A stretch of DNA of 64,000 nt from Rhizobacter sp. OV335. Its GTDB lineage: Bacteria > Pseudomonadota > Gammaproteobacteria > Burkholderiales > Burkholderiaceae_C. The position numbers and the translations under genes were made by a program. The notes beneath the pieces are model-generated. The model searched no databases. It had not been told where the DNA came from and saw nothing but the letters and a program-made list of their open reading frames with translations. The DNA is taken from assembly GCF_900142965.1 (NCBI RefSeq), contig NZ_FRCQ01000022.1, forward strand, positions 1 through 64,000, in the 5' to 3' direction. Positions 1 through 64,000 of the stretch are shown one piece after another; the first letter of the stretch is position 1, and each line of letters opens with the position of its first letter.

Positions 1-12
1 GGGGCCGACTCC

Positions 13-146
13 ACGAAGAAGATCGGCTTCGGGGGTGCATCGGCAAACTCCCTCCACTCACTTCGTTCGTTGTGGTCAAACAGTGCCGATGAGTCGGTCT
101 ACGAAGCACGCTGGCGCGTGCCACCCCCGAAGCCGATCTTCTTCGT
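13..146. repeat. Long inverted repeat 1 with nested hairpin
   Basis: Arms 13-37 and 122-146 are perfectly complementary over 25 bp. Inside the 84-nt loop a second 8-bp pairing joins 38-45 to 84-91, so the element can extrude as one long branched stem. No coding potential is convincing here. It lies downstream of the leftward epimerase gene. It has no T-run and does not look like a simple terminator. Confidence 0.8.
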
Positions 147-214
147 CACCCCAGAAATCGCCCCCAGCCCCTCCCGCCACCCACCGCGACGCTCAACACC
201 ACCCGCTCTTGTTG

Positions 215-288
215 GGGGGAAAAGACTGAAGTGACTGACGAGCGTGCGGGCGCTCGCATGCTCAACCGTCTGTTCAGTCTTTTCCCCC
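215..288. repeat. Long inverted repeat 2 with nested hairpin
   Basis: Arms 215-230 and 273-288 pair perfectly over 16 bp, as a G5A4 block against T4C5 with GACTGAA/TTCAGTC. The loop carries its own 6-bp hairpin (239-244 with 251-256). It has the same architecture as the flanking inverted repeats but an unrelated sequence. Confidence 0.8.
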
Positions 289-307
289 ACAAAGAGCTGC
301 GGTGTCC

Positions 308-396
308 GCAAAGGCGCGGGTGGGGAGGCTGTGGAGCGCCAATAGGGACGGGGCGCACCGGCCGGCGAGCCACAGCCTCCCCACCCGCGCCTTTGC
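308..396. repeat. Long inverted repeat 3 with nested hairpin
   Basis: Arms 308-334 and 370-396 pair perfectly over 27 bp. The 35-nt loop has an inner GCGCC/GGCGC pairing (336-340 with 352-356). It ends 15 bp before the stop codon of the leftward epimerase gene, so it could act as a 3' processing or termination structure for it. Its length and perfection exceed what a terminator needs. Confidence 0.8.
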
Positions 397-410
397 TCGC
401 GCGAAAACCG

Positions 411-1148
411 TCAGCTCCGGAGACGAAACGCGGCATCCCAGCCGAGCTCGCGCCGCACCTTGTCACCCGTGATCTGCCAGCTCGGCTCAGCGACGTTGTA
501 GATGCCCGGCGCGCCGCGATCAACCGCCAGCAACGCCGCATACGCAGCAGCGTCCACATGCAAGGCAGACGGCTTGCCCGCGGCCGTCTCGACCCCGGTG
601 CCCGGCCCGTAGAACTGCCCGTAGCGCAGAACCACCCCTTCGAGCCCTGGCGATTGCGTCACCAGTTGCTCAAGGGTCGCAACAGCTTCCACCGTGTGCG
701 CCCGCGCCCCTTCGGCCTTCAGGTCCAGCGGATCGGTCTCGGCATGCGGCTCGCGCCCCGCGGCATACACCCACGCGATGCTCTGCGCCACCATGCGCTT
801 CGCTCCACACGCAAGCGCTGCATCGACCAGGTTCTGCGTGCCCTCGATGCGCAGCCGCGCGTTGCGGGCCAGCGCCTCGTCGCGCGTCGCCGCATCGTTC
901 AGCAGCGCGAGGTCGGTCACCTGGTGCACGATCACGTCGGGCTTCAGCCGCAGCATCGTCGCGCGCACCGCGGCCGCATCGAACACGTCGAGCACGATCG
1001 GCTCGGCGCCCGCGGCCATGATCGACGCTGCCTTCGCCTGGCTGCGCGTCGTGCCGAACACGTTGTAGCCACCGCCGACCAGCAGCGGGATGAGCCGGCG
1101 GCCGACGACACCCGTCGCACCGGCAAGAAGAATCTTCGTGGAAGTCAT
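411..1148 (-). CDS. NAD-dependent epimerase/dehydratase family protein
   Basis: This is a 245-residue extended short-chain dehydrogenase/epimerase-like protein. The N-terminal dinucleotide motif GATGVVG (about residues 10-16) and the following beta-alpha-beta pattern show an NAD(P)-binding Rossmann fold. Later segments (QSIAWVYAAG, RYGQFYGPG, and YNVAEP near the C-terminus) match the nucleoside-diphosphate-sugar epimerase family. A clean YxxxK catalytic motif is not obvious, so it may be an atypical member acting on an unknown substrate. The start at 1148 places GATGVVG at the usual distance from Met; an upstream in-frame Met would add an unconserved tail. It is a single gene, divergent from the small + strand unit at 1219. 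The substrate cannot be inferred. Confidence 0.82.
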   Translation of the reverse strand: MTSTKILLAGATGVVGRRLIPLLVGGGYNVFGTTRSQAKAASIMAAGAEPIVLDVFDAAAVRATMLRLKPDVIVHQVTDLALLNDAATRDEALARNARLRIEGTQNLVDAALACGAKRMVAQSIAWVYAAGREPHAETDPLDLKAEGARAHTVEAVATLEQLVTQSPGLEGVVLRYGQFYGPGTGVETAAGKPSALHVDAAAYAALLAVDRGAPGIYNVAEPSWQITGDKVRRELGWDAAFRLRS

Positions 1149-1218
1149 GAACTCATTCCACACCAAAGCGGAAGCCCCACCGGCAGCAGGTGCTCTGCAG
1201 CGGGAGGACAATCGCGGT

Positions 1219-1290
1219 CATGTTGAAGAACTTTGAAGCCATCTCGCAAGCAGCACCGTCGCGTGGCGACGTGTTGCTGTTCGTCGTGTA
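1219..1290 (+). other. Possible 23-codon small ORF
   Basis: A short reading frame starts at ATG 1219, 11 nt after a strong Shine-Dalgarno match GGGAGGA (1201-1207). It ends at TAG and encodes a peptide beginning MLKNFEAISQ and ending in a hydrophobic tail (VLLFVV). It is followed within 80 nt by tandem hairpins and a T-run terminator on the same strand, as expected for a short transcript. No promoter is convincing and the peptide is not recognised. It could equally be a leader peptide, a non-coding RNA or chance. Confidence 0.3.
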
Positions 1291-1310
1291 GTTCAAGGTC
1301 TTCCCCACCA

Positions 1311-1371
1311 CCGGAAGGCCCTGCGCCTTCCGGTCCCAGAAACCCCGGTCGGCACTGCCCCCGGGGTTTTT
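1311..1371 (+). terminator. Tandem hairpins with Rho-independent terminator
   Basis: Two stem-loops stand in a row. The first pairs 1311-1319 with 1325-1333 (9 bp, CCGGAAGGC type). The second pairs 1340-1348 with 1361-1369 and runs into a T5 tract (1367-1371), giving a canonical intrinsic terminator for rightward transcription. The only upstream candidate on this strand is the small ORF at 1219. Confidence 0.75.
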
Positions 1372-1567
1372 GCTTTTCAGTCTGCACGTTACTGCCATGC
1401 GCACCTACGACAAGTTGATTGCCACGATTCACGACCGCCAAAGCACGGGCGGCTTGCGCTCGTCCTTTGGCGTGTCCGACGACACCAGAGCCATGCAAGT
1501 TACGGGCTAGCCCACGGCGAATCTTCGCCGGGGCTGGCAAAAACGGCCCCAGTTTGAAAGATTCGTC
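1372..1567 (+). promoter_or_regulatory. Leader region of the EF-G paralogue
   Basis: This non-coding stretch carries a strong hairpin: 1515-1521 pairs with 1524-1530 (CGGCGAA/TTCGCCG) and is extended by AGCCC/GGGCT (1509-1513 with 1531-1535). It sits about 30 nt before the fusA2-like start codon. A 37-codon frame (1397-1510) lies here but has no ribosome binding site and is not called. No clear sigma-70 promoter could be assigned. Confidence 0.35.
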
Positions 1568-3607
1568 ATGAACCGCAACACCACCACCCCCCGCCTTCTT
1601 CGCAACATCGGCGTCATCGCCCATGTCGACGCCGGCAAGACCACCACCACCGAACGCATCCTGTTCTACACCGGTGCGAATCACCGCATCGGCGACGTGA
1701 ACGACGGCAACACCGTGATGGACTACGACCCGCAGGAGCGGGCGCGTGGCATCACCATCAACAGCGCGGCCACCACCGTGTTCTGGAACGGTGCGCAGAT
1801 CAACCTCATCGACACGCCCGGACACATCGACTTCAACATCGAGGTGAACCGCTCGCTGCGCGTGCTCGATGGCGCGGTCGTCGTGTTCGACGGCGTCGCC
1901 GGCGTCGAGCCGCAGACCGAGACCAACTGGCGCCTCGCCGACAAGTACCGCGTGCCCCGCCTCGCCTTCATCAACAAGCTCGACCGCGTGGGGGCCGACT
2001 TCACCCGCGTCGTGCAGATGATGGAGTCGCGCCTGGGCGTCACCGCGCTGCCGCTGCAACTGCCGATCGGTGCCGAGGACTCGTTCCGCGGCGTCGTGGA
2101 CCTGCTCGGCCGGCGCGCGCTGGTCTGGCCGGCCGCCGATGCGAGCCAGCCGCCGCTCATCGAAGCCATCCCCGACGACCTGCAGGCGCAGGCGACGATC
2201 GCGCGCGCCCGCCTGGTCGAGGCCGTGGTCGAGCGCGACGACGCCCTGCTGCAAGCTTGGCTGCAAGGCGACGAGCCGTCGGTCGAGCAGCTGCGTGCAG
2301 GCCTGCGCGCCGGCACGCTGGCGGGCGCCTTCGTGCCGGTGCTGGCCGGCTCGGCCTTCCGCAACCGCGGCATCGAGCCGCTGCTGGACGCCGTCATCGA
2401 CTACCTGCCGGCGCCCGGCGACGTCGCGACCGAAGGCCAACCCGAGTCGGATGCCGACGGCCCGCTGGCGGCGCTCGCGTTCAAGGTCGTCTCCGACGAC
2501 CACGGCGCGATGGTCTTCGTGCGCGTGTACCGCGGCCGCCTGCGGCCCGGCGACAGCGTGCTCAACGCCAGCACCGGCCGCACCGAACGCGTGGCGCGCC
2601 TGTATGAAGTGCATGCCGACAAGCATGTGGAAGTCCCGGCCCTCGAGGCGGGAGACATCGGTGCGCTCGTGGGCCTGAAGGACACGACGACCGGCCACAC
2701 GCTCGCCGACAAGCGCCATCCGGTCGTGCTGGAGAGCATCTCGATTCCGGAACCGGTGATCCACATCGCGGTGGAGCCGCGCACGCAGGTCGACCAGCAG
2801 CAGCTCGGCAAGGCATTGGCCGCGCTCGCCAAGGAAGACCCGAGCCTGCGCATCCGCCAGGACGCCGAATCCGGCCAGACCCTGCTGTCCGGCATGGGCG
2901 AGCTGCAGCTCGAGGTGACGCTCGAGAAGCTGCGCACGCGCCATCGTGTCGAGGTGACGGTGGGCCGGCCGCAGGTCGCCTACCGCGAGACGGTCACGCG
3001 CACGGTCGAGGTGAGCCACGTGCACAAGAAGCAGAGCGGCGGCCCCGGGCAGTTCGCCGGCGTGACGCTGCGCATCGCGCCGCTGGCGCGCGGCGACGGC
3101 CTGCGCTTCGTGAACCAGGTGACCGGCGGCGCGATCCCGCGCGAGTTCATCCCGGGCGTCGAGTCCGGCGTGAAGCGCGCGGCCGAGACCGGCGTGCTGG
3201 CGGGCTACCCGGTGGTCGACCTCGAGGTCACGCTGCTCGACGGCAGCTTCCACGAGCGCGACTCGTCGGTGCTGGCGTTCGAACTCGCGGCGGTCGCGGC
3301 CTTCCGCGACGGCGTCGCACGCGCGGCGCCGGTGGTGCTCGAGCCGGTGATGGCGGTGGAAGTCGTCACGCCGGCCGACTACCTCGGCGACAGCATCGGC
3401 GACCTGCACCGCCGGCGCGGCCACGTGCGCGCCCAGCATCCGCGCGGCAACGCGACGGCGCTGGAAGCGCACGTGCCGCTGAAGGAGATGTTCGGCTACA
3501 TCGGCAGCCTGCGGGCGCTCTCGTCCGGGCGGGCGCAGTACTCGATGCAGTTCAGCCACTACGCCGAAGTGCCGGCGCCGCTGCAAGCCGAGCTGTTGGC
3601 GGCTTAA
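1568..3607 (+). CDS. fusA2: Elongation factor G paralogue
   Basis: This is a 679-residue translational GTPase of the EF-G family. EF-G moves tRNA and mRNA through the ribosome by GTP hydrolysis in the cytoplasm. The P-loop AHVDAGKTTTTER (about 18-30), switch I RGITINSAA, G3 DTPGH and G4 NKLD are all intact. Domains II-V follow (for example YRETVTRTVEVSHVHKKQSGG in domain IV). The protein is shorter than standard FusA (about 700) and the gene stands alone. Canonical fusA sits in the str operon with rpsL, rpsG and tuf, so this is probably a second copy such as an EF-G2. Its stop overlaps the stop of the convergent nrtR gene by 4 bp. It could be a slow or stress EF-G, but the sequence does not decide this. 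Confidence 0.9.
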   Translation: MNRNTTTPRLLRNIGVIAHVDAGKTTTTERILFYTGANHRIGDVNDGNTVMDYDPQERARGITINSAATTVFWNGAQINLIDTPGHIDFNIEVNRSLRVLDGAVVVFDGVAGVEPQTETNWRLADKYRVPRLAFINKLDRVGADFTRVVQMMESRLGVTALPLQLPIGAEDSFRGVVDLLGRRALVWPAADASQPPLIEAIPDDLQAQATIARARLVEAVVERDDALLQAWLQGDEPSVEQLRAGLRAGTLAGAFVPVLAGSAFRNRGIEPLLDAVIDYLPAPGDVATEGQPESDADGPLAALAFKVVSDDHGAMVFVRVYRGRLRPGDSVLNASTGRTERVARLYEVHADKHVEVPALEAGDIGALVGLKDTTTGHTLADKRHPVVLESISIPEPVIHIAVEPRTQVDQQQLGKALAALAKEDPSLRIRQDAESGQTLLSGMGELQLEVTLEKLRTRHRVEVTVGRPQVAYRETVTRTVEVSHVHKKQSGGPGQFAGVTLRIAPLARGDGLRFVNQVTGGAIPREFIPGVESGVKRAAETGVLAGYPVVDLEVTLLDGSFHERDSSVLAFELAAVAAFRDGVARAAPVVLEPVMAVEVVTPADYLGDSIGDLHRRRGHVRAQHPRGNATALEAHVPLKEMFGYIGSLRALSSGRAQYSMQFSHYAEVPAPLQAELLAA

Positions 3608-4287
3608 GTCCCCAGCCCGCGTTCGCTGAGGGACAGCGTGCGCCGGAACTCCCGGCGCACGCGGTACAGCTGGGCCGGCCGGTTGGCCCGGCCCAGCTCC
3701 AGCTCGCCGTCGATCGGCTCCAGCATCGCGAGCTCGTCCATCTTGCGGCGAAAGCTCACCTTGTTGACCGGCTCGCCGAGCACCGCCTCGTACACCGACT
3801 GCAGCTGCGGCAGCGTGAAGCGCTCGCCGCACAGGTGCACCGGCAGCGACGAATAGTGGCTCTTCACCCGCACCCGCGACACTGCCAGTTCGACGATGCG
3901 CCCGTGATCGAACGGCAGCGTCGGCAGCCGGTCGGCCGGCAGCACGCGCAGGTGCGCCGCATCGACCGGCACCAGCTGCAGCGGCACCAGCGCGTAGTAC
4001 GCGATCGACACCGACCAGCCGCGCGGATCCCGCCCGGGGCCGGACAAGGTCGCGAGCTGCTCCAGGTACGGGCTCACGATGCCGGCCTTGTCGCGCAGCA
4101 CCCGCATCGCGGCATCCTCGGCGCCCTGGTCCTCCTGCTGGTGCACGTAGCCGCCGGGCAGCGCGAGCGCGCCGCGGAACGGCTCCCGGTCGCGCTTGTG
4201 AAGCACCACGTGCAAGGCACCATCGCGCAGCGTCAGCAGCACCACGTCGACGGTGCAGATGACGGGCGGGTAGGAGTCGGCGGCCAT
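3604..4287 (-). CDS. nrtR: NrtR-type transcriptional regulator of NAD metabolism
   Basis: This 227-residue protein has an N-terminal Nudix-like domain (about 10-145) and a C-terminal winged-helix DNA-binding domain (about 150-220), the NrtR architecture. NrtR represses NAD synthesis genes and releases DNA when it binds ADP-ribose or a related NAD derivative. The Nudix box is degenerate: the catalytic REUxEE core reads RVLRDK, with extra residues after the first Glu. This fits a sensor rather than an active hydrolase. The gene is divergent from a five-gene NAD salvage operon with only about 100 bp between start codons. That interval holds a palindrome overlapping a promoter, a layout expected for direct repression and possibly autoregulation. 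Family assignment is firm; effector and operator are inferred. Confidence 0.88.
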   Translation of the reverse strand: MAADSYPPVICTVDVVLLTLRDGALHVVLHKRDREPFRGALALPGGYVHQQEDQGAEDAAMRVLRDKAGIVSPYLEQLATLSGPGRDPRGWSVSIAYYALVPLQLVPVDAAHLRVLPADRLPTLPFDHGRIVELAVSRVRVKSHYSSLPVHLCGERFTLPQLQSVYEAVLGEPVNKVSFRRKMDELAMLEPIDGELELGRANRPAQLYRVRREFRRTLSLSERGLGT

Positions 4288-4328
4288 GGGCTCGATGTTA
4301 GGGCCATCGCCCGGTGGCCTCGTTACTT

Positions 4329-4359
4329 AGTTGCAATGTTGATCTAACTCGTCTAGAGT
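4329..4359 (+). promoter_or_regulatory. NAD operon promoter with candidate NrtR operator
   Basis: The -35 TTGCAA (4331-4336) and -10 TAGAGT (4354-4359) are separated by 17 bp. An imperfect palindrome, AGTT(N13)AACT with partial inner symmetry, spans 4329-4349. It covers the -35 and most of the spacer, so a bound dimer would block RNA polymerase. Assignment to NrtR rests on position and on the divergent regulator gene. Confidence 0.5.
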
Positions 4360-4387
4360 ACCGTCACGTTCAAGACGAAAGCCAGCG

Positions 4388-5242
4388 ATGAACCTGCGAA
4401 CCCAGCTTCTGATCATCGATCCGCAGAACGATTTCTGCGACCTGCCCGAGACCTGGCGGCCCACCGATCCGCTGACCGGCCAACCGGTCGCGCCCGCGCT
4501 GCCGGTCAGCGGTGCCCACGCCGACATGCAACGCCTGGCCGGCTTCATCCGCCAGGCCGGCGATGCGGTCACCGACATCACCGTGACGCTCGATTCGCAC
4601 CATCGCGTCGACATCGCCCACCCGACCTTCTGGCAGCAGCGCGACGGCAGCGCGGTCGGCCCGTTCACGCCGATCACCGCGCGCCAGGTGCGCGACGGCG
4701 CATTCCGCCCGCGCGATGCCGCGTCGCTGCCGCGCACCCTCGCCTACCTCGATGAACTCGAAGCCCGCGGCCGCTACACGCTGATGGTCTGGCCGGTGCA
4801 CTGCGAGATCGGCAGCTGGGGCCACAACATCCACGCCGACGTGCGCGCCGCCTGCAACGCCTGGGAAGAACGCCGGCTGGCGGCGGTCGAGATGGTCACC
4901 AAGGGCGAGAACCCGTGGACCGAGCACTACAGCGCGGTGCAGGCCGAGGTGCCCGATGCGGGCGATCCCGACACCCAGCTCAACCTGGCCCTGATCGAGC
5001 GCCTGGACCGCGCCGACCTGCTGCTGATCGCCGGCGAGGCCGGCAGCCATTGCGTGAAGGCCACCACCGAGCACGTGGTCGACCACCTGCCCGGCGGGCG
5101 GCTGGAACGCGTCGTGCTGCTGACCGACTGCCTCAGCCCGGTCAGCGGCTTCGAGGCGCAGCAGCAAGGGTTTCTCGACGCGATGCGCGCCCGCGGTGTT
5201 CAACTTGCCACCAGCGGCGAAGTCCTTCGCCGCCTGACTTGA
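4388..5242 (+). CDS. pncA: Nicotinamidase-like cysteine hydrolase
   Basis: This 284-residue protein is of the isochorismatase-like cysteine hydrolase superfamily and likely deamidates nicotinamide to nicotinate, the first salvage step. The catalytic triad is visible as D11 (in IIDPQNDF), K172 (in VTKGENP) and C222 (in GSHCVKAT). The DSHH segment (69-72) fits the metal-binding region of nicotinamidases. It is longer than E. coli PncA (213 aa) because of insertions. WPVHC (135-139) is followed by EIGSWG rather than the usual QGT, so substrate specificity could be shifted. It is the first gene of the operon. Eight bases separate it from pncB, whose product uses nicotinate, and this supports the call. 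Confidence 0.82.
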
Positions 5243-5250
5243 AAGCCACC

Positions 5251-6438
5251 ATGCCGCCCGTCATCCACAGCCTGCTGGAGACCGATCTCTACAAGTTCAC
5301 GATGTGGCAGACCATGCTGCACCGGCACCCGCAGACGCAGGCCGAGTACAGCTTCGTCTGCCGCAACGCGCCGGCGTACCCGCTGGCCGAGCTGCTCGGC
5401 GACGTGAACCGCGAGCTCGACCACCTGTGCGCGCTGCGCTTCACCGAAGACGAGCTCGCCTACCTCGGCGCGCTGCGTTTCATCAAGTCGGACTTCGTCG
5501 ACTTCCTGCGCATCTTCCAGTTCCAGCGCGTCTTCATCACCGCCCGGGCCGACGGCAACACGCTGCAGATCATCGCGAACGGCCCACAGGTCCATGTGAT
5601 GGCCTTCGAGATCTTCGCGCTGGCGATCGTCAACGAGCTGTACTTCCGCCGCTTCGATGCCGCCGCCGCGCTCGCCGCCGGCCGCGAGCGGCTGCAGGCC
5701 AAGATCGCGACGCTGCGTGCCTTCGGCGCCGAGCCGCCGCGCCGCAACCCGTTCGAGTTCTTCGATTTCGGCGTGCGCCGCCGCTACAGCGGCACCTGGC
5801 AGCGCGAGGTCGTCTCGACGCTGAAGGAGGCCCTGCCCGAGTACTTCCGCGGCAGCTCCAACGTGCTGCTCGCGAAAGAACTCGGCCTGGTGCCGATCGG
5901 CACGATGGCGCACGAGTACCTGCAGACCTTCCAGGCGCTCGGTGTGCGGCTGCGCGATTCGCAGAAGGCCGCGCTCGAGGAATGGGTGCAGGAGTACCGC
6001 GGCGACCTGGGCGTCGCGCTGACCGACGTGGTCGGCATGGACGCCTTCATCGCCGACTTCGACCTCTACTTCGCGAAGCTGTTCGACGGGCTGCGCCACG
6101 ATTCCGGCGACCCGGTCGCGTGGGGTGAGAAGGCGCTGGCCCACTACGCGAAGCTGCGCATCGACCCGCACACGAAGCGGCTGGTGTTCTCCGACGGCCT
6201 GACGATAGCAACGGCCCTCGAGCTCTATCGTCATTTTGCCGACCGCACGCAGACCGGCTTCGGCATCGGCACCAGCCTGTCGAACGACGTCGGCCTGACG
6301 CCGCTGAACATCGTGATGAAGCTGACCCGCTGCAACGGCCAGCCGGTCGCCAAGCTCTCCGACAGCCCCGGCAAGACGCTGTGCGACGACCAGACCTTCC
6401 TCGCGTACCTGCGCCAGGTCTTCAACGTCCCCACCTGA
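5251..6438 (+). CDS. pncB: Nicotinate phosphoribosyltransferase
   Basis: This 395-residue enzyme joins nicotinate and PRPP (with ATP hydrolysis) to give nicotinate mononucleotide. Its length matches E. coli PncB (400 aa). Family signatures are [13 protein letters not shown] at the N-terminus, [11 protein letters not shown] in the middle and the phosphate-binding segments [15 protein letters not shown] and [11 protein letters not shown] towards the C-terminus. The start at 5251 is chosen because the conserved LLETDLYK segment begins eight residues in; longer in-frame extension would overlap pncA heavily. It lies 10 bp before nadE and is co-transcribed with pncA. Confidence 0.93.
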
Positions 6439-6448
6439 TGGAGCGCGC

Positions 6449-8149
6449 ATGCTGAGAATCACGATCGCGCAACTCAACCCGACCCTTGGCGACATCGACG
6501 GCAACGTCGCGAAGATGATCGCCGCGGCCCGGCAGGCCGGCACGCAGGGTGCCGAGCTGGTCGTCTTCACCGAACTCGGGCTGACCGGCTACCACCCGGC
6601 CGACCTGCTGGAGGAGCCCGGCTTCCTGCAGCGCGTCGACGCCGGGCTCGATGCCTTGCTGCAGGCCTCGCGCGAGCTGCCCGGGCTGCACTGGGTGGTC
6701 GGCGCACCGCTGCGGCGCGACGGCCCCGGCAAGCGGCTGCACAACATGCTGCTGGTGCTGCATGCCGGCGAGATCGTGCTGCGCTATGCCAAGCAGCTGC
6801 TGCCCACCTACAACATCTTCGACGAACGCCGCCACTTCGAGCCCGGCCCCGATGTGGCCAAGGTGCTGCGCATCGGCGACACGCAGGTCGGCATGATGAT
6901 CTGCGAAGACGGCTGGAACGATGTGGCCGGCGACTACGCGGTCAACCCGTTCGAACGCATGCGCGACGCCGCGCCCGACCTGGTCGTCTCGATCAACGCG
7001 AGCCCATCCGAGATCGGCAAGCGCGAGCAGCGGCACCAGATCTTCGGCGACGCGAGCCGCCGCCACCGGCTGCCGATCCTGTACGTCAACCAGATCGGCG
7101 GCCACGACCAGCTGGTGTTCGACGGCGCGTCGTTCGCGACCGAGGCCGACGGCCGCGTGGTGTACGAAGCCCGGCGCTTCGTCGAGGACGTGACGACGCT
7201 GCGCTTCGAGCACGGCCGCTTCCTGACGCTGGACGGCGACGCGCCGCCGCCGGTGCCGGCCGCCGGACTGCCGACGATGGCGTTCTACCAGGCGCAGATC
7301 GTCCTCGGCCTGACCGACTACGCGCGGCGCTGCGGATTCCGGCAGGCGGTGGTCGGTTCGTCGGGCGGCATCGACAGCGCGTTGACGCTGGCACTCGCCG
7401 CGCAAGCGCTCGGGCCGCACAACGTCAGCGCGGTGACGATGCCGTCACACTACTCGTCGGCCGGCTCGGTCGACGACTCGGTCACGCTGTGCCGCAATCT
7501 CGGCATCGAACTCTTCACACACCCGATCGCCGAGCTGGTCAACGGCTACGGCGCGCAGTTCGAGCGCAGCTTCGGCAAGCCGCTGCAAGGCCTGCCGCAC
7601 GAGAACCTGCAGGCGCGCATCCGCGGCACCGCGCTGATGGCCTACTCGAACAGCTTCGGCCACCTGCTGCTGACGACCGGCAACAAGTCGGAGATCTCGG
7701 TCGGCTACTGCACGCTGTACGGCGACACCAACGGCGGCCTCGGGCTGATCGGCGACCTGTACAAGACAGAGGTGTTCGCGCTGTCGCGCCACCTGAACGA
7801 GGCGGCCGGCCGCGAGATCATTCCAGCCGCCATCATCGACAAGCCGCCGTCGGCCGAGCTCGCACCCGGCCAGAAGGACACCGACAGCCTGCCGCCCTAT
7901 GAGGTGCTCGACGAGGTGCTGAAGCTCTTGATCGAAGGCGACCGGCTCGCGCCGCGCGAGCGGGCGCAGGCCGATGCGTTCGTCGCGCAGCTGCAGCGCA
8001 GCGGCGACGGTCGCGCGCTGGTCGAGCGGGTGCGGCGCATGATCGCCCGCAACGAATACAAGCGGCGCCAGGCGCCCCCCATCATCCGCGTCCGCCCCCG
8101 TGCCTTCGGCAGCGGCCGGCAGATGCCCATCGCGGCCTTCATCCCATGA
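6449..8149 (+). CDS. nadE: Glutamine-dependent NAD+ synthetase
   Basis: This 566-residue, two-domain enzyme amidates nicotinate adenine dinucleotide to NAD+. The N-terminal nitrilase-like glutaminase domain has its triad at E42 (FTELG), K115 (RYAKQLLP) and C152 (ICEDGW). It frees ammonia from glutamine. The C-terminal synthetase domain has the PP-loop GSSGGIDSAL (303-312), the adenylation segment MPSHYSS and the TTGNKSE and DLYKTEVF motifs. The start is preceded by GGAG. The stop codon overlaps the start of nadM in an ATGA junction, implying translational coupling. Confidence 0.95.
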   Translation: MLRITIAQLNPTLGDIDGNVAKMIAAARQAGTQGAELVVFTELGLTGYHPADLLEEPGFLQRVDAGLDALLQASRELPGLHWVVGAPLRRDGPGKRLHNMLLVLHAGEIVLRYAKQLLPTYNIFDERRHFEPGPDVAKVLRIGDTQVGMMICEDGWNDVAGDYAVNPFERMRDAAPDLVVSINASPSEIGKREQRHQIFGDASRRHRLPILYVNQIGGHDQLVFDGASFATEADGRVVYEARRFVEDVTTLRFEHGRFLTLDGDAPPPVPAAGLPTMAFYQAQIVLGLTDYARRCGFRQAVVGSSGGIDSALTLALAAQALGPHNVSAVTMPSHYSSAGSVDDSVTLCRNLGIELFTHPIAELVNGYGAQFERSFGKPLQGLPHENLQARIRGTALMAYSNSFGHLLLTTGNKSEISVGYCTLYGDTNGGLGLIGDLYKTEVFALSRHLNEAAGREIIPAAIIDKPPSAELAPGQKDTDSLPPYEVLDEVLKLLIEGDRLAPRERAQADAFVAQLQRSGDGRALVERVRRMIARNEYKRRQAPPIIRVRPRAFGSGRQMPIAAFIP

Positions 8150-9237
8150 GAACGATTCCGTCCCACCCCCCGGCAGTGCTTGGCTTGCACCACGACACCG
8201 CGGTATACATCGGACGCTTCCAACCGTTCCACAACGGCCACCTGGCGCTGCTGAACCAGGCGCTGGCGATCGCGCCGCGGGTCATCGTCGTGATCGGTTC
8301 GGCGCACCAGGCGCGCTCGCCGAAGAACCCGTTCAGCTGGGAAGAGCGGGCCGAGATGATCCGGCTCGCAGTGCCCGAAGACGAGCGCGGCCGCATCGAT
8401 TTCCTGCCGGTGCGCGACTACTACGACGAGACGCGCTGGCTGAAGGCGGTGCACGACGGCGTACACGCGCTGATCGCGAAGCACGCCGATCCGCGGCTCG
8501 GCTCGATCGGTGTCGTCGGGCACTTCAAGGACGCGACCAGCGAGTACCTGCAGGGCTTCCCGGGCTGGCGGCTGCACAGCGTCGAGCGCGTGACGGCCGC
8601 CGACGGCACCGCGCTGCGCGATGCCTTCTTCGCGTGCGCGCCGGACGATGTCGACGCGACGGTCGCGGCCCTGGTCGGCCAGGCGCCATCGACGACGCTC
8701 GGCTTCCTGCGTGCCTGGTCGCGGTTGCCGCTGTTCGGCGCGCTGACGGCCGAATGGCGGATGCTGAAGGCCTACCACGCCTCGTGGGCCGGCTCACCGT
8801 ACCCGCCGGTCTTCGTCACCGTCGACGCGATCGTGCAGTGCGCCGGCCGCGTGCTGCTGGTGCGCCGCGGCCAGGCGCCCGGCAAGGGCTTGTATGCGGT
8901 GCCGGGCGGGTTCATCGAGCAACGCGAGACCACCTACCAGTCGGCCCTGCGCGAGCTGCGCGAAGAAACGCAGCTGCACCTGCTCGACGCCAGCATGCAC
9001 CAGTGCCTGCGCGAGACCGCGGTGTTCGACCACCCCGACCGCAGCCAGCGCGGCCGCACCATCACGCATGCCCACCACTTCGACCTCGGCGACCGCGAGC
9101 TGCCCGAGGTGGTGGCCGGTGACGACGCGGCCGCCGCGCTGTGGACGCCGATCGGCGAGCTGCCCGCGCTCGAGGACCAGTTCCTCGACGACCACTTCCA
9201 CATGCTCGATCACTTCCTGGGACTGACGCCGCGATGA
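8146..9237 (+). CDS. nadM: Bifunctional NMN adenylyltransferase/Nudix protein
   Basis: This 363-residue fusion has an N-terminal nucleotidyltransferase (NadM type) that adenylylates nicotinamide or nicotinate mononucleotide. It carries GRFQPFHNGH at residues 23-32, whose HxGH-type pair is catalytic. The C-terminal Nudix domain (about 215-363) has an intact box, GGFIEQ followed by ALRELREETQL, so it probably hydrolyses ADP-ribose or a related NAD product. The contrast with the degenerate Nudix box of NrtR is clear. It is coupled by 4-bp overlaps to both nadE and the next gene. The pathway place between pncB and nadE is natural, because NaMN is adenylylated before amidation. Confidence 0.92.
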   Translation: MRTIPSHPPAVLGLHHDTAVYIGRFQPFHNGHLALLNQALAIAPRVIVVIGSAHQARSPKNPFSWEERAEMIRLAVPEDERGRIDFLPVRDYYDETRWLKAVHDGVHALIAKHADPRLGSIGVVGHFKDATSEYLQGFPGWRLHSVERVTAADGTALRDAFFACAPDDVDATVAALVGQAPSTTLGFLRAWSRLPLFGALTAEWRMLKAYHASWAGSPYPPVFVTVDAIVQCAGRVLLVRRGQAPGKGLYAVPGGFIEQRETTYQSALRELREETQLHLLDASMHQCLRETAVFDHPDRSQRGRTITHAHHFDLGDRELPEVVAGDDAAAALWTPIGELPALEDQFLDDHFHMLDHFLGLTPR

Positions 9238-10136
9238 GGGAAGAAGCCGCCCTGCTCGACCGCTACCGCGGCTGCCTGCTCGGGCTGGCCTGCGGCGACG
9301 CGGTCGGCACCACGCTGGAATTCCGCCGCCGCGGCAGCTTCGAGCCGATCACCGACATGGTCGGCGGCGGCCCGTTCGGCCTGAAGGCCGGCGAGTGGAC
9401 CGACGACACCTCGATGGCGCTGTGCCTCGCGACCAGCCTGGTCGAACGGCGCGGCTTCGATGCCGAGGACCAGATGAACCGCTACGTGAACTGGTGGCAC
9501 CACGGCTACCTGAGTTCGACCGGCGCCTGCTTCGACATCGGCATCACCGTCTCGGCCGCGCTGCAGCGCTACCTGCAGACCCGCAACCCGATGGCCGGCT
9601 CCACCGATCCGATGAGCGCCGGCAACGGCTCGCTGATGCGGCTCGCGCCGGCGGTGCTGTTCGGCCACCCGGACATGGCCACCGCGATGGACCTGGCCCG
9701 CCGCAGTTCGGCCACCACGCACGCGGCCACCGAGGCGCTGGAGTGCTGCACGCTCTTTGCCGAGCTGCTGTGCCACGCGCTGGATGGCCACCCGAAGGAC
9801 GCGATCCTGTCGAGCCGGCTCGCGGCACCGACGATGCCGAAGGTGCAGGCCATCGCGGCCCGCGAGTACCTGCACAAGCGGGAGTCGCAGATCGCCGGCA
9901 CCGGCTACTGCGTCGCGTCGCTCGAGGCCGCGCTGTGGTGCTTCGCGCAGACCGACAGCTTCGAGGCCGCCGTGCTGCGTGCCGCCAACCTTGGTGACGA
10001 TGCCGACACCACCGCCGCGATCGTCGGCCAGCTCGCCGGCGCGCACTACGGCAAATCCGGCATCCCGGCCCGCTGGCTGGTGCGGCTGCACCAGCGGGCC
10101 AAGATCGAGAAGCTGGCGGACGCGCTGCGGCGCTGA
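9234..10136 (+). CDS. ADP-ribosylglycohydrolase (DraG family)
   Basis: This 300-residue protein is of the ADP-ribosyl-[dinitrogen reductase] hydrolase/ADP-ribosylglycohydrolase family. The metal-binding motif GEWTDDTSM (53-61) and the C-terminal NLGDDADTTAAI give the acidic ligands of the binuclear Mg/Mn site. GDAVGTTLEF near the N-terminus also fits. The family removes ADP-ribose from arginine or other acceptors. No nif genes are in the window. Its position as the last gene of an NAD salvage operon, coupled by ATGA to nadM, suggests a role in recycling ADP-ribose or reversing NAD-consuming modification rather than nitrogenase control. It is convergent with rtcA. Confidence 0.88.
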   Translation: MREEAALLDRYRGCLLGLACGDAVGTTLEFRRRGSFEPITDMVGGGPFGLKAGEWTDDTSMALCLATSLVERRGFDAEDQMNRYVNWWHHGYLSSTGACFDIGITVSAALQRYLQTRNPMAGSTDPMSAGNGSLMRLAPAVLFGHPDMATAMDLARRSSATTHAATEALECCTLFAELLCHALDGHPKDAILSSRLAAPTMPKVQAIAAREYLHKRESQIAGTGYCVASLEAALWCFAQTDSFEAAVLRAANLGDDADTTAAIVGQLAGAHYGKSGIPARWLVRLHQRAKIEKLADALRR

Positions 10137-10140
10137 GCCG

Positions 10141-11184
10141 TCACGCGCCCAGCGACGTGACCGTGACACGCCAGTGCCCCTCGACACCGTCGGTCACGAT
10201 GCGCAGCGGCAAGAAGCGCTCGATCACCGCGAAGTTGGTCCGCGCGTGTTCCGTCAACTCGGTGCAGCTGAAGCTCGCCGGCCGGCCGCTGCGCCACACC
10301 GCGAGCGCGAGCGGCAGCACCCACTGGTCGGCCAAGTGCGGGCCGAGCGCGCCGGTGCCGGCCTGGTAGGCGCGCAGCTCCGCGGCGAGCGACAGCGCGA
10401 CCTCTTCGGCGCTGCGGCCGCGCTCACCGAAGCTGATCGCCAGCTCGGTCACGTGCTCGTGGGCCAGCGTCGCCATCAGCGCATTGCCAGGACCCTCGTT
10501 CTGGCGCAACACCGGCACCTGCAACGCATCGTCGGGCCAGCCGAGCTCGCGCTGCAGGATGGCGAGTTCGCGTGACGCGACGCTGCGCGGCACCGCCGCG
10601 GCCAGCGCCTCCGCATGGGCCGCGAGCAGGGCACCGCGCTCCACCAGGTCGTACGGTTGCAGCCCGCCGACGGCCGGCAGGATCTCGGCGACGAACTCGC
10701 CGCCGCCTGCCGGAAAGAAGCCGTGGCGGCGCAACTGCAGGCGGCTGCCCGCGCCCAGGCGCTGCAACAGCGGTGCGTAGCAACGCTCGATGAAATGGAA
10801 CGGCGGCGCCATCGGGTTGTGCGTGCCGCCAGCGAGCGTCAGCCGGCTCGTTCCATTGGCCAACATCAGCGCCGGCCACACGGTCTGCAGCACGAGCGTC
10901 GCGCTGCCGGCCGTGCCGACGCTGAAGACATGGTCGCCGGCGCACACCGTGCCGGGTTCGAAGACCAGCGACATCGAGCCGGCCTCTGCACCCTGCACCC
11001 GCGCCCCACTGACAGCCTGCGCCGCCTGCACGCAGGCCAGGTGCTGGCGCATCAGGCCCGGCTTGGGCCGGCGCGCGCGGATGTCGTGCAGCGCGACGCT
11101 TTGGCCGGTGCACATCGCGAGCGCCAACGCGCTGCGCAGGATCTGGCCGCCACCCTCCCCGGTGGCGCCGTCGAGTTCGATCAT
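10141..11184 (-). CDS. rtcA: RNA 3'-terminal phosphate cyclase
   Basis: This 347-residue enzyme converts an RNA 3'-phosphate to a 2',3'-cyclic phosphate via an adenylylated enzyme. GEGGGQILRSALAL (9-22) and HGFFPAGGGE (154-163) are family signatures. H313 in TEHARTNFAV corresponds to the nucleophilic histidine that accepts AMP. Its length matches E. coli RtcA (about 340). It is the last gene of the repair operon. Its ATG overlaps the stop of the HEAT protein gene (ATGA), so the two are translationally coupled. Expression is expected from the sigma-54 promoter at about 15713. Confidence 0.95.
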   Translation of the reverse strand: MIELDGATGEGGGQILRSALALAMCTGQSVALHDIRARRPKPGLMRQHLACVQAAQAVSGARVQGAEAGSMSLVFEPGTVCAGDHVFSVGTAGSATLVLQTVWPALMLANGTSRLTLAGGTHNPMAPPFHFIERCYAPLLQRLGAGSRLQLRRHGFFPAGGGEFVAEILPAVGGLQPYDLVERGALLAAHAEALAAAVPRSVASRELAILQRELGWPDDALQVPVLRQNEGPGNALMATLAHEHVTELAISFGERGRSAEEVALSLAAELRAYQAGTGALGPHLADQWVLPLALAVWRSGRPASFSCTELTEHARTNFAVIERFLPLRIVTDGVEGHWRVTVTSLGA

Positions 11185-12569
11185 CGTGATTCCTTGTTGT
11201 TGTCTTGTTCCATCGTGCGATCAAGCGGGATCCCGAAGGACCCGAGCTGGAACCGCACTGCCGCTCGCAGCGGCTCGGCAATGCCGGCCTGCGCGTCGCG
11301 CCAGGCCGCCGACACGCTGCCCCGCTGCGCGGGCGTGGGCGCAACGAAACAGCGGTTCATGTCGGCGAGCCAGGCCCGAAGGCCCTCGGACGCAAGCTGC
11401 CACGTCGTCTCCGCCAGCGTGCCGCCGGCCAGCGTGGTCAGCAGGAACCACCCACGGTCCCACGGCGACGCGCGGACCATCAGCTGCAACGCGACGCGCA
11501 TCGCTTGCGGCGTCCCGAGTGCCTCGACCAGCTGCCGCGCCCGCTCGGCCGATGGCGCCGGCGCGCCACGAACGACCGCCTTGACCGCCAGCCGCTGCAC
11601 GTGCGGCGATGCGTCGAGCAGCGTGCGTTCGATCAGCATCGGCAGGTCAGCACCCGGCTCGGCCATCCATCCTTCGTAGGCCGCGACCCGCAACGCCACG
11701 GCACTCGCACCGCTCATCGCCCGGCACAACGCCGGGTGACCAGGGTGCTGCCGTGCACGCAGCAGCCGCAGCATCACGGCGCGCAGGCGGGCAGACAGCG
11801 ACGCATCCGGCACACCGGCCAACGCACGTTGATCGACCTCGGCACGCAGCGCAGGCGATGCCGCGGCCACGGCCAACCCTCGCACGGCTGCGCTGCGGTC
11901 GAAGCACAGCGCCTGCAGCAGCGCCGGCTCGACGCCGTCACCGCTCGTCGACAACCCCCGTAGCCCCGCCACACGCACCTCGGCGAACTTGCCACGGCAG
12001 GCCTCGCGCAGCAGCTGCGAACGCAGCGGCCCCACCGGCAGCGCCGCGGCACGCTGCACCGCGGTGCGTGCGACCAGCACATCGTTCGACCGCAGGCCAC
12101 CCGCCAGCACGGCAAGGCCCGAGGCGTCGTCGCGGCAAGCCTTCGCGCTCAGCAGAAACAGAAAGCGCGCAGCCTCGCGGTCGGACGCCGGCAGACCGAC
12201 GCCCACGCGCGCGAGATGCCCCGGCGTCGACAGGAAGTCCTCGATCGCCTGCAGCAGTTCGCGGTGGTCGACGCGGCGCGCCTGGCGCAGCCGCAGCAGC
12301 GCCGGCAATGCCTGCCGCCAGCCGTCGAGGCGGCGCTCGTTCAGCCACGCCAGCACGGCCTGCGCCGCGGCATGCCGCACCGGCGCGACCCAATCGTTGG
12401 CCCGCACCAGCAGCATGCGCAGCGCGCGCGGGTCATCGCTGGCCGCCAGCGCCGCGACCGCGGCCTGCCGCTCGTAGCCGCTCGGCGACGCGGCCGCGGC
12501 CAGCCAGGCCTCGACGCCGTTCGCGCTCTCGGCAGGCTTGCCGAGCCATCGGCTCAACCAGGTGTTCAT
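11181..12569 (-). CDS. HEAT-repeat protein inside the rtc operon
   Basis: This 462-residue protein has many helical, alanine- and leucine-rich repeats of the HEAT type (for example YERQAAVAALAASDDPRALR and VRHAAAQAVLAWLNERR). It has no signal peptide, membrane segment or catalytic motif that I can see. The start at 12569 has an excellent ribosome binding site (GGAGGAGG region). It lies 11 bp after rtcB and overlaps rtcA by 4 bp, so it must be made with the ligase and cyclase. HEAT arrays usually form protein or nucleic-acid scaffolds, so a platform for RtcB/RtcA or a tRNA-binding role is a reasonable inference. The protein is not part of the classical E. coli rtcBA operon. Confidence 0.8.
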   Translation of the reverse strand: MNTWLSRWLGKPAESANGVEAWLAAAASPSGYERQAAVAALAASDDPRALRMLLVRANDWVAPVRHAAAQAVLAWLNERRLDGWRQALPALLRLRQARRVDHRELLQAIEDFLSTPGHLARVGVGLPASDREAARFLFLLSAKACRDDASGLAVLAGGLRSNDVLVARTAVQRAAALPVGPLRSQLLREACRGKFAEVRVAGLRGLSTSGDGVEPALLQALCFDRSAAVRGLAVAAASPALRAEVDQRALAGVPDASLSARLRAVMLRLLRARQHPGHPALCRAMSGASAVALRVAAYEGWMAEPGADLPMLIERTLLDASPHVQRLAVKAVVRGAPAPSAERARQLVEALGTPQAMRVALQLMVRASPWDRGWFLLTTLAGGTLAETTWQLASEGLRAWLADMNRCFVAPTPAQRGSVSAAWRDAQAGIAEPLRAAVRFQLGSFGIPLDRTMEQDNNKESR

Positions 12570-12580
12570 GCTCCTCCTCC

Positions 12581-13804
12581 CTATCCTTTCACGCACACCA
12601 CCTGCTTCAGCGTGTGCACGACCTCCACGAGGTCCTTCTGTGCTGCCATCACCGCGTCGATGTCCTTGTAGGCCATCGGGATCTCGTCGATGACGTCCGC
12701 ATCCTTGCGGCACTCGACGCCCTCGGTCGCCTTCACCTGGTCGGCCACGCTGAACAGCTTCTTCGCCTTCGTGCGGCTCATCACGCGGCCGGCGCCGTGG
12801 CTGCAGCTGTCGAAGCTCTCCGGGTTGCCGAGGCCGCGCACGATGAAGCTGCGCGCACCCATGCTGCCCGGAATGATCCCCATCTGGCCGCGCTTCGCGC
12901 TGACCGCCCCCTTGCGGGTGACGAACACGTCTTCACCGAAGTGGCGTTCCTGCTGCACGTAGTTGTGGTGGCAGTTGACGGCCTCGACGTGCGTCTCGAA
13001 CGGCTTCGCGATCACCTGGCGCACGGTGGCGATCAGGTTGGTCATCATCACCTCGCGGTTGCGCGCCGCGAACTTCTGCGCCCAGCCGACACCGCGCACG
13101 TAGTCGCCGAAATACTGCGCGCCTTCCTCGAAGTACGCCAGGTCCTGGTCGGGCAGGTTGCGCTGCTGCGCTTCGGCATCCTTCTTCGCCAGTTCGATGA
13201 AGTGGGTGCCGATCGCGTTGCCGACACCGCGCGAGCCGGAGTGCAGCATGAACCAGACGGCGCCCTCCTCATCGAGGCAGACCTCGATGAAGTGGTTGCC
13301 GCCGCCCAGCGTCCCCAGGTGCTTGCGGTTGTTGGTGTTCTTCAGGCGCGGGTGCAGCTCGCACAAGGCATCGAACTCGTCGACGAGCGTCGCCCACACC
13401 TGGTCGACGGTCTCCGGCGGGTTCTCCCAGCTGCCCTGGTCGCGGCCGCGGTGGCGCGGCGTCGAGCCGTGCGGCACCGAGCGCTCGATGGCCGCGCGCA
13501 GCGGGCCCAGGTTGTCCGGCAGGTCTTCGGCGCGCAACGTGGTCTTGCAGGCCATCATTCCGCAGCCGATGTCGACGCCGACCGCGGCCGGGATGATCGC
13601 GCGCAGCGTCGGGATCACCGAGCCGACGGTCGCGCCGATGCCCAGGTGCACGTCGGGCATCGCCGCGATGTGCTTGAAGACGACCGGCAGGCGGGCCGCG
13701 TTCGCGAGCTGCTGCTTCGCCTCGGCTTCGACCGGCACGCCGCGGGTCCACATCTTGACGGGCACGCCGCCCTCGATGGTTTCGGTGTCGTAGTTCGTGT
13801 TCAT
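12581..13804 (-). CDS. rtcB: RNA-splicing ligase RtcB
   Basis: This 407-residue, GTP- and Mn-dependent ligase joins 2',3'-cyclic phosphate (or 3'-phosphate) to 5'-OH RNA ends, as in tRNA or rRNA repair. The metal ligand motif DIGCGM (78-83), LGGGNHFIE (166-174), the NCHHNY segment (278-282) and the guanylylated histidine H336 in SHGAGR are all intact. Its length matches E. coli RtcB (408). It lies immediately downstream of the YrlA-type RNA (about 35 nt from its closing stem) and upstream of the HEAT protein gene. Confidence 0.97.
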   Translation of the reverse strand: MNTNYDTETIEGGVPVKMWTRGVPVEAEAKQQLANAARLPVVFKHIAAMPDVHLGIGATVGSVIPTLRAIIPAAVGVDIGCGMMACKTTLRAEDLPDNLGPLRAAIERSVPHGSTPRHRGRDQGSWENPPETVDQVWATLVDEFDALCELHPRLKNTNNRKHLGTLGGGNHFIEVCLDEEGAVWFMLHSGSRGVGNAIGTHFIELAKKDAEAQQRNLPDQDLAYFEEGAQYFGDYVRGVGWAQKFAARNREVMMTNLIATVRQVIAKPFETHVEAVNCHHNYVQQERHFGEDVFVTRKGAVSAKRGQMGIIPGSMGARSFIVRGLGNPESFDSCSHGAGRVMSRTKAKKLFSVADQVKATEGVECRKDADVIDEIPMAYKDIDAVMAAQKDLVEVVHTLKQVVCVKG

Positions 13805-13839
13805 GTTCTTCTCGCTTGCTGATTCACAGATTCAAAAGA

Positions 13840-13987
13840 TGATGTCGTGCACCGACCAGGATCGGTGAAACGTTTCGCGCTCTATCCCCTGAGCTACGGT
13901 CCCCCTGATTCGGGACCGGCGGGACTCGAACCCGCGACCTCGAGCACCCAAAGCTGTAGTTCCACCCGCATTCGATGCACGACATCA
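13840..13987 (-). ncRNA. yrlA: YrlA-type bacterial Y RNA with permuted tRNA-like domain
   Basis: A non-coding RNA about 148 nt long is read leftwards between rsr and rtcB. Its ends form a 16-bp stem (13972-13987 with 13840-13855, one G-U pair), the expected Ro-binding stem. Inside lies a circularly permuted tRNA mimic. In transcript order there is a T arm (13935-13919, 5-bp stem, loop TTCGAGT), then the acceptor 3' strand CGGTCCC (13918-13912), an 8-nt cap GAATCAGG and the acceptor 5' strand GGGACCG (13903-13897). U8-A9 equivalents follow, then a D arm (GCTC-loop AGGGGATA-GAGC, 13894-13879). Bacterial Y RNAs that bind Rsr and carry such tRNA-like modules are known next to rsr and rtcBA. The segment CGAATGC-GGGTGG-ACTACA is shared with the upstream RNA. 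Ends are stem limits, not mapped termini. Confidence 0.88.
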
Positions 13988-14003
13988 AAACCTCAAGACG
14001 GAA

Positions 14004-14080
14004 GCCCCCGCGTGGCGACAAACAATTGGGGAGACGGAACAATTTTGGATGTAGTCCCACCCGGCATTCGCCACGCGACA
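14004..14080 (-). ncRNA. Second, shorter Y RNA (YrlB-like)
   Basis: Directly after the rsr stop codon, a second structured RNA is closed by a perfect 10-bp stem (14068-14077 with 14009-14018; CGCGTGGCGA/TCGCCACGCG). Its 5' strand continues with CGAATGCC-GGGTGG-ACTACA, nearly identical to the same region of the YrlA-type RNA. This shows the two are paralogues that arose by duplication. A second stem, CAAA..ATTG with CAATTG..TTTG, closes a terminal loop (about 14050-14019). There is no tRNA-like module here. I infer a Ro60-bound Y RNA equivalent to Salmonella YrlB. Confidence 0.72.
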
Positions 14081-14093
14081 GCTTTCAATCACT

Positions 14094-15668
14094 TCATTGC
14101 ATTTCCAGTGGCAGCTTGTCGATCTCGCCGACCCAGTGCCCGGCTCCCATCCGGCCCTCGGCAAACATCGCCAGCATCGAGAACACCGCATCGGAGAATC
14201 CTCCGACGTTCATGATGTCCTCACGCTCCGCCGCCTGCGTCGTCGCATGCGGCTGGATGTCGATGCACACCAGGCGGGCCTGCGGATTGCGGTGCTTCAA
14301 CAGCTCCCACTCGCGCAGGGTCTGCGTTGCACCGCCTCGCCGCGCATCCACCCAGGACTCGTTGTCCGATACCAGCACCACCAAGTCCACCTTCGCGCCT
14401 TCGGCATTCAACAGCGCCAGCGGTGCGCTGCAGTTCGTGCCGCCACCCCCGATGCGGGCCAGGGCCCGCGCATTGGTCATCACCGAATCACGGCCGTTCA
14501 GCGCGAGCTTCACGACCTTCTGCTCGAACGGCAACACGCGCGCCGTCGGCGTCTTGCGCAGGATCGCCGCCGACACCAGGGCTGCCACATCGATGCAACG
14601 CACCGTGCTGGTCGCCGAACCGCGATGGCCCGTCACGGCCGAGCTCATCGAGCCCGACACGTCGGGGCACACCACGACGCGGCCTTGGAGACGCGGCACG
14701 TTGACCAATGCGGCCTCCATCGCATCCTGCAGGGCCTCTCGAACCACCGCCGGCACACCATCGCCGGTCGCCATGAAGGCCGACATCAGCTGGTACGGCA
14801 TCACCCGCGCCTGGGCCACGGCCTTCGGATCGCGCAGCTTCGCGGCAACCACGTCGGCCATGCCGTCCAGCGCGAACACGCCATGCCGGGCAAAGGTGTT
14901 CAGGTTCTGACGCACCATCTGCCATGAACCGGTTCGAGCCACTTCCGCCCATTGCCGAGCGCTCAGCGGCACCGCCGTCAGCATCTGGAACGGCACGTCG
15001 GGCAGCTCGGCCACCTCGCCGCGGGCCACGGCCCGCTTGAAGCGCTCGAAGGCTTGCGTCAACGGCGGCAGTGCCGCTTCGTCGACCGGCTTGCCGATCA
15101 GCCATGCGAACCACGCAGCGCGCCAGGCCTCCGCAGGCTTCGGGTGAACCATCTTCACCACATCGGCCAACGAAGGCGTGTTGCCCACCGAGGCGTTCAA
15201 CAGCTGCTTCTCGCTGGCATTCAGCAACCAGTCCTGCACCAGCTTCTTCGGGCGCGTTCCCAGTGACTTGCGACCGACAGCGCCGCTTCGGACGATCTGC
15301 ACGAAGTTGCGCAGCATCTTGCCGTTGTCGACCACGCGGCCGAACACCTGGGCCAGCAACGCCACGTCGCGAGCGGCCAGCGACGCCGCCAGCAAGGCCG
15401 GCATGTCCTTCATGTGACCTGTCTGACGGGCATGGACGGCGGTCTTCGCAACGAACGGCGCGTCGACCTGCGCGGCCAGCGTCATCGCGCGCTCCAGTTG
15501 CTCCTCGGCGCCGGCATAAAAGGTCTGGCCCAGACAACCGGTGGCAGCCAGCTGCGCCAGTTGGTGGCGCGGGCTCAGTGCGTACGCGCCGGCCTGGTGA
15601 TGGTTGGTCGCATCGGCCGCAGGCGGCAACTTGCCCTTGAGCGTCTGGAACAGTTCGGTGTTGACCAT
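14094..15668 (-). CDS. rsr: Rsr, bacterial Ro60 (TROVE domain) protein
   Basis: This 524-residue TROVE-domain RNA-binding protein is the orthologue of animal Ro60. The HEAT-like TROVE ring (about 15-325) binds Y RNA and the ends of misfolded RNAs. The C-terminal von Willebrand A domain has the metal-ion motif DVSGS at 336-340 and later acidic ligands (VSDNESW). In other bacteria Rsr with Y RNA works with PNPase or in RNA repair. The start at 15668 is chosen because it has GAGGAG about 8 nt upstream. An earlier in-frame ATG (15698) would lie at or before the sigma-54 transcription start. First gene of the operon; followed by two Y RNAs and rtcB. Confidence 0.93.
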   Translation of the reverse strand: MVNTELFQTLKGKLPPAADATNHHQAGAYALSPRHQLAQLAATGCLGQTFYAGAEEQLERAMTLAAQVDAPFVAKTAVHARQTGHMKDMPALLAASLAARDVALLAQVFGRVVDNGKMLRNFVQIVRSGAVGRKSLGTRPKKLVQDWLLNASEKQLLNASVGNTPSLADVVKMVHPKPAEAWRAAWFAWLIGKPVDEAALPPLTQAFERFKRAVARGEVAELPDVPFQMLTAVPLSARQWAEVARTGSWQMVRQNLNTFARHGVFALDGMADVVAAKLRDPKAVAQARVMPYQLMSAFMATGDGVPAVVREALQDAMEAALVNVPRLQGRVVVCPDVSGSMSSAVTGHRGSATSTVRCIDVAALVSAAILRKTPTARVLPFEQKVVKLALNGRDSVMTNARALARIGGGGTNCSAPLALLNAEGAKVDLVVLVSDNESWVDARRGGATQTLREWELLKHRNPQARLVCIDIQPHATTQAAEREDIMNVGGFSDAVFSMLAMFAEGRMGAGHWVGEIDKLPLEMQ

Positions 15669-15704
15669 GTGGGTTCTCCTCGCATTCAACTTGTGCAAGT
15701 CTTA

Positions 15705-15721
15705 TTGCAACGGATGTGCCA
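15705..15721 (-). promoter_or_regulatory. Sigma-54 promoter of the RNA-repair operon
   Basis: Read leftwards, TGGCAC (15721-15716), five bases, then TTGCAA (15710-15705) is an essentially perfect -24/-12 element with the invariant GG and GC. Transcription should start near 15696, giving a leader of about 28 nt before the rsr ATG at 15668. The divergent gene encodes the matching sigma-54 activator RtcR. Confidence 0.92.
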
Positions 15722-15739
15722 GATGTGGGAAGGCCTCGC

Positions 15740-15767
15740 TTGTCACCACTTAACTCATTGATAAATA
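15740..15767 (+). promoter_or_regulatory. Candidate sigma-70 promoter of rtcR
   Basis: TTGTCA (15740-15745) and TAAATA (15762-15767) with a 16-bp spacer would start transcription near 15774. The rtcR leader would then be about 90 nt. The elements are moderate and untested. Confidence 0.4.
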
Positions 15768-15768
15768 A

Positions 15769-15799
15769 GGAATTTTCTTCTCCACCTGCGGAAATTTCC
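15769..15799. promoter_or_regulatory. Candidate twin RtcR enhancer sites
   Basis: A perfect 10-bp palindrome GGAAATTTCC (15790-15799) and an imperfect copy GGAATTTTC (15769-15777) have centres 21 bp apart, two helical turns. They lie 50-80 bp upstream of the -24 element, a normal enhancer distance for a sigma-54 activator. Binding by RtcR is an inference from position and spacing. Confidence 0.45.
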
Positions 15800-15864
15800 C
15801 GAAACACCGAAGAACAAAATCCCCGTACAGCTAGACTCACAGCTAGTGAATTAGCCACCTATCC

Positions 15865-17466
15865 ATGTCCAAGCAAACCGTCGTCATCGGCTTCCTCGGC
15901 ACCCAGCTCGACGCCGGCCAGGGCGCCGGCCGTTGGGAGAAGTGGCGCCCCACCGTCTCGCTGGTGCAGCAGCCCGACGTCGTCGTCCACCGCATCGAGC
16001 TGATCCACACGCCACGCCACCTGGGCCTCGCGCAGCAACTGCAGCGCGACATCGCCTCGGTCTCGCCCGAGACGCTGGTCAACCTGCTCCCGATGGACGT
16101 GGCCGACCCGTGGGATTTCGGCGAGATGTACGGCGCGCTCTACGACTGGGTCCGCGCCTACCCGTTCGACACCGAGCGCGAGCAGTACCGCGCCCACATC
16201 ACCACCGGCACGCACGTCGCGCAGATCTGCATGTTCCTGATGGTCGAGTCGCGCTTCATTCCCGGCGTGCTGCTGCAGACCGCACCGCCGAAGAAGCAGA
16301 CGCACGAGAACCCCGGCAGCCTGACGCTGATCGACCTCGACCTGTCGCGCTACGACGTGCTCGCCAAGCGCTTCCACCAGGCGCAGCAGGACGCGGTCGA
16401 GTTCCTGAAGGACGGCATCGCGACGCGCAACAAGGCCTTCAACGCGCTGATCGACGAGATCGAGCGCGTGGCCGTGCGCTCTCGCGCGCCGATCCTGCTG
16501 ACCGGCCCGACCGGCGCCGGCAAGTCGCACCTCGCGCGCCGCATGTTCGAGCTGAAGAAGTCGCGCCACCAGGTCAGCGGCGAGTTCGTCGAGGTCAACT
16601 GCGCGACGCTGCACGGCGACGGCGCGGCCTCGACGCTGTTCGGCCACCGCAAGGGCGCGTTCACCGGCGCGGCCGCCGACCGCGCCGGCCTGCTGCGCAG
16701 CGCGCACGGTGGCGTGCTGTTCCTGGACGAGATCGGGGAGCTGGGCCTGGACGAGCAGGCGATGCTGCTGAAGGCGGTGGAGGAGAAGCGCTTCTACCCG
16801 ATGGGCAGCGACCGCGAGGTCACGAGCGACTTCCAGCTGATGGTCGGCACGAACCGCGACCTGCGCATCGACGTGGCCGAGGGCCGCTTCCGCGAAGACC
16901 TGTACGCCCGCATCAACCTGTGGAGCTACCTGCTGCCGGGCCTCGCGCAGCGGCCGGAAGACATCGAGCCGAACGTCGAGCACCTGCTGGCGCGCGTGGC
17001 CGCCGAAAACGGCCGGGCGGTGCGCTTCAACGCCGAGGCCCGCTTGCAGTACCTGCGCTTTGCGCAGTCGTCCGAGGCGCTGTGGCGCGGCAACTTCCGC
17101 GACCTGTCGGCCAGCATCACGCGGCTGGCGACGCTGGCCGATGGCGGGCGCATCTCATCGGCGCTGGTCGATGCCGAGCTGCAGCGGCTGCGCTGGCTGT
17201 GGCAGCACCACGCGAGCGATGCGCCGGCGAGCGACGCCGTCGACCTCGAGGCCTTGCTGGGCGACGCCGCATCAGCACTCGACCTGTTCGACCGGCTGCA
17301 GCTGCAGGCCGTCGTGCAGCTGTGCCGCCGCTCGCGCACGCTGTCGGAGGCGGGGCGCCAGCTCTTCGATGTCTCGCGCCAGCAGCGCAGCGTCGTCAAC
17401 GACGCCGACCGGCTGCGCAAGTACCTTGCGAAGCACGGTCTGAGTTGGGAACGCGTGACAGCCTGA
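15865..17466 (+). CDS. rtcR: RtcR, sigma-54-dependent activator of the rtc operon
   Basis: This 533-residue enhancer-binding protein has an N-terminal RtcR/CARF-like sensor domain (about 1-180), thought to bind an RNA or nucleotide ligand. The AAA+ domain has Walker A GPTGAGKS (214-221), the sigma-54 contact loop GAFTGA (264-269) and Walker B LFLDEIGEL (285-293). A C-terminal helical DNA-binding segment follows. Its length equals E. coli RtcR (532). It is divergent from rsr with a 196-bp control region holding the -24/-12 promoter. The 3' end runs straight into a tRNA-like inverted-repeat structure. It activates the repair operon when RNA damage products accumulate; the exact ligand is not visible here. 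Confidence 0.96.
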   Translation: MSKQTVVIGFLGTQLDAGQGAGRWEKWRPTVSLVQQPDVVVHRIELIHTPRHLGLAQQLQRDIASVSPETLVNLLPMDVADPWDFGEMYGALYDWVRAYPFDTEREQYRAHITTGTHVAQICMFLMVESRFIPGVLLQTAPPKKQTHENPGSLTLIDLDLSRYDVLAKRFHQAQQDAVEFLKDGIATRNKAFNALIDEIERVAVRSRAPILLTGPTGAGKSHLARRMFELKKSRHQVSGEFVEVNCATLHGDGAASTLFGHRKGAFTGAAADRAGLLRSAHGGVLFLDEIGELGLDEQAMLLKAVEEKRFYPMGSDREVTSDFQLMVGTNRDLRIDVAEGRFREDLYARINLWSYLLPGLAQRPEDIEPNVEHLLARVAAENGRAVRFNAEARLQYLRFAQSSEALWRGNFRDLSASITRLATLADGGRISSALVDAELQRLRWLWQHHASDAPASDAVDLEALLGDAASALDLFDRLQLQAVVQLCRRSRTLSEAGRQLFDVSRQQRSVVNDADRLRKYLAKHGLSWERVTA

Positions 17467-17572
17467 TGCCGCGGCGGGGGAGTCGAACCCCCTGGCCCTG
17501 GCCGCGCGGCATCGCGCCGCGCGGTATGTCGTTCAGGGCCGGGGACCGTGGCATCCACTGCACTTCGGCTGT
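17458..17572 (-). ncRNA. tRNA-like three-way fold abutting rtcR
   Basis: The minus-strand sequence folds into a 91-nt, tRNA-sized structure. The outer stem pairs 17546-17555 with 17465-17474 (one A-C mismatch). A central arm has 7 bp (17534-17540 with 17494-17500) topped by a 9-bp hairpin (17516-17524 with 17502-17510). A perfect T arm follows (GGGGG, loop TTCGACT, CCCCC; 17492-17476). ACAGCC/GGCTGT extends the base into the last rtcR codons. There is no D arm and no clean 7-bp acceptor with CCA, so it is not a normal tRNA. The T-loop sequence favours the minus strand. Expression and function are unknown; no promoter was found. Confidence 0.5.
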
Positions 17573-17727
17573 GTCCAAGCGCGAGCATCCCGTCGGATGT
17601 GGTGTCTCGCTGCACGGGGTCCGGGTCCGGACCGCGCACATCCCGCGCCGCCAACACCATCGGATGCGGTCGCGGAGGGCAAGGGCACACCCGAAGTGGA
17701 GCGGGTGGCGCATTCAAAAAACGGGCT
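17573..17727. other. Non-coding, hairpin-rich spacer
   Basis: No gene is supported here. On the minus strand a hairpin GCGAG...CATCC-GACG-GGATG...CTCGC and a self-complementary GGTCCGGACC run are visible, so the region between the tRNA-like fold and the next terminator is highly structured. It may belong to a longer leftward transcript. Confidence 0.35.
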
Positions 17728-17768
17728 CAAAAGCAGAAAGGCCCGGATCCTTCGCGGAATCCGGGCCT
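17728..17768 (-). terminator. Intrinsic terminator of the small minus-strand unit
   Basis: Arms 17739-17748 and 17759-17768 (AGGCCCGGAT/ATCCGGGCCT) pair over 10 bp, plus two inner pairs. Leftwards they run into TTTCTGCTTTT. It lies 26 nt after the stop codon of the 37-codon ORF and is the natural end of that transcript. Confidence 0.7.
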
Positions 17769-17793
17769 CTGCGAACAGAGTCGAAAGGTGGGC

Positions 17794-17907
17794 CTATGCC
17801 CTGCCTTCTCCCGGATGCCGTCGATCGTTGCCCATCTCCATGCAGAAGCACTCGCCCGATGCGCGGACGGCTTGCTGCAGGTGACGGGGAAGGTGGCGGC
17901 TGATCAC
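17794..17907 (-). CDS. Unrecognised 37-residue small protein
   Basis: A short frame starts at GTG 17907 with GAGG about 8 nt upstream and stops at TAG 17794-17796. The peptide begins MISRHLPRHLQQAV, contains a Cys-Phe-Cys pair (residues 20-22) and ends in a basic/glycine tail. It has no membrane segment. A strong sigma-70-like promoter stands upstream (17960-17988) and an intrinsic terminator downstream, so a discrete transcript of about 210 nt is likely. I do not recognise the protein; the RNA itself could be the product (a small regulatory RNA). Third-codon GC is about 70%, compatible with coding. Confidence 0.4.
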   Translation of the reverse strand: MISRHLPRHLQQAVRASGECFCMEMGNDRRHPGEGRA

Positions 17908-17959
17908 GATGGGGTCCTCGGATTCGTTGATTCGGTGCGCTTTTTCAAGCAAGGGGCGG

Positions 17960-17988
17960 ATCGTAAAAACTCTTTACCGATTCGTCAA
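17960..17988 (-). promoter_or_regulatory. Strong sigma-70-type promoter for the small unit
   Basis: Leftward TTGACG (17988-17983) and TACGAT (17965-17960) are separated by exactly 17 bp. The spacer is AT-richer than its surroundings. Transcription should start near 17953, about 45 nt before the GTG of the small ORF. It lies just after the stop of the leftward aminopeptidase gene, so it creates an independent unit. Confidence 0.6.
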
Positions 17989-18004
17989 GCATTTACTCAA
18001 GCAC

Positions 18005-21000
18005 TCACTTCAAATCGACCTTCACGAGGTTGTCCTCCGAGATGCGATCGATGCGCTTGTTGTAGGGGTCGACCCCGGCAAACGTCGGCGCCTTGTCCAC
18101 CACCAGAGCAATCGACTGCTTGCCGCTGTGCACCGGCAGGCGCTCGAAGTGCAGCACCGAGGCCGCACCGAACCCCTCCTTGCCCGGCTCGGCGCTGAAC
18201 ACGCCGATGTCGACCGGCTCGTCCAGCGGCGCCTCGGTCTCCTGCCCCTTGCCGTCGGCGTAGAGCTTGCGCGCCTCGACCTCCAACACCAGGTCGTAGC
18301 GGCCGTCGACGCGCTTCGTCGCGCTCGCGGCCGTGGCCTTCAGGTCGAGCAGCGTGATCTTCTCGAACAGGTCGGTGATCAGCGCGTCGTGCTGCGGTCC
18401 GGCCTCGGCGCGCAGGATGCGCAGGAAGTCGCGCGTGTTCGGGTATGGCGCGGCCTTGAACGCGAACTCCTTCAACAGCTTGGCCAGCGCCCGGTTCACG
18501 ACCTCTTCACCGACCACCTCCTTCAGCCAGTACATCGCGAGCGAGCCCTTCTGGTAGTGGATGTAGCCCTGGTTCTCGACCCGCGCGAGCGGCAGCTCCT
18601 CGACCACCTCGCCACCGCGCTGGCGCAGGTAGCGGTCGAGTTCGTACTTCAGGAAGCGGCGGATCTGGTCGCGCCCGTACATCTTCTCCATCACCAGCAA
18701 GGCCGAGTACTGCGCGAAGCTCTCGACCAGCATCGCTCCGCCCTGCTGCGAACTCGCCACCAGCTGGTGGCCCCACCACTGGTGGGCGATCTCATGCGCC
18801 GTCACGTAGGTCACCACGTCGATCTTCTGCGGGTCGGTCAGCCGCGAGATGAAGCCGAGGTTCTCCGAATACGGGATGGTGTTGGCGAACGACTGCGCGA
18901 AATCGGCATACGACGGGAACTCGAGGATCCGTGCCTGCCGGAACTGGTACGGCGAGAACTTCTCGCTGAAGAGTTCGAGCGACAGCTTCATCGCCTCCAT
19001 CATCCGGGCCGTGTTGAACTCGTGGCCCGGCTGGTGGTAGACCGCGAGGTCGACCTCCTTCCAGCGGTCACGCAGCACCGCATAGCGCGCCGACTGGATC
19101 GAGAAGAAATGGTTGATCGGCGCATCGGGCTTGAAGTGCGCGGTGCGCCGCCCGTTCGCCGTCGTGTCGCTGACGGTGTAGCCCGGCGCGATAGGGGTCT
19201 GATCGGCATCGGTGGTCACCGTGATGTCGGCCTCGACCCAGTCGCTGTCCTTGCGGAAGCCGCTGTCGGCCCGGCCCGACTCGTCCTCCAGCGTCGGCGG
19301 GCGCAGGTCCGGCGCGAGGCCGTGCTTGCGGCGCTTGGCGCGGTCTTTCAACAGCCCGTCGCGCGACATGCCGATCGCCGGCGTGATCTCGCCGTTGTCG
19401 ACGAAGCTGCCGTTGGCGACCAGGCGCGTCAGCGGCTGGCCGTTCGGAAAGCCCCGCTCGGCCAGCGTCGTCGCGAAGCGCAGCAGCCGCGTCTCGTCCG
19501 GCTGCATCGCCGGCTCAAGCTTGTAGATGCGGTAGTGCTCCTTCGGCCACTCGCGCTGCAGCGTCGCGCCGGGCAGCTCCACGCGATCGAGTGTGGTGCG
19601 CTCGGGCCACAGCAGGTGCAGCGTGTCGATCGGCGCGCCGCTGCGGTTGCGCAGCAGGTAGCTGCCGGTCGTCACCGCCCGCGCCTCGCGCGGGTACAGC
19701 TGCACGTCGAGCGTGACGGCCGTGATGCGCGGCTGCGGCAGCTTCTCGAAGGCCAGGAAGTCGCGCTCGTACTGTGCGAGCTGCGCATCGCGCTGCGGCT
19801 GCGTCACGTAGGCGTTCAGCACGTTGGTGTTGTAGTAGATCCAGCCGCCGCTGCCCGCCCACACCGCGAGGCCGATCGCCAGCAGCGCCCCGGCCCCGCC
19901 GCGCAGGTGGCGGCCCATGTGGGCCAGCCGCGGGCGCAGCGCCAGGTTCGCGCCGCGCCGCCACAGCGCATGCGACAACACCGCCAGCACCAGCGCGAAC
20001 CCGCCCCAATACACCTGGAACCAGGCCTGCGCGATCCAGAAGCGGCCCAGGCCGTTCATGTCCGACAAGGGCACGCTCGGCGTGCCGCCGTAGTTGTAGA
20101 GGTTGTGCTCGAAGCCGGCCGCCGCCAGCGCGACCGAGCCGACGATGTACAGCAGCATCACACCCCAGCCGATGAACTTCTGCGGCACCAGCACCTGCAC
20201 GAACACCGCAAGAACCGCCAGCAGCAGCGCACCGATGGTCATCGGCAGCACGAACCACAGCAGGTAGGCCAGCGGCTCGAAGCGGGTGTAGCCCTTCAGC
20301 GCCTGCACCAGCATGCCGGTCAGCACCGCGACCCCCGCGCTGGCCGTCAGCACCAGCGCGATCGCGACGATCTTCGGCAGCAGGTGTGTCCAGTCGGGCG
20401 CGGCGGTCGCGTCGACGATCTCGTGCATGCGGCGCTCGCGGTCGCGCCACACCAGCTCGCCCGCATAGAAGATCGCGATGATGATCGGCATCAGGCTGAA
20501 GGTGCCGGCCAGCGTCTGCACCATCAGCCGCGTGACCGGGTAGGAGCCGCTGCCGTACCACTCGCCGCTGAACCACAGCGAGCCGCCGGCATTCAGCACC
20601 CCGATGCCCAGCAGCACGAAGAAGGCCGGGCTTCGGAACACGAAGGCCATGTCGAAGCGCGCGAGCCGCCACAGCTGCGCGCGGCGCGTGGGCGCGTCGG
20701 CGCGCGCGGCCGGCAGCTCGCCGATCGCGGTGGGGGCTGCGGCCCGGTCGGAAGCGGTGTCCTTCGACTTCTTCGGCGCCCTCTTCGACACTCTTTCCAC
20801 CGGCGCGCGCTGTTCGAAGCGAAACAGCCAGCAGGCCAGCGCGAACACCGCCAGCGCGATGCCGGACCACAGCAGCCGGTTCGCCAGCATCGGCCCCGCC
20901 ATCGCGGGCAGCAGCGTGTTGCGCTCGGCCGCCGTCCAGTACTTGGTGGTGATGCTCAGCGCCGACAGCCCGAACGGGTCGAGCAGCGCCGCGATGGCGT

Positions 21001-21613
21001 CGTACTGCGGGTTGCGCAGCATCCCGCGCATCACGAAGTACAGCACCAGCATCGCGATCGCGCAGACGTAGGTCCACATCATCGAGCGCGTCACGGTGGC
21101 CGCCGCGAAGAACACCGCCGACACGATCAGCAGCGTCGGCAGCCCGAACGCGAACAGCGCATACAGGTAGTGCGCAAGGTGGAACGCCCCCACCTTCTCG
21201 GCGTCGACCCACGGCATCGCGACGCCGACCGCGATGGCCAGCGGAATCGAGGCCAGCACCAGCAGCGCGGCAAGGTTCGCGCCGGCGAAGCGGCCGATCA
21301 GATAGGCGCCCTTGCCGAGGCGTGTCGAACGCAGGATCGGCGCGAAGCCGGTCTCGTCATCGCGGATCACGACGTTCGACACCATCGCGACGACGATGAA
21401 CACCGCGAACAGGCTCATGATCGCGAGCGTCTGCAGGATCGCGAACGGCGAGTTCAGGTGCACGTTGCCGCGGCTGCCGATCTGGATCGTGTCGACCGTG
21501 ACCGAGCCGAAGGTCAGCAGGAAGAACATCAGGCAGCCGACCCAGAACACCGGGCTCTTCAGCTGGTAGCGCACCTCGAAGCGCGCGACGTGCATCAGCA
21601 TGCTGCCGCTCAT
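18005..21613 (-). CDS. ABC-2 permease fused to M1 aminopeptidase
   Basis: This 1202-residue membrane protein has an N-terminal half (about 1-640) with repeated groups of transmembrane helices typical of ABC-2 permeases. The C-terminal half (about 650-1180) is an M1-type gluzincin metallopeptidase: VTAHEIAHQWWGHQL near residue 938 gives the HExxH zinc site, and LVESFAQYSALL about 18 residues later gives the third ligand Glu. It forms an operon with the upstream ABC ATPase (ATGA overlap), so ATP hydrolysis drives this permease. The peptidase side may face the periplasm and process an exported or imported peptide. Such fusions are known as ABC transporter permease/M1 aminopeptidases, but substrates are not known to me. 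Confidence 0.88.
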   Translation of the reverse strand: MSGSMLMHVARFEVRYQLKSPVFWVGCLMFFLLTFGSVTVDTIQIGSRGNVHLNSPFAILQTLAIMSLFAVFIVVAMVSNVVIRDDETGFAPILRSTRLGKGAYLIGRFAGANLAALLVLASIPLAIAVGVAMPWVDAEKVGAFHLAHYLYALFAFGLPTLLIVSAVFFAAATVTRSMMWTYVCAIAMLVLYFVMRGMLRNPQYDAIAALLDPFGLSALSITTKYWTAAERNTLLPAMAGPMLANRLLWSGIALAVFALACWLFRFEQRAPVERVSKRAPKKSKDTASDRAAAPTAIGELPAARADAPTRRAQLWRLARFDMAFVFRSPAFFVLLGIGVLNAGGSLWFSGEWYGSGSYPVTRLMVQTLAGTFSLMPIIIAIFYAGELVWRDRERRMHEIVDATAAPDWTHLLPKIVAIALVLTASAGVAVLTGMLVQALKGYTRFEPLAYLLWFVLPMTIGALLLAVLAVFVQVLVPQKFIGWGVMLLYIVGSVALAAAGFEHNLYNYGGTPSVPLSDMNGLGRFWIAQAWFQVYWGGFALVLAVLSHALWRRGANLALRPRLAHMGRHLRGGAGALLAIGLAVWAGSGGWIYYNTNVLNAYVTQPQRDAQLAQYERDFLAFEKLPQPRITAVTLDVQLYPREARAVTTGSYLLRNRSGAPIDTLHLLWPERTTLDRVELPGATLQREWPKEHYRIYKLEPAMQPDETRLLRFATTLAERGFPNGQPLTRLVANGSFVDNGEITPAIGMSRDGLLKDRAKRRKHGLAPDLRPPTLEDESGRADSGFRKDSDWVEADITVTTDADQTPIAPGYTVSDTTANGRRTAHFKPDAPINHFFSIQSARYAVLRDRWKEVDLAVYHQPGHEFNTARMMEAMKLSLELFSEKFSPYQFRQARILEFPSYADFAQSFANTIPYSENLGFISRLTDPQKIDVVTYVTAHEIAHQWWGHQLVASSQQGGAMLVESFAQYSALLVMEKMYGRDQIRRFLKYELDRYLRQRGGEVVEELPLARVENQGYIHYQKGSLAMYWLKEVVGEEVVNRALAKLLKEFAFKAAPYPNTRDFLRILRAEAGPQHDALITDLFEKITLLDLKATAASATKRVDGRYDLVLEVEARKLYADGKGQETEAPLDEPVDIGVFSAEPGKEGFGAASVLHFERLPVHSGKQSIALVVDKAPTFAGVDPYNKRIDRISEDNLVKVDLK

Positions 21614-22503
21614 GCCGCAGCCCCGACAGCGGCGCTGCGCAGCTGGTGCAGCGTCGAGAAGTACACATCCTCCAGCCCTGCCTCCACCGGCGTGAAGCCC
21701 GGCGCCGGCGCGTCATCGGCCAGCACGTGCACCACCGGCCGGCCGCCGCGCAGCCGGGTCGCGATCACGTCCATGCGGGTGCGTGCGTCGGCCAGGCCCT
21801 CCTTCGCGACCTCGCCCTGCCAGACGCGCCCGGCCATCTCGGCGATCAGCGCCTGCGGCGTGCCGCTGCGCACGATGCGTCCGCCGACCATGATGGCCAT
21901 CCGCGGGCACAGGTCGGTCACGTCGTCGACGATGTGGGTCGACAGGATCACGACCACGTTCTCGCCGATCTCGGCCAGCAGGTTGTTGAAGCGGTTGCGC
22001 TCCTCCGGGTCGAGCCCCGCGGTCGGCTCGTCGACGATGATCAGCCGCGGGTTCGCGATCAGCGCCTGCGCGATGCCGAAGCGCTGGCGCATGCCGCCCG
22101 AAAAGCCGGCGATGGCTTTCTTGCGCACGTCCCACAGGTTGACCTGCTGCAGCAGCGACTCCACCGTCTCGCGCCGCTCGCCGCGGCCGGCCACGCCCTT
22201 CAGCACGGCCAGGTGGTCGAGCATGTCCCATGCCGACACGCGCGGGTAGACGCCGAAATCCTGCGGCAGGTAGCCGAGCATCGCGCGCAGCCGCGCCGGC
22301 TCGGCCAGCACGTCGATGCCGTCGAACGCGATGCGCCCGGCGCTCGGTTGCTGCAGCGTCGCCAGGCAGCGCATCAGCGAGGACTTGCCGGCACCGTTCG
22401 GTCCGAGCAGCCCGAACATGCCGCGCGGGATGTCGAGCGTCACGTCGTCGAGGGCGCGGGTGCCGTTGGCATAGGTGTGCGACAGCTGGGCGATGGTCAG
22501 CAT
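21610..22503 (-). CDS. ABC transporter ATP-binding protein
   Basis: This 297-residue ATPase has Walker A GPNGAGKSS, a Q-loop region (LPQDFGVYPRVSAWDMLDHL), the signature SGGMRQR and Walker B LIIVDEPTAGLD with the following D-loop. The start at 22503 is used because MLTIAQLSHTY is the normal beginning of the domain; a longer frame adds an unconserved basic tail. It is the partner of the permease/peptidase fusion, to which it is coupled by a 4-bp overlap. The family (ABC-2 exporters) normally works as a homodimer of the ATPase with two permeases. Confidence 0.93.
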   Translation of the reverse strand: MLTIAQLSHTYANGTRALDDVTLDIPRGMFGLLGPNGAGKSSLMRCLATLQQPSAGRIAFDGIDVLAEPARLRAMLGYLPQDFGVYPRVSAWDMLDHLAVLKGVAGRGERRETVESLLQQVNLWDVRKKAIAGFSGGMRQRFGIAQALIANPRLIIVDEPTAGLDPEERNRFNNLLAEIGENVVVILSTHIVDDVTDLCPRMAIMVGGRIVRSGTPQALIAEMAGRVWQGEVAKEGLADARTRMDVIATRLRGGRPVVHVLADDAPAPGFTPVEAGLEDVYFSTLHQLRSAAVGAAA

Positions 22504-22618
22504 GCGGGGTCTCCGTCGGGAGGTTGGGAAAACAAGACACTCTAGGGGCGGCACGACGGAATGCCATCGCCGCGCGACAGGCTGCACGGCGGGGCGGACA
22601 GGCCGTCCGCCATCACGC

Positions 22619-23533
22619 TCAGAACGTCTTCGCGCCGTTGACCGGCAGCAGCACCGACAGCAGCGAGCTGGTCGCGCACAGGAAGAGCCGGTTGCGCTTC
22701 GGCCCGCCGAACACGACGTTGGCGACGCGCTCGGCCGTCTTCACTTTGCCGAGCAGCGTGCCGTCGGGCGCCAGGCAGTGCACGCCGTCGGCGGCGCCGC
22801 ACCAGAGCCGGCCGGCATCGTCGACGCGGAAGCCGTCGAACAGCCCGGCGCTGCAGGTGGCGAACACCTCGCCACCCGACAGCCCGCCGTGCGCCGTCAC
22901 GTCGAACACACGGAGGTGGCGCGGCCCGCCCGGCTGGTGGGTCGCGCCGCTGTCGACGATGTAGAGCTTCGATTCGTCGGGCGAGAACGCGAGGCCGTTC
23001 GGCCGCACGAAATCATCGGCGACGCGCACGCACTCGCCGCTGCGCGGGTCGAGCCGGTAGGCGTGGCAGCCCTCGGTCTCGCTCTCGCCGCGGTGGCCTT
23101 CGTAGTCGGAGTCGATGCCGTAGGCCGGGTCGGTGAACCAGATCGAATCGTCGGACTTCACGACCAGGTCGTTCGGGCTGTTCAGCCGCCGGCCCTGCAC
23201 CCGGTCGACCAGCGTCGTGATGCGGCCATCGTGCTCGGTGCGGGTGACGCTGCGCGAGCCGTGCTCGCAGGTGACGAGCCGACCCTGGCGATCGAGCGTG
23301 TTGCCGTTCGCGAAGTTCGACGGCGCGCGGAACACGCTGACGCGGCCGTCGGTCTCGTCCCAGCGCAGCATCCGGTCGTTCGGGATGTCGCTCCACAGCA
23401 GGTAGCGCCCGGCCGGCACGTAGACCGGCCCCTCGGCCCAGCGCAGGCCCTGGTGCAGCGTCTCGACGCGGGCGCTGGTGCGCACGCAGCTGCGGAATCG
23501 CTCGTCGAGGATCTCGAAATCCGTCTCGGCCAT
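22619..23533 (-). CDS. SMP-30/gluconolactonase-family lactone hydrolase
   Basis: This 304-residue predicted six-bladed beta-propeller enzyme likely opens sugar lactones using a central divalent metal. EGPVYVPAGRYLLWSDI carries the N-terminal Glu ligand, LNSPNDLVVKSDDSIWFTDP the Asn/Asp ligands and FSPDESKLYIVDSG a later metal-site Asp. There is no signal peptide, so it is probably cytoplasmic. It is transcribed alone between the DUF3857 gene and the ABC pair. The sugar cannot be named from the context. Confidence 0.88.
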   Translation of the reverse strand: MAETDFEILDERFRSCVRTSARVETLHQGLRWAEGPVYVPAGRYLLWSDIPNDRMLRWDETDGRVSVFRAPSNFANGNTLDRQGRLVTCEHGSRSVTRTEHDGRITTLVDRVQGRRLNSPNDLVVKSDDSIWFTDPAYGIDSDYEGHRGESETEGCHAYRLDPRSGECVRVADDFVRPNGLAFSPDESKLYIVDSGATHQPGGPRHLRVFDVTAHGGLSGGEVFATCSAGLFDGFRVDDAGRLWCGAADGVHCLAPDGTLLGKVKTAERVANVVFGGPKRNRLFLCATSSLLSVLLPVNGAKTF

Positions 23534-23578
23534 GGTCTGCTCCCGGCAGCGCCGGCTGCCGGGTCCGACTGTAGGGGA

Positions 23579-26371
23579 TCAGGCCGGCTCGGCCAACCGC
23601 AGGCGCGCGGCCATGTCCTCGAGGAATTCCAGCACGCCCTGGTCGACGCTCTTGCGCCAGAAGTCCATCGCGCGGCTGCGCTTGCCTTCCGCCTGGTAGC
23701 GCTCGCCGATGTAGAAGTAGGCCTCGCTCAGCGACTCGGCGGGCACCTTGGTGGCGCGCGCGGCGTCGATCAGCGCATCGGCCGAGATCGTGCCGATCGC
23801 ATAGTCGACCAGCGGGCGCGGCCAGTCGGCCGGCAGCTGCTCGTTGGGGTGGCGGGCCGCCAGCGCCGACGGATCCTGCCCCGCCTGGCGCATCGCCAGC
23901 GCCAGCCACAGCAGCGGGTAGCCGCGCTGCACCGCCGCCGGATCGGTCAAGACCTCCTCCAGGTCGGCCTGCGCGGCCGCGAAGTCCTTCTGGAAGTAGC
24001 GGGCCACCGCGCGCATCCTCCGCGCCTCGGCATCGCGCGGATCGCGCTGGAGCACGCTGCCGGTCAACTCGACGGCGCGCGGCAGCTCGCGCAGGCCGAT
24101 CGCATTGACGGCCGCTGCGTTCTGCGTTTCGGTGACGTCAGGCGCCAGTTCGAGCGCACGGGCAAAGTCGCGCCGCGCGTCGGCCAGGCGTCCCAGGTGG
24201 TCGTACTGGATGCCGCGCGCCGTCAGCGCCTGCGCCTGCAACGGTGGCGTCAGGCGGCCCGCGGCCAACTGGGCCGACAGCAACACCACCCGCCCGTGCG
24301 CGTCCGCCTGGATTCGGGTCGCCGCCTTCAGCTTCTTGCTGCGCAGGCCCTCTTCGACCCCGTTCAGGTCGGCCCGAAGCTTGTCGAGGTCGGTCGCCGC
24401 CAGCGTCGAGATCGACACGTTCGTCGACAGCTTCGGCCACAGCTTGCCGAGCTTTTCCATGTAGGCCGGCCAGGCCGGCGCCTCGATCTGGTCCGCCGAC
24501 ACGCGCAGCACCGAGCGGTAGACCGCGTGCTTGCGATCGGCGTCGAACGTTCCCTTCCAGGTGAAATGGGCGTCCCCTTCGGTCGTGCTCTGCGACAGCG
24601 GCTTGGCCGTCACGTCGCCCGGGAAGTCCAGCGCCACCGAGTGGCGGTAGGTGCCCAGGAAGGGGCCGGCATAGGCATCGCGCCGCTGCTCGGCCTTGGC
24701 GACCAGCATCACATCGGCGGTGGCCCAGTAGCCGATGTCGGCGACCAGCATGCGCTCTTCGGGAAAACGCCAGAAGCCCGGCACGCTGAAGCGCTGGACG
24801 AAGGTCACCGCATCGTCGACATGCGAATCGACGACCTCCATCGCCCCCAGGCTGCGGGCCTTCGGATAGAGACGCAGGTAGGGCGCGGCCAGTTGCGTCT
24901 GCACCGCCTCGGGACCTTGCGTGGTGACCGTGTCGCGGAAGGCTTCGGCCAGGATGCCGCGGAACGTGACCCGCGACTCCAGCACCGGGTCGGCATCGAA
25001 GCGCTCGAAACGCAGGCTGTCCTCGACCACCTGGCGATCGGTGTCGACCGCGCTCGGCAGCACGGCCATGCTGGTGGTCGACGCCAGCAGCGGCAGGCCG
25101 GCGTCGAAATCGACCGCCTGGCGGTTCTCCAGCTGGCCGGTCTGGCGGCTGCGGGTCGCGTCGAGCCAGTAGGTGCTGCCGTCGAGCTCGACGCGCGCGA
25201 TCACGTGGTCGAAGGCCAGCGGGCCGGGCAGCAGGCTGCCGACCCGGCCGCGCGCTGCCATCGACACCAGCACCGGGGTCGCCGGCACGTCGAGCTTGCG
25301 CAGCAGGGCCACCAGCAGCGCGACCTTGTCCTTGCAGTCGCCGAAGCGCTGCTCGATCACCCGGTCCGGCGCGGCCGGCTGGTGCGAGCTGCTGCCGATC
25401 TCGGTGCCGAAGTAGCGCACCTCCTGCTGCACGAAGCGCAGCGCGGCGCGCACCCGGTCGGCCGGGGTGGCCTCCTTGTCGCGGATCTCCTGCGCCACCG
25501 CGTCCACGCGCGGGCCGGCGGGCAGACCGGCGAACAGGCCCTGGCCCCAGCGCGCCACCTCGGCCCAGTCGGCGAACTCGCTGACCTGCAGCATCTGTGC
25601 CGCACCCACGCTGAAGCCGGCGTTGGCATCGGGATTGAAGCGCGGCACCGCGACACGGCGCCAGCTCGTCTCGCGCCGGCCATTGCGCACCTGGCTCGTG
25701 CTGACGGTGTCGGCCGGGCCGACGCGCACCTGCAAGGACCGCTCGACCGGCGCGAGCAACCGCACCTGGTAGGCCTGCACCGGCCCGCGCTGCGACGAGA
25801 GGGGTTCGAGCGCGACGAACTTGCCGCCGAACACCGGGTTCGCGCCGCGCACCGAGTACGCGAAGTCGATCTCGTCGCCGACCCGCACGTCGTCCAGCAC
25901 CGCCGACACCGTGACGCGTCCGTCGAGCATGCGCCGCTCGAGCTGCGTCTCGCGCTGCAGCAGCTGGATCTTGCGCCGGTCCATCTTGGCGATTCGCTTG
26001 CCGTTGCGCACCAGGTCGAGGTGGTGCAGCGTGAAGGTCTGGTAGCTCGGGTCGAACTCGAATTCGATCTGCGACGCGACCGACAGGCCGGCGTCGGTGT
26101 CGACGACCCGCACCACGTGGTTGTAGTCCCAGATCGACTTGCCGTCGGCGAGCAACTGGCGGTCGATGATGCGGTAGTGCATCGCGCTGCGGTCGACCGC
26201 GGCCTGCGGGGCTTCGGCGGCGGCCACGACCCAGGCCGGTGCCGGCCCGGTGGCGTAAGTGAAGGCACCTGCCGCGGCGCGCGGGGATGCCGCGGCCTGG
26301 GCCCGGACCCCGGCCGTCATGGCAAGGGCCAGCATGAGCGCCACGAGACGCCCGCATCGAATCAGTGTCAT
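23579..26371 (-). CDS. Secreted DUF3857/transglutaminase-like protein
   Basis: This 930-residue protein begins with a signal peptide (MTLIRCGRLVALMLALAM, predicted cleavage after about residue 25). A DUF3857 domain (about 55-240) is followed by a transglutaminase-like core. That core has RFGDCKDKVALL (the catalytic Cys segment), FDHVIARVEL (His) and YWLDATRSR (Asp). A second half ends in TPR-like helical repeats. It is likely periplasmic. DUF3857-transglutaminase proteins are common in Proteobacteria but lack a general function. GGGAGG stands just before the ATG. The long non-coding frame that continues upstream in the same phase is discarded because it runs antisense through the next gene. 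Confidence 0.85.
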   Translation of the reverse strand: MTLIRCGRLVALMLALAMTAGVRAQAAASPRAAAGAFTYATGPAPAWVVAAAEAPQAAVDRSAMHYRIIDRQLLADGKSIWDYNHVVRVVDTDAGLSVASQIEFEFDPSYQTFTLHHLDLVRNGKRIAKMDRRKIQLLQRETQLERRMLDGRVTVSAVLDDVRVGDEIDFAYSVRGANPVFGGKFVALEPLSSQRGPVQAYQVRLLAPVERSLQVRVGPADTVSTSQVRNGRRETSWRRVAVPRFNPDANAGFSVGAAQMLQVSEFADWAEVARWGQGLFAGLPAGPRVDAVAQEIRDKEATPADRVRAALRFVQQEVRYFGTEIGSSSHQPAAPDRVIEQRFGDCKDKVALLVALLRKLDVPATPVLVSMAARGRVGSLLPGPLAFDHVIARVELDGSTYWLDATRSRQTGQLENRQAVDFDAGLPLLASTTSMAVLPSAVDTDRQVVEDSLRFERFDADPVLESRVTFRGILAEAFRDTVTTQGPEAVQTQLAAPYLRLYPKARSLGAMEVVDSHVDDAVTFVQRFSVPGFWRFPEERMLVADIGYWATADVMLVAKAEQRRDAYAGPFLGTYRHSVALDFPGDVTAKPLSQSTTEGDAHFTWKGTFDADRKHAVYRSVLRVSADQIEAPAWPAYMEKLGKLWPKLSTNVSISTLAATDLDKLRADLNGVEEGLRSKKLKAATRIQADAHGRVVLLSAQLAAGRLTPPLQAQALTARGIQYDHLGRLADARRDFARALELAPDVTETQNAAAVNAIGLRELPRAVELTGSVLQRDPRDAEARRMRAVARYFQKDFAAAQADLEEVLTDPAAVQRGYPLLWLALAMRQAGQDPSALAARHPNEQLPADWPRPLVDYAIGTISADALIDAARATKVPAESLSEAYFYIGERYQAEGKRSRAMDFWRKSVDQGVLEFLEDMAARLRLAEPA

Positions 26372-26512
26372 GCATCCTCCCGAAAGCCGCGGCACTTTGG
26401 CGGCCGTCGGCGATCCCGCAATGGTAAGCGTGGCCGGCCTGCCGCCATCGGTCATCATCGGGCCCGGCCCCTGGTCACCTCCCTCCCCCAACCCTGAAGA
26501 GCGAGACCCCTC

Positions 26513-27073
26513 ATGCGATTGCCACCTCTGCCCGACCATGCGATGACCCCCGCCCAGCGCGCCGCCGCCGATGAACTGATCGCCGGCCCCCGCAAGGCCG
26601 TCAAGGGCCCGTTCATCGCGCTGCTGCGCAGCCCCGAGCTGCTCGCCCATGTGCAGAAGCTCGGCGCCTTCCTGCGCTTCGGCACCTCGCTGCCGGTGCG
26701 CGTCAGCGAGTTCGCGACACTGCTCGTCGCACGGCACTGGCGGCAGCAGTTCGAGTGGAAGGTGCATGTCGCGCTGGCGCTGCAGGCCGGCACGGCGCAG
26801 GCCACGATCGATGCACTGCGCGACGGCCGCCGCCCCGACACGATGGATGCCGACGAGACGCTGGTGCACGACTTCTGCACCGAGCTGCTGGCGCATCACG
26901 GCGTCAGCGAGCCGACCTGGGCGCGCACGGTGGCGCGCTTCAGCGAGGCCGGTGCCGTCGAGCTGACCGGCCTGGTCGGCTATTTCGCGATGGTGTCGAT
27001 GGTGCTCAACGTGGGCCACATCCCGGCCGAGCCGGGTGGCGACATCGCCCCGCTGCCGGTGCTGCCGCCCTGA
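26513..27073 (+). CDS. Carboxymuconolactone decarboxylase-family protein
   Basis: This 186-residue helical protein resembles the carboxymuconolactone decarboxylase/AhpD-like fold (LRFGTSLPVRVSEFATLLVARHWRQQFEW). The Cys-x2-Cys redox pair of AhpD is absent: the corresponding stretch reads VARHWRQQFEW. It is therefore more like the decarboxylase branch than a peroxide reductase. It is divergent from the DUF3857 gene and convergent with the LysR regulator. No substrate can be read from the neighbours. Confidence 0.8.
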   Translation: MRLPPLPDHAMTPAQRAAADELIAGPRKAVKGPFIALLRSPELLAHVQKLGAFLRFGTSLPVRVSEFATLLVARHWRQQFEWKVHVALALQAGTAQATIDALRDGRRPDTMDADETLVHDFCTELLAHHGVSEPTWARTVARFSEAGAVELTGLVGYFAMVSMVLNVGHIPAEPGGDIAPLPVLPP

Positions 27074-27080
27074 GGGCCGT

Positions 27081-28058
27081 TCAGCGCGGCGGCGGCCGGT
27101 CGAGCATCGCGAGCCACGGCGACGGCTGCAGGCTGTCGAGCTGCGTCGGCAGGTCGTCGAACTCGCGCTGGAACAGCGCCACCAGCCAGTCGCTGAAGGC
27201 CCGCAGCTTCGCGGTCGGCTGGCGCGGCCGCGCATGCAGCAGCGTGAGCGGCAGGCTGCCGGCGCTCCAGTCGGCCAGCACCTGCACCAGGCGGCCGTGC
27301 GCCAGGTGGTCGACCACCACACGGCTGCACGGCGCCTGCACCAGGCCGAGCCCGGCGACTGCCGCCGCGATGGAGGTGTCGACATCGTTGCAGGCGACGC
27401 TGTGCGCGCCGCGCCACTGGTGGTGTTCGCCGGCGCGATGGAAATCGAACGGGAACAGGTGGCCGTCGCGTGGCGAATGGAAGTTGACGACGCGGTGCTG
27501 CGCCAGGTCGTCGAGCGAGTGCGGCGTGCCGTGCGCATCGAGGTAGGCCGGTGCGGCACAGGTGACGACCGGCAGGCGGCCGAGCAGCCGCGCGGCCAGC
27601 CGTTCGTCATGCACCTCGCCGGCCCGCACGACGCAGTCGTAGGCTTCGGCCAGCGGATCGACCGGGCGGTCGGAGCTGCCGAGCTCGATCACGATCCCGG
27701 GGTAGCGGCGGAAGAAATCCGCCAGCGCCGGCGCGATCACCTGGCGCCCCATCGCCGCCGGCACGTCGACCCGCAAGCGGCCCGACGGCGCTCCCGACGG
27801 GTCGTGCAGCGCCCCTTCCAGCTCGCGCATCTGCCCCAGTATCGCGAGGGCACGCTGGTGGTACAGCGCGCCTTGGTCGGTCAGGCTGATGCGGCGCGTG
27901 GTGCGAATCAGCAGGCGCACGCCGAGGTGCGCCTCGAGCGCCTGGATCACCGTTGTCACGCGCGCCTTCGGCATCTGCAGCGCGAGGCCGGCCCGCGTGA
28001 AGCTGCCCAGCTCCACCACGCGGGTGAAGACTTCCATGCCGTGAAAGCGATCGATCAA
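27081..28058 (-). CDS. LysR-family transcriptional regulator
   Basis: This 325-residue protein has an N-terminal winged helix-turn-helix (about 4-62; MEVFTRVVELGSFTRAGLAL, VTTVIQALEAHLGVRLLIRTTR) and a periplasmic-binding-protein-like effector domain (about 90-295). It belongs to the subgroup whose members start MDRF..M.VF and regulate nearby oxidoreductases. An internal Met at residue 8 is an alternative start. It ends 7 bp from the convergent decarboxylase-like gene, which may be a target. The effector is unknown. Confidence 0.92.
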   Translation of the reverse strand: MIDRFHGMEVFTRVVELGSFTRAGLALQMPKARVTTVIQALEAHLGVRLLIRTTRRISLTDQGALYHQRALAILGQMRELEGALHDPSGAPSGRLRVDVPAAMGRQVIAPALADFFRRYPGIVIELGSSDRPVDPLAEAYDCVVRAGEVHDERLAARLLGRLPVVTCAAPAYLDAHGTPHSLDDLAQHRVVNFHSPRDGHLFPFDFHRAGEHHQWRGAHSVACNDVDTSIAAAVAGLGLVQAPCSRVVVDHLAHGRLVQVLADWSAGSLPLTLLHARPRQPTAKLRAFSDWLVALFQREFDDLPTQLDSLQPSPWLAMLDRPPPR

Positions 28059-28065
28059 CGACAGA

Positions 28066-28782
28066 TCAATGGGGGTACGGCATCAGCGGCACATCGCGCT
28101 GCGGCTGGAAGCTGAACGCTGTGCCGACGTCTCGTTCGACATGCTCGCGCAGTGCCGCCAGAAAGCTGCGCTCCAGGTTGGTCGCCGCGGCACAAGCATG
28201 GTCGACCATGTAGACGGCAAGCGCAGGACCGATCGCAGCCTGCTTGTCGATGGCCATCCGGATCGCGCGTGCCACCATGCGGTGCGGCGCCGGGTTGTGG
28301 GCCAGGTTGATCTCAAGCGTGCGCTGCACCATGCTCAGCGCGAAGCCGGGCGAATGCTGCAGGCGGCGCGTTTTCAGATCGAGGTAGGCAGCATCGGCGT
28401 GGAAGAACGTCGTGCACAGCAGATCGGACATGGACCGGCCCGGCACCAGTCCTTCGCGGAAGGCCCAGGTGTCCTCCAGCGACCAGATGTCGAAGCTCCT
28501 GCGTGCCGCCACGAACCGATAGCCACCGAACTTGTTCAGCACCGGTTCATGGCGACGGATCGCGCTGTGGATCTCCGCCCGAGTCGACCGGGTCACCAGA
28601 TCGATGTCCGACGAGAAGCGCCTCGCCTCACCCCAGCCGAACTCGCGCAACATGCCGCCAAACACGGCAGTGCCCGGCAAGGCTTCGGCGAGCTGATCGA
28701 GCGTGCAGCGGAGCGCGACGCGCTCGGCGCTCGCGTGGTCGATGTAGGCGCAGACGGCGGCACGGGTGCGCGCGGAGATCAC
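28066..28782 (-). CDS. AbiEii-like nucleotidyltransferase
   Basis: This 238-residue protein has a DNA-polymerase-beta-type nucleotidyltransferase signature, FGGMLREFG...FSSDIDLV. The Gly-Gly (42-43) and the metal-binding Asp pair D59/D61 are intact. The remaining helical part resembles AbiEii/AbiGii-type toxins, which transfer nucleotides to tRNA or proteins. The start is set at GTG 28782 because it overlaps the dGTPase-like stop codon (GTGA), a standard coupling. An ATG further upstream would overlap that gene by 118 bp. It has no obvious antitoxin partner, and the dGTPase-like hydrolase takes that position. A phage-defence role is inferred. Confidence 0.72.
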   Translation of the reverse strand: MISARTRAAVCAYIDHASAERVALRCTLDQLAEALPGTAVFGGMLREFGWGEARRFSSDIDLVTRSTRAEIHSAIRRHEPVLNKFGGYRFVAARRSFDIWSLEDTWAFREGLVPGRSMSDLLCTTFFHADAAYLDLKTRRLQHSPGFALSMVQRTLEINLAHNPAPHRMVARAIRMAIDKQAAIGPALAVYMVDHACAAATNLERSFLAALREHVERDVGTAFSFQPQRDVPLMPYPH

Positions 28783-30263
28783 GTTGTCCCCAGTCCTCGC
28801 AGGCAGTAGCCGCCCCGCAGCGCCTGCAATTCCTCGTTCAGACTCACAGCGAAGGAGTCCGTCATCCCGGAGATCATGTCGGTGAGCAGCAGGCATTCTC
28901 GATATCTCATGGGCAGGGTGCCGCTATTGCCCAGCGGCTTCTCAAAGACACGTCGGTAGTTCTCGGAGATCCGGCCATAGACGAACCGGCTATAGGGGTG
29001 GGCTCTCTCCGAGGCCGGATTATCCGGATTCTCGCGGTTGACGATCGCGTCCCAGAAGATGTCCATCAGGCTGTGGATCACGTTGTGGCCGGACAGTTCG
29101 ACCTTGAGCACCGAACGGTGACGGTACGCGTGCTTGAAACCGAAGGCCTTCAGGGCCTTGCGCAACCGTTCTCCGCTGCTGACTTCGAGCAGGCTGGTCG
29201 TCAACTCTCCGCGCTCGATCTCGGCCTGTCGTTGCACAAAGGCCTCGATGGCAGCACGCACCAGCGCGCCTATGGCGAACACGCGGAAGCGTTGCATTGA
29301 CACATCGTTGAGCTCGGCAGGTGACAGGTCGCTGGTCTCTCGGTAGTGCCTGTGCTTTTCGCAGCTCCGTTCAACGACGTCGTCGACCGCGGAGTCACCG
29401 GCGGCGTCGTGACGCAAAGCGGCCATGAGATCGGAAAACGAAGTGAGGCCCTTCTTCACTGCGTCTTCTGCGTCGAGAACGACATAGGCGATGTCGTCGC
29501 AGGCCTCCATCACGTAGGCCAACGGATGCCGCACGCCCAAGGCGAGACCCGTGCGTTCCAATACCCTCTTCGCGATGTCCTGCTCCGCGGCAAAGAAGCC
29601 ATGCTTCTTCGTGGCCGCACGACCTTTGCCCACGCCGTCCGATCCGACGGGATACTTCAGCATCCCCGCCAACGTCGCATAGGTCAGGTCCAATCCAAAA
29701 TCGTCGTTCAGCAACTGCAGCCGGGTCACCAGCCGAAATCCCTGAGCGTTGCCCTCGAAGCGCGTGAAGTCCTGGACATGTTGTGGTGTCAGCGAGGGGT
29801 CTTCGAGAACGGCGGCGCGGTGGTCTTCGAACCACGACTGGATTGCCGCTTCGCCTTGGTGCCCGAATGGCGGGTTGCCCAGATCGTGGACCAATCCGAT
29901 GGCGGCCAGCAACGCCGGCACATTGCGCTGCGAGTCCGGCACGTCCGAAGCCAGCTTGTGTCGAAAGGCCAGTGCCGTGCCGAAGCTGCGAGCCAGATTG
30001 GACACCTCGTGCGAATGCGTCAGCCGCGTGCGCACGCTGTCGTTCTTCTCCAGAGGAAAGACCTGCGTCTTGTCGGCCAACCTGCGAACCGGGGTCGAGA
30101 ACAGGATCCGGTCGTGATCTCTCTCGATCTCGGTGCGGGAGTCGTCCCCCGCTGAACCGGATGTGCCATGCCTGGCCTCGTGTTCCTTCTTGCGCCGTTG
30201 CGGATTGAGCAACTGCTGCCACCTGTCTGGGTGGGCTGCCCTACTGCGCTCCTGGATTGCCAT
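28779..30263 (-). CDS. dGTPase-like HD-domain triphosphohydrolase
   Basis: This 494-residue protein is of the deoxyguanosinetriphosphate triphosphohydrolase family, which cleaves dNTPs to nucleoside and triphosphate. The HD signature is intact: RTRLTHSHEVSNLAR (H83/H85) and GLVHDLGNPPFGHQGE (H126, D127), with a later Asp in ACDDIAY. The ATG at 30263 has a perfect AAGGAGG 6 nt upstream. Codon use and base composition look less GC-rich than the flanks, suggesting transfer. It is coupled by GTGA to an AbiEii-like nucleotidyltransferase. dGTPases can defend cells by draining dNTPs on infection. A housekeeping role cannot be excluded. Confidence 0.82.
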   Translation of the reverse strand: MAIQERSRAAHPDRWQQLLNPQRRKKEHEARHGTSGSAGDDSRTEIERDHDRILFSTPVRRLADKTQVFPLEKNDSVRTRLTHSHEVSNLARSFGTALAFRHKLASDVPDSQRNVPALLAAIGLVHDLGNPPFGHQGEAAIQSWFEDHRAAVLEDPSLTPQHVQDFTRFEGNAQGFRLVTRLQLLNDDFGLDLTYATLAGMLKYPVGSDGVGKGRAATKKHGFFAAEQDIAKRVLERTGLALGVRHPLAYVMEACDDIAYVVLDAEDAVKKGLTSFSDLMAALRHDAAGDSAVDDVVERSCEKHRHYRETSDLSPAELNDVSMQRFRVFAIGALVRAAIEAFVQRQAEIERGELTTSLLEVSSGERLRKALKAFGFKHAYRHRSVLKVELSGHNVIHSLMDIFWDAIVNRENPDNPASERAHPYSRFVYGRISENYRRVFEKPLGNSGTLPMRYRECLLLTDMISGMTDSFAVSLNEELQALRGGYCLRGLGTT

Positions 30264-30390
30264 TCGATGCCTCCTTGGCGGTGATCGGAACACTCTAGGT
30301 CCTCGGTCGCCACCGCCCGCTCATGTGATCTGGCAAACAGATGCCACCGTGCATCTCAAGATGGCCACGGCAGGCGCTGTCCCGCGAGTT

Positions 30391-32538
30391 TCACGTCACC
30401 CGGCTGCGGCAATGCCGCAGCATCACCCGCACCAGCTCGTCCGCATCGATCGGCTTCGTCACCCGGTCGACCATGCCGGAGGCGATGCAGTGCTCCCGCT
30501 CCTCGGGCAGCGCATGCGCCGTCTGGCCGATGATCGGCAGCTGCGGGTACAGCGCATGGATGCGCCGCGCGGTCTCGTAGCCGTCGATGCCGGGCATCAT
30601 CACGTCGAGCAGCACCACGTCGTAGCGCGCGTCCGGCGCCGACACGCGGGCGACGGCCAGGTGCCCGTCGCCGACGATGTCGGTCTGCGCGCCCTCGCTC
30701 TCGAGCAAGCTCTGGATCACGATCTGGTTGACGATGTTGTCCTCGGCCACCAGCACCCGCAGGCCGGTCAGCCGCTCGCGCATCGGCACGTCGATGGCCA
30801 CGGGCGGCAGGCGTTCGCCGGCCGACGCACCGGCCGGCATCGCGCCCGCCAACGGCAGCCGCACGCAGAACACCGAGCCCTCGCCGGTGCGGCTGGACAC
30901 CCGGATCGAGCCCTTCATCAGCTCGACCAGCCGCTTGCTGATCGCCAGGCCCAGGCCGGTGCCGCCATAGCGCCGCGTGGTCGATGCATCCGCCTGCTCG
31001 AACGACACGAACAACCGCCCCACCTGCTCGGCCGACATGCCCACGCCGCTGTCGCTGACCTCGACCAGCAGCTCGCCATGGTCCACCTGCAGGCTCAGCG
31101 ACACCTCGCCGGCGTCGGTGAACTTCACCGCGTTCGACAACAGGTTCAGCAGCACCTGCCCGAGCCGCAACCCGTCGACGCGCATCTGCTCGGGCACCCG
31201 CTCGTCGACCAGCAGGTGCAGACCGACGCCCTTGTCGGCCGCCGCCTGGCGCACCAGGTCGGCGGCACGCTGCGCGATCGGGCGCAGCGGCGTGGGGCCC
31301 TCGTCGAGCAGCAGCTTGCCGGCCTCGATCTTCGACATGTCGAGCACGTCGTTCAGGATGCCCTGCAGCAGCTTGCCCGATTCGAGGATGCGCCCGAAGC
31401 GGCTGCGCACCTCGGGCGACGACGTGAGGTCGCGGAAGCCGATCTGCGCAAAACCGAGCACGCCGTTCAGCGGCGTGCGGATCTCGTGGCTCATGTTCGC
31501 GAGGAACAGCGACTTCGAGCGGCTGGCTTCCTCGGCACGTTCGCGCGCCGCTTGCAGCTCGCAGAGCACCGCGGCACGGTGGCGCGCAGCCCGGTACTGC
31601 GTGCCCAGCAGCGCGGCGACACCGGCCACCAGGCAGCACCAGAACGCCGCGGCGATCGTCAGCTCGCGCCGCCACGGCGCCATCAGCTCGCCCTGCTCGA
31701 GCCCGATCAGCACGTAGGCGGGGTAGCGCCCGAGCTGCCGGTAGATCACGGTGCGCAGCTGCCCGTCGAGCGTGCTGCGCGTCTCGAACCCCCCCACGGT
31801 CTGCCCGCTCGCCACCGCCTGCTGCGTCTCCGGCGAGGCCAGGCGCGCCGGCTTCTCGTCGGCGACGAGCGGGACCTCGGGCAGGCGCAACAGCACCTCG
31901 CGGTCGGCGTTGAAGACGGTGATCACCCCGCGCTCGCCCACCCGCAGCGAGCGCATGATGCCGCCCAGCTCGTCGAGGTCCATGTTGAGGTAGACCACGC
32001 CGGCGAGCGCGCCGCTCGCATCGCGAAGCTGGCGCGCGATCGGCAGCACCCAGCGCGAGGTGATGCGCGACTTCAGCGGCAGCCCGAGCACCAGGCCCGG
32101 CGCGTTGACGGCCTGCTTGAAGAAATGGCGCTGCGCCACGCTGAGCGCCCGTTGCGCATCGGCACCAGCACCGAACTTCACGAGGCCGTCCGCATCGGCC
32201 GCGCGCAGCGCCGGTGCCTCGGGCAGGCGCTGCTGCAGGCCGATCAGCACCTCGGTGAACTGATCTGCCCGCACGGGGCCCTGGCTGTCGAGCCGCCGGA
32301 ACTCCTGGGCCGCCGACTGCAGCACCAGGTCGGCCGCCTGCAGCCGCGTGAAGAGGTAGCGCTCGAGGTTCAGCGTCAGGTTCTGCAGGTTGTCGGCCGC
32401 GGCCACCTGGTAGCGCTGGTGGCTGGTCCACAGCGAGAACGCGAGGAAGCCCGCCACCACCGCCAACGCGAGCGCGGCACCAATGGCCAGGCGTCGAAAC
32501 GGCTGTCGCCAGTCCTGTGCGCTCGGCTCGTCGCTCAC
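30391..32538 (-). CDS. Hybrid sensor histidine kinase/response regulator
   Basis: This 715-residue inner-membrane sensor has TM1 at about 18-36, a periplasmic sensor of about 265 residues (Cache-like) and TM2 at about 308-330. The kinase core follows, with the H-box NMSHEIRTPLNGVLGF (phospho-His near 350), an ATPase domain with N, G1 and G2 boxes (GTGLGLAISKRL) and a C-terminal receiver domain (phospho-Asp near 645 in LLDVMMPGIDGYE). No separate response regulator or output gene adjoins it, so phosphotransfer probably goes to a distant partner. It is transcribed alone, leftward. Confidence 0.92.
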   Translation of the reverse strand: MSDEPSAQDWRQPFRRLAIGAALALAVVAGFLAFSLWTSHQRYQVAAADNLQNLTLNLERYLFTRLQAADLVLQSAAQEFRRLDSQGPVRADQFTEVLIGLQQRLPEAPALRAADADGLVKFGAGADAQRALSVAQRHFFKQAVNAPGLVLGLPLKSRITSRWVLPIARQLRDASGALAGVVYLNMDLDELGGIMRSLRVGERGVITVFNADREVLLRLPEVPLVADEKPARLASPETQQAVASGQTVGGFETRSTLDGQLRTVIYRQLGRYPAYVLIGLEQGELMAPWRRELTIAAAFWCCLVAGVAALLGTQYRAARHRAAVLCELQAARERAEEASRSKSLFLANMSHEIRTPLNGVLGFAQIGFRDLTSSPEVRSRFGRILESGKLLQGILNDVLDMSKIEAGKLLLDEGPTPLRPIAQRAADLVRQAAADKGVGLHLLVDERVPEQMRVDGLRLGQVLLNLLSNAVKFTDAGEVSLSLQVDHGELLVEVSDSGVGMSAEQVGRLFVSFEQADASTTRRYGGTGLGLAISKRLVELMKGSIRVSSRTGEGSVFCVRLPLAGAMPAGASAGERLPPVAIDVPMRERLTGLRVLVAEDNIVNQIVIQSLLESEGAQTDIVGDGHLAVARVSAPDARYDVVLLDVMMPGIDGYETARRIHALYPQLPIIGQTAHALPEEREHCIASGMVDRVTKPIDADELVRVMLRHCRSRVT

Positions 32539-32679
32539 ATCGGCTCCCTGTCGCGCAACGCCTGGCGGCGCGCGCTGATTGCTGAGGGTCGGTTATAGCC
32601 CCGTCACGCAGCCGATGCCAACCGAAGTTCCACCCACGCGCGGATCAGCAAACTTGGGGATGCGCATTTCGCCGCAACG

Positions 32680-33261
32680 TCATTTGCGCTGTTGCAGCGA
32701 CAGCAACGCATCCACATGGGCCACGAACCGGTCGAAGTAGCCGGGCGACAGCTCGCGCATCAGCGTCAGCGAGCGGTGCACGAGGTGGTGCGAGTTCAGC
32801 GGGCCGGCGTTGTCCGGCAACGCGGCCTGCGATTGCGCGAGGCGCTGATCGGCGCTCAGCCGCGACCAGGTGCGCCGGAAAAACGGCAGCGTCTCCAGTT
32901 CGACGCTCGAATCAATTGCCGCCGTTTTTGTCTTCGCCTGTGCTGTCGACACCGGGGCCGTCTGCGTGGAACGCCCACCAAGATCGGCAACGAGGTCCGC
33001 CAACGCGCTGCGAGGCAGCGGATCAGTGCCGGCAGGCGGGCGAGCGTTGTCCTGCGGCTGCGCCACCTGGTCGAGCTTCAGCTCATGGGCCGACAGAAGC
33101 TGCGCCAGCCGCTCGTCCAGCACGCGCCGCGCGGCGCCCTCGTACCGTGCGGCGCGCTCGGCCAGCGATTCGATGAAGCGGAAGCGCACCGGATCGACCC
33201 GCTGCGCCCCGCGCTCGCGCAAGGCCTCGATCGCCGAGACGAATCGCTCGCCGTCAGCCAT
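32680..33261 (-). CDS. DUF2894 protein, candidate ZorG
   Basis: This 193-residue soluble, helical protein ends in a conserved segment (NSHHLVHRSLTLMRELSPGYF) that matches DUF2894. There is no signal peptide or membrane helix. The start at 33261 overlaps the preceding ompA-type gene by 8 bp, indicating coupling. In Burkholderiales this family accompanies DUF3348, DUF802 and OmpA-like proteins. As I recall, that four-gene set was described as Zorya type III, with DUF2894 as ZorG. The function of the individual protein is unknown. Confidence 0.72.
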   Translation of the reverse strand: MADGERFVSAIEALRERGAQRVDPVRFRFIESLAERAARYEGAARRVLDERLAQLLSAHELKLDQVAQPQDNARPPAGTDPLPRSALADLVADLGGRSTQTAPVSTAQAKTKTAAIDSSVELETLPFFRRTWSRLSADQRLAQSQAALPDNAGPLNSHHLVHRSLTLMRELSPGYFDRFVAHVDALLSLQQRK

Positions 33262-33901
33262 GAGGTTGCGCCGCGCTCCCGCGCGACGGCCGCGATGTCG
33301 GCGCCATCTCGACGCGCCGGTTCTTCGAGCGGCCGTCGGCATCGGCATTCGGCGCCACCGGCTGCTCCGAGCCGAACGCTGCCGCGAAGATCGACGACGA
33401 CGGGACGCCCTCTTCGATCAGCGCGCGCGTCACTGTCAGCGCGCGCTGGGCCGAGAGCTCCCAGTTGTCGGCGAACTGCCGGTTGCCGCCACGCACCTGG
33501 CGGTCGTCGGTGAAGCCGCTGACCATCAGCACCTCGTCGCGCGCCTGCAGGTAGGCGGCAAGCGGCGCGGCCAGCGTCTGCAGCAGCTGCCGGCCTTCGG
33601 GCTGCAGGTCGGCCGAATTGAAAGCGAACAGCACGCTGCCGCTGATGCCGATGCGCCCATGGTCGAGCGTCACGCGGCCGGCGGCCAGCGGCCCGGCCAG
33701 CGCATGCTCCAGTGCCTGGCGGCGCTGTTCCTCGAGCTGGTGCTGCCGCACCTCGTTCTCGAGCCGGCTCGCGAGTTCGAGCTGCGCGCCGATCGCGCAC
33801 AGCAGGATCAGCACGAAGGCGCCCAGCAGCCCCGCCATCAGGTCGCCGAAGACCGCCCAGACCGGTATCGACGATTCGCCGCCCGTGTCGATCTCTTCCA
33901 T
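33254..33901 (-). CDS. MotB/OmpA-like protein, candidate ZorB
   Basis: This 215-residue protein has one N-terminal transmembrane helix and a periplasmic OmpA-like peptidoglycan-binding domain (about 90-200; FAFNSADLQPEG, NWELSAQRALTVTRAL, GRSKNRRVE). The helix carries the MotB/ZorB-type Asp, D20 in VFGDLMAGLL, the expected proton-path residue. Its start touches the stop of the MotA-like gene by one base. Together they would form a stator-like proton channel anchored to the cell wall, as in Zorya ZorAB. Confidence 0.82.
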   Translation of the reverse strand: MEEIDTGGESSIPVWAVFGDLMAGLLGAFVLILLCAIGAQLELASRLENEVRQHQLEEQRRQALEHALAGPLAAGRVTLDHGRIGISGSVLFAFNSADLQPEGRQLLQTLAAPLAAYLQARDEVLMVSGFTDDRQVRGGNRQFADNWELSAQRALTVTRALIEEGVPSSSIFAAAFGSEQPVAPNADADGRSKNRRVEMAPTSRPSRGSAAQPHG

Positions 33902-35709
33902 CACCGCACCGCCACGGCCACCGGGGCCGCCTTGCCGGCGAGGCGCTGCAGGTCCTCGATGATCTGCTTCTGCGACAGCAGGCTCAGGTCGATGACCTCG
34001 CGCGCCTGGGCCACGTAGTACGCCAGCTGCTCGTCGCTGCGCGCGAGCGACTTGCCGAGCGCGCCGTCGATGCGCTGCAACTGCGCCACCAGCTTGTCGT
34101 TCGACTGGCCGAACAGCTCGACGGCCAAGCCGAACGCATCGCCGAGGCTCGCCACCTCGACGGCGCTGCCGGTGACCTGGGCGGCCACCGCGGCGAGCTT
34201 GTCGGTCTGCGCGTCGACCTGTTCGCTGAAGCGCGTGCCGACGCGGTCGAGCAGCGCGGCCGACGAGCCGACCAGCGCATCGATCGCACTGCGCTGTTCG
34301 GTGGCGGCCTGCTGCACCGTGTCGAGCAGGCTGCCGAGCGTGCCGAGGATGCGGGCGCGCTCGTCGAGCAGCGTGTTGTCGCGCGCCATGCTGTCGGACA
34401 GCTTCTGGCGCAGCTCGACGATCACCTCGGCGGCGGCGCGCGGGGCTTCGGCGGCGGCCTGCAGCAGGCGGGCGATCTCGGTGGTGGTCGCCTTGGCCTG
34501 GCGTTCGGCCTGCACCGTGATCTCGCGGGCGCTGCGCTCCATCGTCTCGCAGACCTGCTGCTGCTGCGCCAGGCTGCGCGAGCCGGCCTGCTGCCATTCG
34601 TGCCGCAGCGATGCCGCCATCGATTCAAGGCTGTCGGCCATGGCGGCCAGGCGTTCCTGCTCTTGCAATGCGGACGCCGACTGCAGATCGGCATGCGACT
34701 GCGCCACCGTGGCCAGCAGCGCGTTCGAACGCTGCTCGAAGGCCTGCGCAAAACCGTCGAGCGACGACTGCCAAGTGGTCGCGATCGTCTGGTGCAGCGA
34801 AGCGGTCTCGCGCGCGACGCCCGCCATCGTGGCCTCGACGGCGGGACGGATCGTCGCGCCGGCCAGGCGGGCGCTTTCCGCGAGGCTCTCCTTCAGCGTG
34901 CGATCGACCGACGATGCGAGCGCCGTGAACGCCGCCTCGGCCGTGCCGTGGAAGCGCTCCTGGCTGGCCAGCAGGCGGGCGTTCGCTGCCTCGGCCTGCC
35001 GTTCCATCGCCTGCATCACCGCGTGCAGACCGTCGACCAAGGCCGGCATCTGCTCGACCTGGCGCTGCAGCAGCTTCAGCGATTCCTCGCGCTGGTGCAC
35101 GCCCGAGAAGGGGCGCAGCGTGGTGGCGATGCAGGCGTCGAGCTGCTGCAAGGCCTGCACGCGTTCGCGCCGGGCGAGTGCCGACAGCAGGCCCAGCGCG
35201 GCCGAGGCAGCGACGCCGGCGATCGAGGTGCCGAAGGCCAGCCCCAGGCCCTGCACCGGTGCGACCAGCGAGGCGCGGACGGCCTGCAGGTCGGTCGACG
35301 CATCGAGCGCCATGCCGGTGCCGCGCAGCGTGAACACCATGCCGACGAAGGTTCCGAGCATGCCCAGCAGGACCAGCAGGCCGGCGAGGTACGGCGCGAG
35401 CGCCGGGCCGGGGAAGCTGGCGGACTCGCCCTCGATGCGGCGGCGCACCGCGTTCTGCAGCGACGCGGGCACGCCGTCGAGCCACGGGCGCAGCGCAGGC
35501 AGCGGATCGGCCAGGCCGGCGACGGCCTGCGCCAGCGTGGCGGTGGCCTGCCGGAAGCGATGCAGCTCGAGCGCGCCCATCAGGTAGAACGCCCCGATGA
35601 GTGCGGTGATGGCGAGCGCCAGCGGGTTGGAGCCGACATAGCCGGCACCGACCCAGCCGAGGGCGGCCAGGCCGGTGGCGAACGCGGCGTGATGAAGAAA
35701 TCTGGTCAT
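33901..35709 (-). CDS. MotA-like DUF802 protein, candidate ZorA
   Basis: This 602-residue protein has about four N-terminal transmembrane helices (near 8-28, 31-48, 108-128 and 160-182; LLGMLGTFVGMVF is the MotA/TolQ-like pore helix). A very long alpha-helical, coiled-coil-prone tail (about 200-590) follows, rich in Ala, Gln and Glu. This is the ZorA plan: a channel with a long cytoplasmic tail. It lies between DUF3348 and the OmpA-like gene, each joined by very short overlaps. The nearest alternative is a TolQ/ExbB-type energiser, but the long tail and companion genes speak against it. Confidence 0.8.
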   Translation of the reverse strand: MTRFLHHAAFATGLAALGWVGAGYVGSNPLALAITALIGAFYLMGALELHRFRQATATLAQAVAGLADPLPALRPWLDGVPASLQNAVRRRIEGESASFPGPALAPYLAGLLVLLGMLGTFVGMVFTLRGTGMALDASTDLQAVRASLVAPVQGLGLAFGTSIAGVAASAALGLLSALARRERVQALQQLDACIATTLRPFSGVHQREESLKLLQRQVEQMPALVDGLHAVMQAMERQAEAANARLLASQERFHGTAEAAFTALASSVDRTLKESLAESARLAGATIRPAVEATMAGVARETASLHQTIATTWQSSLDGFAQAFEQRSNALLATVAQSHADLQSASALQEQERLAAMADSLESMAASLRHEWQQAGSRSLAQQQQVCETMERSAREITVQAERQAKATTTEIARLLQAAAEAPRAAAEVIVELRQKLSDSMARDNTLLDERARILGTLGSLLDTVQQAATEQRSAIDALVGSSAALLDRVGTRFSEQVDAQTDKLAAVAAQVTGSAVEVASLGDAFGLAVELFGQSNDKLVAQLQRIDGALGKSLARSDEQLAYYVAQAREVIDLSLLSQKQIIEDLQRLAGKAAPVAVAVR

Positions 35710-36464
35710 GGTTGGTCAGGTGACGACCCGCGAAGGGCTTCGAGGAGCCCTTCGACCGGTTGCATTCGGAGGTCCAGTTCGGCGAGCAGCACCTCGCGCA
35801 TGTCCTGGCAGAAGGTTTGGCGCCAGCGGTCGGGCTGGTCGTCGGGCGATCCTCGGCGCAGGCGCTCGAAGTGCTGCTCGAGCCAGGCCGGCACCGTCGC
35901 CAGCAGCGTGCGTTCATGGGCACCGATGACTTTCTCCATCACCGCATCGACGGCAGCCAGCCGCGCCAGTGCCGGCGAGGCGGCCAACAGCGATGCACGC
36001 AGCTTGCGGCGCAGCGGGCCGATGTTCGACTCCATCGCCTGCTGCCAGCCGAGGTAGCGCTGGCGGTGCGGCGGGAAGTCGTCGGTGGTCGGATCCGGCG
36101 CAGCGAGTTGGGTCACGGTGTCGCGCACGCGGCGGCATTCGCGCTCGGCGGCCGTCGCGGCCGTGCGGCTGAAAGGCGCGTCAGTCAATGCCGCCTGCGG
36201 GCCATCGAGGGCCGACGACAACGAGATCGCGTCCGTCCAGTCGAACCACCGGCACAGCCCGTCCGAGAAGCTGTCCTTCGGGGCCGGGATGTCGGTGTCG
36301 CCAAGCGTTGCCAGCAGGCGGATCAGGCCGGAGCCGGAAAGGGGGATGCGGCGCGGTGCGAGCGCCAAACTGCCAGTCAAGGTGCCGATGGAAAAACGTC
36401 GGATTTTACGGGGTGGCGAAGGCCGGCTCTGGGGGGTTGACAACGGCTTCGCGGAAGGACGCAC
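35706..36464 (-). CDS. DUF3348 protein, candidate ZorF
   Basis: This 252-residue protein has a conserved core (PLSGSGLIRLLATLGDTDIP, RWFDWTDAISLSSAL) matching DUF3348. There is no signal or membrane segment. The true start may lie downstream of 36464: the first 35-40 residues look unconserved, and TTG codons occur near the conserved core. It is the first gene of the four-gene unit and overlaps the MotA-like gene by 4 bp. In the Zorya type III gene set, as I recall it, this position is held by ZorF. Confidence 0.72.
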   Translation of the reverse strand: MRPSAKPLSTPQSRPSPPRKIRRFSIGTLTGSLALAPRRIPLSGSGLIRLLATLGDTDIPAPKDSFSDGLCRWFDWTDAISLSSALDGPQAALTDAPFSRTAATAAERECRRVRDTVTQLAAPDPTTDDFPPHRQRYLGWQQAMESNIGPLRRKLRASLLAASPALARLAAVDAVMEKVIGAHERTLLATVPAWLEQHFERLRRGSPDDQPDRWRQTFCQDMREVLLAELDLRMQPVEGLLEALRGSSPDQP

Positions 36465-36487
36465 AGGGCTCTTCCCTCATTTCATCA

Positions 36488-36529
36488 ATATCCCTAAAAT
36501 ATGGACAATCATCCACATTTTAGGGATAT
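36488..36529. promoter_or_regulatory. AT-rich palindromic operator at the MNT/HEPN start
   Basis: Arms 36488-36505 and 36512-36529 form an 18-bp inverted repeat with one mismatch around a 6-nt centre (ATATCCCTAAAAT/ATTTTAGGGATAT plus TGGA/TCCA). It contains TAAAAT as a possible -10 and ends directly against the GTG start codon at 36530. It is strikingly AT-rich in a GC-rich neighbourhood. The likely binder is the winged-helix domain of the adjacent gene. Confidence 0.7.
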
Positions 36530-37105
36530 GTGAGCGCCGTCGACTTCCTCTTCACCCCCACCGTGCAACGCGTGCTCGGTGCGGTGTTGCCTCGACCGGA
36601 ACAGTCCTTCACGCTGCAAGAACTGCTGCGCCAAGCCGCCACCGGGCGCGGCAGCACCCAGCTGCAGATCGACCGCCTGGTCGCGGCGGGCGTGTTGATC
36701 GACGAACCGCGCCGCGGCCGTCAGCGCAGCATTCGCGCCAACACGGACTATTTCTTGTACTCGGAGCTCAGGAGCATCGCGCTGAAGACCTTCGGTCTCG
36801 CCGAGCCGGTCCGCGACGCGCTTCAACCATTTGCCGATCGCATCGAGCAGGCCTTCATCTTCGGCTCGGTCGTCAAGGGAACCGACACCGCCAGCAGCGA
36901 CGTCGACGTCATGATCATCGGCACGGTGCCACAGCTGGAGCTGTACGAAGCCGCAAACCAGCTGCAGCAGAAGCTTGGGCGCATCGTGCAATTCAACATC
37001 TATGAGCCGGCCGAATGGCGTGGCCTGATTCGCAACGACCCCGTGGTCTCGCAAATCGTCAACGGACCCACATTGCAGGTGCTTCCCCATGCCGAGACCG
37101 ACTGA
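36530..37105 (+). CDS. Winged-helix-MNT nucleotidyltransferase (antitoxin-like)
   Basis: This 191-residue protein has an N-terminal winged helix-turn-helix (about 10-70; FTLQELLRQAATGRGSTQLQIDRL) and a minimal nucleotidyltransferase domain (about 85-180). That domain has GSVVKGTDTASSDVDVMI, with G112, S113 and metal ligands D124/D126. MNT proteins paired with HEPN proteins act as antitoxins that modify the HEPN toxin with nucleotides. The fused DNA-binding domain suggests self-repression through the palindrome that ends at the start codon. The GTG has essentially no leader after the operator, so leaderless translation or a later start is possible. It overlaps the next gene by 17 bp. Confidence 0.8.
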   Translation: MSAVDFLFTPTVQRVLGAVLPRPEQSFTLQELLRQAATGRGSTQLQIDRLVAAGVLIDEPRRGRQRSIRANTDYFLYSELRSIALKTFGLAEPVRDALQPFADRIEQAFIFGSVVKGTDTASSDVDVMIIGTVPQLELYEAANQLQQKLGRIVQFNIYEPAEWRGLIRNDPVVSQIVNGPTLQVLPHAETD

Positions 37106-37544
37106 ATACGACAACCTCATCAAGACGCGCGCGCTGGAAGCTGTGCAGCCGACGCCAGGAGCCGTCGCTGGCTTCCTGAAAAATGCCGAAGGCTTTCTCG
37201 CGCTTGCGAAGACACTCCTGGCCGGCGCGCCTGTGGTCACCGAGCCGATGCAGATCTTCACCAACGCCTACGAGGGCTACCACCAAGTCGTGCAAGCCGT
37301 GCTTGAGTTCCACGAGGTGCGCACCAAGGAAGCCGGCCGAGCGCTGGCCATCCAGCGCGTCGGCGCCGACCTGAAGCTGTCAGCTCCTGAGATGGCCGCC
37401 GTCATCCGTGCGCACGAGCGACGAAACGACACGTCCTATCGGTCGCCGTTTCCGCCGCTGTCAAAGGCTGACGCGACCACGATGGTCGCGATCCTGGAGA
37501 AGTACTTGCCGGTGGCTCGAACCCTGACCGGAACGCTCGCCTGA
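37089..37544 (+). CDS. HEPN-like partner of the MNT protein
   Basis: This 151-residue, all-helical protein follows the MNT gene with a 17-bp overlap, the usual arrangement of HEPN/MNT pairs. The expected HEPN RNase motif R-N-x3-H appears as R112-N113-D-T-S-Y117, with Tyr in place of His. Toxicity could therefore be weakened or the residue could be an acceptor for nucleotidylation. Assignment rests on context, helical pattern and this partial motif. It ends 25 bp before the convergent gyrB stop. Confidence 0.62.
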   Translation: MPRPTEYDNLIKTRALEAVQPTPGAVAGFLKNAEGFLALAKTLLAGAPVVTEPMQIFTNAYEGYHQVVQAVLEFHEVRTKEAGRALAIQRVGADLKLSAPEMAAVIRAHERRNDTSYRSPFPPLSKADATTMVAILEKYLPVARTLTGTLA

Positions 37545-37569
37545 GCGGTGCACCCACGAGCCGACGAGG

Positions 37570-41287
<3,718 letters not shown>

Positions 41288-41530
41288 GTCAACCTCTTAA
41301 ATTAGTCGTCTTAGTAGAGGATCGCGTTCCTTGTGGAGAACGCCATTTTCCCCTTTTCCATCAACCGCTTACAGACCTCGAAACCCTGTGTGCAGCGGAC
41401 CCTGAACTCCGGGACTCGCACACAACAACTTTCCGGAACCCGCCTGGCCTGTGGACATCTCGCATGTTGTCCGAGAGTTGTCCCCAGGCTTGTGCTTTGA
41501 CATCCTCACGCGCTTCTGTTGCGCTCGCTT
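41288..41530 (-). promoter_or_regulatory. dnaA-dnaN intergenic region with weak DnaA-like boxes
   Basis: No gene is present. An AT-rich stretch lies next to dnaN (about 41293-41320). TGTGGAGAA (41332-41340) differs from the DnaA box complement TGTGGATAA by one base; TGTGGACAT (41450-41458) and TTGTCCCCA differ by two. It can serve as the dnaN promoter region or an accessory part of the origin. Confidence 0.35.
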
Positions 41531-42970
41531 TCAGCCCTTCAACGTCTGTTCCAGCACGTGCAGCTGCTGGTTCAACTCGGTGTTCTTCTGGCGCTCGCCC
41601 GCGATCTTGCGCACCGCGTGCAGCACCGTCGTGTGGTCGCGCCCGCCGAACAGCTCGCCGATCTCGGGCAGGCTCTTCTGCGTCATTTCCTTGGCCAGGT
41701 ACATCGCAATCTGGCGCGGCCGCGCAATGCTGGCCGGGCGCTTCTTGCTGTACATGTCGGCGACCTTGATCTTGTAGAAGTCGGCCACGGTCTTCTGGAT
41801 GTTCTCGACGCCGACCTGGCGGTTCTGGATCGACAGCAGGTCCTTCAGCGCCTCGCGGGCCAGCTGGATGTTGATGTCCTTGTGCGAGAAGCGCGAGTAC
41901 GCCAGGATCTTGCGCAGCGCCCCTTCGAGCTCGCGCACGTTGGCCCGCACGTTCTTCGCGACGAAGAAGGCCACGTCCTCCGGCATCGCGGTGCCTTCGG
42001 CATCCGACTTGCGCATCAGGATGGCCACGCGCATCTCGAGTTCCGGCGGCTCGATCGCCACCGTCAGCCCGGCGTCGAAGCGCGAGGTCAGCCGCTCGTC
42101 GATGTCCACCAGCCCCTTCGGGTAGGTGTCGCTGGTCATGATGATGTGGGCGCGCTTGGCCAGCAGCGCCTCGAAGGCGTTGAAGAACTCCTCCTGGGTG
42201 CGCTCCTTGCCGGCGAAGAACTGCACGTCGTCGATCAGCAGCAGGTCGAGCGAGTGGTACTTGGCCTTCAGCTCGTCGAAGGTCTTGCGCTGGTAGTTCT
42301 TGACGACGTCGGTGATGAACTGCTCGGCGTGCAGGTAGAGCACGCGGGCGTCGCTGCGGTCGGCCAGCAGCGCATTGCCGACGGCATGCACCAGGTGGGT
42401 CTTGCCGAGGCCGACGCCGCCGTAGATGAAGAGCGGGTTGTACATCTGCCCGGGCGCGCCGGCCACGTGCAGCGCCGCGGTACGGGCCATCTGGTTCGCG
42501 CGGCCGGCGACCAGCGAACCGAAAGTCAGCGCAGGGTTCAGGCGATGGCGCGGCAAGGCCGCGTTCGCGGCGGAGGGGCTGCGCGGCACGGTCACCGCGG
42601 GCGCGCCCAGCGTCGCGACATCGGCACCGCCGGCAGACCGGGCGGGGCCGAGCGCGCGGACGATCGGCACCGGGCCGTCACTGCGGAAGCCGCTGATCGG
42701 CGCCGGGTTGTCGCGCGGCGCGAGCATCAGGTCGAGCCGCACCGGCTTGCCGGCGAGCTCGCTCAGCACGGCCTCGATGCGGCCGGCGTATTGGTTGCGG
42801 ATCCAGTCGAGCTTGAACCGATTGGGCACACGCAGTGATGCCACCGCGCCGGAGATGCCTTGGTCAGTGACGTCGGCAGCCGGTAGCGGGCGGATCCAGG
42901 TGTTGAATTGTTGTTCGGGCAGTTCGGCTGCCAAACGCTCGCAGCCGCGCTGCCAGAGATCAGCGCTCAT
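41531..42970 (-). CDS. dnaA: Chromosomal replication initiator DnaA
   Basis: This 479-residue AAA+ initiator binds DnaA boxes and opens oriC. The domains run in order: I (1-80), a linker, AAA+ with Walker [14 protein letters not shown] and Walker [23 protein letters not shown], and the C-terminal DNA-binding domain IV with the DnaA signature [15 protein letters not shown]. The start at 42970 ([18 protein letters not shown]) is the conserved beginning; the frame further upstream lies in the origin region. A box-like TTTTCCACA stands directly before the start codon, consistent with autoregulation. Confidence 0.98.
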
Positions 42971-43266
42971 GTTGTGGAAAAGTTCTTCTCGGAGCGGCCG
43001 GATTCTACGGTGCAACGGGCCCGCCGGGCGAGGTTATCCACAGTCTTGTGAAGCGGGATGCAACCGCCGCGGGGGCGCATGCCACCGTGCAAGTCTTTGA
43101 CTTGGCAGGGGGTTTTTGGTGTAATAGTGGGTTTCCCGAAGGCCCGGCTCTTGTGACTCTTGTAGATCAAGGTGAGCATGCAGGGTCGAGTCATGTGCAG
43201 CGGCGTTGGAGTATGACGCCAGCAGCCACGTGAACTTGGGACCCCCTTTCTGCAGGACTGATCAAC
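42971..43266. other. oriC: Probable oriC between dnaA and rpmH
   Basis: This 296-bp interval separates the leftward dnaA-dnaN-gyrB genes from the rightward rpmH group, the usual origin site in many Proteobacteria. It holds one perfect DnaA box TTATCCACA (43034-43042) and one near-match (minus-strand TTTTCCACA, 42973-42981). An AT-richer run lies around 43110-43125. Only two good boxes are seen, fewer than expected, so the functional origin may extend into the dnaA-dnaN gap. A GC-skew plot would decide. Confidence 0.5.
43097..43125 (+). promoter_or_regulatory. rpmH promoter
   Basis: TTGACT (43097-43102) and TGTAAT (43120-43125) are separated by 17 bp, giving a long leader of about 135 nt before rpmH. 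The elements are strong, as expected for a ribosomal protein gene. Confidence 0.55.
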
Positions 43267-43401
43267 ATGAAACGCACCTACCAAGCTTCGAAGACCCGCC
43301 GCGCCCGCACCCATGGTTTCCTCGTGCGCATGAAGACCCGCGGCGGCCGCGCCGTCATCAACGCACGCCGCGCCAAGGGCCGCAAGCGCCTGGCCGTCTG
43401 A
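43267..43401 (+). CDS. rpmH: 50S ribosomal protein L34
   Basis: This 44-residue, very basic protein of the large ribosomal subunit begins [20 protein letters not shown] and ends with the typical AKGRKRLAV. Its length is exactly that of the family in betaproteobacteria. It is first in the rpmH-rnpA-yidD-yidC-mnmE order and 94 bp from rnpA. Confidence 0.98.
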
Positions 43402-43495
43402 GGCCGGTTGCAGTAGCTGCAGTCACCGCATCGACGGCACCCACAGCTTCGGCCTCGGGTGCGCCAACGCCCAGCGTGGCGTCCAGGGCGACACC

Positions 43496-43945
43496 GTGAT
43501 CGGGCGAATCGTTCAATCGGTTGACTTCGAGCGCGTGCTCGCGGCGCCCACCCGGGCACGCAGCACGCATTTCGCCGTTCATTTCCTGGCCGCCCGGCCT
43601 GCCGTCAAAGTGGCTGCTGTCCGACATGCTGCCCACAAGTTGTCAACAGGTGAGGCACCGATTGGGGGCGCAGCTGTGGATGACTTGCCTGAAGGTGCCT
43701 GCTGGCTGGGCGCCGTGGTACCGAAGCGGCATGCCAAGCGGTCGGTCACGCGCAACCTGCTGAAGCGTCAGATCCGGCGCGTCGTGCATGCGCAGGCCGG
43801 CCTGCCGAGCGGCTTGTGGGTGATCCGGCTGCGCAGCCCGTTCGACCGCAAGCTGTTCCCGAGCGCGGCATCCGACGCGTTGCGCACGGTGGCCGGCAAT
43901 GAACTGCTGGCCGTGATGGCGAAAGCTGCCCGGACAGGAGCCTGA
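43496..43945 (+). CDS. rnpA: Ribonuclease P protein component
   Basis: This 149-residue basic protein supports the RNase P RNA in 5' maturation of tRNAs. The signature KRHAKRSVTRNLLKRQIRRVV (split here as KRHAKRSVTRN and LLKRQIRRVV) is the RNR motif region. The start is GTG 43496. It is somewhat longer than usual (about 120-130) because of an insertion around residues 48-66. It lies between rpmH and yidD, the conserved order. Confidence 0.93.
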   Translation: MIGRIVQSVDFERVLAAPTRARSTHFAVHFLAARPAVKVAAVRHAAHKLSTGEAPIGGAAVDDLPEGACWLGAVVPKRHAKRSVTRNLLKRQIRRVVHAQAGLPSGLWVIRLRSPFDRKLFPSAASDALRTVAGNELLAVMAKAARTGA

Positions 43946-43947
43946 CG

Positions 43948-44301
43948 ATGTCGCGGTGGGTCGAGTCGTTGAAGTCCGCGCCGCAACGCCTGCTGATGAC
44001 GCTGGTGCGCGGCTACCGCTTCTTCCTGAGCCCCTGGCTCGGCAGCGCGTGCCGCTTCGAACCCACCTGCTCGGTGTATTCGCTGCAGGCGCTCGAGCGG
44101 CATGGCGCGCTCGGCGGCAGTTACCTGACGCTGCACCGGCTGGCCCGTTGCCACCCGTGGTGCAATGGTGGTCACGACCCGGTGCCCGACACGCTGGGCG
44201 GCCTGTTCACCCGGCTTGAGGCCCGGCGTTCAGGCCCCATTTCCGACGCGGCCTCCCGCATTCCTTCTTCCCACATTCCCCGCGAAGAGACTCTCCCATG
44301 A
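43948..44301 (+). CDS. yidD: Membrane protein insertion efficiency factor YidD
   Basis: This 117-residue protein has the family core RGYRFFLSPWLGSACRFEPTCS followed by YSLQALERHG and CHPWCNGGHDPVP. YidD aids insertion of membrane proteins together with YidC. The C-terminal 30 residues are variable. It starts 2 nt after rnpA and overlaps yidC by an ATGA, so all three are translated together. Confidence 0.95.
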   Translation: MSRWVESLKSAPQRLLMTLVRGYRFFLSPWLGSACRFEPTCSVYSLQALERHGALGGSYLTLHRLARCHPWCNGGHDPVPDTLGGLFTRLEARRSGPISDAASRIPSSHIPREETLP

Positions 44302-46079
44302 CCGATATGCGCCGCACCCTGCTGTGGGTGGTGTTCTCGATGTCGCTCGTCCTGATCTGGGACGCCTGGAGCCGGCACAACGGTCAACCGTCGTTGTTCG
44401 GGCCGCAGCCGGTGACGGCACCGGTCGCCGCAGCGGGCCCGGGCAGTGCCCCGGCCGGCGTGCCGGCAACCACCGGCTCGGCCACGACGACCGCCGCCGC
44501 GATTGCCACCGCACCGGCCGCCTCGGCGGTGGTGTCCGAGCGGGTCGACATCCAGACCGACCTGGTGAAGGCCACGCTCGACAGCAAGGGCGGCACGCTG
44601 GTGCGCGTCGAGTTGCTGACGCAGCACGAGCAGCTGCAGAAGGACCTGTGGCAGATGGTGCAGGAGCTGGTCGGCCTCGCCCCACGCCATGACGAGCAGT
44701 TCCAGAAGAAGAACGTCGTCGTGCTCGACGAGTCGGCGCACCGCCTGTACGTCGCGCAAAGCGGCCTGATTCCGGCGGCGGGTGGCAGCGGCCTGCCGAA
44801 CCACCTGACGGTGATGAGCCTCGTCCCCGGCGAACGCACGCTGAAGGACGGCAGCAACGAGTTGCAGGTGCGCTTCGAGTCGCCGGTGGTCAACGGCGTC
44901 AAGCTGGTGAAGACCTACACCTTCAAGCGCGGCGACTACGTCATCGCCGTGCACAACGAGATCACCAACGCGTCGGGCGCCCCGGTCAATGCGCGGCTGT
45001 ACCTGCAGCTGGTGCGCGACGGCAACGACGGCACCGGCGGCTCGAGCTTCTACTCGACCTTCACCGGCCCGGCGATCTACGACGAAACCAAGCACTTCAC
45101 GAAGGTCGACTTCAAGAGCATCGAGAAGCGCGGGCCGAAAGAAGCGCCGGACCACGTGACGACAGCCGAGACCGGCTGGGTCGCGATGGTGCAGCACTAC
45201 TTCACGTCCGCCTGGCTGATCGACAAGGCCGACACCAAGCAGCCGCGCGAGTACTTCACCGGCAAGGCCGACGTCACGAACGACGTGACCGGCGGACCGG
45301 CCCACGTCTACCAGGTCGGCATGACCGTGCCGCTGGGCGACATCGCGCCGAATGCCACCAAGACCTTCGACGCGCAACTGTTCGTCGGCCCGCAGGAAGA
45401 GCACAAGATCGCCGCACTGGCGCCCGGCCTCGAGCTGGTGAAGGACTACGGTTACTTCAAGGTCTTGTCCGAGCCGCTGTTCTGGGTGCTGACCCAGCTG
45501 CACAAGCTGATCGGCAACTGGGGCTGGTCGATCATCGCGCTGGTGGTGCTGCTGAAGATCGCGTTCTACTGGCTCAACGCCAGCGCCTACCGCTCGATGG
45601 CCAAGATGAAGGCCATCAACCCGAAGGTGATGGAGCTGCGCGAGCGCCTGAAGGACAAGCCGCAGCAGATGCAACAGGAGATGATGCGCATCTACCGCGA
45701 GGAGAAGGTCAACCCGATCGGCGGCTGCCTGCCCATCATTGCGCAGATGCCGTTCTTCATCGCGCTGTACTGGGTGCTGCTGTCGACGGTCGAAATGCGC
45801 AACGCACCGTGGATCGGCTGGATCACCGACCTGTCGGCCAAGGACCCGTACTTCATCCTGCCGCTGCTGATGACGGCCTCGAGCCTGCTGCAGACCTGGC
45901 TGAACCCGACGCCGCCGGATCCGGTGCAGGCCAAGATGATGTGGATCATGCCGCTGGTGTTCTCGGTGATGTTCTTCTTCTTCCCGGCCGGCCTGGTGCT
46001 GTACTGGCTGACGAACAACATCCTGTCGATCGCGCAGCAGTGGCTGATCAACAAGCAGCTGGGCGTGCTCGGCAAGTAG
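44298..46079 (+). CDS. yidC: Membrane protein insertase YidC
   Basis: This 593-residue inner-membrane insertase has an N-terminal membrane helix (about 7-22; LLWVVFSMSLVLIWDAW) and a large periplasmic domain (about 60-370). The conserved insertase core of five helices follows, with GWSIIALVVLLKIAFYWLNASAYRSM and PIIAQMPFFIALYWVLL. It has the length and plan of Gram-negative YidC. It ends 13 bp before a GC-rich hairpin. Confidence 0.97.
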   Translation: MTDMRRTLLWVVFSMSLVLIWDAWSRHNGQPSLFGPQPVTAPVAAAGPGSAPAGVPATTGSATTTAAAIATAPAASAVVSERVDIQTDLVKATLDSKGGTLVRVELLTQHEQLQKDLWQMVQELVGLAPRHDEQFQKKNVVVLDESAHRLYVAQSGLIPAAGGSGLPNHLTVMSLVPGERTLKDGSNELQVRFESPVVNGVKLVKTYTFKRGDYVIAVHNEITNASGAPVNARLYLQLVRDGNDGTGGSSFYSTFTGPAIYDETKHFTKVDFKSIEKRGPKEAPDHVTTAETGWVAMVQHYFTSAWLIDKADTKQPREYFTGKADVTNDVTGGPAHVYQVGMTVPLGDIAPNATKTFDAQLFVGPQEEHKIAALAPGLELVKDYGYFKVLSEPLFWVLTQLHKLIGNWGWSIIALVVLLKIAFYWLNASAYRSMAKMKAINPKVMELRERLKDKPQQMQQEMMRIYREEKVNPIGGCLPIIAQMPFFIALYWVLLSTVEMRNAPWIGWITDLSAKDPYFILPLLMTASSLLQTWLNPTPPDPVQAKMMWIMPLVFSVMFFFFPAGLVLYWLTNNILSIAQQWLINKQLGVLGK

Positions 46080-46091
46080 CGCGCCGACAGC

Positions 46092-46123
46092 GCCCCCGCG
46101 CTTGCGGCCCCCCAAGCGGGGGC
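46092..46123 (+). terminator. GC-rich hairpin after yidC
   Basis: GCCCCCGC (46092-46099) pairs with GCGGGGGC (46116-46123); an alternative GCTTG/CAAGC pairing lies inside. No T-run follows, so it may act as an mRNA-stabilising or pausing hairpin rather than a strong terminator. Confidence 0.4.
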
Positions 46124-46210
46124 TTGTCGCCAGACACGGCGGGCGCGACCATGCACCCATGGAACGACGGCACCGTGCCGGCGCTTCCACCAGTTCAATG
46201 CGGGGCAGAC

Positions 46211-46337
46211 CCGCTGCCGTGATTCTCGGCAGCGGCTCGGGAGGATGATTCGGACTGCAGCATGCTGCGCCGGCGCTTCCCCCCGCGCCATCTTCAACCC
46301 GGGTGACGCCTTGTGCGTCGCCCGGGTTTGTCGTTTT
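46211..46337 (+). promoter_or_regulatory. mnmE leader: hairpin followed by intrinsic terminator
   Basis: A 9-bp hairpin CCGCTGCCG/CGGCAGCGG (46211-46235) is followed by a 14-bp stem (46296-46309 with 46315-46328, one G-U pair) that runs into TTTGTCGTTTT. The terminator ends 50 bp before the mnmE ATG. It either ends the yidC transcript or works as an attenuator for mnmE. No known riboswitch was recognised. Apart from these hairpins the 307-bp yidC-mnmE gap shows nothing. Confidence 0.55.
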
Positions 46338-46386
46338 CGGGCCGTTGAATTCCGCCCCGAAGCGCCCTTCCTCGACAATCGCCGCC

Positions 46387-47775
46387 ATGCTGCCGCGCCA
46401 CCACGACCCCGTCATTGCGATCACCACCGCGCCCGGCCGCGGTGCCGTCGGCATCGTGCGGGCCTCGGGCCGCGACCTGAAGCCGCTGGTCGATGCGCTG
46501 TTCGCACGCGCGCTGGCGCCGCGGCATGCCACCTACCTGCCCTTCACCGATGCGCAGGGCCAGGTGATCGACCGCGGGCTGGCGCTGTACTTTCCGGCGC
46601 CGCACTCCTACACCGGCGAAGACGTGCTCGAGCTGCAGGCGCACGGCGGACCGGTCGTGCTGCAGCTGTTGCTCGCACGCTGCCTCGAAGCCGGGCGCGC
46701 GATGGGGCTGCGCCTGGCCGAGCCGGGCGAGTTCACCGAACGGGCGTACCTGAACGACAAGCTCGACCTCGCGCAGGCCGAGGCCGTCAGCGACCTGATC
46801 GATGCCAGCACCGAAGCCGCAGCCCGCTCGGCCAGCCGCTCGCTGAGCGGTGCGTTCTCCGACGAGGTGCATGCGCTGCGCGACCGGCTGATCTCGCTGC
46901 GCATGCTGGTCGAGGCGACGCTGGACTTCCCCGAGGAGGAGATCGACTTCCTGCAGAAGGCCGATGCGCTCGGCCGCCTGCGCGCGATCGACGCCGACGT
47001 GGCCGGCGTGCTCAGTCGAGCGCGCCAAGGCGCGCTGCTGCGCGAAGGCATGCAGATCGTGCTGGCCGGGCAGCCGAACGTTGGCAAGAGTTCGCTGCTG
47101 AACGCGCTGGCCGGTGCGGAACTCGCGATCGTGACGCCGATCCCCGGCACCACGCGCGACAAGGTCAGCGAGACGATCCAGATCGACGGCGTGCCGGTGC
47201 ATGTGATCGACACCGCCGGGCTGCGCGAGGCGGGCGACGAGGTCGAGCGCATCGGCATCGCGCGCAGCTGGGAGGCGATCGAGCGGGCCGACGCGGTGCT
47301 GTTCCTGCACGACCTGACGCGCCGTGGCGAGCCGGCGTACGACGCGGCCGAGGCGGTGATCGCCGCGCGGCTGCCGCCACCGCGGCGCGATGGCGAACGC
47401 ATCGTGCACGTCTACAGCAAGAGCGATCTCGCGGCGATGGCGAGCCTGTCCGATGACGGCGGCCACCACCTCGCGCTGTCGGCCCGCACCGGCGACGGCC
47501 TGGACGCGCTGCGCCGCCTGCTGCTGCAACTGGCCGGCTGGCATGCGTCGCCCGACGGGTTGTTCATCGCGCGGGCCCGCCACGTCGACGCGCTGCGCCA
47601 CACCGCGGAGCACCTGGCGCTGGCGCTCGAACTGGCCACCTCGCCCGACCCGGCGCTCGACCTGCTCGCCGAAGAACTGCGCCTCGCGCAAACGGCGTTG
47701 TCGCAGATCACCGGCGAGTTCACGTCAGATGACCTGCTCGGCGAGATCTTCAGCCGCTTCTGTATCGGCAAGTAG
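46387..47775 (+). CDS. mnmE: tRNA modification GTPase MnmE
   Basis: This 462-residue GTPase acts with MnmG to put the cmnm5 group on U34 of certain tRNAs. The N-terminal tetrahydrofolate-binding domain starts [22 protein letters not shown]. The inserted G domain has [14 protein letters not shown], the TRD switch PGTTRDKV and DTAGL. The C-terminus ends in the catalytic CIGK motif. The start at 46387 is the canonical one; longer in-frame sequence lies in the leader hairpin region. It completes the conserved rpmH-to-mnmE block. Confidence 0.97.
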
Positions 47776-47849
47776 CACTTTTTGTCACACGACCCCCGAC
47801 AGACGGGCCCGCGACGGGGACCGACGGGCACAAGTTTTGCCACGCACTG

Positions 47850-47878
47850 TTGTGATGCCCGTCACACGCGCTGATAAT
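47850..47878 (+). promoter_or_regulatory. Promoter with perfect CRP-like operator
   Basis: TTGTGA (47850-47855) and GATAAT (47873-47878) with a 17-bp spacer form a good sigma-70 promoter. The -35 overlaps TGTGA-N6-TCACA (47851-47866), a perfect match to the CRP/FNR-family consensus half-sites. In that position a bound regulator would repress. Confidence 0.6.
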
Positions 47879-47935
47879 CGCGTCACTTTCACGCACTTGC
47901 CTCGCAAGTTCGCGTCACACCACACAGAGGACACG

Positions 47936-48403
47936 ATGGAACTGCAGGACCTGGCCCAAGCGATTCAAACGTTGAATGCGGAAGACGCCTTTCGCGCCCG
48001 TTTGTCGGTCGAGCAGTGGCGCGTCATCGGTCCCTACCTCACCCGCCACGACATCCGCGCCGGCGACCTGCTGATCAAGCAGGGCGACTCCGACCGCAGC
48101 ATGTACTTCCTCGGCCAGGGCTCGCTGCAGGTCTTCGTGACCGGCGGCCCGCCTGGCAGCAACCGCATCGCGATCCTGCGCGCCGGCTCCGTGGTCGGCG
48201 AACCGGCGCTGTTCCTCGATGGCCCGCGCATGGCCAACGTCGAGGCGATGACGCCGTGCATCGTCTGGGCGCTGCGCGGTCCGCGCCTCGAAGAGCTGGC
48301 CCAGCGCACGCCGGCGCTCGCGCTCGAACTGGTGCGGGCCGCCGGCTCGGTGATGGCGCTGCGGATGCGCGCCAACATCACGCGCCAGACACCGATCACC
48401 TGA
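47936..48403 (+). CDS. Cyclic-nucleotide-binding-domain protein without HTH
   Basis: This 155-residue protein consists of a single cyclic-nucleotide-binding-like beta-roll (about 25-135; IRAGDLLIKQGDSDRSMYFLGQGSLQVF, GSVVGEPALFLDGPRMANVEAM). The phosphate-binding cassette core GEPALF...RMANV is partly conserved. There is no helix-turn-helix, so it cannot be a CRP-type DNA binder by itself. AGAGG precedes the ATG. It stands alone downstream of mnmE. Its promoter carries a perfect CRP-like site, presumably bound by another family member. Ligand and role are unknown. Confidence 0.82.
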   Translation: MELQDLAQAIQTLNAEDAFRARLSVEQWRVIGPYLTRHDIRAGDLLIKQGDSDRSMYFLGQGSLQVFVTGGPPGSNRIAILRAGSVVGEPALFLDGPRMANVEAMTPCIVWALRGPRLEELAQRTPALALELVRAAGSVMALRMRANITRQTPIT

Positions 48404-48430
48404 GTTCGGCCGCGGGGCTCGGTGCCCCGC

Positions 48431-48991
48431 TCAGTGCCCGCTGAAATCGACCAGCGTGAACAGCGGCAGCCCCGCTTCGCGCAGCCGCTGCGAGCCGTGC
48501 AGCTCCGGCAGGTCGACGATCGCCGCGCCTTCGATCACCACCGCACCCAGCCGCTGCAGCAGCCGCATGCCGGCCATCATCGTGCCGCCAGTGGCGATCA
48601 GGTCGTCGACCAGCACGATGCGGTCGCCCGGCTTCACCGCGTCGGTGTGCATCTCGACCGTGGCCGAGCCGTACTCGAGCTCGTAGGTTTCCTGCACCGT
48701 CGTGAACGGCAGCTTGCCCTTCTTGCGGATCGGGATGAAGCCGACGTTGAGTTCGTAGGCCAGCACCGATCCGATGATGAAGCCGCGCGCGTCGAGCCCG
48801 GCGATCGCGGTCGGCCGCACGTCGAAGTAGCGGTGCACGAACTCGTCGATCAGGATGCGGAAGGTGCGCGGATCGGCCAGCAGCGGCGTGATGTCGCGGA
48901 ACTGCACGCCCGCCTCCGGCCAGTCGGGCACGGTGCGGATGCTGCGCTTGATGGTGTCGCGCGCTGATTCCTGGAGGGTGTCTGCGGTCAT
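48431..48991 (-). CDS. apt: Adenine phosphoribosyltransferase
   Basis: This 186-residue purine salvage enzyme makes AMP from adenine and [23 protein letters not shown] is the family N-terminal signature. The PRPP loop is [32 protein letters not shown] and the flexible loop follow the type I phosphoribosyltransferase plan. The start at 48991 is chosen because the conserved region begins about 20 residues in; upstream in-frame sequence is non-coding and repetitive. It is convergent with the cyclic-nucleotide-binding gene. Confidence 0.96.
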
Positions 48992-49025
48992 GGGATTTGC
49001 CGTCGGGAACGGGGCGCCATTGTGA

Positions 49026-49060
49026 ACCCAAGCTTGTGGACCCAAGCTCGTGGACCCAAA
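49026..49060. repeat. 14-bp tandem repeat upstream of apt
   Basis: The unit ACCCAAGCTYGTGG occurs twice in full (49026-49039, 49040-49053) and then in part (49054-49060). It lies in the 226-bp gap between apt and the lipoprotein gene. It could affect the apt leader; no other feature was found in this gap. Confidence 0.7.
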
Positions 49061-49217
49061 CGGCCGGTGTTTCACCGTGCAGGACGGCTTGTCCCGCGCG
49101 CGACAGCCCGCGACGGGAAAGCCCGGGCGACGCGACGGTGCACGCCGACTAGTCTGGATCTGCCGCACGGCGAACACGCTGTCGCGAGCCCACGAGACCA
49201 CACACCAGGAGACCCAC

Positions 49218-50669
49218 ATGCATCAGCGACACCTGCTGAGGATGACGGCGTTCGTCGCCGCCTCGACCCTACTGTTCTCTGCCTGCGGAGGCGGAGACGA
49301 CGGCCCCGCCCCGGCGCCCGCGCCGGTCCCCGAGGAAACGCGTGCGCAGGACGGCCGCACCGCCTTCGCCGCCGATCCCGCGGCGCTCGCGTTCGACGCG
49401 CTCGCCGGCGTGGCGGTCGACACCGACCGCTGGACCGGCGTGCAAGGCGGCGCCGGCTACCGCATCGAGGTGCCGAAGACCGGCTGGAACGGCAAACTGG
49501 TGATGTATGCGCACGGCTACACCGGCGCCGGCAATGGGCTGGTCGTGACGAGCCCGTCGATCCGCCGCTACCTGCTCGAGCAGGGCTTCGCGTGGGCCGC
49601 ATCGAGCTACAGCAAGAACTACTACGACGTGCGCGCCGGCGTCGAAGACACCAACGCGCTCGCACAGGCCTTCGTGCAGATCGCCGCGGCGAACGGACGC
49701 ACGCTCACCGCGCCGACCCGCACCTACCTGATCGGCGTTTCGATGGGCGGCCACATCACCGCCGCGGCGATCGAGGACGAGGCCGCGGCCACCGCGGTGC
49801 ACAAGCAGAAGTACGACGGCGCGGTGCCGATGTGCGGCGTGGTCGGCGACACCGAGCTGTTCGACTATTTCGCCGGCTACCAGCTCGCGGCGCAGCAACT
49901 GGCCGGCGTGCCGGCGGCGTCCTTCCCCACCACCGACTGGGCCACCCTCGTCGCCGACGTGCGGACCACGCTGTTCGCGAGCCAGACCGCGTTCACCGCG
50001 CCGACCGCGCAGGGCGCGAAGCTGAAGGAGGTGGTGATGAACCTGACGGGCGGCCCGCGGCCGATCTTCGACCAGGGATTCGCGAACAGCGGGCTGCAGA
50101 ACGTCGTCTGGGGCACCTTCGGCGGCGACGGCACGATCAACGGCATCCTGAACAAGAGCGTGATCGACACGCAGCGCTTCAGCTACAAGTTCACGGCCAG
50201 CGATGCCGTGCTGGCCTCGTTCAACGCGTCGATCGCGAAGGCGGTCGCCGCGCCCGACGCCAACCGCCTGCGCAGCGACGGGTTGCGCTGGATCCCGAAG
50301 GTGAACGGCGAGTTCAAGATCCCGGTCGTCAGCCTGCACACGCTGGGCGACCTGTACGTGCCGTTCCGCATGGAGCAGGTCTACCGCGCGCGGGTCGAGG
50401 CCAAGGGCAACGGCGGCTGGCTGGTGCAGCGGGCGGTGCGCGCACCCAGCCACTGCGATTTCACGGTGGCCGAGCAGGTCGGCGCGTTCGCCGCGATGGT
50501 GGCGTGGGCCGAGACCGGCGTGAAGCCGGCCGGCGACGACGTGGTCACCCCGGCGACGGTGGCCGATCCGGCGTACGGCTGCACCTACACCGTCAACACC
50601 GGCGGCACCGACGACAACCCGACGACGATCGCGACGCGCGCGTTGATGCCGGCCTGCCCTGCGCCCTGA
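49218..50669 (+). CDS. Alpha/beta-hydrolase lipoprotein
   Basis: This 483-residue exported lipoprotein has a signal peptide ending in the lipobox LFSAC (Cys near residue 22) and a Gly/Asp/Pro-rich linker. The hydrolase domain follows, with oxyanion segment MYAHGYTG, nucleophile elbow GVSMGGH, a likely acidic residue in TLGDLYVPF and a catalytic His in APSHCDF. Four cysteines may form disulphides. AGGAGA stands before the ATG. It acts in the periplasm or at the outer membrane; the ester or amide substrate is unknown. It is a single gene. Confidence 0.83.
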
Positions 50670-50674
50670 CAAAC

Positions 50675-50699
50675 CCGTTCGGACTGAGCTTGTCGAAGG
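50675..50699. repeat. Dispersed intergenic repeat motif
   Basis: The sequence CCGTTCGGACTGAGC followed by TTGTCGAAGG fits a short motif that I recall as scattered many times between genes of Burkholderiales and related genomes. One copy is seen, between two convergent genes; the multi-copy nature cannot be checked inside this window. Confidence 0.45.
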
Positions 50700-50714
50700 C
50701 CAGCGCGAACTGAA

Positions 50715-52712
50715 TCAGCGCCCGAGCAGCTTGCCCTCAGCGAGGGCGAGCGGCTCGGGCAGCCCCGACAGCACCAGCGTGTCACCGCCGGCCATCACCA
50801 GCGTCTCGTGCGGCTTCGTCACCGCACCCGAGGCGCGGCGCACCGACACCACCGTGGCGCCGACCGCGTGCAGCGCCAGCGCCGACAGCGGCTGGCCGAC
50901 CCAGGTCGCCGCCGTCGGCAGCGTCACGCTGAGCAGCCGCGCCTGCTGCAGCTCGTCGACGGTGTCGTCGTCGGCGCCGTGGAAGTAGCCGCGCAACAAG
51001 CCGTAGCGCGCATCGCGCTGGTCCTGCACGACGCGGATCACGCGCCGCATCGGCACGCCGACGAGCGCCAGCGCATGGCTCGCGAGCATCAGCGAGCCCT
51101 CGATCGCCTCGGGCACCACCTCGGTCGCGCCGGCCGCCTGCAAGCGCTCGATGTCGCTGTCGTCCAGCGTGCGCACGATCACCGGCACCGTCGGCGCATG
51201 CGCCTGCACCAGGCGCAGGATCTTCATCGCCGACGGCGTGTCGTGGTAGCTGACGACGACCGCGCTGGCGCGCGCCAGCCCGGCCGCCATCAGGCTCTGC
51301 AGCCGCGCGGCGTCGCCGAACACCACGCTCTGCCCGGCGGCCGCGGCCTGGCGCACGCGGTCGGGGTCGAGGTCGAGCGCCATGTACGGGATGTGCTCGC
51401 CGTCGAGGATGCGCGCCAGGCTCTGGCCGCTGCGGCCGTAGCCGGCGATGATCACGTGCGCCTCGGTGTTGATCGCGCGCTTGGCGATGCTCGTCATCGC
51501 GACCGACTGCATCAGCCAGTCGCTCGAACTCAGCCGCATCACGATGCGGTTGCTGTACATGATGATGAACGGCGTGGCCAGCATGCTCAGCACCATGCTC
51601 GCGAGCACCGGGCTCTGCAGCGAGGCCGGGATCAGGTGCTCCTGCGTCGCCAGCGTCAGCAGCACGAAGCCGAACTCGCCGGCCTGCGCGAGGTACAGCC
51701 CGGTGCGCAGCGCGATGCCCGGCGCCGCGCCCGACAGCCGCGCCAGCAGCGTCACCAGCGCAAACTTGAACAGCACCGGCAGCACCGTCATCACCAGCAC
51801 CAGCGGCCATTGCCGCAGCACGATCTCGACGTCGAGCTTCATGCCGATCGTGATGAAGAAGAGACCGAGCAGCACGTCGTGGAACGGGCGGATGTCGGTC
51901 TCGACCTGGTGCTTGTACTCGGTCTCGGCAATCAGCATGCCGGCCACGAAGGCACCGAGCGCCAGCGACAGCCCGGCGTGCTCGGTCAGCCAGGCCAGGC
52001 CCAGCGTGACCAGCAGCAGGTTCAGGATGAACAGCTCCTCGCTCTTGCGCCGCGCCACCAGCGTGAGCCACCAGCGCATCACGCGCTGGCCGCCGACCAG
52101 CAGCACGGTGAGCAGCGCCACCGCCTTCAGCCCGGCCCAGGCGAGTGCCGGCGCCAGCGCGTCGGGCGACGCACCGAGCGCCGGGATCAGCACCAGGAAC
52201 GGCACCACGGCCAGATCCTGGAACAGCAGCACGCCCATCACGCGGCGGCCATGCTCGCTCTCCAGCTCGAGCCGCTCGGCCATCAGCTTGACGACGATTG
52301 CGGTGCTGCTCATCGCGAGCGCCCCGCCGAGCGCGAACGCGCTCTGCCATGACAGCCCCCAGCTGCGGCCGACCTGGGCCAGCCCCCAGCCGAGCAGCGC
52401 ATTGCCGGCCAGCGCGGCCAGCACCGTCATCGCGACCTGGCTGAGCCCGAGGCCGAACACCAGCCGGCGCATGCTGTTCAGCTTCGGCAGGTTGAACTCG
52501 AGCCCGATCACGAACATCAGGAACACCACGCCGAACTCGGCCAGGTAGGTCATGCCGGCCGAATCCTTGGCCAGACCCAGGGCATTCGGGCCGATCAGCA
52601 CGCCGACCGTCAAATAGCCGAGCATCGGCGGCAGTTTCAACGAACGGCATGCCACCACCCCGGCGACCGCGGCAACGAGATACAGCAGGACGAGTTCGAG
52701 AGTGGATGCCAT
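50715..52712 (-). CDS. Kef-type monovalent cation:proton antiporter
   Basis: This 665-residue protein has an N-terminal CPA2 antiporter domain of about 12 membrane helices (1-385; LPPMLGYLTVGVLIGPNALGL, FLMFVIGLEFNLPKL, LFQDLAVVPFLVLIPALG). A cytoplasmic RCK/TrkA-N domain follows (about 410-530), with a dinucleotide-binding IIAGYGRSGQSLARIL and an acidic end DLDPDR. A TrkA-C domain closes it (about 580-660). It exchanges K+ or Na+ for H+ under nucleotide control. It could be a glutathione-gated KefB/C, but no ancillary KefF/G gene is nearby. It is divergent from kdsD. Confidence 0.93.
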   Translation of the reverse strand: MASTLELVLLYLVAAVAGVVACRSLKLPPMLGYLTVGVLIGPNALGLAKDSAGMTYLAEFGVVFLMFVIGLEFNLPKLNSMRRLVFGLGLSQVAMTVLAALAGNALLGWGLAQVGRSWGLSWQSAFALGGALAMSSTAIVVKLMAERLELESEHGRRVMGVLLFQDLAVVPFLVLIPALGASPDALAPALAWAGLKAVALLTVLLVGGQRVMRWWLTLVARRKSEELFILNLLLVTLGLAWLTEHAGLSLALGAFVAGMLIAETEYKHQVETDIRPFHDVLLGLFFITIGMKLDVEIVLRQWPLVLVMTVLPVLFKFALVTLLARLSGAAPGIALRTGLYLAQAGEFGFVLLTLATQEHLIPASLQSPVLASMVLSMLATPFIIMYSNRIVMRLSSSDWLMQSVAMTSIAKRAINTEAHVIIAGYGRSGQSLARILDGEHIPYMALDLDPDRVRQAAAAGQSVVFGDAARLQSLMAAGLARASAVVVSYHDTPSAMKILRLVQAHAPTVPVIVRTLDDSDIERLQAAGATEVVPEAIEGSLMLASHALALVGVPMRRVIRVVQDQRDARYGLLRGYFHGADDDTVDELQQARLLSVTLPTAATWVGQPLSALALHAVGATVVSVRRASGAVTKPHETLVMAGGDTLVLSGLPEPLALAEGKLLGR

Positions 52713-52776
52713 TGAATCGCCAACGCAACGTGCGTGCCTACAATCGCCGGATCCTATCGGACCGAAGCCGCTCTCC

Positions 52777-53778
52777 GTGCCCCTGACCGCCCCTCCCGCC
52801 GTTTCTTTTGATGCCGAACGCGTGCTCAAGCTGGCGCGCGAGACCTTCGACATCGAGGCCCGCGCGCTGCTGGCGCTGCAGGCACGCCAGGGCGACAGCT
52901 TCGTCGAGGCGGTGCGGGCGATGCTGCACTGCAAGGGCCGCGTGGTGGTGATGGGCATGGGCAAGAGCGGGCACGTTGGCCGCAAGGTCGCGGCCACGCT
53001 GGCCTCCACCGGCACGCCGGCGCTGTTCGTGCACCCGGCCGAGGCGAGCCACGGTGACCTCGGCATGGTCACCCCCGGCGACGTGGTGCTCGCGATCTCG
53101 AACTCCGGCGAAAGCGACGAGCTGGCCGCGATCCTGCCGGCGCTGAAGCGCCTGGGCGTCACGCTGGTCGCGATGACCGGCCGGCCCGACTCCAGCCTGG
53201 CGAACCATGCCGACATCACCATCAGCAGCGCCGTCGACCAGGAGGCCTGCACGCTGAACCTCGCGCCCACCGCCAGCACCATCGCGCAGATGGCGGTCGG
53301 CGACGCGCTGGCGGTCGCGCTGCTCGACGCGCGGGGTTTCCGCGAAGAGGATTTCGCCCGCTCGCACCCCGGCGGCAGCCTGGGGCGCAAGCTGCTGACC
53401 CATGTGCGCGACGTGATGCGCAGCGGCGACGAGGTGCCGCAGGTGCCGCCGGCCACGCCCTTCGTCGACACCATGCGCGAGATGACGCGCAAGGGCCTGG
53501 GCGCCACCGCGGTGCTCGGCGAACGCGGCGAGATCCTCGGCATCTTCACCGACGGCGACCTGCGCCGGCTCGTCGAGCAAGGCCTCGACCTGCGCGCGCT
53601 GACCGCCGCCGACGTGATGCACCGCAGCCCGCGGCGCGTGCGCAGCGATGCGCTCGCGGTCGACGCGGCCGACCTGATGGAGCTGCACCGCATCACCGTG
53701 CTGCTGGTGGTCGATGCGGACGACCGGCTGGTCGGCGTCATCAACACCAACGACCTCATGCGCGCGAAAGTGATCTGA
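52777..53778 (+). CDS. kdsD: D-arabinose 5-phosphate isomerase
   Basis: This 333-residue KpsF/GutQ-family enzyme converts ribulose 5-phosphate to arabinose 5-phosphate for Kdo synthesis. The N-terminal SIS domain (about 35-180) has GMGKSGHVGRKVAATLASTG and SNSGESDEL. Two CBS domains fill the C-terminus (HVRDVMRSGDEVP, ITVLLVVDADDRLVGVI). GTG 52777 is preferred, because an in-frame ATG at 52702 would overlap the divergent antiporter gene; the ribosome binding site is weak. The stop overlaps the kdsC start (TGATG). Confidence 0.93.
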   Translation: MPLTAPPAVSFDAERVLKLARETFDIEARALLALQARQGDSFVEAVRAMLHCKGRVVVMGMGKSGHVGRKVAATLASTGTPALFVHPAEASHGDLGMVTPGDVVLAISNSGESDELAAILPALKRLGVTLVAMTGRPDSSLANHADITISSAVDQEACTLNLAPTASTIAQMAVGDALAVALLDARGFREEDFARSHPGGSLGRKLLTHVRDVMRSGDEVPQVPPATPFVDTMREMTRKGLGATAVLGERGEILGIFTDGDLRRLVEQGLDLRALTAADVMHRSPRRVRSDALAVDAADLMELHRITVLLVVDADDRLVGVINTNDLMRAKVI

Positions 53779-54356
53779 TGGCCCTCGACGACATCACCCC
53801 GGTGCTGGGCTTCGCGCCCGAGCTGCTGCTGCGGGCGCAAGACATTCGCGCCGCGATCTTCGACGTCGACGGCGTGCTGACCGACGGCCGCATCTACATC
53901 AGCGAGCGCGGCGAGGAGTTCAAGGCCTTCAACACGCTCGATGGCCACGGGCTGAAGCTGCTGGCGCAGGGCGGCATCGCGCCGATCGTCATCACCGGCC
54001 GCGACTCGCCGGCGGTGCGCCGCCGCGTCGCCGACCTCGGCATCGCGCATGCGGTGTACGGCGTGCACGACAAGCTCGCCGCCGCGCAGCAGTTGCTGTC
54101 CACGCTCGGCATCGGCTGGGACGCGGTGGCCGCCATCGGCGACGACTGGCCCGACCTGCCGCTGCTCGCGCGCGCCGCGCTGGCCTGCGCGCCGGCCAAC
54201 GGCCACGTCGAGGTGCGCGCGATCGCGCACCACGTGACCACGGCCGCCGGCGGCCATGGCGCCGGGCGCGAGTTCTGCGACCTGCTGCTGTCGGCCACCG
54301 GCCGCTATGCCGCGCTGCTGCGCGGACACCTCGTCACGCTCGATGGCGGAAGCTGA
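53778..54356 (+). CDS. kdsC: Kdo 8-phosphate phosphatase
   Basis: This 192-residue HAD-superfamily enzyme frees Kdo from its 8-phosphate. Motif I is FDVDGVLTDGRIY, motif II is VITGRDS, the lysine is in VHDKLAAAQQL and motif III is AIGDDWPDLPLL. It lacks a cap domain, as usual for KdsC tetramers. It shares bases with kdsD at one end and overlaps lptC by 14 bp at the other, so the set is an operon for LPS inner-core synthesis and export. Confidence 0.95.
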   Translation: MALDDITPVLGFAPELLLRAQDIRAAIFDVDGVLTDGRIYISERGEEFKAFNTLDGHGLKLLAQGGIAPIVITGRDSPAVRRRVADLGIAHAVYGVHDKLAAAQQLLSTLGIGWDAVAAIGDDWPDLPLLARAALACAPANGHVEVRAIAHHVTTAAGGHGAGREFCDLLLSATGRYAALLRGHLVTLDGGS

Positions 54357-55032
54357 CACGGCGACCCCGGCCAGCAGCCGGCCCGGCACGCTGGCGCCGG
54401 CCGCGGCACGCCCGGGCGGCCGGCGCACGCCGCAGCCGCTGCGCTGGCGGCTGGTCGAATTGCTGTCGTCCTACCTGCCGCTGCTGCTGATGGGCGTGCT
54501 CGCGATGGGCACCTGGTGGCTGGTCAAGAACACGCCGCTGTCCGACGACCCGCGCATCGCCGCGCCGCTGCGCCACGTGCCCGACTACGAGATGCGCCAC
54601 TTCGCGCTGCAGCGTTTCACGCCGCAGGGCCAGCTGCGCGCGCAGATCGAAGGCGACGTGCTGCGCCACTACCCCGACACCGACACCGTCGAGATCGACA
54701 ACGTGCGGCTGCGTGCCGTCGGCCCCGACGGCCGCGTGCTGCATGCCACCGCGCGCCAGGCCATCGCGAACGGCGACGCCACCGAGGTGCAGCTGGTCGG
54801 CCAGGCCGAGATCATCCGCGACGGCATCGACGGCGGCCCGCCGATCGATTTCCGCAGCGAGTTCCTGCATGCCTTCATCGACACCGAAAGCATTCGTTCG
54901 CACCTGCCGGTCACCGTGACCCAGGGCGGCACCGAGCTGCGGGCCGACAGCATGGAATACAGCCACCTCGACCGGGTGATCAAGTTCGGCGGACGCATGC
55001 GGGCCGTCTTCAGCCCGCGGGAATCCAAATGA
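54343..55032 (+). CDS. lptC: LPS export protein LptC
   Basis: This 229-residue bitopic inner-membrane protein passes lipopolysaccharide from LptBFG to LptA. A cytoplasmic Pro/Ala-rich N-terminus is followed by one membrane helix (about 40-62; YLPLLLMGVLAMGTWWLV). A periplasmic beta-jellyroll follows (YEMRHFALQRFTPQGQLRAQ, RVLHATARQAI, VTQGGTELRADSMEYSHL). The start at 54343 overlaps kdsC. Unusually, lptA and lptB do not follow in this window. Confidence 0.9.
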   Translation: MAEADTATPASSRPGTLAPAAARPGGRRTPQPLRWRLVELLSSYLPLLLMGVLAMGTWWLVKNTPLSDDPRIAAPLRHVPDYEMRHFALQRFTPQGQLRAQIEGDVLRHYPDTDTVEIDNVRLRAVGPDGRVLHATARQAIANGDATEVQLVGQAEIIRDGIDGGPPIDFRSEFLHAFIDTESIRSHLPVTVTQGGTELRADSMEYSHLDRVIKFGGRMRAVFSPRESK

Positions 55033-55808
55033 GCGGCGACCGCCTCGTCTACATCACCGGCGCGTCCAGCGGCATCGGCCAGGCGCTCGCGCTGCGCTTC
55101 CACCAGGCCGGCTACCGGCTGGCGCTGGTTGCGCGCCGCACCGACGAGGTCCGCAAGTGGGCCGATGCGCAGCGCCTCGACGCGTCGCGTTTCGCGGTCT
55201 ACGCCGCCGACGTGCGCGACATCGACGCGATCACCGCGGCCGGGCGCGCCTGCATCGACGCGCAGGGGGTGCCCGACGTGGTGATCGCGAACGCCGGCAT
55301 CAGCGTCGGCATCGACACCGCGGTGTTCGACGACCTGGCGGTGATGCGCGCCACCTACGAGACCAACAACCTCGGGATGGCGGCCACCTTCCAGCCGTTC
55401 ATCACCGCGATGCGGGCCCGGCGCAGCGGTGCGCTGGTCGGCATCGCGAGCGTGGCCGGCATCCGCGGGCTGCCGGGCCATGGCGCCTACTGCTCCAGCA
55501 AGGCGGCGGTGATCGCCTACTGCGAGAGCCTGCGCGGCGAGCTGCGGCCCGACGGCGTCAAGGTCGTCACGCTCGGCCCGGGCTACATCGACACGCCGCT
55601 GACGCGCGAGAACCGCTACGGCATGCCATTCCTGATGCAGCCCGAGGTGTTCGCCGACCGGGCCTTCCGCGCGATCGAGGCCGGCGTGACCTACCGCGTG
55701 ATCCCGTGGCAGATGGGGGTCGTCGCGAAGCTGCTGCGCGCGCTGCCGAACTGGCTCTACGACCTGGCGCTGGCCGGGCGGCCGCGCAAGAAACGCCAGG
55801 GCGAGTGA
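55029..55808 (+). CDS. Short-chain dehydrogenase/reductase
   Basis: This 259-residue classical SDR has the cofactor motif TGASSGIG (10-17), NAGIS (about 91-95), the catalytic Ser in GIASVAGIRGLPG and the YCSSK pair (Y and K of YxxxK). It is coupled to lptC by an ATGA overlap, so it is made with the Kdo/LPS genes. A role in cell-envelope or lipid metabolism is possible but not shown. A basic C-terminus (RPRKKRQGE) is notable. Confidence 0.9.
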   Translation: MSGDRLVYITGASSGIGQALALRFHQAGYRLALVARRTDEVRKWADAQRLDASRFAVYAADVRDIDAITAAGRACIDAQGVPDVVIANAGISVGIDTAVFDDLAVMRATYETNNLGMAATFQPFITAMRARRSGALVGIASVAGIRGLPGHGAYCSSKAAVIAYCESLRGELRPDGVKVVTLGPGYIDTPLTRENRYGMPFLMQPEVFADRAFRAIEAGVTYRVIPWQMGVVAKLLRALPNWLYDLALAGRPRKKRQGE

Positions 55809-55895
55809 CGGCGGCATGAATCGTCGCGGCGGGTTCACCCCGTTCGGCGGGCTCGCGCGTATCAGTCTTCACCTGAACTCTGTGTGAGACGCCCG

Positions 55896-56777
55896 ATGCG
55901 CCGTTTTGTGCCCGTGTTGACCCTGTCCCTCGTCGTGAGCACCCTGGCCGCCTGCGGGCGCGGGGCGCCGATGGAGCCCGAGAGCGCCGCGCTGGCGGTC
56001 CGTGCCGCGGCGCCCGCGGCCGCGTTCGCGAAGCGGCGCGCCGCCCCCGAGCAGGCGCAGGCCGAGCGGACCGCGGCCGACAGCGCGTCGTCTGAAACCC
56101 GCCGCTACGTCGCGGTGCGCCACACGCTGCAGATCTTCACCGCGGCCGATGGCGTCGAGGCCGCGTGGCGCGACGCCACCGACGCTTGCGCCGCCGCCGG
56201 CTGCGAGGTGCTGAACGCCGCGCTCGAGCGCAACGACGAGCGCCACCCCGCCACCGCGACGCTCGAAGCCCGCGTGCCGCCCGAGCGGCTCCAGGCCTTC
56301 CTGGCGCACCTGGGCAGCCTCGGTCGCACCGGGCTGAACGCGCGCACCGCCGAGGACAAGACCGACACCGTGCTCGACACCGAGGCGCGCCTGAAGAACC
56401 AGACCGCGTTCCGCGACCACCTGCGCGTGCTGATGTCGACGCCCGGCGCAAAGCTGAAGGACCTGATCGAGGTCGAGCGCGAGCTGGTCCAGGTGCAGAG
56501 CGAGCTCGACAGCCTGGCCGCGCAGCGCAAGGTGCTGGCCAACGAGACCGACAAGGTGCACATGTCGATCAGCTTCCGGGCGCAGCCGTCGGTCATCGAG
56601 ACCGGCATGTGGGAGCCGGTCACCGATGCGCTGCGCAGCGCCGGCCATGTCGTGGCGGTGAGCGTTGGGGTGCTGATCACCGCGGCGGTCGGGCTGTTGC
56701 CGTGGATCGTCGTGCTGGGGCTGGCCGGCTGGGGCGTGCGCGCGGCCTGGCGTCGCCGAGCCCGCCGGCGCGGCTGA
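55896..56777 (+). CDS. DUF4349 lipoprotein
   Basis: This 293-residue lipoprotein has a signal peptide ending in LAAC (Cys near residue 19). An Ala-rich linker leads into a DUF4349 domain (about 70-230) with a coiled-coil-prone middle (LIEVERELVQVQSELDSLAA). A C-terminal membrane helix (about 255-280; VLITAAVGLLPWIVVLGLAG) and a basic tail end it. ATG 55896 is preferred over GTG 55884 because it gives a normal signal peptide. DUF4349 has no known function. It ends before a bidirectional terminator shared with the RRM gene. Confidence 0.82.
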   Translation: MRRFVPVLTLSLVVSTLAACGRGAPMEPESAALAVRAAAPAAAFAKRRAAPEQAQAERTAADSASSETRRYVAVRHTLQIFTAADGVEAAWRDATDACAAAGCEVLNAALERNDERHPATATLEARVPPERLQAFLAHLGSLGRTGLNARTAEDKTDTVLDTEARLKNQTAFRDHLRVLMSTPGAKLKDLIEVERELVQVQSELDSLAAQRKVLANETDKVHMSISFRAQPSVIETGMWEPVTDALRSAGHVVAVSVGVLITAAVGLLPWIVVLGLAGWGVRAAWRRRARRRG

Positions 56778-56784
56778 CCGGGGC

Positions 56785-56822
56785 ATGAAAAAAGCGGTGA
56801 GCGCTTTCGCACTCACCGCTTT
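56785..56822 (-). terminator. Bidirectional intrinsic terminator
   Basis: AAAGCGGTGAG (56791-56801) and CTCACCGCTTT (56812-56822) pair over 11 bp around a 10-nt loop. Leftwards the stem ends in T6, a strong terminator for the RRM protein gene. Rightwards the T-run is shorter but could end the DUF4349 transcript. Confidence 0.85.
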
Positions 56823-56853
56823 CTGTCAGAGCTTGATCGGTCGGGAGGACGGA

Positions 56854-57354
56854 TCAGTAGCCGCCGCGGCCACCGCTGCCGCCGCCACCACCGTAGCCGC
56901 CGCCACCGCCGGAGCGGCCGCCGCCACCACCGCCGTAGCCGCCGCCACCGCCGGAGCGGCCACCGCCACCACCGCCGTAGCCGCCGCCACCGCCGGAGCG
57001 GCTGCCGCCACCACCGCCGCCGCCGTAGCCGCCGCCACCACCGCCGCCGAAGCCGCCACCACCGCCGGAACGGCCACCGCCGCCACCGAAGCCGCCCGGA
57101 CGCTCTTCGCGCGGACGGGCCTCATTGACGACCAGCGCACGGCCGTCGAGGGCCTGGCCGTTCATGCCGTTGATGGCGGATTGAGCTTCGGCATCCGAGC
57201 CCATCTCCACGAAGCCGAAGCCCTTGGAGCGGCCGGTATCGCGGTCCATCATGACCTTGGCGGACGAGACGGTACCGAATTGTGCGAATGCTTGTTGGAG
57301 ATCGTCGTCGCGAACGCTGTAGGCGAGGTTGCCGACGTAGAGTTTATTGCCCAT
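56854..57354 (-). CDS. Glycine-rich RRM RNA-binding protein
   Basis: This 166-residue protein has one RNA recognition motif (1-80) with RNP2 LYVGNL (5-10) and RNP1 KGFGFVEM (44-51). A low-complexity tail of Gly with regular Tyr, Ser and Arg-Ser spacers follows (about 87-166). Such proteins are common in betaproteobacteria and cyanobacteria, are often cold-induced and bind single-stranded RNA; the tail resembles phase-separating RGG/GYG tails. It has its own promoter candidate and a strong terminator, so it is monocistronic. A long 5' leader (about 95 nt) may confer cold control, by analogy. Confidence 0.95.
   Translation of the reverse strand: MGNKLYVGNLAYSVRDDDLQQAFAQFGTVSSAKVMMDRDTGRSKGFGFVEMGSDAEAQSAINGMNGQALDGRALVVNEARPREERPGGFGGGGGRSGGGGGFGGGGGGGYGGGGGGGSRSGGGGGYGGGGGGRSGGGGGYGGGGGGRSGGGGGYGGGGGSGGRGGY
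56857..57095. repeat. GC-rich tandem repeat coding the Gly-rich tail
   Basis: On the plus strand, units built on CCGCCGCCACCACCGTAG and CCGCCGGAGCGG recur many times, coding GGGYGGGGGG and RSGGG blocks. The copy number is likely variable by slippage. The repeat lies wholly inside the RRM protein gene. Confidence 0.85.
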
Positions 57355-57454
57355 GGAGAGCGCCTTTCTTTCCTGAAGTCACGAGAACCATGTGGAGCGT
57401 GTACCCATCCTGAACCATTCAAGTGAAGGCGCTGCTTCCAGACACAGAATTTTG

Positions 57455-57484
57455 ATTATCGAGTAATTGCGCGAAGCGGTGCAA
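57455..57484 (-). promoter_or_regulatory. Candidate promoter of the RRM protein gene
   Basis: Leftward TTGCAC (57484-57479) and GATAAT (57460-57455) are separated by 18 bp, giving a leader of about 95 nt to the ATG at 57354. No other good hexamer pair was seen in the 197-bp gap. Confidence 0.45.
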
Positions 57485-57551
57485 ATTGTGGAAACCCCTT
57501 GCAAGGCGAGGGAAACGAAAAGTGTTGTCTGTACGCCGCAAGAAAGGTCCG

Positions 57552-58319
57552 ATGAGCCCCCGCATTGCCAGTCTCGTGCCCAGCCTGACCGAGCTCGTCG
57601 TCGAACTCGGCCTCGGTCCGTGCCTCGTTGCGCGCACCGGCTACTGCGTCCATCCGGCCGCCGTCGTGCGCGGCGTGCCCAAGGTCGGAGGCACCAAGGC
57701 GGTGAACCTCGACAAGCTGCGGCGCCTCGCGCCCACCCATGTCCTCGTCAACGTGGATGAGAACCGGCACGACATCGTGCCGGCGCTGCACGAGATGGGT
57801 GCGCAGGTCATCGTCACGCACCCGTGTGGTCCCGAGGACAACCTCGCGCTGGTCGACCAGGTGGCGGCCGTGTTCGACGACGAGCCCGGCGTGCGCGAGC
57901 GGGCGCGCTCGCTGCGCGAGGCCTTGCAGCACGAACTAGGGGAAACCCGTGATGACCCATGTCAGTCGCAGCGCGTGCTCTATCTGATCTGGCATGACCC
58001 GTGGATGACGGTCGCACGCAACACTTACCTGTCGCGCATGCTGGCGCGCATCGGCTGGCACACCGAGCCGGCGGTCGATGGCGGCCCGCACGGTGCGGCG
58101 CGCTACCCGGCGCTGCGTGGCGACGAGCCCTGGCTTGCGCAGGTGGAGCGCGTGCTGCTGAGCTCCGAGCCGTTCGCGTTCGGCGACGCGCACGCCGTGC
58201 GGGCCCGGGCGCTGTGCCCGCGGGCGCGCGTGCAGCGGGTCGACGGCGAGCTGCTGAGCTGGTACGGGCCGCGCGCGCTGCCGGGGCTGCGCTACCTGCG
58301 CGAACTGGCGCGCAGCTGA
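57552..58319 (+). CDS. Cobalamin/metal-chelate-binding-like protein without signal peptide
   Basis: This 255-residue protein is of the periplasmic helical-backbone binding fold seen in BtuF and FhuD (RIASLVPSLTELVVELGLG, VGGTKAVNLDKLRRLAPTHVLV, RVLYLIWHDPWMTVARNTYL, DEPWLAQVERVLLSSEPFAF). There is no signal peptide at the ATG 57552 (preceded by AAGGT); longer in-frame sequence adds only a basic stretch. So either it stays in the cytoplasm or the start is wrong. No ABC permease or ATPase adjoins it. It may be a cytoplasmic vitamin B12- or heme-binding relative. Confidence 0.82.
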   Translation: MSPRIASLVPSLTELVVELGLGPCLVARTGYCVHPAAVVRGVPKVGGTKAVNLDKLRRLAPTHVLVNVDENRHDIVPALHEMGAQVIVTHPCGPEDNLALVDQVAAVFDDEPGVRERARSLREALQHELGETRDDPCQSQRVLYLIWHDPWMTVARNTYLSRMLARIGWHTEPAVDGGPHGAARYPALRGDEPWLAQVERVLLSSEPFAFGDAHAVRARALCPRARVQRVDGELLSWYGPRALPGLRYLRELARS

Positions 58320-58347
58320 AGGCGCGCCCGCGCCCTCAGAATGCCGC

Positions 58348-58986
58348 ATGGACATCTACAAGCCGCTGATCGCCCTGCTCGCCATCGTGAACCCGATCGG
58401 CGTGATCCCGTTCTTCATCCACTTCACCGGGGGTTTCACCCGCGAACAGCGCCAGCGCACGATCCGCGTCGCCGCGTTCAGCGCCTTCATCGTGATCGCG
58501 GTCAGCGCGATCGCGGGGCTGAAGATCATCGAGTTCTTCGGCATCTCGCTGGCGTCGTTCCAGGTCGGCGGCGGCACGCTGCTGCTGATCTCGGCGTTGC
58601 AGATGCTGAACGCCCAGCCCGCCGAGACGCGGCAGGAGGACGTGACCGAAGGCAACACAAAGGTCGATGCCGGCGACAGCATCGCTGTGGTGCCGCTGAC
58701 CATCCCGCTGCTGACCGGCCCGGCCACCATCTCGACGATGGTGATCTACGCCGACAAGACGCGGCATTGGTGGGAGATCGCGGTGCTGGTCGGCTACGGC
58801 GTGGTGATCGGAATCGCCGTGTGGCTGGCCTTCAGTGCATCGGGCCGCATTGCGCGGGTGCTCGGCAAGACCGGCATCAACGTGATGACGCGGCTGATGG
58901 GGCTGATCCTCGCGGCGCTCGCGGTCGAGGTGATGTCGGACGGGCTGGTGAAGCTGTTCCCGATCCTCGCGAGCAGCATCCACTGA
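58348..58986 (+). CDS. MarC-family integral membrane protein
   Basis: This 212-residue protein has six predicted membrane helices and family signatures AIVNPIGVIPFFI near the N-terminus and VPLTIPLLTGPATISTMV in the middle. MarC-family proteins (YchE, YhgN relatives) have no established transport function. It starts 28 bp after the cobalamin-binding-like gene and could be co-transcribed. Confidence 0.93.
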   Translation: MDIYKPLIALLAIVNPIGVIPFFIHFTGGFTREQRQRTIRVAAFSAFIVIAVSAIAGLKIIEFFGISLASFQVGGGTLLLISALQMLNAQPAETRQEDVTEGNTKVDAGDSIAVVPLTIPLLTGPATISTMVIYADKTRHWWEIAVLVGYGVVIGIAVWLAFSASGRIARVLGKTGINVMTRLMGLILAALAVEVMSDGLVKLFPILASSIH

Positions 58987-59004
58987 ACGGCTTCATCGAC
59001 CGGC

Positions 59005-59031
59005 TTCACCCACGCTTCATGGCGGCTTCAC
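59005..59031 (+). promoter_or_regulatory. Triple CreB-type tag upstream of creD
   Basis: TTCAC (59005-59009), six bases, TTCAT (59016-59020), six bases, TTCAC (59027-59031) gives two overlapping copies of the CreB recognition tag TTCAC-N6-TTCAC, the second and first each with one change. It lies 43 bp before the creD ATG, as expected for CreBC control. creB and creC are not in the window. Confidence 0.65.
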
Positions 59032-59073
59032 CCGGGCTGGCCACAGTCCGCGGCTTCAACTCCTGGAGCCCGC

Positions 59074-60465
59074 ATGAAGCCCCCACCGCTGCTCGTCAAG
59101 GCCGCCGCCATCGGCGCGATCGCCATCCTGTTGTCCGTGGCCCTGGCCCGCATCGGCGACCTGGTCGATGAACGCCAGCGGCGCCTCGCCGAGGCCGAAC
59201 TGAACGTCGAGCAGAGCCAGGCCGGCCGCCAGACGCTGGCCGGCCCGCTGCTGCGCATGCGCTGCACCGAAGCCTGGGACGTGCAGTACGGCAGCGGCCC
59301 CGCCGCCCGCAGCGGCACCGAGAAGCGCGAGTTCATCGTCACCAGCGTGCCGGCCAAGCTCGACGTCGTCGCGACCGCGACGATGGAGCCGCGCTACCGC
59401 GGCCTCTTCAAGGTCAACACCTACGGCCTGCATGCCGAGATGGAAGCCACCTGGGCGCCGGTGCGCCCGCCGCTGCGGCACGCGAATGCGCGGCTGCAGT
59501 GCGACACGCCGACGCTGCAGGTCGAGGTGGCCGATCCGCGCGGCATCCGGCGCGCCGACCTGCGTGTCGGCAGCGACCTGCTGGCCGTGCAGCCGGGCAC
59601 TGGCGACGAGAAGAACCCGCAAGGCTTCCAGGCGCGCTTGCCCGAAGGCTGGTTGCGCGCCGACGTGCCGCCGGTCGTGAAGCTGTCGCTCGACCTGGCC
59701 GGCACCAGCGCGCTGGGCTGGGTGCCGCTGGCGCGCGAGAACCATGTGCAGCTGTCGTCGAACTGGCCGCATCCGTCGTTCGGCGGGCGATTCCTGCCGA
59801 CACGGCGCGACGTGCGCAAGAACGGCTTCGACGCCACCTGGGACGTCTCCGCACTCGCCACTGGCATCGCGACCGGCCTGTCGAGCGAGGACACCGCGGC
59901 GGCGCTGGTGCCGCTGACCGCTTCGGCGGCCGCGGTCGTCGATGACAGCCGCGAGAAGCGGCCGTCGGAGTCCTTCGACGTGTCCTTCATCGACCCGGTG
60001 AACCCTTACTCGCTGAGCGACCGCGCGATCAAGTACGGCCTGCTCTTCATCGGCCTCACCTTCGTCGCGGTCGCGATGGTCGAGCTGCTGCTGCGCCGCC
60101 GCGTGCACCCGGTGCAGTACCTGCTCGTGGGCTGCGCGATCAGCATCTTCTTCCTGCTGTTGCTGGCGCTTTCCGAGCACGTCGCCTTCGCGCTGTCGTA
60201 CGCCATCGCGGCCAGCGCCTGTGCCGGGCTGCTCACCTTCTATGGCCGCCACATGCTGGGCGGCTGGGGCGCCGGCGCGCTGTTCGGTGCCGGCATCGCC
60301 GGCCTGTACGGCGCGTTGTACGTGCTGCTGCAGATGGAGCAAAGCTCGCTGCTCACCGGCGCGGTGCTGCTGTTCTGCGTGCTCGCGGGCGTGATGGTGG
60401 CGACCCGGCGGCTCGACTGGCACGGCCTGGCCGACACAAACTTGCAACAAGTGGAAGCGCCTTAG
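59074..60465 (+). CDS. creD: Cell envelope integrity protein CreD
   Basis: This 463-residue inner-membrane protein has one N-terminal helix (about 7-27), a large periplasmic domain (about 30-315) and five or six C-terminal helices (about 318-455). SFIDPVNPYSLSDRAIKYGLLFIGLTF is the characteristic junction (shown here as FIDPVNPYSLSDRAIKYGLL). Its length matches E. coli CreD (450). CreD is the most strongly CreBC-induced gene in other bacteria and affects envelope stress and beta-lactam tolerance. A triple CreB-type tag stands upstream. GGAGCCCGC precedes the ATG. Confidence 0.93.
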   Translation: MKPPPLLVKAAAIGAIAILLSVALARIGDLVDERQRRLAEAELNVEQSQAGRQTLAGPLLRMRCTEAWDVQYGSGPAARSGTEKREFIVTSVPAKLDVVATATMEPRYRGLFKVNTYGLHAEMEATWAPVRPPLRHANARLQCDTPTLQVEVADPRGIRRADLRVGSDLLAVQPGTGDEKNPQGFQARLPEGWLRADVPPVVKLSLDLAGTSALGWVPLARENHVQLSSNWPHPSFGGRFLPTRRDVRKNGFDATWDVSALATGIATGLSSEDTAAALVPLTASAAAVVDDSREKRPSESFDVSFIDPVNPYSLSDRAIKYGLLFIGLTFVAVAMVELLLRRRVHPVQYLLVGCAISIFFLLLLALSEHVAFALSYAIAASACAGLLTFYGRHMLGGWGAGALFGAGIAGLYGALYVLLQMEQSSLLTGAVLLFCVLAGVMVATRRLDWHGLADTNLQQVEAP

Positions 60466-60537
60466 CGCAACAACTTGGCAGCGGAGCGCGGTCGGCGCGG
60501 CGTCCGCGCCACCCAGGCAGTCGTACCATGCCGCACC

Positions 60538-61497
60538 ATGAATGTGCTCAGCTTCGACAGCTTCGGTGCGCCGGATGTATTGCGCTATCGCCCGCATCCC
60601 GACCCGACGCCGGGGCCGGCCCAGGCCCTGGTGCGCACGCGCGCCATCGGCCTGAACTTCGCCGACGTCTATCGGCGCAAGGGCACCTACCACCTGGCCG
60701 GCTCGCCGCCGTACATCGCCGGCTATGAAGGCGCCGGCGAGATCGTCGGTGCGCCGGCCGGCAGCGGCTTTGCGGCCGGCGACCGCGTCGGCTTCGCCGA
60801 CATGCCGTTCGCCAACGCCGAGCTGGTGGCGGTCGATCTCGCGAAGCTGATCCCTCTGCCCGACGACATCGGCTTCGACACCGCGGCCGCCGTGCTGCTG
60901 CAGGGCCTCACCGCGCAGTACCTGGTGCGCGACAGCCATGCGCTGAAGCCTGGCGAGCGGGTGCTGGTGCATGCCGCGGCCGGCGGCGTCGGCGGGTTGC
61001 TGGTGCAACTGTGCAAGGCGCTCGGCGCGCGCGTGATCGGGCTCACGTCCAGCGAGGCCAAGGCCGCGCAGGCGCGCGAGGCCGGTGCCGATGCGGTCGA
61101 GCTGTATTCGCAGGACTGGGTCGCCGCCGCGCAGGCCTTCGCGCCGGGCGGCGTCGACGTGGTCTACGACTCGGTCGGGTCCACGCTGGCCCAGAGCTTT
61201 GCCGCGACGCGCACCGGCGGCCACGTCGTCTTCTACGGCATGGCCGGCGGCGAGCCGCCACCGGTCGACCCGCGCATGCTGATGGACACCTCGAAGTCGC
61301 TCACCGGCGGCGACCTGTGGAACGTGCTGACCAGCGCCGACGAGCGCCGCAGCCGCGCCGGCGAGCTGTTCGGCTGGGTGCGCAGCGGCCGGCTGCGCGT
61401 GCCGGTCGACTCGCGCTTCGCGCTGGCCGACGGCGCCCAGGCGCATGCCCGCCTCGAGAGCCGTGCCTCGACCGGCAAGGTCCTGCTGATTCCCTGA
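60538..61497 (+). CDS. NADPH:quinone oxidoreductase (zinc-free MDR)
   Basis: This 319-residue medium-chain dehydrogenase/reductase is of the quinone reductase group. It has an N-terminal GroES-like domain (LNFADVYRRKGTYHL, YEGAGEIVGAP) and a Rossmann domain with AAAGGVGGLLVQLCKALGARVIG, using NADPH. No zinc-ligand cysteines of alcohol dehydrogenases are seen. The ATG at 60538 begins the conserved N-terminus. It is 13 bp from the following GMC oxidoreductase, so the two probably form a unit. Confidence 0.9.
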   Translation: MNVLSFDSFGAPDVLRYRPHPDPTPGPAQALVRTRAIGLNFADVYRRKGTYHLAGSPPYIAGYEGAGEIVGAPAGSGFAAGDRVGFADMPFANAELVAVDLAKLIPLPDDIGFDTAAAVLLQGLTAQYLVRDSHALKPGERVLVHAAAGGVGGLLVQLCKALGARVIGLTSSEAKAAQAREAGADAVELYSQDWVAAAQAFAPGGVDVVYDSVGSTLAQSFAATRTGGHVVFYGMAGGEPPPVDPRMLMDTSKSLTGGDLWNVLTSADERRSRAGELFGWVRSGRLRVPVDSRFALADGAQAHARLESRASTGKVLLIP

Positions 61498-61510
61498 GCG
61501 GGCCGTCACG

Positions 61511-63190
61511 ATGCGCGAGATCACCTACGACTACATCGTCTGCGGCGCCGGCACCGCGGGCTGCCTGCTGGCCAACCGGCTGAGTGCCGACCCGACCAAG
61601 AGCGTGCTGCTGATCGAGGCCGGCGGCAACGACGACTACCTGTGGATCCACATCCCGGTCGGCTACCTGTACTGCATCGGCAACCCGCGCACCGACTGGC
61701 TGTTCCAGACCGATGAAGACCCGGGCCTGAACGGCCGCTCGCTGCGCTACCCGCGCGGCAAGGTGCTGGGCGGCAGCTCCAGCATCAACGGCATGATCTA
61801 CATGCGCGGCCAGGCACGCGACTACGACCAGTGGGGCGCGCTCGGCAACCCCGGCTGGAGCTGGCGCGAATGCCTGCCGTTCTTCAAGCAGCACGAAGAC
61901 TTCCACAAGGGCGCCGACGAGTTCCATGCCGCGCCCGGCTTCGACCGCAGCGGCCAGCGCGCCGGCGGCGAATGGCGCGTCGAGAAGCAGCGGCTGCGCT
62001 GGGAGATCCTCGACGCATTCGCGCAGGCGGCGCAGCAGGCCGGTATCCCGCACAGCAACGATTTCAACCGCGGCGACAACGAGGGCGTCGGCTACTTCGA
62101 CGTCAACCAGCGCAGCGGCATCCGCTGGAATGCCGCCAAGGCCTTCCTGCGGCCGGCGCTGCGCCGGCCGAACCTGCAGGTGTGGACCGGCGCGCAGATC
62201 GCCCGGCTGCTGATCGAACCCGGGCCGAGCGACGGCTCGTGGGATGGCGTGCCGGAGGCGAACGGCGTCGAGGTGATCCCGCAAGGCGGCGGCGAGCGCG
62301 TGCGCGCCCGCGCGGCGCGCGAGGTCATCCTGTGCACCGGCGCGGTCGGCACGCCGCAGCTGTTGCAGCTGTCCGGCATCGGCCCGCGCGCGCTGCTGCA
62401 GCAGCATGGCGTGATGGTGATGCGCGATGCCCCCGGCGTCGGCGGCAACCTGCAGGACCACCTGCAGATCCGCGCCGTCTACGAGGTCGACGGCGTGCGC
62501 ACGCTGAACGCGATGGCGAACTCGCTGTGGGGCAAGGCGATGATCGGTGCCGAGTACCTGCTGCGCCGCAGCGGCCCGATGAGCATGGCGCCGTCGCAGC
62601 TCGGCGCGTTCACGCGCAGCGACCCGTCGCAGCCGCACGCCAACCTGCAGTACCACGTGCAGCCGCTGTCGCTCGACGCGTTCGGCCAGCCGCTGCACCG
62701 CTTCAACGCGTTCACCGCCAGCGTCTGCAACCTGAACCCGACCAGCCGCGGGCGCATCGACATCCGCAGCGCCGACGCCGCCACCGCGCCGTCGATCCGC
62801 GCCAACTACCTCAGCACCGACGAAGACCGCCGCATCGCGGCCGGCTCGCTGCGCGTCACGCGCCACATCGTCGCGCAGCCGGCGCTCGCGCCCTACCACC
62901 CGAAGGAGGTCCGGCCCGGCGTGCAGTTCCAGAGCGACGACGAGCTCGCGCGGCTGGCCGGCGACATCGGCACCACCATCTTCCACCCGGTGGGCACCGC
63001 GAAGATGGGGCCGGCCAGCGACCCGGACGCGGTCGTCGATGCGCAACTGCGCGTGCACGGCGTCAAGCGGCTGCGCGTGGTCGATGCCAGCGTGATGCCC
63101 ACCATCACCAGCGGCAACACGAATGCGCCGACGCTGATGCTCGCCGAGCGCGCCGCCCACTGGATCCGCTCGGAAGCGACCGGCACGTGA
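61511..63190 (+). CDS. GMC-family FAD oxidoreductase
   Basis: This 559-residue flavoprotein is of the glucose-methanol-choline oxidoreductase family. It has the N-terminal ADP-binding motif GAGTAGCLLANRL (12-24), the first signature GGSSSINGMIYMRGQARDYD and the second signature GAVGTPQLLQLSGIGP. The C-terminal catalytic His is in FHPVGTAKMG (near 493), with an Asn in SGNTNAPTLMLAER. It could be a choline or other alcohol dehydrogenase; the substrate is not identifiable. It is joined to the next gene by a GTGA overlap. Confidence 0.93.
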   Translation: MREITYDYIVCGAGTAGCLLANRLSADPTKSVLLIEAGGNDDYLWIHIPVGYLYCIGNPRTDWLFQTDEDPGLNGRSLRYPRGKVLGGSSSINGMIYMRGQARDYDQWGALGNPGWSWRECLPFFKQHEDFHKGADEFHAAPGFDRSGQRAGGEWRVEKQRLRWEILDAFAQAAQQAGIPHSNDFNRGDNEGVGYFDVNQRSGIRWNAAKAFLRPALRRPNLQVWTGAQIARLLIEPGPSDGSWDGVPEANGVEVIPQGGGERVRARAAREVILCTGAVGTPQLLQLSGIGPRALLQQHGVMVMRDAPGVGGNLQDHLQIRAVYEVDGVRTLNAMANSLWGKAMIGAEYLLRRSGPMSMAPSQLGAFTRSDPSQPHANLQYHVQPLSLDAFGQPLHRFNAFTASVCNLNPTSRGRIDIRSADAATAPSIRANYLSTDEDRRIAAGSLRVTRHIVAQPALAPYHPKEVRPGVQFQSDDELARLAGDIGTTIFHPVGTAKMGPASDPDAVVDAQLRVHGVKRLRVVDASVMPTITSGNTNAPTLMLAERAAHWIRSEATGT

Positions 63191-64000
63191 CGCTCGCCCT
63201 CGCCATCAACGCCTGCGTGAACCTGATCGTCGGCTGGGCGCTGCTGCTCGCTTGGCGCAGCGACCGCGCGCAGATGTTCTCGCGCGACCTCGGCTGGGCC
63301 TTCGCGAGCCAGGCGATGATCCCCGCCGCCTACCTGATGCAGGCGCAGAACCACGGCGCCGTCGCCGCGCTGGGCACGGTCGTGATCGTCGGCGTGTCGG
63401 CGCTGTACCTGACGCTGCTGCTGCTGGGCAGCGCCCGCCTGGCCGGCCGCACGCCGACGCGCGTGCAGGGCTTCGCGCTCGGCGCGGTGCTGCTGCTGGT
63501 CGCCGCGCTGCTGGTGCCGCTGAACGTGCAGGCGGCACAGGCGGTCAGCGCGAGCCTGCATGTCGCGGCCGGCGTGGTTGCGACCGTCTGGCTGTGGCGG
63601 CAGGGCGGCTCGGAGCGCCTCGCCGGGCTGCTGCTGATGCTGCTCGGCATCAACCAGTTCACCTTCGTGTTCTGGGGCGCGGCCGGCATCACGGTGCAGG
63701 CCACGGTGGCGGCGATGCTGCGGCTGACGCTCGGCTTGGCGTTGCTGCATGCCGCGGTGCGCCGCTCGCACGAGGAATCGGGGCGGCTGCGCGACCGCTT
63801 CCTGCAGCTCACCGAGCATTCGCACCAGGGTGTCGCGGTGGTGCGCGGCGAGGACCTGCTGTATGCCAACCCGGCGCTGCTGAAGATCTACGGGCTGGGC
63901 TCGCTGACCGAGGTGCTGACGCTGTGGCGCGAGGCCACGATGCCGCCCGAGGAACGCGAGCAGGCGCGCGACCGCCACCGCAAGATCATCGCCGGCGAGT
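63187..64000 (+). CDS. Membrane PAS-domain sensor protein (3' end beyond window)
   Basis: An open frame starts at GTG 63187, overlapping the GMC stop codon (GTGA), and runs for 271 codons to the end of the window without a stop. The N-terminal part (about 1-195) has seven or so hydrophobic helices (for example LAINACVNLIVGWALLLAW, LYLTLLLLGSARL and LGAVLLLVAALLVPL). A PAS domain begins at about 203 (RFLQLTEHSHQGVAVVRGEDLLYANPALL; only its start is seen). The missing C-terminus probably carries a GGDEF/EAL or histidine kinase output. The output type cannot be told. Confidence 0.75.
   Translation, partial: MTLALAINACVNLIVGWALLLAWRSDRAQMFSRDLGWAFASQAMIPAAYLMQAQNHGAVAALGTVVIVGVSALYLTLLLLGSARLAGRTPTRVQGFALGAVLLLVAALLVPLNVQAAQAVSASLHVAAGVVATVWLWRQGGSERLAGLLLMLLGINQFTFVFWGAAGITVQATVAAMLRLTLGLALLHAAVRRSHEESGRLRDRFLQLTEHSHQGVAVVRGEDLLYANPALLKIYGLGSLTEVLTLWREATMPPEEREQARDRHRKIIAGE

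Follow-up and report, generated by a model that had tools for sequence, protein, structure and literature searches.

The YrlA RNA described here has its tRNA parts in a permuted order, as do permuted tmRNA and tRNA genes of the circularly permuted kind, but differs from them in that a loop links its two acceptor strands, which end in no CCA. In the 2018 YrlA structure the equivalent of the anticodon stem is reportedly kinked and without a loop. In Salmonella, the genes lie in the order rsr-yrlB-yrlA-rtcB-rtcA (PMC7790460, PMC9879122, in the sections used here), and tRNA halves ending in a 2′,3′-cyclic phosphate bind RtcR, which turns the operon on (PMC7790460). The same portions of that paper describe Salmonella YrlA as uncut by the nuclease, with no YrlA fragments detected, and suggest that its tRNA domain might competitively inhibit that nuclease; the introduction describes a Deinococcus radiodurans Y RNA that tethers Rsr to PNPase. 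According to the part of a review used here (PMC8394870), YrlA is modified by DusA and TruB. In literature on anticodon loops in Y RNAs and on Y RNAs beside repair genes, covered mostly through titles and the opening lines of abstracts, neither the anticodon-like arm nor the arrays presented below could be recognised.

The window, a 64,000-nucleotide stretch of the Rhizobacter sp. OV335 genome, holds on its minus strand rsr, a YrlB-type RNA, YrlA, rtcB, a gene for a HEAT-like protein and rtcA, with rtcR divergent. As far as the Salmonella rsr-yrlBA-rtcBA operon is described in the text drawn on here, the two are alike in gene order, in the divergent rtcR and in a sigma-54-type site upstream of rsr, and differ in that the window has an additional HEAT-like gene separating rtcB from rtcA, a place taken in the operon of one relative (L054) by RlaP of the RNA-repair polymerase family.

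Gene context and the two Y RNAs

The proteins of the operon can be assigned firmly from their sequences, RtcB, RTC and RtcR by their domain matches and Rsr by its Ro60-type vWA domain and a match to the solved Rsr structure 2nvo (E 1.2e-20). Rsr scored 21.3 bits for TROVE, under the Pfam cut-off of 23, and 79.2 bits for NCBIfam Rsr, under the cut-off of 900, and the ATG at 15668 is its likelier start. The HEAT-like protein gave no match in an NCBIfam search and has relatives of 31-39% identity in L060, L063, L079 and L083; a search for RlaP in the window's genome found none (0/1). Judged by the consensus that we take to be that of sigma-54, the promoter-like site is the sole match with at most one mismatch in the window, and its position outweighs the match itself because about one such match per window is expected by chance (1.31). 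Measured from the rsr match to the rtcB match, the gap is 293 bp here and 201-1583 bp in relatives with both genes.

The original prediction placed two tandem Y RNAs between rsr and rtcB on the minus strand, and its identification was right: the Rfam YrlA match, a leave-one-out model, compensatory changes and the gene context all agree that the two are almost certainly Y RNAs, as far as sequence comparison can tell. The upstream RNA was not recognised there as YrlB, and the anticodon-like hairpin went unnoticed. A covariance-model search returned YrlA above its cut-off (and Rfam YrlB below), and paired positions change in a compensatory manner among relatives in both RNAs, so neither result spoke against the identification. 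YrlA passes Rfam RF02553 narrowly: the model's gathering score is 69, and the RNA reaches 69.3 bits (E 8e-14 for the window). The shared 5′ segment that had been pointed out is present, as CGAATGC-GGGTGG-AACTACA in YrlA and CGAATGC-CGGGTGG-GACTACA upstream. For the closing stems, predicted at 16 and 10 bp, the first length holds for YrlA when the outer pairs are counted; in the consensus of the upstream RNA, an 11-bp inner stem is accompanied by an outer one of 4 bp.

The upstream RNA resembles Rfam YrlB (RF02565; Salmonella) in its place after rsr, its closing stem, the GAAUGC loop and a second stem. It scored 26.5 bits against that model (E 0.0025, in a 341-base stretch), below the gathering score of 97, and 79.4 bits (E 1.1e-15) against our model R3, built from 28 related RNAs without the window sequence, for which the second-best match in the window reached only 15.3 bits. 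Compensatory change was found in 18 of 23 consensus pairs in alignment A1 (29 sequences including the window's, from 40 class B units; 8 mis-sorted units, two near-duplicates and L050 were left out). By these matches it is a member of a wider YrlB-type class as modelled here, too divergent for the Rfam cut-off. Both Y RNAs folded more stably than most of their shuffles (z-scores -3.57 and -3.60), of which 0 and 2 of 200 did equally well.

Table 1 Features of the RNA repair operon and its Y RNAs, in window coordinates
Feature	Position	Strand	Observation
YrlA Y RNA, whole folded unit	about 13842-13985	-	Rfam RF02553 match 13846-13978
YrlA closing stem P1, 5′ strand, pairing 13842-13855	13972-13985	-	10/14 pairs changed on both sides
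YrlA stem P2, 5′ strand, pairing 13864-13870	13960-13966	-	99.1% of cells paired
YrlA T-arm GCGGG-UUCGAGU-CCCGC	13919-13935	-	100% of cells paired
YrlA acceptor stem, 7 bp, CGGUCCC/GGGACCG	13897-13918	-	4/7 pairs with double change; 96.6% of cells paired
YrlA D-arm GCUC/GAGC	13879-13894	-	four pairs invariant, 32/32 sequences
tRNA positions 42-43, pairing 27-28 (13876-13877)	13941-13942	-	paired in 32/32 sequences
Anticodon-like hairpin AGC-UUUGGGU-GCU, tRNA positions 29-41	13943-13955	-	13-nt insert relative to Rfam consensus
YrlB-type Y RNA: closing stem, CGAATGC internal loop, second stem GGG.GGGAC/GTCTCCCC	14003-14083	-	
rsr (Ro60 homologue)	14094-15698	-	Pfam vWA_Ro60 65.7 bits
rtcB RNA ligase	12581-13804	-	Pfam RtcB 427.5 bits
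HEAT-repeat-like protein gene, between rtcB and rtcA	11181-12569	-	HEAT_2 E 3.6e-4, under Pfam cut-off
rtcA RNA cyclase	10141-11184	-	Pfam RTC 238.4 bits
rtcR, sigma-54 activator, divergent	15865-17466	+	NCBIfam RNA_repair_RtcR 820.5 bits, cut-off 650
Sigma-54 promoter-like site TGGCAC-N5-TTGCA, upstream of rsr	15706-15721	-	exact consensus match

The permuted tRNA domain and its anticodon-like arm

The YrlA of the window shares with RF02553 and with Salmonella Typhimurium YrlA (PDB 6CU1) the Y stems, CGAAUGC, a permuted T-arm, capped acceptor and D-arm, and the location between rsr and rtcB beside the Rsr (Ro60) gene, features by which it belongs to the class. The permuted T-arm, acceptor and D-arm of YrlA type described in the original prediction are thus borne out by the sequence and the Rfam score, down to the 8-nt acceptor cap (GAAUCAGG, 13904-13911). 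Joined by this loop, the acceptor strands leave no free CCA end of the kind found in a functional tRNA, and the domain should for that reason not be charged. The tmRNA_permuted model of Rfam scored 15.5 bits on this stretch against a cut-off of 47.

Pairing was assessed in alignment A4, which holds 32 native sequences, the window's included, from 45 class D units (8 class E units and 5 whose loops diverge or whose caps are long were left out); L078, identical in sequence to the window, is represented by the window's row in both A1 and A4. In the full structure 96.4% of cells are paired, compared with 37-46% in slid versions, and 20 of 42 pairs are changed on both sides against 8.9 in shuffles. 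The D-arm is conserved in these sequences, yet without covariation, and pair 27-43 shows a compensatory change in 3 of the 32.

What sets the RNA of the window and of most relatives examined apart from Rfam YrlA is a 13-nt hairpin that would complete an anticodon arm at positions that the Rfam consensus lacks. In the Rfam alignment these 13 extra bases of the window YrlA (AGCUUUGGGUGCU) allow a hairpin of 3 bp closed by a 7-nt loop, in which UGG (13948-13950) is the anticodon-like triplet. Read in tRNA order, the RNA gives acceptor GGGACCG, U8 A9, D-stem GCUC/GAGC, position 26 and C27 G28, then, past the Y stems, A29 G30 C31, loop 32-38 UUUGGGU and 39-43 GCUCG, and finally the variable region AGGUC, the T-arm and acceptor CGGUCCC. 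Un-permuted in this manner, its best fold is a cloverleaf (-35.1 kcal/mol) with a complete anticodon arm, that is, a 5-bp stem, a 7-nt loop and U33, and ARAGORN calls it tRNA-Pro UGG. Comparison of relatives supports the view that the YrlA effector domain is a whole tRNA, circularly permuted, with the Y stems interrupting the anticodon stem between 28 and 29.

When units were placed in tRNA order, ARAGORN called 40 of 46 as tRNA, one of them untyped (38 loci including the window's; 40 regions had been taken, and L086 and L087, without an operon-protein match, were unused), and 66 of 78 across the 77 named loci. Controls, which cover the 46 units and not the 78 named ones, gave no calls with the 13-nt insert deleted (0/46), one in native order (1/46), none with the two pieces joined the opposite way (0/46) and none in any of 10 full shuffles (0/46 each). 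Shuffling the 13-nt hairpin alone left 31-36 of 46 units still called, and we therefore rejected these calls as proof of the loop sequence: they show that the 13-nt arm fits its slot, not that its sequence matters.

That the sequence of the arm matters is shown by the comparison of relatives. Pair 31-39 is CG in 16, AU in 13, GC in 1 and something else in 2 of the 32 aligned sequences, the two others (L079, L083) having a hairpin shifted in the alignment. Among 88 distinct units in two surveys, 68 carry an arm of three stem pairs closed by a 7-nt loop. U33 is kept in 66 of these, Y32 in 64 and R37 in 65; in the remaining 20 the arm is absent, shorter or shifted in register, or a pair is broken. 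The entropy of the loop in the 68 units is 0.19 bits at position 33 and 1.81, 1.34 and 1.57 bits at 34, 35 and 36, where 19 kinds of triplet occur, CUU being the commonest (19/68). RNAalifold recovered the anticodon-like hairpin unprompted. At more distant loci (14 rows, 12 distinct units, since two rows repeat the same genome), such an arm, with three pairs and 7 nt in the loop, occurs in 5 of 12 units, of which 3 have U33. We regard an anticodon-arm structure in YrlA as probable on this sequence evidence, and would hold it slightly more firmly if U33 and its frame were not looser in the more distant units.

Folding of single sequences points the other way. The best fold of the window YrlA by itself (-68.4 kcal/mol, compared with -59.0 for the consensus structure, 9.4 in favour of the other fold) is without the hairpin, the anticodon pairs having a probability of about 0.02, and pair 31-39 appears in the best single-sequence folds of 11 of the 32 sequences. 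We think that the best fold predicted for the window RNA is wrong because the T-arm is also broken in it; the nearest-neighbour model ignores tRNA tertiary contacts. The support for the anticodon arm is comparative, and folding the window RNA on its own lends the hairpin no support.

YrlA loops were also compared with tRNA loops of the window genome (108 units, some genomes twice, in distinction to the 88-unit set of distinct sequences). From that genome, 46 of 50 tRNA genes were read, the 4 omitted having scores equal to included ones. Of 33 YrlA loops, 8 were identical to real tRNA loops of that genome against 4.5 expected (p 0.04, or 0.09 with a second null), a signal too weak for us to claim copying of tRNA loops from the host. 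The YrlA triplets ACA, ACU, AUU and UCA have no matching anticodon among the 46 genes, and the window loop UUUGGGU is one base apart from the tRNA-Pro UGG loop of its own genome, UUUGGGA.

Possible roles of the arm

The RNA class is a known one and the anticodon-like arm is the structural surprise; its structure is well supported by the sequence comparisons, while its function is something we infer. In the best explanation of the whole, to which we give about an even chance, RtcR controls an RNA repair operon whose YrlB and YrlA these two RNAs are, and the YrlA tRNA mimic most likely acts as nuclease bait. Rsr would hold P1, P2 and the CGAATGC loop, and the tRNA domain would project as an uncharged tRNA look-alike with its anticodon loop exposed. 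Once tRNAs were cut in the anticodon loop, RtcR would turn the operon on, as shown for Salmonella in the sections of PMC7790460 used here, and the YrlA so produced would engage whatever handles anticodon loops, in the role, most likely, of an anticodon-nuclease decoy or bait. If its own loop were cut, the surrounding stems would keep the RNA together, and it could be resealed by the RtcB of the same operon. A triplet that varies while U33 and R37 around it stay mostly fixed is in keeping with a bait for several nucleases, and the arm would offer the inhibition idea from Salmonella a concrete surface in the form of an anticodon loop open to recognition by a nuclease. Taken by itself, the decoy or bait role is tentative and falls somewhat short of an even chance: the reported non-cleavage of Salmonella YrlA counts against a bait, though the Rfam consensus is without the loop.

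The strongest rival is that these are an ordinary YrlA and YrlB, in which the tRNA domain is no more than a docking site for an effector, PNPase for example, and the hairpin is left over from the ancestral tRNA. The D. radiodurans tether, as introduced in PMC7790460, favours this reading, and so do the insert's dispensability, since it is missing in 5 of 78 named units (short, Rfam-like YrlAs with 6-7 nt from UAC to the T-stem), and the loss of U33 in 2 of the 5 distant units that keep the arm. A leftover arm should decay, however, whereas pair 31-39 covaries, and in the 68 closer units U33 and R37 are mostly kept and the triplet varies. This fixed U33 and R37 around a varying triplet is the main sequence argument against a leftover, which we consider somewhat unlikely.

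The variable triplet would also suit changing partners if the loop paired with another RNA or bound a modification enzyme, with no decoy role. The reported action of DusA and TruB on YrlA (PMC8394870, in the part used here), by which the original suggestion of tRNA enzymes acting on it was already published, also speaks for this reading, though these enzymes work in the D and T loops. An antisense loop would leave the mostly fixed U33 and R37 unexplained, and the reading is distinctly unlikely. That YrlA is a trigger and not a decoy, a cut in its loop yielding 2′,3′-cyclic-phosphate ends that feed RtcR, seems improbable, as the piece upstream of such a cut would be a Y-stem strand and not a tRNA 5′ half, and no YrlA fragments are described for Salmonella in the text of PMC7790460 used here. 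Both RNAs sit between two genes in one presumed transcript and could be elements of mRNA processing or attenuation, but with tRNA parts and the CGAATGC motif conserved, and Salmonella YrlA described as an independent RNA in the same text (PMC7790460), this is highly improbable.

Should the nuclease-bait reading extend further, many proteobacterial YrlAs would be complete permuted tRNAs with fast-changing loops, standing in arrays with classes resembling a T-arm/acceptor minihelix and tRNA-Leu and jointly forming repairable nuclease baits, a generalisation that we find rather doubtful. If many Y RNAs do carry a real anticodon loop, its triplet varying and its frame kept, tRNA mimicry would become directly testable, and Rsr and its RNAs would be tied to the adjoining tRNA repair genes. 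A loop swap could then show which nuclease, modifying or repair enzyme responds.

Arrays, further Y RNA classes and distribution

Model R2, whose source genomes partly overlap the 77 named loci, found 241 Y-like RNAs (E ≤ 0.01) in 77/77 of these loci, 1 to 6 in each, with three or more at 53. Units were sorted into classes, B being YrlB and D YrlA, by simple patterns that missed some units, for example the YrlA of L074. Class A consists of two hairpins, with a double change in 10 of 37 pairs (alignment A3, 14/14 units). Class C has a T-arm and a short capped stem but no D-arm, with a double change in 6 of 22 pairs (A2, 20/29 units; 9 with ends wrongly extended or divergent were left out). Class E, with a double change in 16 of 35 pairs, was aligned from 11 units found by one pattern (A6: L050, L052, L053, L054, L055, L061, L063, L068, L073, L074 and L076). 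By our own reading of the sequences it is tRNA-Leu-like, with D-arm halves, a long variable arm and a T-arm; it appears opened in the D-loop, a permutation point that differs from that of YrlA, and has a plain hairpin in place of the anticodon arm. ARAGORN calls tRNA-Leu in L063. At Rfam cut-offs, 12 loci gave 10 YrlA matches in 9 loci and none on class A, B, C or E units. Within the genus, the window has classes B and D, L085 only D, L088 B, C and D, and L054 A to E.

A Ro60-type vWA domain was found in 40 of 399 genomes of the family (38 above cut-off) and 23 of 398 of the phylum (14 above cut-off), and YrlA above the Rfam cut-off in 4 of 11 genus genomes and 3 of 369 class genomes, the window's included. 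Weak YrlA matches elsewhere were rejected as Y RNAs: 11 of 15 scanned loci hold at least two neighbouring tRNA genes, the T-arm of one and the D-arm of the next producing a spurious match, and a match at E ≤ 0.001, seen in 147 of 369 class genomes, was therefore not taken to mark a YrlA carrier. The other 4 of the 15 are YrlA loci without a tRNA call; the scan left out L013, L017 and L019, the last of which adjoins a YrlA. Arms with a 7-nt loop occur outside the family in Ruegeria (L215) and, among other families of the class or elsewhere in the phylum, in L091, L121, L122 and L123.

A T-arm-like minihelix (GATGCCGCG..GGGGGTTCGACTCCCCC..CGCGGCATC) lies at 17464-17530 on the minus strand, antisense and just beyond the end of rtcR, with one copy in the genome and a weak mascRNA-like score (15 bits, E 2.1). 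Besides the window, 2 of 40 loci (L068, L072) have the T-arm pattern outside the rsr-rtcB region, with no rtcR matched there. A further RNA of 228-251 nt, ending GCGGGTTCGAATCCCGTCGCGTCCACC and with an apparent G3-U70 pair, was seen at L057:5091-5341, L060:5088-5315 and L074:5171-5399; Rfam at cut-off was silent on it in L074, and the tmRNA calls of ARAGORN in L049 and L056 are perhaps the same RNA, its pattern being unmatched there. Relatives of Rsr occur in 372 of 50,697 phage records, and the one region read, from Myxococcus phage Mx1, has three CGAATG(C/T) sites on one strand that are not Y RNA-like by eye. In Neisseria (L202, L198, L214) and Cardiobacterium (L204, L205, L213), the Y-like RNAs lie upstream of the rsr match and not after it.
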